Origin: Lysobacteraceae bacterium UBA6001 | Lineage (GTDB): Bacteria > Pseudomonadota > Gammaproteobacteria > Xanthomonadales > Xanthomonadaceae | Direction: 5' to 3' | DNA: 24,123 nucleotides | NCBI GenBank assembly: GCA_002429615.1 | Contig: DJAN01000090.1 | Coordinates: 1 to 24,123, forward strand | Shown: piece by piece, positions 1 through 24,123 of the stretch | Layout of the letters: every line of letters begins with the position of its first letter | How positions within the stretch are numbered: position 1 is the stretch's first letter | Made by a program: the position numbers and the translations under genes | Notes under the pieces: model-generated | Seen by the model: only the letters and a program-made list of their open reading frames with translations | Told to the model about the DNA's origin: nothing | Databases searched by the model: none

Positions 1-1
1 G

Positions 2-1183
2 CTGGTCGAGGCTGGCCGCGGCGTGCGTGTGGTCGAGGCCGGGCGCGTGGGCGCGGCGACCTCGCACGGCAACTGCGGCACCATCACCCCCAGCCACGCA
101 CCGCCGCTGGCCGCACCCGGCATGCCCTGGCAGGCACTGCGCTGGATGTTCACGCCCGATGCGCCGCTGTATGTGCCGCCGCGGCTGGACCCGGCGCTGT
201 GGGGCTGGTTCGCGCGCTTCGCCGCGCGCTGCAACCTGCGCGACTGGCGCAGCAGCACGCTCGGCCGCGCCGCGTTGTTGAACGATTCGGCGCAGCGCCT
301 GCACGACTGGATCGCGCGTTACGCGCTGGCGTGCGAGTACCGCCAGGACGGGCTGGACTATGTGTTCCGCGATGAGCGCAACTACCGCCACTACCTGCGC
401 GAATGCGAGACGCTGGAGGCGCTCGGGGTCCGCACCGAGGCCATCGACGGCGCGGCGTATGCGGCCGACGATCGCGCATTCCGCGACGGCCTGGCCGGTG
501 CGATCCGTTTCCCCGGCGATGGCCATCTGCGTCCGGACCACTACACCGCCGGCCTGGCCCGCGCGCTGCGCGAACGCGGTGGCGCGATCGAGGAGCAGGT
601 GCGCGTGGATGCGCTCGATCCCGGCGACGATGGCGTGCGGGTCACCACCTCGCAGGGCGTGCGGCATGCGCGCGATGTATTGATTGCCACCGGCCCGTGG
701 TCGCCGCAGCTCGCCGCGGCGGTGGGATTGCGCCTGCCGGTGCAGGCCGGCAAGGGCTATTCGATCACCTACAGCCGCCCCGCGCTGGCGCCGAAACGCC
801 CGGTGGTGCTGAAGGACCGCTGGGTGTTCGTGACGCCGTGGGAGAGCGGCCTGCGTGTCGGCAGCACGATGGAATTCTCCGGCTACGACACCCGTCTCAA
901 TGCCACCCGCCTGGCCGCGCTGGAGCGCGCCGCCGCCGAGTACCTGCACGAGCCGGCTGGCGCGCAGGTGCAGGAACGCTGGTATGGCTGGCGGCCGATG
1001 ACCTACGACGACCTGCCCGCGCTGGGACGCTCGCCCCGCCATGCTCACGTCTGGCTCGCAGCCGGGCATGGCATGCTCGGGATCAGCATGAGCAGCGCGA
1101 GCGGACAACTGATGGCCGACCTGATGACCGGGCGCGACCCGGCGATCGACCCGCACCCCTATCGCCCGGAGCGTTTTGCATGA
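2..1183 (+). CDS. FAD-dependent amino-acid/amine oxidoreductase, DadA-like (5' partial)
   Basis: The gene enters from the left edge already in frame, so the true start and the first part of the FAD-binding fold lie outside the window. What remains reads as a DAO-superfamily flavoprotein of the D-amino-acid dehydrogenase type. Near the left end a strand-end acid (VVEAG) is followed by the ATSHGNCGTITPSH segment typical of DadA relatives. The C-terminus carries the second FAD-contacting stretch GHGMLGISMSSASG. Such enzymes oxidise D-amino acids or other amines to keto acids, passing electrons to the respiratory chain from the inner-membrane face. The stop codon overlaps the next start (ATGA), so it is translationally coupled to the glutathione reductase gene. 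The substrate cannot be told; glycine- or hydroxyproline-type oxidases are alternatives. Confidence 0.8.
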   Translation: MVEAGRGVRVVEAGRVGAATSHGNCGTITPSHAPPLAAPGMPWQALRWMFTPDAPLYVPPRLDPALWGWFARFAARCNLRDWRSSTLGRAALLNDSAQRLHDWIARYALACEYRQDGLDYVFRDERNYRHYLRECETLEALGVRTEAIDGAAYAADDRAFRDGLAGAIRFPGDGHLRPDHYTAGLARALRERGGAIEEQVRVDALDPGDDGVRVTTSQGVRHARDVLIATGPWSPQLAAAVGLRLPVQAGKGYSITYSRPALAPKRPVVLKDRWVFVTPWESGLRVGSTMEFSGYDTRLNATRLAALERAAAEYLHEPAGAQVQERWYGWRPMTYDDLPALGRSPRHAHVWLAAGHGMLGISMSSASGQLMADLMTGRDPAIDPHPYRPERFA

Positions 1184-2541
1184 GTCATGGCCACGATTAC
1201 GACGTGCTGGTGATCGGCGGCGGTTCCGGCGGACTGGCCGCCGCGTTCCGCGCCGCGCAGCACGGGGCGCGGGTGGCGCTGATGGAGCCCGGCGAGCTTG
1301 GCGGCACCTGCGTCAACATCGGCTGCGTGCCGAAGAAGGCGATGTGGCTGGCCGCCGACCTGGCCAGCAAGATGGAGCTGGCCGCGGCGATCGGCTTCGA
1401 GGTGTCGCCGCCCAGGTTGTCGTGGCCGGAACTGGTGGCCCATCGCCAGGGCTACATCGCCAACATCCACGCCAGCTACCGGCGCCGCCTGGACGCCGAT
1501 GGCATCGTGCTGATGCCGCAGCGCGGCCATTTCATCGACGCGCATACGGTGTCCTGCGCCGATGGCGTGCGCACCAGCGCCGATCACATCGTCATCGCCA
1601 CCGGCGCGCATCCGCTGCGGCCGCGCATCGAAGGCGCGGAACTCGGCAGCGTGTCGGACGATTTCTTCAACCTGTGCAGCGCCCCGCACAAGGTGGCGAT
1701 CATCGGCGGCGGCTACATCGCCGTCGAACTGGCCGGCCTGCTGCAGGCACTGGGCAGTCGCGTGCACCTGTTCGTGCAGGGCACGCAGCTGCTGGGGCGT
1801 TTCGACGCGGAAGTCACCGCGCAACTGGCCGAGAACCTGCGCCAGCAGGGCGTGCGCGTGCATTTCGAATATCGCGCCAACCGGCTGTGGCGCGACGACG
1901 ACGGCGCGCTGCGCCTGGGCGGCACCGGCGAGCTGTGCGCCGAGCAGCATTTCGACCAGGTGTTCTTCGCCATTGGCCGCCGCGGCAATACGCAGGGCCT
2001 CGGGCTGGAGCGGGTCGGCGTGGCGCTCGGCGAACACGGCGAGGTGATCGTGGACAAATACCAGGACACCGCGGTGCCGAGCATCCACGCGGTGGGCGAT
2101 GTCGCCGGCAAGGTGGGCCTGACCCCGGTGGCGATCGCCGCCGCGCGCCAACTGATGGACCGCCTGTATGGGGGGCGGCCGGATGCCCATCTCGACTATG
2201 AGAACGTGCCCAGCGTGGTGTTCTCGCATCCGCCGCTCGGCGCGGTGGGGCTGGCCGAAGAGGAAGCCAGGGAGCGCCATGGCGAACAGGTGCGCGTCTA
2301 CACCAGCAGCTTCCGGCCGATGCTGCATGCGCTGGCCGATTCGCCGCAGCGCAGCCTGTTCAAGCTGGTCTGCGTGGGCGAGGAGGAGCGCATCGTCGGC
2401 ATCCACCTGCTCGGCGAGGGCGCCGACGAGATGCTGCAGGGTTTCGCCGTCGCGCTGAAGATGGGCGTGACCAAGCGCCAGTTCGAGGACACCGTGGCGA
2501 TCCACCCGACCTCATCGGAAGAAGTCGTGTTGATGCGCTGA
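1180..2541 (+). CDS. gor: Glutathione-disulfide reductase
   Basis: This 453-residue flavoprotein disulfide reductase would reduce GSSG to GSH in the cytoplasm using a nicotinamide cofactor. The sequence shows the N-terminal FAD fold (GGGSGG, residues 13-18), the redox-active pair in GGTCVNIGCVPKK (Cys44 and Cys49), a second Rossmann motif GGGYIAVELAG near residue 180, the second FAD motif around AVGDVAGK, and the C-terminal HPTSSEE with the active-site His-Glu dyad. Length and the CVNIGCVPKK form fit glutathione reductase better than lipoamide dehydrogenase or mercuric reductase. The start ATG overlaps the stop of the upstream oxidoreductase by four bases. The loop that normally carries two Arg for the NADPH 2'-phosphate (FVRKHAPLR in E. 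coli) reads FVQGTQLLGR, so Gln200 and Gly206 sit where Arg is expected; Arg207 is one residue displaced. Confidence 0.93.
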   Translation: MSHGHDYDVLVIGGGSGGLAAAFRAAQHGARVALMEPGELGGTCVNIGCVPKKAMWLAADLASKMELAAAIGFEVSPPRLSWPELVAHRQGYIANIHASYRRRLDADGIVLMPQRGHFIDAHTVSCADGVRTSADHIVIATGAHPLRPRIEGAELGSVSDDFFNLCSAPHKVAIIGGGYIAVELAGLLQALGSRVHLFVQGTQLLGRFDAEVTAQLAENLRQQGVRVHFEYRANRLWRDDDGALRLGGTGELCAEQHFDQVFFAIGRRGNTQGLGLERVGVALGEHGEVIVDKYQDTAVPSIHAVGDVAGKVGLTPVAIAAARQLMDRLYGGRPDAHLDYENVPSVVFSHPPLGAVGLAEEEARERHGEQVRVYTSSFRPMLHALADSPQRSLFKLVCVGEEERIVGIHLLGEGADEMLQGFAVALKMGVTKRQFEDTVAIHPTSSEEVVLMR

Positions 2542-2590
2542 GGCGGCGCGGCCGGCACACTGTCGGCCCACGCCCACGAGCGTTCCGCCG

Positions 2591-3001
2591 ATGCCCATCG
2601 CCCGAAAGCCTGCCGTACCGCGTGCCGTGTCGAAAAAGGCCGGCGCGCCCAAGCCTGCGCCGATGCCGGCCGACGAAGCGCGGCTGCGCATCCTGCGCGC
2701 GATCCGCGCCATCCCCGCCGGGCAGGTGGCCGGCTACGGCGAAGTGGCGGCCCGGGCCGGGCTGCCGGGGCGCGCACGGCTGGTCGCGCGCGTGCTCGGC
2801 GGCAACGAGGATCCCGACCTGCCATGGCACCGCGTGCTGCGCTCGGACGGGCGCATCGCCATGCCGGAGGGCTCGCGTGGCTGGCGCGAGCAGAGCCAGC
2901 GGCTGCGCGCGGAGGGCGTGCGGGTCGAACGCGGCCGCGTGAAGCGCGCCCCACCGGAACAGGGCCTGGACGCCGCCCTGTGGGGGCCGCGCCGGGGCTA
3001 G
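2591..3001 (+). CDS. Alkyltransferase-like (ATL) DNA-damage recognition protein
   Basis: The 136-residue protein consists of a basic Ala/Pro-rich leader of about 25 residues and then the DNA-binding domain of O6-alkylguanine-DNA alkyltransferases. The helix region IPAGQVAGYGEVAARAGL (residues 41-58) holds the Tyr of the recognition helix. The active-site motif is PWHR (78-81) where true transferases have PCHR, so the alkyl-accepting Cys is Trp. This is the hallmark of ATL proteins, which flip and bind O6-alkylguanine and hand the lesion to nucleotide excision repair instead of repairing it. The position that in MGMT carries the intercalating Arg finger appears to be Gly (LGGNEDPDLPWHR). It lies 49 bases after gor on the same strand. 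Met25 is a possible alternative start that would remove the basic leader. Confidence 0.87.
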   Translation: MPIARKPAVPRAVSKKAGAPKPAPMPADEARLRILRAIRAIPAGQVAGYGEVAARAGLPGRARLVARVLGGNEDPDLPWHRVLRSDGRIAMPEGSRGWREQSQRLRAEGVRVERGRVKRAPPEQGLDAALWGPRRG

Positions 3002-3036
3002 CGGCTATGATGGGGGCGGTTCCCACGGATGCTTCC

Positions 3037-3702
3037 ATGTTCCCGCGCCTGCCGACTGTTACCAAGGCCCTGTTGATCGCCAATGTCCTGATGTTCCTGC
3101 TGCAGCAGGTACTGGGAGATGCGCTGGCGCCGCTGATGCTGTGGCCGGTGAGCGAAGGCGGCTTCGATCCGTTCTCGCCCGGGCAGAACTTCCAGATCTG
3201 GCAGCTGCTGACCTACGGGTTCCTGCACGGCGGCTTGTGGCACCTGTTCTTCAACATGCTCGCGCTCTTCATGTTCGGCGCGCCGCTGGAGCAGACCTGG
3301 GGCGAGAAGCGCTTTCTGACCTATTACCTGGTGTGCACGGTCGGCGCCGGCCTGTGCCAGCTGCTGGTGGGCTGGTGGACGGTGTCGCACGGCGGCGAGA
3401 TGTATCCGACGGTGGGTGCGTCGGGCGCGATCTACGGCCTGCTGCTGGCCTACGCGATGCTGTTCCCGAACCAGCAGATCATGCTGCTGTTCCCGCCGAT
3501 CCCGATGAAGGCGCGCACGTTCGTGATCGTGTTCGGTGCGATCGAGCTGTTGGCCGGGTTCAACGGCTGGCAGCCGGGCGTGGCGCACTTCGCGCACCTG
3601 GGCGGCATGCTGTTCGGCTGGCTGCTGATCCGTTACTGGCGTGGGCATCCGCCGTTTGGTCGGCGCGGGCCGAAGCCGCCGCATCTGCGCCGGGTGAAGT
3701 AG
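3037..3702 (+). CDS. Rhomboid-family intramembrane serine protease (compact form)
   Basis: The 221-residue polytopic membrane protein has the full rhomboid catalytic signature. His69 and Asn73 (HLFFNM) are in the second membrane segment, Ser129 is in GASG (127-130) in the fourth, and His187 is in AHFAHLGG in the sixth, so the Ser/His dyad is intact. The loop after the first segment contains a Trp-rich patch (IWQLLTYGFLHGGLW). Rhomboids cleave single-pass membrane proteins within the bilayer; the substrate is unknown. A second rhomboid with a very different architecture lies at 22.6 kb. I chose the ATG that gives MFPRLPTVTKALL, since the membrane segment begins soon after. Upstream in-frame ATGs at 3007 and 3010 would add about ten residues. 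A strong bidirectional terminator follows the stop. Confidence 0.9.
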   Translation: MFPRLPTVTKALLIANVLMFLLQQVLGDALAPLMLWPVSEGGFDPFSPGQNFQIWQLLTYGFLHGGLWHLFFNMLALFMFGAPLEQTWGEKRFLTYYLVCTVGAGLCQLLVGWWTVSHGGEMYPTVGASGAIYGLLLAYAMLFPNQQIMLLFPPIPMKARTFVIVFGAIELLAGFNGWQPGVAHFAHLGGMLFGWLLIRYWRGHPPFGRRGPKPPHLRRVK

Positions 3703-3722
3703 GGCGCGGGGGGACTCCCACG

Positions 3723-3754
3723 AAAAAGGGCGCGGATCACTCCGCGCCCTTTTT
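3723..3754. terminator. Bidirectional intrinsic terminator
   Basis: A perfect 14-bp inverted repeat (AAAAAGGGCGCGGA / TCCGCGCCCTTTTT) has a four-base TCAC loop. It is A-rich on the left and T-rich on the right, so it makes a stem plus U-tract on either strand. It sits between the convergent rhomboid (+) and M13-like (-) genes and can serve both. Confidence 0.9.
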
Positions 3755-3774
3755 CATTGCCTCAAAGCGCCGGT

Positions 3775-5796
3775 TCAGCGCCAGATTTTGAGCTGCTCCG
3801 CATCGGTGCGCTGCATCGGCTGGCCGGCCTTGCACTGGAACGTGGCACCGAACTCCGGCAGGTTCGACAGCGGGCCGTTGACGCGCCACTGGCCCGGCGC
3901 ACGGATATCCGTGGCCGCGCGCTGCACCGCCTCGTTCGGCGAGACCTGCTGCGCCCACAGCCCCGCCCACGCGTTGAAGAACGTCTGGCGGCTGGCCACC
4001 GGCGCGTTCGGCTGCGCGGCATTGAACGCCTGCCATGCCAGTTCCACGCCCACCTGGTCGGCGAGGTTGGATTCAGCGGTCAGGGTGCCGTTGACCTTGG
4101 TGTTCGGCACGCCCGGGTACGGATAGGCGTTGTACTGCATCGCGATGCGGTTGGTCAGCTCGGTCCAGGCGGTCTTCTCGGCCGGGCTCCACCAGCTGCG
4201 CAGCTGGCCCTGCGAATCGACCAGCGCGCCCTTGGCGTCGATGGCGCGGGTGATCTCGCGCGCCACCAGCGCGCCGTAGGCGCCGTACTGCGCGGCCGGC
4301 TCGCCGTTGCCGAACACCGGCGGCTGCAGCACCGCGGCGGTGACGATCAGGCGGTTCTGCGCGATGTCATACGCCAGCGCCGGCTGCTGCGGCAGCACGT
4401 CCCAGCGGCGGTCGGCGTTGCCCTTGCCGATGCGCTTCATCTCCTCGCGGTGGCGCCAGGTCGAGGCGATCAGCATGTTGCCGCCGAAGCTGCCGCGGCC
4501 CATCGGCTGCACGCTGTAGTCCAGGTCGCGGCGCGGCGCGCCGATCTCGATCTTCATCGCCTGCAGCTTGGCCTTGGCTTCATCGACCACCGCGCCGTTG
4601 CCCCAGCCGGTCCGGGCGAGTGCGGCGACCTGCGCCTCGCGGATCTGGTCGGCGATCACCGCGGCCTGGCGGCGGGTGTCGGCGGCGAGGTAGCGCTCGA
4701 CGTACTCGTGGCCGAGCATCGGGCCGGCGGCGACGTTGATCGCGTCCAGCACCTGCTGCCAGCGCGGCGGCGGCAGGGTTTCGCCACGCAGCAGGCGGCC
4801 GCGGAAACCGCCTTCGGCGTCACGGAAGCTCTTGGACAGATACGGCGCCATCGAATCGCCCACGCGCCAGCGCAGGTAGGCCTTCCACTGCTCCGGCTTG
4901 AGGCTGGCGACCATCGCGTCGAGCTGCTTGAAGTAGCCCGGATCGGCCATCGACACCAGGTCGTCGCTGACGCCCTGCGCCTTGAGGAAATCGCCCAGCT
5001 GCAGGTTGCGGTACTGCTTGGTGACGTCCTTGACCGCGATCGGCGCGTAGTTGTTGAACGGGTTGTTGACGTCGGCGACTGGCTTGGCCGCCTTGGCCAG
5101 CAGGGTCTCGATCTGGATGACCGACACGGTATCGGCGTCCAGCTGCGCGGCCGGGGTGCCGGTGAGGGCGAGGACCTGCTTGACGTAGGCGCGATAGCGG
5201 CCCATCAGCGCCACGGTGTCGGCGTCGGTGCGGGTATAGAAGGCCGGATCCGGCAGGCCCATGCCGCCCTGCATGAAGTAGCCGATGTGACGGTCCAGCG
5301 CCTTCAGGTCCACGTCCGGGCTGAAGTTGAACGCCACCGGGATGCCGACCTGGTGCAGCGCGGCGATCGAGGCCGGCACGTCCTTGGCCTTCTTGATCGC
5401 GTCGATGCGCGAGAGCAGCGGGGCGATCGGCTGCGAGCCGTCCTTCTCCACCGCCGCCTCATCCAGGCCACTGGCCCAGAAGTCGCCAAGCAGCTTCTGC
5501 ACGTTGTTCTGCGGGGACTTCATCGCGGTGTCGAGCAGGTCGCGCTGCTGCTGCTGGGCACGCTCGGCCAGCTGGCCCAGCGCGGTGGTCGCGCCGCTCT
5601 GCGGTACCGGGTTGGCCTTCAGCCAGGCGGCGTTGGCGGTGGCATAGAAGTCGCTGCAGGCCGGGGCCACGGCGGGCGCCTTGGCGCTGCTCTTCTTCTT
5701 CGGCGCCGCATCGGCATGCGGGGCGGCAATCACGGAAGCCAGGGCCAGGGACAGGGCGAGCGGGCGGAGAAGGGGCATTCGAGGGAATCCAGCCAT
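3775..5796 (-). CDS. M13 (neprilysin/PepO-like) family protein, predicted catalytically dead
   Basis: This protein of about 673 residues has a signal peptide (hydrophobic LRPLALSLALASVIAAPHADA, likely cut near residue 30) and a full-length M13 fold including the C-terminal CKAGQPM...IW tail. In active M13 enzymes zinc is held by HExxH and a Glu 59 residues later. Here the motif is REITR (513-517) and the Glu position is Ser576, exactly 59 residues beyond Arg517; the partner Asp580 is kept. The late catalytic His (TD-x-H-AP in the neighbouring paralogue) is Arg632, and the substrate-loop NAYY is LAYD. The frame is open throughout, so this looks like a maintained pseudoenzyme, probably periplasmic, and not a decaying gene. 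A start six codons downstream (5778) gives a shorter signal peptide and is equally possible. A weak -10-like TAAACT lies just upstream on the minus strand. Confidence 0.9.
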   Translation of the reverse strand: MAGFPRMPLLRPLALSLALASVIAAPHADAAPKKKSSAKAPAVAPACSDFYATANAAWLKANPVPQSGATTALGQLAERAQQQQRDLLDTAMKSPQNNVQKLLGDFWASGLDEAAVEKDGSQPIAPLLSRIDAIKKAKDVPASIAALHQVGIPVAFNFSPDVDLKALDRHIGYFMQGGMGLPDPAFYTRTDADTVALMGRYRAYVKQVLALTGTPAAQLDADTVSVIQIETLLAKAAKPVADVNNPFNNYAPIAVKDVTKQYRNLQLGDFLKAQGVSDDLVSMADPGYFKQLDAMVASLKPEQWKAYLRWRVGDSMAPYLSKSFRDAEGGFRGRLLRGETLPPPRWQQVLDAINVAAGPMLGHEYVERYLAADTRRQAAVIADQIREAQVAALARTGWGNGAVVDEAKAKLQAMKIEIGAPRRDLDYSVQPMGRGSFGGNMLIASTWRHREEMKRIGKGNADRRWDVLPQQPALAYDIAQNRLIVTAAVLQPPVFGNGEPAAQYGAYGALVAREITRAIDAKGALVDSQGQLRSWWSPAEKTAWTELTNRIAMQYNAYPYPGVPNTKVNGTLTAESNLADQVGVELAWQAFNAAQPNAPVASRQTFFNAWAGLWAQQVSPNEAVQRAATDIRAPGQWRVNGPLSNLPEFGATFQCKAGQPMQRTDAEQLKIWR

Positions 5797-5907
5797 GAGG
5801 AGTGGCCGGAGTTTAGCGGAGGAGGGGGGCGGGTGGGTGTGGGGGTGTTGGCTGTTTTGGGGTTCCATGGGACTGCCCGCTAGGTGTGTGGGTGGGTCGC
5901 GCGGCGC

Positions 5908-6017
5908 CCGGGGGGAATGCCGTGGCGGGGGACGGCCGAAAGCGGCCATCCATGGCCTCGGGCCTCGATCGGCGGCATCCATGCCGCCTCACGCCCCCGC
6001 CACGGCATTCCCCCCGG
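5908..6017 (+). repeat. Long palindromic intergenic repeat, copy 1
   Basis: Two perfect 23-bp arms (5908-5930 and 5995-6017, core AATGCCGTGGCGGGG and its complement) enclose a 64-base interior. Inside are two small hairpins, GGCCAT-CC-ATGGCC (5944-5957) and GGCGGCAT-CC-ATGCCGCC (5971-5988). The interior matches copy 2 at roughly nine of ten positions when copy 2 is read on the other strand. Confidence 0.85.
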
Positions 6018-6043
6018 TCACCCCCAACCCTCCCCACCACCGA

Positions 6044-6101
6044 TCGAAAAGCAAAAGCCACCCGCAGGTGTGGAGTGGGAAAAGCAAAAGAAAAAAGCAA
6101 A
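6044..6101. other. A-rich AAAAGCAAAAG-type spacer between the palindromic repeats
   Basis: Purine-rich blocks AAAAGCAAAAG and AAAAGCAAAAGAAAAAAGC stand out from the GC-rich surroundings, and a similar block (AGAAGCAAAAAGAAAGG) occurs near 6327-6343. No coding potential is seen anywhere between the two M13 genes (5797-6395). That stretch holds only the two palindromes, these A-rich spacers and the terminator of the upstream M13 gene. Confidence 0.5.
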
Positions 6102-6118
6102 GCAGGGGCCGTCGCGGC

Positions 6119-6305
6119 GGGGCGCTTTTGATCTTCGTTCCGCCGGATCCGTGAACTATCGGGTGGTCGGGCGGGAGACCGCAGCGGGGGCGTGTGGCGG
6201 CATGGATGCCGCCACTCGAGCCTCGAGGCCATGGATGGCCGCTTTCGGGCGTGCCCCGCTGCGGTCTCCCGCCCGGCCACCGCGCGATAGCCACGAAAGC
6301 GCCCC
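6119..6305 (-). repeat. Long palindromic intergenic repeat, copy 2 (inverted relative to copy 1)
   Basis: The element is a nested inverted repeat. The outer arms are GGGGCGCTTT / AAAGCGCCCC (6119-6128 and 6296-6305), then CTATCG / CGATAG (6156-6161 and 6285-6290). The main arm of 22 bp is CGGGCGGGAGACCGCAGCGGGG (6168-6189) paired with 6254-6275, and it extends a few bases outward through a G-T wobble. The interior repeats the GGCGGCAT/GGCCAT double hairpin of copy 1 on the opposite strand. The main arms differ in sequence from those of copy 1, yet each set is self-complementary. Confidence 0.85.
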
Positions 6306-6338
6306 GCATCAGGTCGCAGAAAAGCCAGAAGCAAAAAG

Positions 6339-6365
6339 AAAGGCCCGGGAGAATCCCGGGCCTTT
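6339..6365 (-). terminator. Intrinsic terminator of the upstream M13 lipoprotein gene
   Basis: A 12-bp perfect stem (AAAGGCCCGGGA / TCCCGGGCCTTT) with a three-base loop is followed on the minus strand by CTTTTTGCTT. It lies about 30 bases past the TAA of the M13 peptidase gene. Confidence 0.85.
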
Positions 6366-6395
6366 CAACAACAACTTGAACAACAAGTCAGGCGA

Positions 6396-8510
6396 TTACC
6401 AGATCACAACCTGCTTGTCGCCAGCACGCACCATCGGCTGGCCGGCCTTGCACTCGAACGCGGCGGCGAAGGCCGGCATGTTCGACGGCGCGCCGATCGC
6501 ACGGAAGTTCGCCGGGGCGTGCGGGTCGGTCTTCAGGCGCACGGCCAGCTCGTCCGGGGTGAAGTTGCGACGCCACACCGTGGCCCAGTTGAGGAAGAAG
6601 CGCTGGTCGCGGGTCAGGCCGTCCGTCTTCGGGTCGTCCTGGCCGGCGGTCGCCGCCTTCATCGCGTCATAGGCGGTGTTCAGGCCACCCAGGTCGGCGA
6701 TGTTCTCGCCCAGGGTGAGGTCACCCTTCACGTCGCCGGCCGGGGTCTTGTATTCGCTGAACTGATTGACCAGCTTGGCGGTACGGCTCTTGAAGGCGTC
6801 GAAGTCAGCCTGGGTCCACCAGCCCGGATCCTGGATGAAGTTGCCATCCGGCCCGAAACGGCTGCCCTGGTCATCGTAACCGTGGGTCATCTCGTGGCCG
6901 ATCACCGCACCGATGCCGCCGTAGTTCATTTCCGCCGGCGCGTTCGGATCGAAGAACGGCGGCTGCAGGATCGCCGCCGGGAACACGATCTCGTTCTGCA
7001 GCGGATTGTAGTACGCGTTGATGGTCTGCGGGCTCATGCCCCACTCGGTCTTGTCCACCGGCTTGCCGATCTTGGACAGGTTCCACTTGTAGTTGAACTC
7101 GTTCGCCGCCTCGATGTTGCCCAGGTAGCTGTCACGGCTGGTCGCCAGGCCTTCCCACGAACGCCACTTGTCCGGGTAGCCGATCTTCGGGGTGAAGCTG
7201 TTCCACTTGGCGATGGCCTTTTCCTTGGTCTCCGGGCTCATCCAGTCCAGCTTCTCGATGCGGGCCTTCAGCGCGGTGCGCAGGTTGCCGACGAGTTCTT
7301 CCATCTTGGCCTTGGAGTCGGCCGGGAACGCGACCTGCACGTACATCTGGCCCAGCGCTTCGCCGGTCTGGCTGTTGATCGCGGCCAGCACGCGCTTCCA
7401 GCGCGGCTTCATTTCCTTCTGCCCGCGCATGGTCTGGTTGTAGAACGCGAAGTTCTCTTCCACGAACGGCTGGCTCAGGAACGGCGAGGCGCTGTCGACG
7501 GTGTGGAAGCGCAGGTAGGCACGCCAGATCGCCGGGTCGGTGTCGGCGATCATCTTGCTCACTTCCTCGTGGAAGGCCGGGATCGCCAGCGAGAACATCT
7601 GCGGCACTTCGACGCCCTGCGACTTGAAGAACTCCGTCCACGACCAGTTCGGGGTCAGCTTGTCGGCGTCGGCCGGGCTGATCGGGTTGTAGAACAGCGA
7701 GGTATCACGCGACAGCTCGGTGCTGGTCTTGGAGACCTTGGCCAGGCGGGTTTCGAAATCGACGACCTGCTTGGCCTGCGCGGCGGCGTCAGCATCGGCC
7801 ACGCCCGACAGCTTCAGCACGTTGGCGACGTGCTGCTGGTAGGCGTCCAGCTTGGCCTTGTTGCTGGCCTTGGTGTAGTACTCCGGATCCGGCAGGCCCA
7901 GGCCGCCCTGCGCGGCGTAGGCGATATTCATGCTGGAGTTCTTGAAGTCGGCCTCGGCGCCGAACGAGAACAGCTCGTTCTCGCCCTTGGCGGCGCTGGT
8001 ACGCAGGTAGTCGACCAGCTTGGCCTGGTCGGTCACGCCGTCGATGGCGGCCAGGGTCGGCTTCAGCGGCTCGATGCCCTGGGCGTTGACCTTGGCTTCG
8101 TCCATGCCGGTGGCCCAGATGTCACCGACCAGCTTCTCCACGCCCTTGGCATCCTTCGCCGCGGCGGCCTGCTCCACGAGCTGGCGCTGCACGGCGTTGG
8201 AACGCTCGTCGAGCATCTCGAACGCGCCCCAGCTGGTGCGGTCGCCCGGCACCGGGTTGGCGGCCAGGAACTTGGCGTTGGCGTAGGCGTTGAGATCGGT
8301 ACAGGCGTTGGCGTTCGGGTCCAGGTCGCTGGCCTGGAACTGGTTGAACGGCGGCAGCTTGGATTCGTCGAGGGTGAGCTTCGGCGCGGTGGAGGCGGCG
8401 GTCTCGGCGGCCGGCGCGGCGGGCGCGGTGTCTTCGGACTTCTTGCAGCCGGCCAGCGCGGCGGCCACGGCCAGGGAAAGGGTGAGCAGATGCGGTTTAC
8501 GGAGGGTCAC
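6396..8510 (-). CDS. M13 family zinc metallopeptidase (PepO/neprilysin-like) lipoprotein
   Basis: The product of 704 residues begins with a lipoprotein signal ending in the lipobox LAGC, with Cys22 as the lipidated residue and Lys at +2, consistent with the outer membrane facing the periplasm. The complete M13 active site is present: the substrate loop INAYYNP, the zinc motif HEMTH (539-543), GENIAD with Glu602 exactly 59 residues after His543, the late catalytic His664 in TDPHAPANFR, and the C-terminal CKAGQPM...VVIW. It should degrade peptides in the cell envelope. I chose the GTG start because GGAG lies seven bases upstream and the lipoprotein signal starts there; a longer frame to 8567 adds an Arg-rich stretch with no such support. 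It is the upstream, active paralogue of the zinc-less M13 protein that follows on the same strand. Confidence 0.93.
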   Translation of the reverse strand: MTLRKPHLLTLSLAVAAALAGCKKSEDTAPAAPAAETAASTAPKLTLDESKLPPFNQFQASDLDPNANACTDLNAYANAKFLAANPVPGDRTSWGAFEMLDERSNAVQRQLVEQAAAAKDAKGVEKLVGDIWATGMDEAKVNAQGIEPLKPTLAAIDGVTDQAKLVDYLRTSAAKGENELFSFGAEADFKNSSMNIAYAAQGGLGLPDPEYYTKASNKAKLDAYQQHVANVLKLSGVADADAAAQAKQVVDFETRLAKVSKTSTELSRDTSLFYNPISPADADKLTPNWSWTEFFKSQGVEVPQMFSLAIPAFHEEVSKMIADTDPAIWRAYLRFHTVDSASPFLSQPFVEENFAFYNQTMRGQKEMKPRWKRVLAAINSQTGEALGQMYVQVAFPADSKAKMEELVGNLRTALKARIEKLDWMSPETKEKAIAKWNSFTPKIGYPDKWRSWEGLATSRDSYLGNIEAANEFNYKWNLSKIGKPVDKTEWGMSPQTINAYYNPLQNEIVFPAAILQPPFFDPNAPAEMNYGGIGAVIGHEMTHGYDDQGSRFGPDGNFIQDPGWWTQADFDAFKSRTAKLVNQFSEYKTPAGDVKGDLTLGENIADLGGLNTAYDAMKAATAGQDDPKTDGLTRDQRFFLNWATVWRRNFTPDELAVRLKTDPHAPANFRAIGAPSNMPAFAAAFECKAGQPMVRAGDKQVVIW

Positions 8511-8565
8511 GGTCAGGCTCCAGGCGCGACATGGACGGGTGCCCCGGTTCCGGGGCGGAACGCGC

Positions 8566-8595
8566 ACTCTAAACCTTGCGGCCGATCGCAGTCAG
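8566..8595 (-). promoter_or_regulatory. Candidate sigma-70 promoter of the M13 lipoprotein gene
   Basis: On the minus strand CTGACT (8595-8590) and TAGAGT (8571-8566) are 18 bases apart, about 55 bases before the GTG start. A small GCCCCGG-TT-CCGGGGC hairpin (8541-8556) lies in the leader. Confidence 0.4.
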
Positions 8596-8606
8596 CGGGT
8601 CGAAGG

Positions 8607-9362
8607 TCATGGGTCCGTCTGCGGCGGGGCCGCCAGCGACCACAGGCGGTCGAGCCTGCCGCCAGGCGCGGTCTCGGTGGCGATGCCCATGCTGCAGTGC
8701 AGCTCGTGGCGGGTGAGCAGCGGCGCGAGGTCGGCGCGGATTTCACAGGCCACGGCCAGTGCGGCCTGCGCATCGGTATGCGCCAGCCATAGCACGAAGC
8801 CGTCGGCACCGCAGCGTGCAACCCGGTCGCCGCCCCGGCGCGCGCGCGCCTTGAGCGTGATGACGATGTCGGCCAGTGGCAGGCGACGCGTGCCGGGACC
8901 GCGCAGTTGCAGGCGCACCAGGCTGCAGGGCAGGGTGTCGGCATCGCGCAGGGCGCTGTCGGCGGCGCTCTGTAGGGCGGTGATGTGCTCCAGTTGCGGG
9001 AAGCGGCGCTTGCGCACGCGCCGCAGCGCGGCGACCAGCAGGATTGCCGTCGTCACCGGCAGCGGCGGAAACCCACGCCCGATCGCCAGCGCGGCCAGCG
9101 CCGCGAGCAGGATCGGGCCCAGCGCCCACAGCACGCCCAGAAGGCGGCCCCGGCGTGCGGTACGTGGCCGGCACAGCCAGAACGCCGCGGCCAGGCTGGC
9201 GCTGAGCCAGGGGGACACATATATATGCGTGCCGGCGCCGAGCCAGCGCAGCAGCCAGGCATCGGCGGGCGCGGACAGCGTGCCGACCTGCACGAGGAAG
9301 GCCAACAGCGCCGCGACCAGCGCCCCCAGCAAGCGCTCGGTGATCTGCCGCTGCGCGATCAT
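8607..9362 (-). CDS. Membrane protein with degenerate GGDEF domain (I-site retained)
   Basis: The 251-residue protein has about four hydrophobic segments (roughly 11-28, 52-64, 75-94, 101-113), a basic RRVRKRR junction, and a cytoplasmic domain from about 125. That domain resembles a diguanylate cyclase: RRGGD-RVA-RCGADGF-VLWL aligns with the canonical RxxD-xxx-RxGGDEF segment and ends with a CSMGIA strand like the usual SxGxA. The signature is GADGF (185-189) instead of GGDEF, and the early metal-binding DxDxFK stretch is missing, so cyclase activity is unlikely. The inhibitory-site motif RxxD (Arg176-Asp179) is present with the standard five-residue gap to the signature. A c-di-GMP-binding or scaffolding role is an inference. 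It is divergent from the flavoprotein gene at 9467 and lies 96 bases ahead of the M13 lipoprotein gene on the same strand. Confidence 0.75.
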   Translation of the reverse strand: MIAQRQITERLLGALVAALLAFLVQVGTLSAPADAWLLRWLGAGTHIYVSPWLSASLAAAFWLCRPRTARRGRLLGVLWALGPILLAALAALAIGRGFPPLPVTTAILLVAALRRVRKRRFPQLEHITALQSAADSALRDADTLPCSLVRLQLRGPGTRRLPLADIVITLKARARRGGDRVARCGADGFVLWLAHTDAQAALAVACEIRADLAPLLTRHELHCSMGIATETAPGGRLDRLWSLAAPPQTDP

Positions 9363-9450
9363 GCCGGGTCCACGGGCAGGCTGCCCGTTCGATCCGAACT
9401 CATGCCGGGGCCCCCGCCGGTTCGAAGGCCGCAGTATAGGCGTGGCCGCG

Positions 9451-9459
9451 TGCTATACC
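9451..9459 (+). promoter_or_regulatory. Candidate extended -10, possibly for a leaderless transcript
   Basis: TGCTATACC matches an extended -10 (TGnTATAAT). It ends seven bases before the ATG at 9467, so a start site at the usual distance would fall on or next to the initiation codon. No convincing -35 is seen, which is tolerated for extended -10 promoters. Confidence 0.4.
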
Positions 9460-9466
9460 AGCGACG

Positions 9467-11053
9467 ATGAAGACCGCCTACGACGCCCTGATCATCGGAG
9501 CCGGCCACAACGGCCTGACCTGCGCCGCCTATCTCGCCGCCGCCGGTCGCAGGGTGCTGGTGCTGGAGCGGCGTGGCGTGGTCGGCGGCGCGGCGGTCAC
9601 CGAGAGCTTCCATCCCGGGTTCCGCAACTCGGTGGCCTCCTACACGGTATCGCTGCTGCAGCCGCGGGTGATCGCCGACCTCGACCTGGCGCGGCATGGC
9701 CTGCGCGTGGTGCCGCGTCGGCTCAACAACTTCCTGCCGTTGGGCGAGGACGGCTACCTGCTTGCCGGTGCTGGCCGCACCGTGGCCGAAGTGGCGAAGT
9801 TCTCCGCGCGCGATGCCGAACGGCTGCCGGCCTACGAGGCTCGCCTTGAACAGTTGGCCGACGTGCTGCGCGCGCTGGCGCTGGAACCGCCACCGAACAT
9901 CACCGACACCGGCTGGTGGGCCGCGCTGCCGGAACTGCTGCGGGCCGGCCGCCTCGGCCGGCGCCTGCATGCGCTGCCGGCGGGGCTGCGGCAGGAACTG
10001 CTCGACCTGTTCACCATTTCCGCCGCCGAGTATCTGGACCGCTGGTTCGAAAGCGCACCGATCAAGGCGCTGTTCGGCTTCGACGGCATCGTCGGCAACT
10101 ACGCCAGTCCCTACGCGCCGGGCACGGCCTATGTGCTGCTGCACCACGTGTTCGGCGAGAGCAACGGGGTGAAGGGCGCATGGGGCCATGCCATCGGCGG
10201 CATGGGCGCGATCACCCAGGCGATGGCGGCGTGTTGCCGCGAGCGCGGCGTGGAGATCCGCACCGATGCCGGCGTGCGCGAAGTGCAGGTGCGCGACGGG
10301 CGCGCGGTGGGCGCGGTCACCGAACAGGGCGAGCGCATCGAGGCGCGCGCGGTGGTGGCCAACGTCAATCCGAAGCTGCTGTACGAGCGCTTGATCGATC
10401 CGGCGCACGTGCCGGCGGCCACGCGCGAGCGCATGGCGAACTGGCGCTGCGGCTCGGGCACGCTGCGGATGAACGTGGCGCTGTCGCGGCTGCCGGATTT
10501 CAGCGTGTTGCCGGGGCAGGGAGATCACCTCACCGCCGGCATCATCATCGCGCCGAGCCTGGACTACATGGACCGCGCCTGGCGCGATGCGTGCGATCAC
10601 GGCTGGTCGCGCGCGCCGGTGGTGGAGATGCTGATCCCCAGCACGCTGGACGATTCGCTGGCGCCGCCTGGCCAGCATGTGGCCAGCCTGTTCTGCCAGC
10701 ATGTGGCCCCGCAGCTGCCGGGCGGCCGCAGCTGGGACGATCACCGCGAGGAAGTGGCGGAGCTGATGATCGCCACCGTGGACCGGCACGCGCCGGGGTT
10801 CGCCGCGTCGGTGCTGGGGCGGCAGGTGCTGACGCCGTTGGACCTGGAGCGCACGTTCGGGTTGATCGGCGGCGACATCTTCCATGGCGCGCTGAGCCTC
10901 AACCAGTTGTTCAGCGCCCGGCCGATGCTGGGCCAGGCGGGGTATCGCGGTGCGATCGACGGCTTGTACCTGTGCGGATCGGGCACGCATCCGGGCGGCG
11001 GGGTGACCGGCGCGCCGGGGCATAACGCGGCGCGGGTGGTGCTGGCGGGGTGA
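9467..11053 (+). CDS. PYROXD2/CrtI-like FAD-dependent oxidoreductase
   Basis: This 528-residue protein belongs to the phytoene desaturase-like flavoprotein superfamily. The N-terminus holds the FAD dinucleotide fold IIGAGHNGLTCAAYLAAAG (residues 9-27) with Glu34 at the strand end, and then GGAAVTES. The C-terminus has the second FAD-contact region GLYLCGSGTHPGGGVTGAPG. The long substrate domain, including YASPYAPGTAYVLLHH and GAWGHAIGGMGAI, is of the kind seen in PYROXD2 and related bacterial proteins and not in carotenoid-specific desaturases. No other carotenoid gene is nearby, so a role in pigment synthesis is not supported. The exact reaction is unknown. It is divergent from the GGDEF-like gene and is followed after about 80 bases by the first sulfotransferase gene, which has its own promoter candidate. 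Confidence 0.85.
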   Translation: MKTAYDALIIGAGHNGLTCAAYLAAAGRRVLVLERRGVVGGAAVTESFHPGFRNSVASYTVSLLQPRVIADLDLARHGLRVVPRRLNNFLPLGEDGYLLAGAGRTVAEVAKFSARDAERLPAYEARLEQLADVLRALALEPPPNITDTGWWAALPELLRAGRLGRRLHALPAGLRQELLDLFTISAAEYLDRWFESAPIKALFGFDGIVGNYASPYAPGTAYVLLHHVFGESNGVKGAWGHAIGGMGAITQAMAACCRERGVEIRTDAGVREVQVRDGRAVGAVTEQGERIEARAVVANVNPKLLYERLIDPAHVPAATRERMANWRCGSGTLRMNVALSRLPDFSVLPGQGDHLTAGIIIAPSLDYMDRAWRDACDHGWSRAPVVEMLIPSTLDDSLAPPGQHVASLFCQHVAPQLPGGRSWDDHREEVAELMIATVDRHAPGFAASVLGRQVLTPLDLERTFGLIGGDIFHGALSLNQLFSARPMLGQAGYRGAIDGLYLCGSGTHPGGGVTGAPGHNAARVVLAG

Positions 11054-11104
11054 GCGGCTTGGCCCGCTCGACATCGTCGTCGCGAATCGCATGGCATGCA
11101 CGGG

Positions 11105-11113
11105 TGCCATAAT
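11105..11113 (+). promoter_or_regulatory. Candidate extended -10 for the sulfotransferase pair
   Basis: TGCCATAAT fits TGnTATAAT at all but one position. Transcription would start near 11120, leaving GGAG (11128-11131) five bases before the ATG at 11137, which supports that start codon. I see no good -35. Confidence 0.4.
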
Positions 11114-11136
11114 CCCTCGGAGTTTCTGGAGTGCGG

Positions 11137-12720
11137 ATGGGGATGGTGGAAGACGACGCGCTGGCGCTATACCGCAGGGCGGTAGGCGCGCTCAATGCCC
11201 GCCGCTGGCATGAAGCCGGCCGGATTGCCGAAGACCTGCTGCGTCGCCTGCCGCGGCATCCCGGCCTGCATTTCGTGGCGGCCGTGGCCGCCTATGAAGT
11301 CCGCGCGCTGGATCTGGCGTTGCGCCACATGCATGACGCCTGCACGCTTCAGCCGGACAACGCCGAGTACGCCGCGCAGATGGCGCGGATGCTCGCCAGC
11401 GCGCAGCGGATGGACGAGGCGCTGGCCCAGGCCGGGCGCGCGGTGGCGCTGGGCGTGGACGAACCGGTGGCGCTGGCCATGGTGGGCGTGGTCTTCGCGC
11501 GTGCCAATGAACATGGACAGGCGCTGCGAGCGTTCCAGCGCGCGGTGGAGAAAGCGCCGGATCGCCCGGGATTGCGCTACAACCTGGGCAGCTGCCTTTC
11601 CTTCTTTGGTCGCATGGAAGCGGCAGAGCAGGAATACCGCGCCGCATTGGCGCTGAATCCGCGCTATTGGCGCGTGTACCTGTCGCTGGCGCACCTGCGC
11701 CGGTGGCGTGTCGAAGACAACGAGCTGGATCTGCTGCGGCGGACAGTGGCCGATGCGGGCGACGATCCGGAGGCGCGCCTCTATCTCAATTTGGCGCTGG
11801 CCAAACAGTACGAGGACGTGGGCGATCACCGTGCCGCCTTCGCCTGCTACGTCGCCGGCAAGGAAGGGCTCAAGCGCGCGCGCGGCTACACCTCCGCGCG
11901 CGACCAGGCGATGTTCGATGCCGTGCGGCGCGCATTTCCGGCGGACTTCGCCGCTGCGCCCGGGCACGCCGATGCCGCGCCGATCTTCGTGGTCGGCATG
12001 CCGCGCTCGGGCACCACGCTGGTGGAGCGGGTGCTGTCCAGCCATCCGCAGGTCACCTCGGCGGGAGAGCTGGACTGCATGCCGCTGGCGGTCAAGCAGT
12101 TGGCCGCCACCGCGACGCCGGACGTGGTGGATGCCGCCACGCTGGCGCATGCCGATCTCGACTGGGCCGCACTGGGCCATCGCTACCTGGACCTGTCGCG
12201 ATCGGCAGCCGGATCGACCCCGCGCTTCGTCGACAAGCTGCCGCACAACTTCCTGTACATCGGCCACATCGCGCGCGCGCTGCCCAACGCGAAGATCATC
12301 TGCCTGCGCCGCGACCCGATGGATACCTGCCTGGGCAATTTCCGCCAGTTGTTCGAGCTGGCCACGCCCAACTATGACTACTCGTTCGACCTGCTGGATA
12401 TTGGCCGCTACTACCAGATGTTCGACGGACTGATGGCGCACTGGCAATCGCGCCTGCCGGGTCGCATCCACGAACTGCGCTACGAGGACCTGGTGCATGA
12501 CCAGGAAGCGGCCACGCGGGATCTGCTCGCGTTCTGCGATCTGCCGTGGGATGCGGCGTGCCTGGCGTTTGACCGCAACGACGCCCCGGTGGCCACGGCC
12601 AGCGTGGCGCAGGTACGCGAGCCGCTGACGTCGCGTTACATCGGCCGCTGGCGGCGCTATGGCGCCGACGTGGACGCGCTCGCCGCCATGCTGGGCGTCG
12701 AGGCCACGACGCCGGGCTGA
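11137..12720 (+). CDS. TPR-containing sulfotransferase, copy 1
   Basis: The 527-residue protein has two parts. Residues 1 to about 230 are helical TPR-like repeats (for example ALRAFQRAVEKAPDRPGLRYNLGSCL and its flanking repeats). The rest is a PAPS-dependent sulfotransferase domain related to tyrosylprotein sulfotransferases. The 5'-phosphosulfate loop is VGMPRSGTT (286-294), followed by SSHPQVTSAGEL with the candidate catalytic Glu. The core FVDKLPHNFLYIGHI leads into the 3'-phosphate motif RRDPMDTCLGNFRQ. That motif normally has a Ser eight residues after the Arg; here it is Gly400. No signal peptide is seen, so it is probably cytoplasmic. The start is the ATG with GGAG five bases upstream; GTG at 11131 is an alternative. 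A paralogue follows after 49 bases. Confidence 0.88.
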   Translation: MGMVEDDALALYRRAVGALNARRWHEAGRIAEDLLRRLPRHPGLHFVAAVAAYEVRALDLALRHMHDACTLQPDNAEYAAQMARMLASAQRMDEALAQAGRAVALGVDEPVALAMVGVVFARANEHGQALRAFQRAVEKAPDRPGLRYNLGSCLSFFGRMEAAEQEYRAALALNPRYWRVYLSLAHLRRWRVEDNELDLLRRTVADAGDDPEARLYLNLALAKQYEDVGDHRAAFACYVAGKEGLKRARGYTSARDQAMFDAVRRAFPADFAAAPGHADAAPIFVVGMPRSGTTLVERVLSSHPQVTSAGELDCMPLAVKQLAATATPDVVDAATLAHADLDWAALGHRYLDLSRSAAGSTPRFVDKLPHNFLYIGHIARALPNAKIICLRRDPMDTCLGNFRQLFELATPNYDYSFDLLDIGRYYQMFDGLMAHWQSRLPGRIHELRYEDLVHDQEAATRDLLAFCDLPWDAACLAFDRNDAPVATASVAQVREPLTSRYIGRWRRYGADVDALAAMLGVEATTPG

Positions 12721-12769
12721 GCGGCCGCCGCGCATTGCCCGCGCGTGCGATCATGCCGGCGAACCCTCG

Positions 12770-14374
12770 ATGCTGCATGCAATGAACGATCCGACTGCCG
12801 CGCCGGCGGCACAACGCCTGTACGCCGACGCCATTGCCGCGCTCAACCGGGCCGAATGGCCGACCGCGGGAAACATCGCACTCGACATGCTGCGCCGTTT
12901 CGGCGAACACCCCGGCGTGCATTTCATTGCCGGCGTGGCCGCGCTGGAATTACGGCGCCTGCCGCAGGCGCTTGGCCATCTCCAGCGCGCCGTGGCGATG
13001 AACGGGCAGCGTGCCGATTATCTCGTCTATCTGGCGAAAGGCCTGGCGCAATCGGGTGACTTCCAGGCCGCCGCGCGCGCGGCCGACCGGGCGATGGCGA
13101 TGCAGCCGGAGGATCCGATGCTGCTGGATACGCTGGGGGTGGTCTATACCGAAGCCGGGCTGCACGCCGAAGCGGCCGCCGCCTTCGCCGCGGTCGTGTC
13201 GCGTGCGCCGGATCGGGCCGGCAGTCGTTTCAACCACGCCACCGCGCTGCTGTATGCCGGTCAGCTGGATCAGGCGGAGAAGGAATACGAGGCGTGCCTG
13301 GCCCGCGATGCGCGCCAGTGGAAGGCCTACACGGCGTTGTCGAGCCTGCGCCGCCAGCGTCCGGAATCCAACCACATCGCCGTGCTGGAAGCGGCGCTGC
13401 ACACGTATGGCGAGGACCAGGACGCACGCCTGTACCTGCATCTCGCGTTGGCCAAGGAACACGAGGACCTGGGAGATGCCGGGCGCGCCTTCGCGCACTA
13501 CACGCAAGGCAAGGCGGCCGGTGGCCAAGGTCGGCCGTATTCGCGCCAGGCCGAGGAAGCGTTGTTCGCGTCGATTGCCGGTGCATTCCCCGGCCCGCTC
13601 GGTGGCCGCCCGGGCCATGCCAGTGAGGAGCCTGTGTTCGTCGTCGGCATGCCGCGCTCCGGCACCACGCTGGTGGACCGCATCCTGGGCTCGCACCCGC
13701 AGGTGACCTCGGCGGGCGAACTCCACCACCTGCCGATCGCGGTCAAGCGCGCGTCCGGCAGCCAGACCCGGATGCCGCTGGATCCCGACACGCTGGCGCG
13801 CAGCGCGGCGATCGACTGGCAGGCGCTGGGCCGTGCGTATGTCGAATCCACCCGCCCGATCACCGGCAAGACGCCGCGCTTCGTCGACAAGCTGCCGCAC
13901 AACTTCCTCTACATCGGGCACATCCTGCATGCGTTGCCGAACGCGCGCGTGGTGCTGATGCGGCGGCATCCGCTGGACAGCTGCCTGAGCAACTTCCGCC
14001 AGCTGTTCGCCCTGGGCTCGCCGTTCACCCGCTATTCGTTCGACCTGCTCGATACCGCGCATTACTACGTGCAGTTCGACCGCCTGATGAAGCATTGGAT
14101 GCAGGTGTTTCCCGGCCGCATCCTGGCGCTGTCCTATGAGTCGCTGGTGCTCTCGCAGGAGGCGACGACGCGCGCGCTGCTGGCGCACTGCGGGCTGGCA
14201 TGGGACGAGGCGTGCCTGCGTTTCGAGCAGAACCAGGCGCCGACCGCGACCGCCAGCGTGGTGCAGGTGCGTGAGCCGATGCAGCGCGGCTACATGGCGC
14301 GTTGGCGCCGCTACGAGGCCGAGTTGGCGCCGCTGCGCGAATACCTCCGCGAGCACGGCATCGACGCCGATTGA
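12770..14374 (+). CDS. TPR-containing sulfotransferase, copy 2
   Basis: This 534-residue protein is colinear with copy 1: N-terminal TPR-like repeats to about residue 235, then a sulfotransferase domain with VGMPRSGTT (292-300), SHPQVTSAGELHHLP, TPRFVDKLPHNFLYIGHI and the 3'-phosphate motif RRHPLDSCLSNFRQ. Here the Ser eight residues after Arg399 is present (Ser407), but the Asp normally following the Arg pair is His400. The C-terminal signature PTATASVVQVREP is shared with copy 1. Only 49 bases separate the genes and I see no terminator between them, so they are probably co-transcribed and arose by duplication. The start could also be the ATG four codons downstream (12782). A bidirectional terminator separates it from the convergent TonB-dependent receptor gene. 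Confidence 0.88.
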   Translation: MLHAMNDPTAAPAAQRLYADAIAALNRAEWPTAGNIALDMLRRFGEHPGVHFIAGVAALELRRLPQALGHLQRAVAMNGQRADYLVYLAKGLAQSGDFQAAARAADRAMAMQPEDPMLLDTLGVVYTEAGLHAEAAAAFAAVVSRAPDRAGSRFNHATALLYAGQLDQAEKEYEACLARDARQWKAYTALSSLRRQRPESNHIAVLEAALHTYGEDQDARLYLHLALAKEHEDLGDAGRAFAHYTQGKAAGGQGRPYSRQAEEALFASIAGAFPGPLGGRPGHASEEPVFVVGMPRSGTTLVDRILGSHPQVTSAGELHHLPIAVKRASGSQTRMPLDPDTLARSAAIDWQALGRAYVESTRPITGKTPRFVDKLPHNFLYIGHILHALPNARVVLMRRHPLDSCLSNFRQLFALGSPFTRYSFDLLDTAHYYVQFDRLMKHWMQVFPGRILALSYESLVLSQEATTRALLAHCGLAWDEACLRFEQNQAPTATASVVQVREPMQRGYMARWRRYEAELAPLREYLREHGIDAD

Positions 14375-14387
14375 GTCGCCGCAAAAG

Positions 14388-14413
14388 AAAAACCCCGCCG
14401 AGGCGGGGTTTTT
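14388..14413. terminator. Bidirectional intrinsic terminator
   Basis: AAAAACCCCGCC and GGCGGGGTTTTT form a hairpin with a tight loop and A/T tracts on both sides. It lies between the stop of sulfotransferase copy 2 and the stop of the convergent receptor gene. Confidence 0.9.
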
Positions 14414-14431
14414 CCTTGCAGCTCGTGGCGA

Positions 14432-17275
14432 TTACTTGGCGCCGAAGTCGTACTTCACTTCCGCGTAGATCGCACGGCCATACGCGCTGTACACGTAGTT
14501 GTTGTACGGCACGGTGGAGGTGCCCGGGTAGTTGTGGGCCTGGTCGTCCGGCAGCTTGTTGCCGATGTTGGTGGCCTGCACCGAGAAGCGCAGGTTCTCC
14601 AGGGCCTGGTAGTCCAAGCCCAGGTTGAAGGTCGTCCAGGTTCCCCACTTGCCCGCGCTGGCACCGGCGCTGTTGGTGTAGTCGTAGGTGTCGTTGAGGT
14701 AGGCCAGGTAGTTCGGCGTGGAGCCGATCATGTTGGCGTACAGCGTGGTCGTCCAGCGACCGACTTCCCAACCGATGGCGCCGTCGGCCTTCCACTTCGG
14801 ACCGGCGTCATACACCCAGTTGGCCGCCGGGGAGGCGATCAGGTCGATGTAATCCTGGGTCGGATCGGTCTTCAGGTCGTGCTTGAGCGTGTTGGTGTAG
14901 TTGGCCGAGAAGTTCAGCCGGCCCCACGCACCGATTTCCTGGCTGTAGCGGCCCGACACCGTCAACACTTCCAGCTTCTGGCGGGCGATGTTCACCTTCG
15001 GGGTGAAGACCGACTGCAGGATGTTGGTGTTGGGGTCGCGCACGATCCACGCATCGACGTTGTCGCAGGAGGTGAAGCCCGGGCCGGCTTCGCCACGGCG
15101 GCAGTAGTACTCCTGCTGCAGGATCTGGTCGCCGCTCAGCTGCGCGACCTCGTCCTTGATGTCCCACTTGAAGTAGTCGACGCTCAGCGAGGCGTTGGCC
15201 ACCGGCGCCCACACCGCACCGACGTTCCAGGTGTTGGCCTTGATCGGCTTCAGGTCGGTGTTGCCGGCCTGGGTGCCGTAGTACTGCACGCTGTCGTAAC
15301 GGCAGTCGGAGGTGTCCGCCGGCGCGTAGCCGTCCAGGCCGCAGCGGTAGTAGTCGGTGTCACGCGTGTAGTAGCCGCTCAGGCCCTGGAACAGGTCCGA
15401 CAGGGTCGGTGCCTTGAACGCGGTGCCGTACTTGCCACGGAACATCAGGGTGTCGATCGGGCGGAATTCCAGGCCCGCGCTCCAGGTCGGCTTGTCGACG
15501 GTCTCGCCGTAGGCGTCGAAGGCGTCGTAACGGCCGGACAGGGTCGCGGTCAGCATCGACACCACCGGCAGGCGCAGTTCGGCCATCGCGGCGTACTTGG
15601 TGCGGTGGCCGGCGCCGCCGACGTCGGTCTGGCCCCAGATCGCGCCGTCCATGATGCCGGGGATCGGCTGGTAGTCCCAACCTTCGTTGCCGGCTTCCAC
15701 CGCGACCGCGAGGCCGGCCGAGCCGCCCGGCAGCGAGAACAGGTCGGCGTTGGTCAGCTGGGCACGGAACAGGTCATCCCAGGTCTTGGCCTTGGCGGTG
15801 CCGTAGCCGGTGAAGCTGGCGAAGTCCTGCGGCGAGATCACCGAATAGAACGCGTCGTAGTTCGGGTGGAAGACCGGGTAGTTGCCGAAGTACGGATCCC
15901 AGCCATCCTGCGGGCCGAGCACGTGCTCGTCGAAGTAGTCGTTGATCGCGTCGTTCCAGCGCACGAAGCGGCGCATGTCCAGCTTGCTTTCGTTGCGGGT
16001 GAAGGCGACGTCGTAGTCCCACGACTGGCCGAAGTGGCCGCTGCCACCCAGGGTGATGGTGTAGGACTCGTTGGTGTCCTTGTCCATGATGTCGCGATAG
16101 CCGCCGCCACCGATGTCCTCGGGGCTGAAGGCGCGCTGCAGGTTCAGCAGGGCATCGTAGTCCGGGTCGTAGTAATAGCCGTACTTGGAGCCCGAACCCC
16201 ACCACATGTAGCTGCTGCCGGCGGCGTAGGTCGACTCGTCGTGGTTGTAGAGCACCTCGCCGTACAGCTCGAGGTTGTCGTTCACCGCGAAGGTGGTCCG
16301 GTTGTACAGCTGGAAGCTGTCCTTGCCGTTGCGGATGGTCTTGTAGCCCGGCGAGTAGAACGAACCGCAGTAGTCGCCGTAGCCGGCGCGGCTGCGCAGG
16401 CCCTCGGTGCCACCGAACTGCGAGGTCACGTTCGAGCAGTCGATGCCGGTCGGCAGCTGGTAGCCGTAGTTGTCCAGGCCGTCGACGCCGATGTTCTTGT
16501 AGCCGTAGACCAGGTAGTCGCGCGAAGCCACCGGCGCGGAATAGCCGTTCTGGTTGACCGAATCGGTGATGTCGCGCTGGTAGCCCCAGATCGGGTTGCG
16601 GGTTTCGTACTGCACCGAGGTCACGGTGTTCAGGCGGTCGTCGAACGCGCTGAAGCCGTTGGTCAGGCTGAAGCGGAAGCTGTTGCCGCCGCCTTCGGTG
16701 TAGGTGCCGCCGCGCACGCGCACGGTGGTGCCTTCGTAGTTCTTCTTCAGGATGAAGTTGACCACGCCGGCCAGCGCGTCGGAGCCGTACAGCGAGGAGG
16801 AACCACCCGGCAGGATTTCGATGCGCTCCACGGCGTCGATCGGAATGCCGCTGATGTTGTTGAACACGTCGCTGCCGTTGTACAGCGCCGGATAGTTCGA
16901 CATCGGGCGGCCGTTGATCAGGTACTTGGTGTACCCCGGATCCAGGCCGAACATGCTGACCGCTTCGGCGCCCTGGGTGAAGGAGGCGGAGGTTTCCGCG
17001 CCCTGCACGCCGCCGCTGGCGAAGCTGGAGGCCTTGAGGACATCGGCCACGCTGGTGAAGCCGCGGGTGTGGATGTCTTCGGCGGTGATGACGGTGACCG
17101 GGGTGACGGTCTCGATCTCGGTCTGCGGAATCAGCGAGCCGGTCACGGTGACGCGGTCGAGTTCCTTGGGCTGTTCCTGGGCCAGGGCGGTGCCGGCGGC
17201 CGGCAGGACGATGGCGGCGAACACCGCTGCGGTCAGACGGTGGCGCTTGAGGCGGGAAGCTTTGCTGGACGACAT
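14432..17275 (-). CDS. TonB-dependent outer-membrane receptor
   Basis: This 947-residue protein has a basic n-region, a hydrophobic stretch and a likely cleavage after GTALA (near residue 32). A TonB-box-like segment ELDRVTVTG follows, then a plug domain (about 50-170) with PVTVITAEDI, YLINGRPM and the typical VERIEILPGGSSSLYGSDALAGVVNFILKK-type end, and a long beta-barrel rich in Tyr, Asp, Gly and Asn. It should import a scarce large ligand (siderophore, sugar, peptide or nucleotide) across the outer membrane; the ligand cannot be read from sequence. Six Cys occur as three close pairs (280/303, 645/658, 725/737), suggesting disulfides in surface loops. The chain ends YDFGAK, so the last residue is Lys and not the usual aromatic. 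Upstream lie a CRP-type site and a palindromic operator. It is convergent with the sulfotransferases. Confidence 0.95.
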   Translation of the reverse strand: MSSSKASRLKRHRLTAAVFAAIVLPAAGTALAQEQPKELDRVTVTGSLIPQTEIETVTPVTVITAEDIHTRGFTSVADVLKASSFASGGVQGAETSASFTQGAEAVSMFGLDPGYTKYLINGRPMSNYPALYNGSDVFNNISGIPIDAVERIEILPGGSSSLYGSDALAGVVNFILKKNYEGTTVRVRGGTYTEGGGNSFRFSLTNGFSAFDDRLNTVTSVQYETRNPIWGYQRDITDSVNQNGYSAPVASRDYLVYGYKNIGVDGLDNYGYQLPTGIDCSNVTSQFGGTEGLRSRAGYGDYCGSFYSPGYKTIRNGKDSFQLYNRTTFAVNDNLELYGEVLYNHDESTYAAGSSYMWWGSGSKYGYYYDPDYDALLNLQRAFSPEDIGGGGYRDIMDKDTNESYTITLGGSGHFGQSWDYDVAFTRNESKLDMRRFVRWNDAINDYFDEHVLGPQDGWDPYFGNYPVFHPNYDAFYSVISPQDFASFTGYGTAKAKTWDDLFRAQLTNADLFSLPGGSAGLAVAVEAGNEGWDYQPIPGIMDGAIWGQTDVGGAGHRTKYAAMAELRLPVVSMLTATLSGRYDAFDAYGETVDKPTWSAGLEFRPIDTLMFRGKYGTAFKAPTLSDLFQGLSGYYTRDTDYYRCGLDGYAPADTSDCRYDSVQYYGTQAGNTDLKPIKANTWNVGAVWAPVANASLSVDYFKWDIKDEVAQLSGDQILQQEYYCRRGEAGPGFTSCDNVDAWIVRDPNTNILQSVFTPKVNIARQKLEVLTVSGRYSQEIGAWGRLNFSANYTNTLKHDLKTDPTQDYIDLIASPAANWVYDAGPKWKADGAIGWEVGRWTTTLYANMIGSTPNYLAYLNDTYDYTNSAGASAGKWGTWTTFNLGLDYQALENLRFSVQATNIGNKLPDDQAHNYPGTSTVPYNNYVYSAYGRAIYAEVKYDFGAK

Positions 17276-17428
17276 CTCGGAGGATCCCCTTGTGGCTGTG
17301 TGGCTGAATCGGTTGGGGCAATAGCGCCACGCCCAGACAAAGATGTCCGGTTCGTGTCAATGGCCTCACCCCTGAACCGACGTTAACACGCTGTTCATTG
17401 GTTCGTGAACGGAAAATTAGCAGTAAAT

Positions 17429-17444
17429 TGTGATGTAAATCACA
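17429..17444. promoter_or_regulatory. CRP/Clp-type binding site
   Basis: TGTGA-TGTAAA-TCACA has both consensus half-sites of the CRP family, perfectly matched with the standard six-base spacer, and AT-rich flanks. It lies 154 bases from the receptor start and 82 bases before mrp in the divergent region. In xanthomonads the orthologue Clp recognises the same consensus (known of the family). Promoter assignment to the receptor is inference. Confidence 0.8.
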
Positions 17445-17454
17445 TTTTGCTTAT

Positions 17455-17470
17455 GAGAAAACGTTTTCTC
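17455..17470. promoter_or_regulatory. 16-bp perfect palindrome with central CG (LacI-type operator candidate)
   Basis: GAGAAAACGTTTTCTC is a perfect inverted repeat with the central ACGT step common in LacI/GalR-family operators. It starts ten bases after the CRP-type site, 180 bases from the receptor start and 57 bases before mrp. It is not followed by a T-tract in the right place for a terminator. Confidence 0.55.
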
Positions 17471-17526
17471 CGTGACGGCGGACACGCTGTTGGCAGGCCT
17501 CCCCCCGCGTCGCCGACAATAGGCAC

Positions 17527-18366
17527 ATGAAAATTCCAGCCCATAAGCCGCAGGGCGGCTTGTCGCCGCATCCGCGCATCCGCAACGTCATCGCCATCGC
17601 CTCCGGCAAGGGCGGGGTAGGCAAGTCCACCACCGCGGTCAACCTCGCCCTGGCCCTGCAGCGTCAGGGCGCCCGCGTCGGCCTGCTCGACGCCGATATC
17701 TACGGCCCCAGCGTGCCGGCCATGCTCGGCCTGGCCGGGCGCCCGGACAGCCCCGACAACAAGTCGATCGAACCGCTGCGCGCCTTCGGCGTGGAGGCGA
17801 TGTCGATCGGCCTGCTGATCGATACCGACACCCCGATGATCTGGCGCGGCCCGATGGCGACCTCGGCGCTTACCCAGCTGTTCAACGACACCCTGTGGGA
17901 CGACCTGGACTACCTGCTGGTCGACCTGCCGCCCGGCACCGGCGACATCCAGCTGACGCTGTCGCAGAAAATCCCGGTGGCAGGCGCGGTGATCGTCACC
18001 ACGCCGCAGGAGATCGCCACGCTGGATGCGCGCAAGGCCTTGAAGATGTTCGAGAAGGTCGAGGTGCCGGTGCTCGGCATCGTCGAGAACATGGCCGTGC
18101 ATACCTGCTCGAACTGCGGCCACAGCGAACACCTGTTCGGCGAAGGCGGTGGCCAGCGCATGGCCGCGCAGTACGGGGTGCCGCTGCTGGGGTCGCTGCC
18201 GCTGGAGATCGCGATCCGCGAGCAGGGCGATGCCGGCACGCCGATCGTGGCCGCCGCGCCGGACTCGCCGGCCGCGCAGGCCTATGCCGCCGCCGCCACG
18301 CGCCTGGCCGAGGAACTGGCCAAGCGCCCGCGCGCCGGGATTCCGATCGCCACCTCGTTCGGTTGA
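17527..18366 (+). CDS. mrp: Mrp/ApbC-type iron-sulfur cluster carrier ATPase
   Basis: The 279-residue cytoplasmic P-loop ATPase binds and transfers Fe-S clusters to apo-proteins. It has the deviant Walker A GKGGVGKST (27-35), the DADIYGPS segment, VDLPPGTGD, and a CxxC motif (Cys194 and Cys197 in HTCSNCGH) that in the family bridges a cluster at the dimer interface. It is shorter than E. coli Mrp because it lacks the N-terminal MIP18/DUF59 domain, and nothing upstream encodes one. The start codon follows TAGGCAC with only a weak Shine-Dalgarno. TTGGCA (17490-17495) and GACAAT (17515-17520) lie just upstream with a long 19-base spacer, so a very short leader is possible. It is divergent from the receptor gene and followed by dcd on the same strand. 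Confidence 0.93.
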   Translation: MKIPAHKPQGGLSPHPRIRNVIAIASGKGGVGKSTTAVNLALALQRQGARVGLLDADIYGPSVPAMLGLAGRPDSPDNKSIEPLRAFGVEAMSIGLLIDTDTPMIWRGPMATSALTQLFNDTLWDDLDYLLVDLPPGTGDIQLTLSQKIPVAGAVIVTTPQEIATLDARKALKMFEKVEVPVLGIVENMAVHTCSNCGHSEHLFGEGGGQRMAAQYGVPLLGSLPLEIAIREQGDAGTPIVAAAPDSPAAQAYAAAATRLAEELAKRPRAGIPIATSFG

Positions 18367-18384
18367 GCGCCACCACTGGCGGCC

Positions 18385-18413
18385 GCGACACGCGCGGCCG
18401 CAGTGCCTAGAAT
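18385..18413 (+). promoter_or_regulatory. Candidate promoter of dcd
   Basis: GCGACA (18385-18390) and TAGAAT (18408-18413) are separated by 17 bases and lie 42 bases ahead of the dcd ATG, just after the mrp stop. The match is moderate (four of six and five of six). Confidence 0.4.
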
Positions 18414-18455
18414 CCGCAGGCGGCGCGCGCCGCCCCTCCACCACAGGAAGACCGA

Positions 18456-19025
18456 ATGAGCATCAAGAGCGACCGCTGGATCAAGCGCATGGCCGAACAG
18501 CACGGCATGATCGAGCCGTTCGAGCCGGGGCAGGTCAAGCAGGACGCCGGTGGGCAGCGCATCGTCAGCTACGGCACTTCGAGCTACGGCTACGACGTAC
18601 GCTGCTCGCGTGAGTTCAAGGTGTTCACCAACATCAACTCGACCATCGTCGATCCGAAGCACTTCGACCCGAAGAGCTTCGTCGACATCGAGGGCGACGA
18701 GTGCATCATCCCGCCGAACAGCTTCGCGCTGGCGCGCACCGTGGAGTATTTCCGCATCCCGCGCGACACCCTGGTGGTGTGCCTGGGCAAGAGCACCTAC
18801 GCGCGCTGCGGCATCATCGTCAACGTGACGCCGCTGGAGCCGGAATGGGAAGGCCACGTCACCCTGGAATTCAGCAACACCACGCCGCTGCCGGCGCGTA
18901 TCTACGCCAATGAGGGCGTGGCGCAGATGCTGTTCTTCCAGTCCGATGAAGTGTGCGAAACGAGCTATCGCGATCGCGGCGGCAAGTACCAGGGCCAGAC
19001 CGGCGTGACCCTGCCGCGGACCTGA
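18456..19025 (+). CDS. dcd: dCTP deaminase
   Basis: The 189-residue enzyme converts dCTP to dUTP, the precursor for dTMP synthesis. The sequence matches the family along its length: MSIKSDRWI start, [29 protein letters not shown], the nucleotide-binding [10 protein letters not shown], then [18 protein letters not shown] with the catalytic-region Glu and [11 protein letters not shown] near the end. Its length is close to the 193 residues of the E. coli enzyme. It is cytoplasmic and trimeric in known members. It follows mrp by about 90 bases with its own promoter candidate and is closed by a terminator shared with the convergent minus-strand operon. Confidence 0.96.
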
Positions 19026-19046
19026 GTCAACGGTCGAAGCAAACAA

Positions 19047-19070
19047 AAACGGCGCCCCAGGGCGCCGTTT
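19047..19070. terminator. Intrinsic terminator between dcd and the convergent operon
   Basis: A perfect 10-bp stem AAACGGCGCC / GGCGCCGTTT has a CCAG loop, with A-rich sequence on the left and CTGCTTTT on the right. It can end transcription from both sides. Confidence 0.85.
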
Positions 19071-19086
19071 CTGCTTTTCGTGCGGG

Positions 19087-19254
19087 TTACTTGCCGCGCC
19101 CGAACAACATGCCGACGCCGACCGCGACCAGGATCGCGGGCCACCAGGTGCTGATCAGCCGCCCGATGCTCAGGTGCGTCCAGCCCAGATTGTTGGCCAG
19201 GAACAGCAGGCCGACGAGGATGAGGATCAGCGCGGCGACGACGTGGGATTTCAT
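19087..19254 (-). CDS. Small two-helix membrane protein, LiaI/LiaF-like transmembrane type
   Basis: This 55-residue protein is almost entirely two hydrophobic helices. The first is AALILILVGLLFLANNLGW, followed by a short turn LSIGRLISTWWP and then AILVAVGVGMLFG, ending in RGK. The pattern of a first helix with NNLGW, a Trp-Trp-Pro before the second and a Gly-rich second helix resembles the small DUF5668/LiaI-LiaF-like transmembrane module. No soluble domain is present, so no function is claimed. It is the last gene of the minus-strand group, about 30 bases after the HIT gene and before the shared terminator. No strong Shine-Dalgarno is seen. Confidence 0.75.
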   Translation of the reverse strand: MKSHVVAALILILVGLLFLANNLGWTHLSIGRLISTWWPAILVAVGVGMLFGRGK

Positions 19255-19285
19255 GCAGTCGGAAGTAGGTGGCGTGGACGGGCGC

Positions 19286-19693
19286 CTATCGTAGCCGCTG
19301 CGCCCACGCTTCGACACGCCGTTGCAGTTCGTCCGCCGCCAGGCGCTGCGCCGGGCCGCTGCCCCAGACCGGGCCGGGCCACGCCGCGTCGCCTTCGTGC
19401 CGGCCGACCAGGTGCACGTGCAGCTGGCGCACGATATTGCCCAGCGCGCCGAGGTTGAGCTTCTCCACCCCCGGCTCGGCCTGCAGCAGGCGCGAGACCT
19501 GGTTGACCTCGGCCAGCAGCAGGCGCTGCTGGCCACCATCCAGGTCGATCCACTCGCTGGCGCCTTCCACGCGTGGCACCAGCACCAGCCACGGGAAGCG
19601 CGCGTCGTCCATCAGGCGCACCTGCGACAGCGGGCCGTCGGCGACGAACACGCTGTCGGCGGCCAGGCGCGGGTCGAGATCGAAGCCGCTCAC
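19286..19693 (-). CDS. HIT-family (histidine triad) nucleotide-binding protein
   Basis: This 135-residue cytoplasmic protein has the HIT core. PWLVLVPRVEGASEWIDL (34-51) is followed near the end by LGNIVRQLHVHLVGR (84-98). The usual H-x-H-x-H triad reads Gln90-Leu-His92-Val-His94, so the first His is Gln, while His92 at the nucleophile position is kept. This QLHVH variant is common in a proteobacterial subgroup. Members hydrolyse or bind nucleotide phosphates, but the substrate here is unknown. The GTG start overlaps the TGA of the upstream dienelactone hydrolase gene (GTGA), so the two are translationally coupled. Confidence 0.88.
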   Translation of the reverse strand: MSGFDLDPRLAADSVFVADGPLSQVRLMDDARFPWLVLVPRVEGASEWIDLDGGQQRLLLAEVNQVSRLLQAEPGVEKLNLGALGNIVRQLHVHLVGRHEGDAAWPGPVWGSGPAQRLAADELQRRVEAWAQRLR

Positions 19694-20346
19694 AGGTTGT
19701 CGGCGAAGAAGGCCAGCGTGCGCTCGCGGGCCAGCTTCGCGCTCTCCGGCGCGTAGTGCGGGCCGACGTCGCGGTTGAACGCGTGGTCGGCCGGGTACAC
19801 GTACACCGGCATCTGCGGCAGCTTCTCGCGGTGGGCCTGCACGGCTTCCGGCGGGATGCTCTTGTCCTGCTCGCCGAAGTGGAAGATCACCGGCGCCTTC
19901 GGCTGCTCATCGAGGAACTGCACGTTGCGCGCGCCGTAGTAGCTGACCGAGGGCAGGCCCAGGCGGATCGCCGAGAGCAGGGCGACACTGCCGCCCCAGC
20001 AGTAGCCGACGGTGCCGACCTTGCCGGCCGGTGCCAGCACGGTGGCGGCGGCCTGGACGATGTCGACCGCCTTGTCCATGCCCAGCGCCTTGACCATCTC
20101 CAGGCCACGCTGGGTGCCGGCGGTGTCGTAGGCGAGCTGCGCGTCCTTCTCGACCAGGTCGAAGAAGGCCGGCACCAGCACCTCGTAGCCTTCGGCGGCG
20201 AAATCCTCGCCCACCTGGCGCATGTGGTCGTTGACGCCGAAGATTTCCTGGATCACCACCAGGCCGCCACGCGGCTGGCCGGCGGGCTTGGCGTGCCAGG
20301 CGGCAATCGGTCCGTGGGGAGTGTCGAGCGTGGTCCAGTGGCCCAT
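19690..20346 (-). CDS. Dienelactone hydrolase family alpha/beta hydrolase
   Basis: This 218-residue cytoplasmic hydrolase has the Cys-Asp-His triad of the dienelactone hydrolase family: Cys116 in GYCWGG, Asp161 in GEQDKSIP and His188 in YPADHAFNRD. The early Glu of the family is in VIQEIFGVNDHMR (Glu34). Members act on lactones or other esters. No aromatic degradation genes accompany it, so carboxymethylenebutenolidase activity in a catabolic pathway is not implied. It is the first gene of a minus-strand group with the HIT and small membrane proteins, and it is divergent from rimO across 166 bases. Confidence 0.9.
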   Translation of the reverse strand: MGHWTTLDTPHGPIAAWHAKPAGQPRGGLVVIQEIFGVNDHMRQVGEDFAAEGYEVLVPAFFDLVEKDAQLAYDTAGTQRGLEMVKALGMDKAVDIVQAAATVLAPAGKVGTVGYCWGGSVALLSAIRLGLPSVSYYGARNVQFLDEQPKAPVIFHFGEQDKSIPPEAVQAHREKLPQMPVYVYPADHAFNRDVGPHYAPESAKLARERTLAFFADNL

Positions 20347-20454
20347 GGGAATTCCTCGGCTAATGAATGGGGGCTTCCATTATGGGAGCCGGGCCCGGTC
20401 GCGGGGGTGACGGAGTCTGGCCGCTGGCGTTCAGGGCGCGCCCGCGTGGCCCGC

Positions 20455-20460
20455 TATAAT
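20455..20460 (+). promoter_or_regulatory. Candidate -10 element for rimO
   Basis: A consensus TATAAT in an otherwise very GC-rich spacer lies 52 bases before the rimO ATG. The expected -35 position has no good match. Confidence 0.45.
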
Positions 20461-20512
20461 CGCGCCGCCCAGGCCCCAGGCCGTTCCTCACCCAGGCCCC
20501 CAGACTCCCCGC

Positions 20513-21871
20513 ATGTCCCAGTCGAACCCCAAAGTCGGCTTCGTCAGCCTTGGCTGTCCGAAAGCACTCGTCGATTCCGAACGCATCCTCACCCAGCTGC
20601 GGGTCGAAGGCTACGACATCGTTCCCAGCTATGACGCCGCCGACGTGGTGGTGGTCAACACCTGTGGCTTCATCGACTCGGCGGTGGCCGAATCGCTGGA
20701 TGCCATCGGCGAGGCGATGAACGAGAACGGCAGGGTGATCGTCACCGGCTGCCTGGGCAAGAACTCGGCGCTGATCCGCGAACAGTACCCGGACGTGCTG
20801 TCCGTCTCCGGCCCGCAGGACTACGCCACGGTGATGGAAGCCGTGCATGCCGCGCTGCCGCCGCAGCACAACCCGTTCGTCGACCTGGTGCCGGACTACG
20901 GCATCAAGCTGACCCCGCGGCATTACGCCTACCTGAAGATTTCCGAAGGCTGCAACCATCGCTGCAGCTTCTGCATCATTCCGTCGATGCGCGGCGACCT
21001 GGTCTCGCGCCCGGTGGACGACGTGCTGCGCGAGGCCGAGCGGCTGGTGCGTGGCGGCGTCAAGGAACTGCTGGTGGTCTCGCAGGACACCTCGGCCTAC
21101 GGCGTGGACCTGAAGTATGCCGAGAAGACCTGGCAGGGCCGCCAGTACGCCACGCGCATGAAGGCGCTGTGCGAGGGACTTTCCGAACTCGGCGTGTGGA
21201 CGCGCCTGCACTACGTCTATCCGTATCCGCACGTGGACGACGTGGTGCCGCTGATGGCGGAAGGGAAGATCCTGCCGTACCTGGACATCCCGTTCCAGCA
21301 TGCCAGTCCGCGCATCCTCAAGCTGATGAAGCGCCCGGGCGCGGTCGACAAGACCCTGGAGCGGGTGCTGCGCTGGCGCGAGATCTGCCCGGAGATCACC
21401 CTGCGTTCGACCTTCATCGTCGGCTTCCCGGGCGAGACCGAGGCCGAGTTCGAGGCGCTGCTGGATTTCCTTGACCAGGCGCAGCTGGATCGCGTGGGCG
21501 CGTTCGCCTACTCGCCGGTGGAAGGGGCCAGCGCGAACGCCTTGCCCGATCCGGTGCCGGAAGCAGTGAAGCAGGAGCGCCTGGCCCGTTTCATGGCGCG
21601 ACAGGCGGCGATTTCCGCCGCGCGCCTGGAGGCCAAGGTGGGCACCGTGCAGCAGTGCCTGGTGGATGGCATCGAGGACGGCATCGCGGTGGCGCGCTCG
21701 CGTGCCGACGCGCCGGAGATCGACGGCCTGGTGCACATCCAGAATGGCGAGGAGATGGGCCTGCGTCCGGGCGACTTCGTGCAGGTGGAGATCACCGAGA
21801 GCGACGAGCACGACCTGTTCGGCGATGCACTGGCGCCCGCGCGCAGGCCGTTGCCGCTGGCGATGGTCTAA
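20513..21871 (+). CDS. rimO: Ribosomal protein S12 methylthiotransferase RimO
   Basis: This 452-residue radical-SAM enzyme adds a methylthio group to the conserved Asp of ribosomal protein S12. The N-terminal UPF0004 domain has the three auxiliary-cluster cysteines (Cys15 in [12 protein letters not shown], Cys51 in NTCGF, Cys80 in TGCLG). The radical-SAM cluster motif is CNHRCSFC (Cys147, Cys151, Cys154). A C-terminal TRAM domain runs from about residue 375. The [12 protein letters not shown] motif and total length point to RimO and not to MiaB. It is monocistronic, with TATAAT upstream and a GTAG-type REP palindrome plus stem-loop after the stop. Confidence 0.97.
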
Positions 21872-21913
21872 CCATCCGCCTGCCGCCGCCGTCTCGTCCT
21901 CCTCATCCCCCCT

Positions 21914-21937
21914 GTAGGAGCGGCTTCAGCCGCGACC
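21914..21937 (+). repeat. GTAG-type REP palindrome
   Basis: GTAGGAGCGGCTTCAGCCGCGACC has the GTAG 5' tetranucleotide followed by an imperfect CGGCTT-AGCCG hairpin. This is the form of REP elements known from Stenotrophomonas, Xanthomonas and Pseudomonas and mobilised by RAYT proteins; no RAYT gene is in the window. Only one clear copy is present here. Confidence 0.75.
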
Positions 21938-21957
21938 GTGCATTCTCCGGTCGCGGC
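21929..21957. other. Stem-loop between rimO and greB
   Basis: GCCGCGACCG and CGGTCGCGGC form a perfect 10-bp stem with a nine-base loop, overlapping the end of the REP element. It sits between two convergent stops and could act as a weak terminator, but it lacks a T-tract. Confidence 0.55.
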
Positions 21958-21962
21958 CTGCT

Positions 21963-22463
21963 TCATTCGTAATCGACTTCCACGATCACGAACCGCGTCA
22001 TCCCGCCCGGCAGCATCACCTCGAACTCATCGTCCACGCGCTTCTTCAGCAAGGCCCGCGCCAGCGGCGAATCGATGCTGATCCAGCCCAGCGCGGCGTC
22101 GGTCTCATCCGGCCCGACGATGCGATAGCGCAGCAGCTCCCCGTCGCTCACCCGCTCCAGTTCCACCTGCGCCCCGAAGAACACCGCCCGCGGATCGCTC
22201 GGCCGCGTGTCCACCACGCGCAGCGCCTCCAGCCGCTTGCTGAGATAGCGCACGCGCCGGTCGATCTCGCCCAGCTGCTTCTTGCGATAGGTGTACTCCG
22301 CATTCTCCGAGCGGTCGCCTTCGGCGGCGGCCGCCGCCAGCGCCTTCACCACTTCCGGCCGGCGCACCCGCCACAGCTCGTCCAGCTCCGCCTTCAGGCG
22401 TGCATGGCCGGTGGCGGTGATCAGCGCGGTGCTCTTCTCTGCGGGAGGACGCCAGCGGGTCAT
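21963..22463 (-). CDS. greB: Transcription elongation factor GreB
   Basis: This 166-residue protein is a Gre factor that enters the RNA polymerase secondary channel and stimulates cleavage of backtracked RNA. The N-terminal coiled coil contains [16 protein letters not shown], then [19 protein letters not shown] with the acidic tip (Asp-Arg-Ser-Glu-Asn), and [16 protein letters not shown]. The C-terminal FKBP-like domain follows, with [17 protein letters not shown] and [14 protein letters not shown]. The LWR near the start, VFFGA and the length favour GreB over GreA. It is convergent with rimO and divergent from the second rhomboid gene. The start at MTRWRPP gives a leader a few residues longer than in E. 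coli. Confidence 0.95.
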
Positions 22464-22571
22464 GCGGGGGACAACCTGGAGAACGGGGGAGGGGATGCTA
22501 GCGCGGCGTGGCTTGCATGTCGCCCGGTCGATCGCCCAAGCTGCGCGCACGCCGACACAAGGATGTTGCCG

Positions 22572-24023
22572 ATGTTGATCCTGCCTTTGCACAAGCCGCT
22601 CACCTGGGCGACCTGGCCGTGGATGACCACCTTGCTGCTGCTGGTCAACGTGGTGGTGTTCTTCGGCATGCAGGCAGGCGACACCGAGGCGATGACCCAG
22701 GCCCAGCGCTATTACCTGCACTCCGGGCTGGCCGCGCAGGAACTGCCGGCGTATCGCCAATACCTCATCGACAGCGGCCGCGGCGACGAAGTGCAGGCGC
22801 TGGACGACGAAGACGAATCCGAGCAGTGGGCGCAGCTGGCCGATGCCAGCGTGAACGACCTGGGCTTCCGTGCGCATCTGGCCGCCGTCGCCCCGGGTGA
22901 GGATGAGCAGGCCCAGGCGCGCTGGCGTCCGCTGCGCGCCGAGTTCGACCGGCGCCTGGAGGCGATCTTCACCCTGCGCAACATGCAGCGCAGTTCGGAA
23001 TGGTCGCCTCGGCGCATGTTGACCGCCGCGTTCCTGCACGGCGATCCCATGCACCTGATCGGCAACATGCTGTTCCTGGTCGCGCTGGGCCTGCTGCTGG
23101 AAGGGGCGATCGGGCCGTGGTGGCTGCTGGGCGTGTATGTGGTCGGGGCCTACGGTTCCTCCGCGGCCAGCGTGCTGTGGCGCTGGGGCGAACATGGCGG
23201 CGGGCTCGGTGCCTCCGGCGCGATCGCGGCGATGATGGGGGCGTTCTGCGCGGTCTGGGGCCGCCAGCCGGTGCGCTTCTTCTATTGGTTCTGGGTGGTG
23301 TTCGACTACGTGCGTGCGCCGGCGATCCTGCTGTTCCCGGTGTGGCTGGGCTGGGAGGTGTTCAACCTGCTGTCCGAGCAGGGCGCGCGCATCGCTTTCG
23401 AGGCGCATGCCGGCGGCCTGCTCACCGGGGTGGTGATGGGCGCGCTGCTGGTGTGGATGCGGCAGACCCGGCCGGCGTTTCTTCTCGATACGCCGGTCGC
23501 GGTGGGGGATGATCGCTGGGAGCGCGCGCAGCGCCATCTCGGGCGCATGGAGAACACCGAGGCCGAATCCCTGCTGGCCGAACTGGCCGCCGAACAGCCG
23601 CATCGTTTCGAGGTGGCCTTGGCGCGTTGCCGGGTCGCGCGCAATGCCGGTCAGCGCCAGTTCCTGCAACGCCATGCGCTCACCCTGCTGCGTTTGTCGG
23701 CCGCCGATGCGGCGCAGGTGCAGGCGCAGTGGCACCTGGTGCAGGGCATGCCCGCCGACGGCGTGGTGCTGCCGGCCGAGGTGCGCGCGGCGCTCGCATC
23801 GCAATGGATATCGCTCGGCCACCTGCAGGAGGCCGAGCGGTTGTTGGCACTGGACGGGGACGCTGGCCCGCGCGATGCGCAGGCGCAGCTGTGGCTGAAG
23901 CTGGCGTTGGCGCATGGGGCGCGGCAGCCGGCGGACCAGCAGCGCCTGCTGTCGCATCTGCTGCAGGCGTTTCCGGATCAGCCGCAGGCGACCAAGGCGC
24001 GCTTCCTGCTCGACAACGCCTGA
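22572..24023 (+). CDS. Rhomboid-family protease with large N-terminal insertion and C-terminal helical domain
   Basis: This 483-residue membrane protein has the rhomboid catalytic signature: His161 and Asn165 in HLIGNM, Ser215 in GLGASGA and His279 in FEAHAGG. Between the first membrane helix (about 17-34) and the catalytic core is an insertion of roughly 115 residues with an acidic patch ([14 protein letters not shown]). After the last membrane helix, residues about 305-483 form an Ala/Leu/Arg-rich helical region resembling degenerate TPR repeats ([38 protein letters not shown]). I chose the ATG preceded by AAGGA eight bases upstream; ATG at 22563 would add three residues. It is unlike the compact rhomboid at 3.0 kb, so it is not a recent duplicate. 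The substrate is unknown. Confidence 0.9.
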
Positions 24024-24030
24024 GGCAACC

Positions 24031-24123
24031 TCAGGCGGTGGGCGTGGTGGCGCGGCCGAGCGCGGCCAGCGCCGCTTCCAGGCGCCGCCGCTGCTCGGGG
24101 TCTTCGCTGCGCCCCAGCGCGTC
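24031..24123 (-). CDS. Unidentified protein, C-terminal end only
   Basis: An open frame entering from the right edge reads 30 residues (starting [20 protein letters not shown]) to a TGA, only seven bases past the stop of the convergent rhomboid gene. The charged helical composition and codon use look coding, but nothing identifies the family. Confidence 0.5.

Follow-up and report, generated by a model that had tools for sequence, protein, structure and literature searches.

A predicted M13 pseudopeptidase beside an intact paralogue in the Lysobacteraceae, and repeated erosion of the zinc site within its clade

Two M13 peptidase genes lie on the same strand of the 24,123-nucleotide stretch analysed here (hereafter the window), which comes from the Lysobacteraceae bacterium UBA6001, and only one of them encodes the canonical catalytic residues. 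They account for two of the four M13 matches in the source genome. The question raised by the altered member is whether it is a decaying copy, an enzyme of a different kind, a partner of the intact peptidase, or a binding protein that retains the M13 chamber for uses other than hydrolysis.

A first-pass annotation had described a full-length M13 protein with REITR, Ser576 and Arg632 in place of the catalytic residues, next to an intact M13 gene, and the open frame, Pfam matches and BLASTP alignment all confirm this description. The minus-strand frame has no stop between 5982 and its end at 3775, and the 673-residue protein matches both the N-terminal (PF05649, 281.7 bits) and C-terminal (PF01431, 137 bits) M13 domains with scores far over the cut-off. 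A start at Met7 has its equivalent in the N-termini of relatives and the closest protein (P0001) has 667 residues, so the true coding sequence likely spans 3775-5778, starts at Met7 (5778) and encodes 667 residues. BLASTP aligns the protein with its neighbour at 34% identity over 645 columns, nearly the whole mature length, and pairs HEMTH with residues 513-517, the Glu of GENIAD with Ser576, the late His with Arg632 and NAYY with ALAY; the loss of the NAYY loop and the 59-residue spacing from the motif to Ser576, both noted earlier, are thereby borne out. In the full 723-residue frame of the neighbour the HEMTH His, the Glu ligand and the late His are residues 558, 621 and 683, and the earlier numbers 539, 602 and 664 correspond to a start at Val20 of that frame. 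The window protein has lost four of the five catalytic positions: it lacks HExxH, the Glu third ligand and the late His, as well as NA(F/Y)Y, and retains Glu514 of the motif together with Asp580 and Arg638, the equivalents of neprilysin Asp650 and Arg717. Zinc-dependent M13 catalysis is thus almost certainly absent from it. The features of the locus are collected in Table 1.

Table 1. Coordinates of the M13 locus in the window; residue numbers refer to the 673-residue frame
Feature	Coordinates	Strand	Remarks
Predicted M13 pseudopeptidase, coding sequence	3775..5796	-	673 aa from ATG at 5796; full length
Predicted signal peptide MPLLRPLALSLALASVIAAPHADA, followed by A-P-K-K-K	5707..5778	-	No lipobox; read from the sequence and the N-termini of relatives
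Most conserved 41-residue block of zinc-broken rows, residues 430-470, QPMGRGSFGGNMLIASTWRHREEMKRIGKGNADRRWDVLPQ	4387..4509	-	
Former NAYY substrate strand, now ALAYD (473-477)	4366..4380	-	Residue 473 aligns with the NAYY Asn
Former HExxH, now REITR (513-517)	4246..4260	-	
Former GENIAD, now ESNLAD (575-580)	4057..4074	-	Ser576 at the third zinc ligand; Asp580 retained
Arg632	3901..3903	-	Replaces the transition-state His
Arg638	3883..3885	-	Equivalent of neprilysin Arg717; kept in 142/142 rows
Intact M13 peptidase (HEMTH, GENIAD, NAYY)	6396..8567	-	Lipoprotein-type signal LAGC; likely start Val20 at 8510
Rhomboid-family gene	2824..3702	+	Convergent with the pseudopeptidase gene; conserved neighbour

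The AlphaFold2 model of the window protein (pLDDT 87.3, pTM 0.86) supports retention of the M13 fold, and in both domains and predicted fold the protein belongs to M13. All 19 PDB chains at E ≤ 0.001 belong to TfPepO, PgPepO, L. rhamnosus PepO, Zmp1, neprilysin, ECE-1 or the Haemonchus complex 6row; in 6row, chain A carries the name of a putative zinc metallopeptidase. TM-scores normalized by query length are 0.75-0.86 against TfPepO (9eyg), PgPepO (9fma) and Zmp1 (6xly); the best rmsd, 2.8 Å to the open form of Zmp1 (6xly), carries no conclusion without a control model. These PepO-type entries, which share the predicted fold of the window protein, are named zinc peptidases, whereas the window protein has no zinc site.

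A protein search yielded 1544 matches, of which the best 120 span Stenotrophomonas and Xanthomonas. Many of these are named 'M13 family metallopeptidase' and none of the 120 retains both His residues of HExxH, so that misannotation of the Xanthomonas and Stenotrophomonas members as metallopeptidases is likely widespread. Named genomes gave 126 loci, and the best 80 of these show 97% identity in S. panacihumi, about 73-81% in Xanthomonas and 66-71% in Pseudoxanthomonas. The sampled Lysobacteraceae genomes carry an orthologue in 113 of 149 cases. By counts made by eye from the match listings, the best match lies clearly over the canonical M13 level in 116, three of which (G036, G040, G088) belong to a separate lineage, and at least two further genomes (G076, G103) have a highly decayed orthologue adjoining canonical copies. 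An order-level sample of 200 genomes comprises 36 Lysobacteraceae and 164 others, and among the matches listed the sole member from the latter is in G200, an incomplete bin (77% complete, 59% identity). A contig titled Bacillus subtilis SK7B5 (L046) also holds a Stenotrophomonas-type member (73% identity), which is probably assembly contamination. Elsewhere, overlapping M13 pieces at G011:C20:31256-33193 resemble a decaying copy next to an intact one.

An alignment of 179 family and 177 canonical rows was thinned to 142 and 31 by removing near-identical rows with the same signature; rows shorter than 450 residues and identical rows were excluded before counting, and the 142 family rows leave out L201 and L202, which are highly decayed orthologues, and L205. 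The family forms one clade, with a branch support of 99 in FastTree and 100 in a 63-row IQ-TREE run. All five catalytic residues (the His, Glu and His of HExxH, the Glu ligand and the late His) are kept in 27 of the 142 rows, while 19 rows have lost one, 68 two, 18 three, seven four and three all five; by position, the first His is lost in 29, the Glu in 19, the second His in 85, the Glu ligand in 44 and the late His in 75. With regain barred, the complete set would have been lost 15 times on the full FastTree tree and eight times once branches with support below 80 (or 95) are collapsed. Plain parsimony with regain gives six changes between complete and broken states within the clade, or eight when the ungapped canonical rows are added. 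At least two of the three zinc ligands are lost in 36 rows, on 16 branches, or 15 after collapsing branches below 95. On the FastTree topology four of the deepest branches are each broken differently (QQxxH; HQxxY/N with HAxxA; NQxxH; HExxR); the HExxR branch (L189) lies deeper within the clade in the IQ-TREE run, which makes its placement unsure. HExxR is the motif of most Stenotrophomonas and many Xanthomonas rows, which keep the Glu ligand and have Arg, Leu, Met or His at the late His position, and another Xanthomonas group reads HExxG. Among the thinned canonical rows, 26 of 31 are complete, three are gapped and two are changed (L198 and L199, from the separate lineage).

The Arg/Arg/Ser/Arg set singled out in the first-pass annotation is real in the window protein, but it arose late, within a single small group, and is not a rule of the clade: it occurs in eight of 122 protein-set rows, namely the window protein and its nearest relatives P0001-P0007, with P0008 (HEMTR, Thr at the Glu ligand) as an intermediate. 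The window set is the end state of a wider and repeated erosion of the zinc site in the clade. Orthologues with an intact HExxH, which had been thought to signal a strain-specific loss, do exist, and the zinc-complete relatives share both clade and gene neighbourhood with the window protein; the loss is nonetheless not strain-specific and the substitution rates are not neutral. As 27 of the 142 rows have all five residues and 19 lack just one, part of the clade may still be catalytic. The clade thus presents a graded series from a complete zinc site to full collapse alongside an intact paralogue, and so allows tests of how, and at what cost, the steps from enzyme to binder were ordered. In two genomes of another genus (L201:6140-8128 and L202:3424-5340) the HExxH region has collapsed (QQM/QQI; AQNQAD) and the frames are open over 639 and 663 codons. 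The separate lineage mentioned above (L197, L198, L199, from G036, G040 and G088) keeps the NAYY Asn; two of its three rows read HELMR, and one of these two has Ser at the Glu ligand. The lineage represents a further independent loss of zinc ligands.

The Asn at the NAYY position is present in one of the 142 family rows as against all 31 canonical rows, and with at most one exception it is missing from the zinc-complete family rows too. As judged from the alignment, the common trait of the family is the loss of this Asn and not that of zinc. The corresponding Asn542 is called substrate-coordinating in PMC2259306. With this Asn gone almost clade-wide, we infer that loss or alteration of catalysis preceded the drift of the zinc site. 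Other elements of the groove have been retained. Like Arg638, Asp580 is present in every one of the 142 rows, and in neprilysin the equivalent Asp650 and Arg717 are described as forming a salt bridge, with Arg717 bonding the backbone carbonyls of an inhibitor (PMC7822871). In the 61 zinc-broken rows the groove residues Trp614 and Arg638 are both found 61 times, Leu510 58 times and Val511 57 times. The positions that we take to match neprilysin Ile558 and Phe563 are changed, however, which is a point against the binding reading favoured below.

The dN/dS (NG86) of the pseudopeptidase gene is 0.087 to S. panacihumi (L005) and 0.110 to Stenotrophomonas sp. HITSZ_GD (L006), well below 1 to the nearest species, as had been anticipated, and indicative of purifying selection. 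That of the active neighbour is 0.207 for L006, the L005 contig ending there. Over 20 hand-chosen pairs, some of which share a genome, dN/dS is 0.085-0.402 in 14 zinc-broken and 0.064-0.346 in six zinc-complete cases, and among the 15 pairs that allowed a comparison of both genes, the pseudopeptidase lies under its neighbour in 11 and over it in four; more distant pairs reach 0.59, at distances where dS is poorly estimated. We are accordingly highly confident that the pseudopeptidase has a selected function. The earlier proposal that selection holds a full-length protein with its signal peptide and fold is likewise supported by the sequence, these ratios and the predicted structure.

A comparison of 61 thinned zinc-broken rows with 60 canonical orthologues points to where this selection may act. 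Mean entropy is 1.12 in the former and 0.80 in the latter, the zinc-broken values being inflated by the slightly greater diversity of those rows (mean identity 0.61 versus 0.69). The active-site helix (1.16 versus 0.33) and the ExxxD helix (1.44 versus 0.46) are relaxed in zinc-broken rows, whereas the block at residues 430-470 goes in the opposite direction (0.28 versus 0.68) and has the lowest entropy of any 41-residue stretch in the protein; the lowest value outside it, for a stretch that does not overlap it, is 0.51. This block is largely conserved in zinc-complete members too, and less so in the deep branches, suggesting that the shared function is independent of zinc. Forty-six family-specific residues, the selection of which itself favours core rows, have a mean conservation of 0.981 in the zinc-complete core, 0.989 in the zinc-broken core, 0.609 in the deep branches and 0.121 in canonical rows. 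After amino-acid matching, no excess synonymous constraint was found in the block.

Predicted inactive M13 proteins have been described in insects: 21 Drosophila Nepl proteins are predicted to be inactive (PMC8223033), insect M13 non-peptidases are reported as conserved over 35 million years (PMC2259306), and Nepl15 is secreted and proposed to sequester peptides (PMC7822871). The window protein, with its M13 fold, predicted export, conservation and predicted inactivity, resembles these proteins (PMC7822871, PMC8223033) and fits the description of an M13 pseudopeptidase of the Nepl or Goe kind, a fold with lost catalytic residues under selection. The likeness to Nepl15 is close, as both have Arg at two zinc ligands, lack the late His and the Asn542 equivalent, and keep those of Asp590, Asp650 and Arg717; unlike the window protein, Nepl15 has Gln for the catalytic Glu and is an insect gene (PMC7822871). 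This parallel indicates that the retained Asp650 and Arg717 equivalents may reflect needs of a non-cutting M13 chamber. The bacterial family would have arisen independently of the insect one. A 2024 review of metallopeptidase pseudoenzymes (PMC11266112) mentions M13 three times in its text and describes Goe as its example. Goe too is an M13 pseudopeptidase with changed key positions for which ligand trapping is suggested, but it is a type II membrane protein with an EAxxD motif that acts in EGF signalling. Among the titles and abstract openings listed in searches of the open-access literature, no bacterial M13 pseudopeptidase appears.

One alternative, also raised in the first-pass annotation, is that the pseudopeptidase serves the active enzyme next door as a regulatory or structural partner, in the manner of the inactive subunit in MPP-type M16B pairs. 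The tandem is indeed conserved: of 151 loci with sufficient flank, 141 have a canonical M13 gene upstream in the same orientation, and 164 of 191 have a rhomboid gene downstream that is convergent, some genomes being represented twice in these counts. Both M13 proteins are predicted to be exported: 155 of 166 canonical N-termini show a lipobox pattern, the window pseudopeptidase has a signal that lacks it, and the N-terminus is hydrophobic over a stretch in 192 of 194 rows. M16B also offers a precedent, as its active member and a ligand-less homologue (the alpha subunit in MPP; PMC12731061) work as a pair and, in prokaryotes, are encoded by side-by-side genes in a two-gene operon (PMC12731061, PMC11266112); M16B is however of another family and clan, and its pair forms a two-subunit peptidase, whereas the pairing here is one of tandem genes. 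Against an obligate pair, the active orthologue occurs without the pseudopeptidase in G083 (one contig, 100% complete, 68% identity) and in G108, G004 and G056 (99-100% complete), and in G132 the two are unlinked, with the pseudopeptidase at 1,053 kb and the closest orthologue of the neighbour at 1,824 kb. The genes are separated by a median of 167 bp over 137 loci, and in the window by about 600 bp that contain a terminator-like hairpin and palindromic repeats. This hairpin (6338-6366), a perfect 13-nt inverted repeat followed by a T-rich run on the minus strand directly past the stop of the active gene, is likely an intrinsic terminator separating it from the pseudopeptidase. We regard a partner role as unlikely on balance, at perhaps one chance in four.

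A binding or chaperone role unrelated to groove peptides, such as a contact in envelope assembly made through block 430-470, would account for the conservation of this block while the active-site helices relax, but sits poorly with the near-invariance of Trp614, Arg638, Leu510 and Val511 in zinc-broken rows, and we consider it improbable. That the window protein is still a hydrolase, using another metal site or mechanism, is very improbable: although the full catalytic set persists in some relatives and conservation of His148, His449 and several Asp/Glu residues reaches at least 98% across the 134 rows of the core clade, all three zinc ligands (two His and the Glu), the late His and the NAYY Asn are gone from the window protein itself, and other members fill the catalytic positions with many different residues. 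Neutral decay of a dead copy might be read from the diversity of zinc-site substitutions and from the 33 of 149 family genomes in which no orthologue was found (decayed ones aside). We give it next to no credence, since among the 113 orthologue matches listed just one, in G012, contains an internal stop and one, in G080, is truncated by the end of its contig, and the dN/dS of zinc-broken members lies within the range of the active neighbour.

The best reading, to which we give an even chance, is that of an M13 chamber that is exported, has no catalytic activity and serves to bind a peptide or a partner; peptide or ligand binding as its mechanism falls slightly short of that. The two-lobed chamber would have been kept, hydrolysis lost, and the secreted or periplasmic protein retained for binding. 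The substrate-orienting NAYY Asn would have disappeared near the base of the clade, after which the zinc site ceased to matter and its residues were lost repeatedly. On the branch of the window protein, the second His and the late His probably changed to Arg first, and the Glu ligand (Thr in P0008, Ser in the window protein) and the first His, now Arg, would have followed. Function may now centre on block 430-470 and what remains of the groove (Leu510, Val511, Trp614 and the Asp580-Arg638 pair), the likeliest action being to capture or shield segments of peptides in the envelope compartment that also houses the active M13 lipoprotein. More tentatively, as something we would not bet on, this could be an independent bacterial pseudo-neprilysin family, in which loss of the Asn created a non-cutting, peptide-holding chamber before the radiation, the 41-residue block took over the function, and decay of the zinc site followed in 8-15 lineages under strong constraint elsewhere.

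Two further observations concern the surroundings of the locus. The region 5888-6290 contains an imperfect 127-nt inverted repeat with arms at 5897-6023 and 6161-6287 that are 82% complementary, and its 39 matches in the genome (self-matches and both-strand pairs included) suggest a dispersed REP- or MITE-like repeat. Farther along the window, two adjoining TPR-sulfotransferase genes (11131-14374) precede a gene for a TonB-dependent receptor that lies on the opposite strand (14435-17275).
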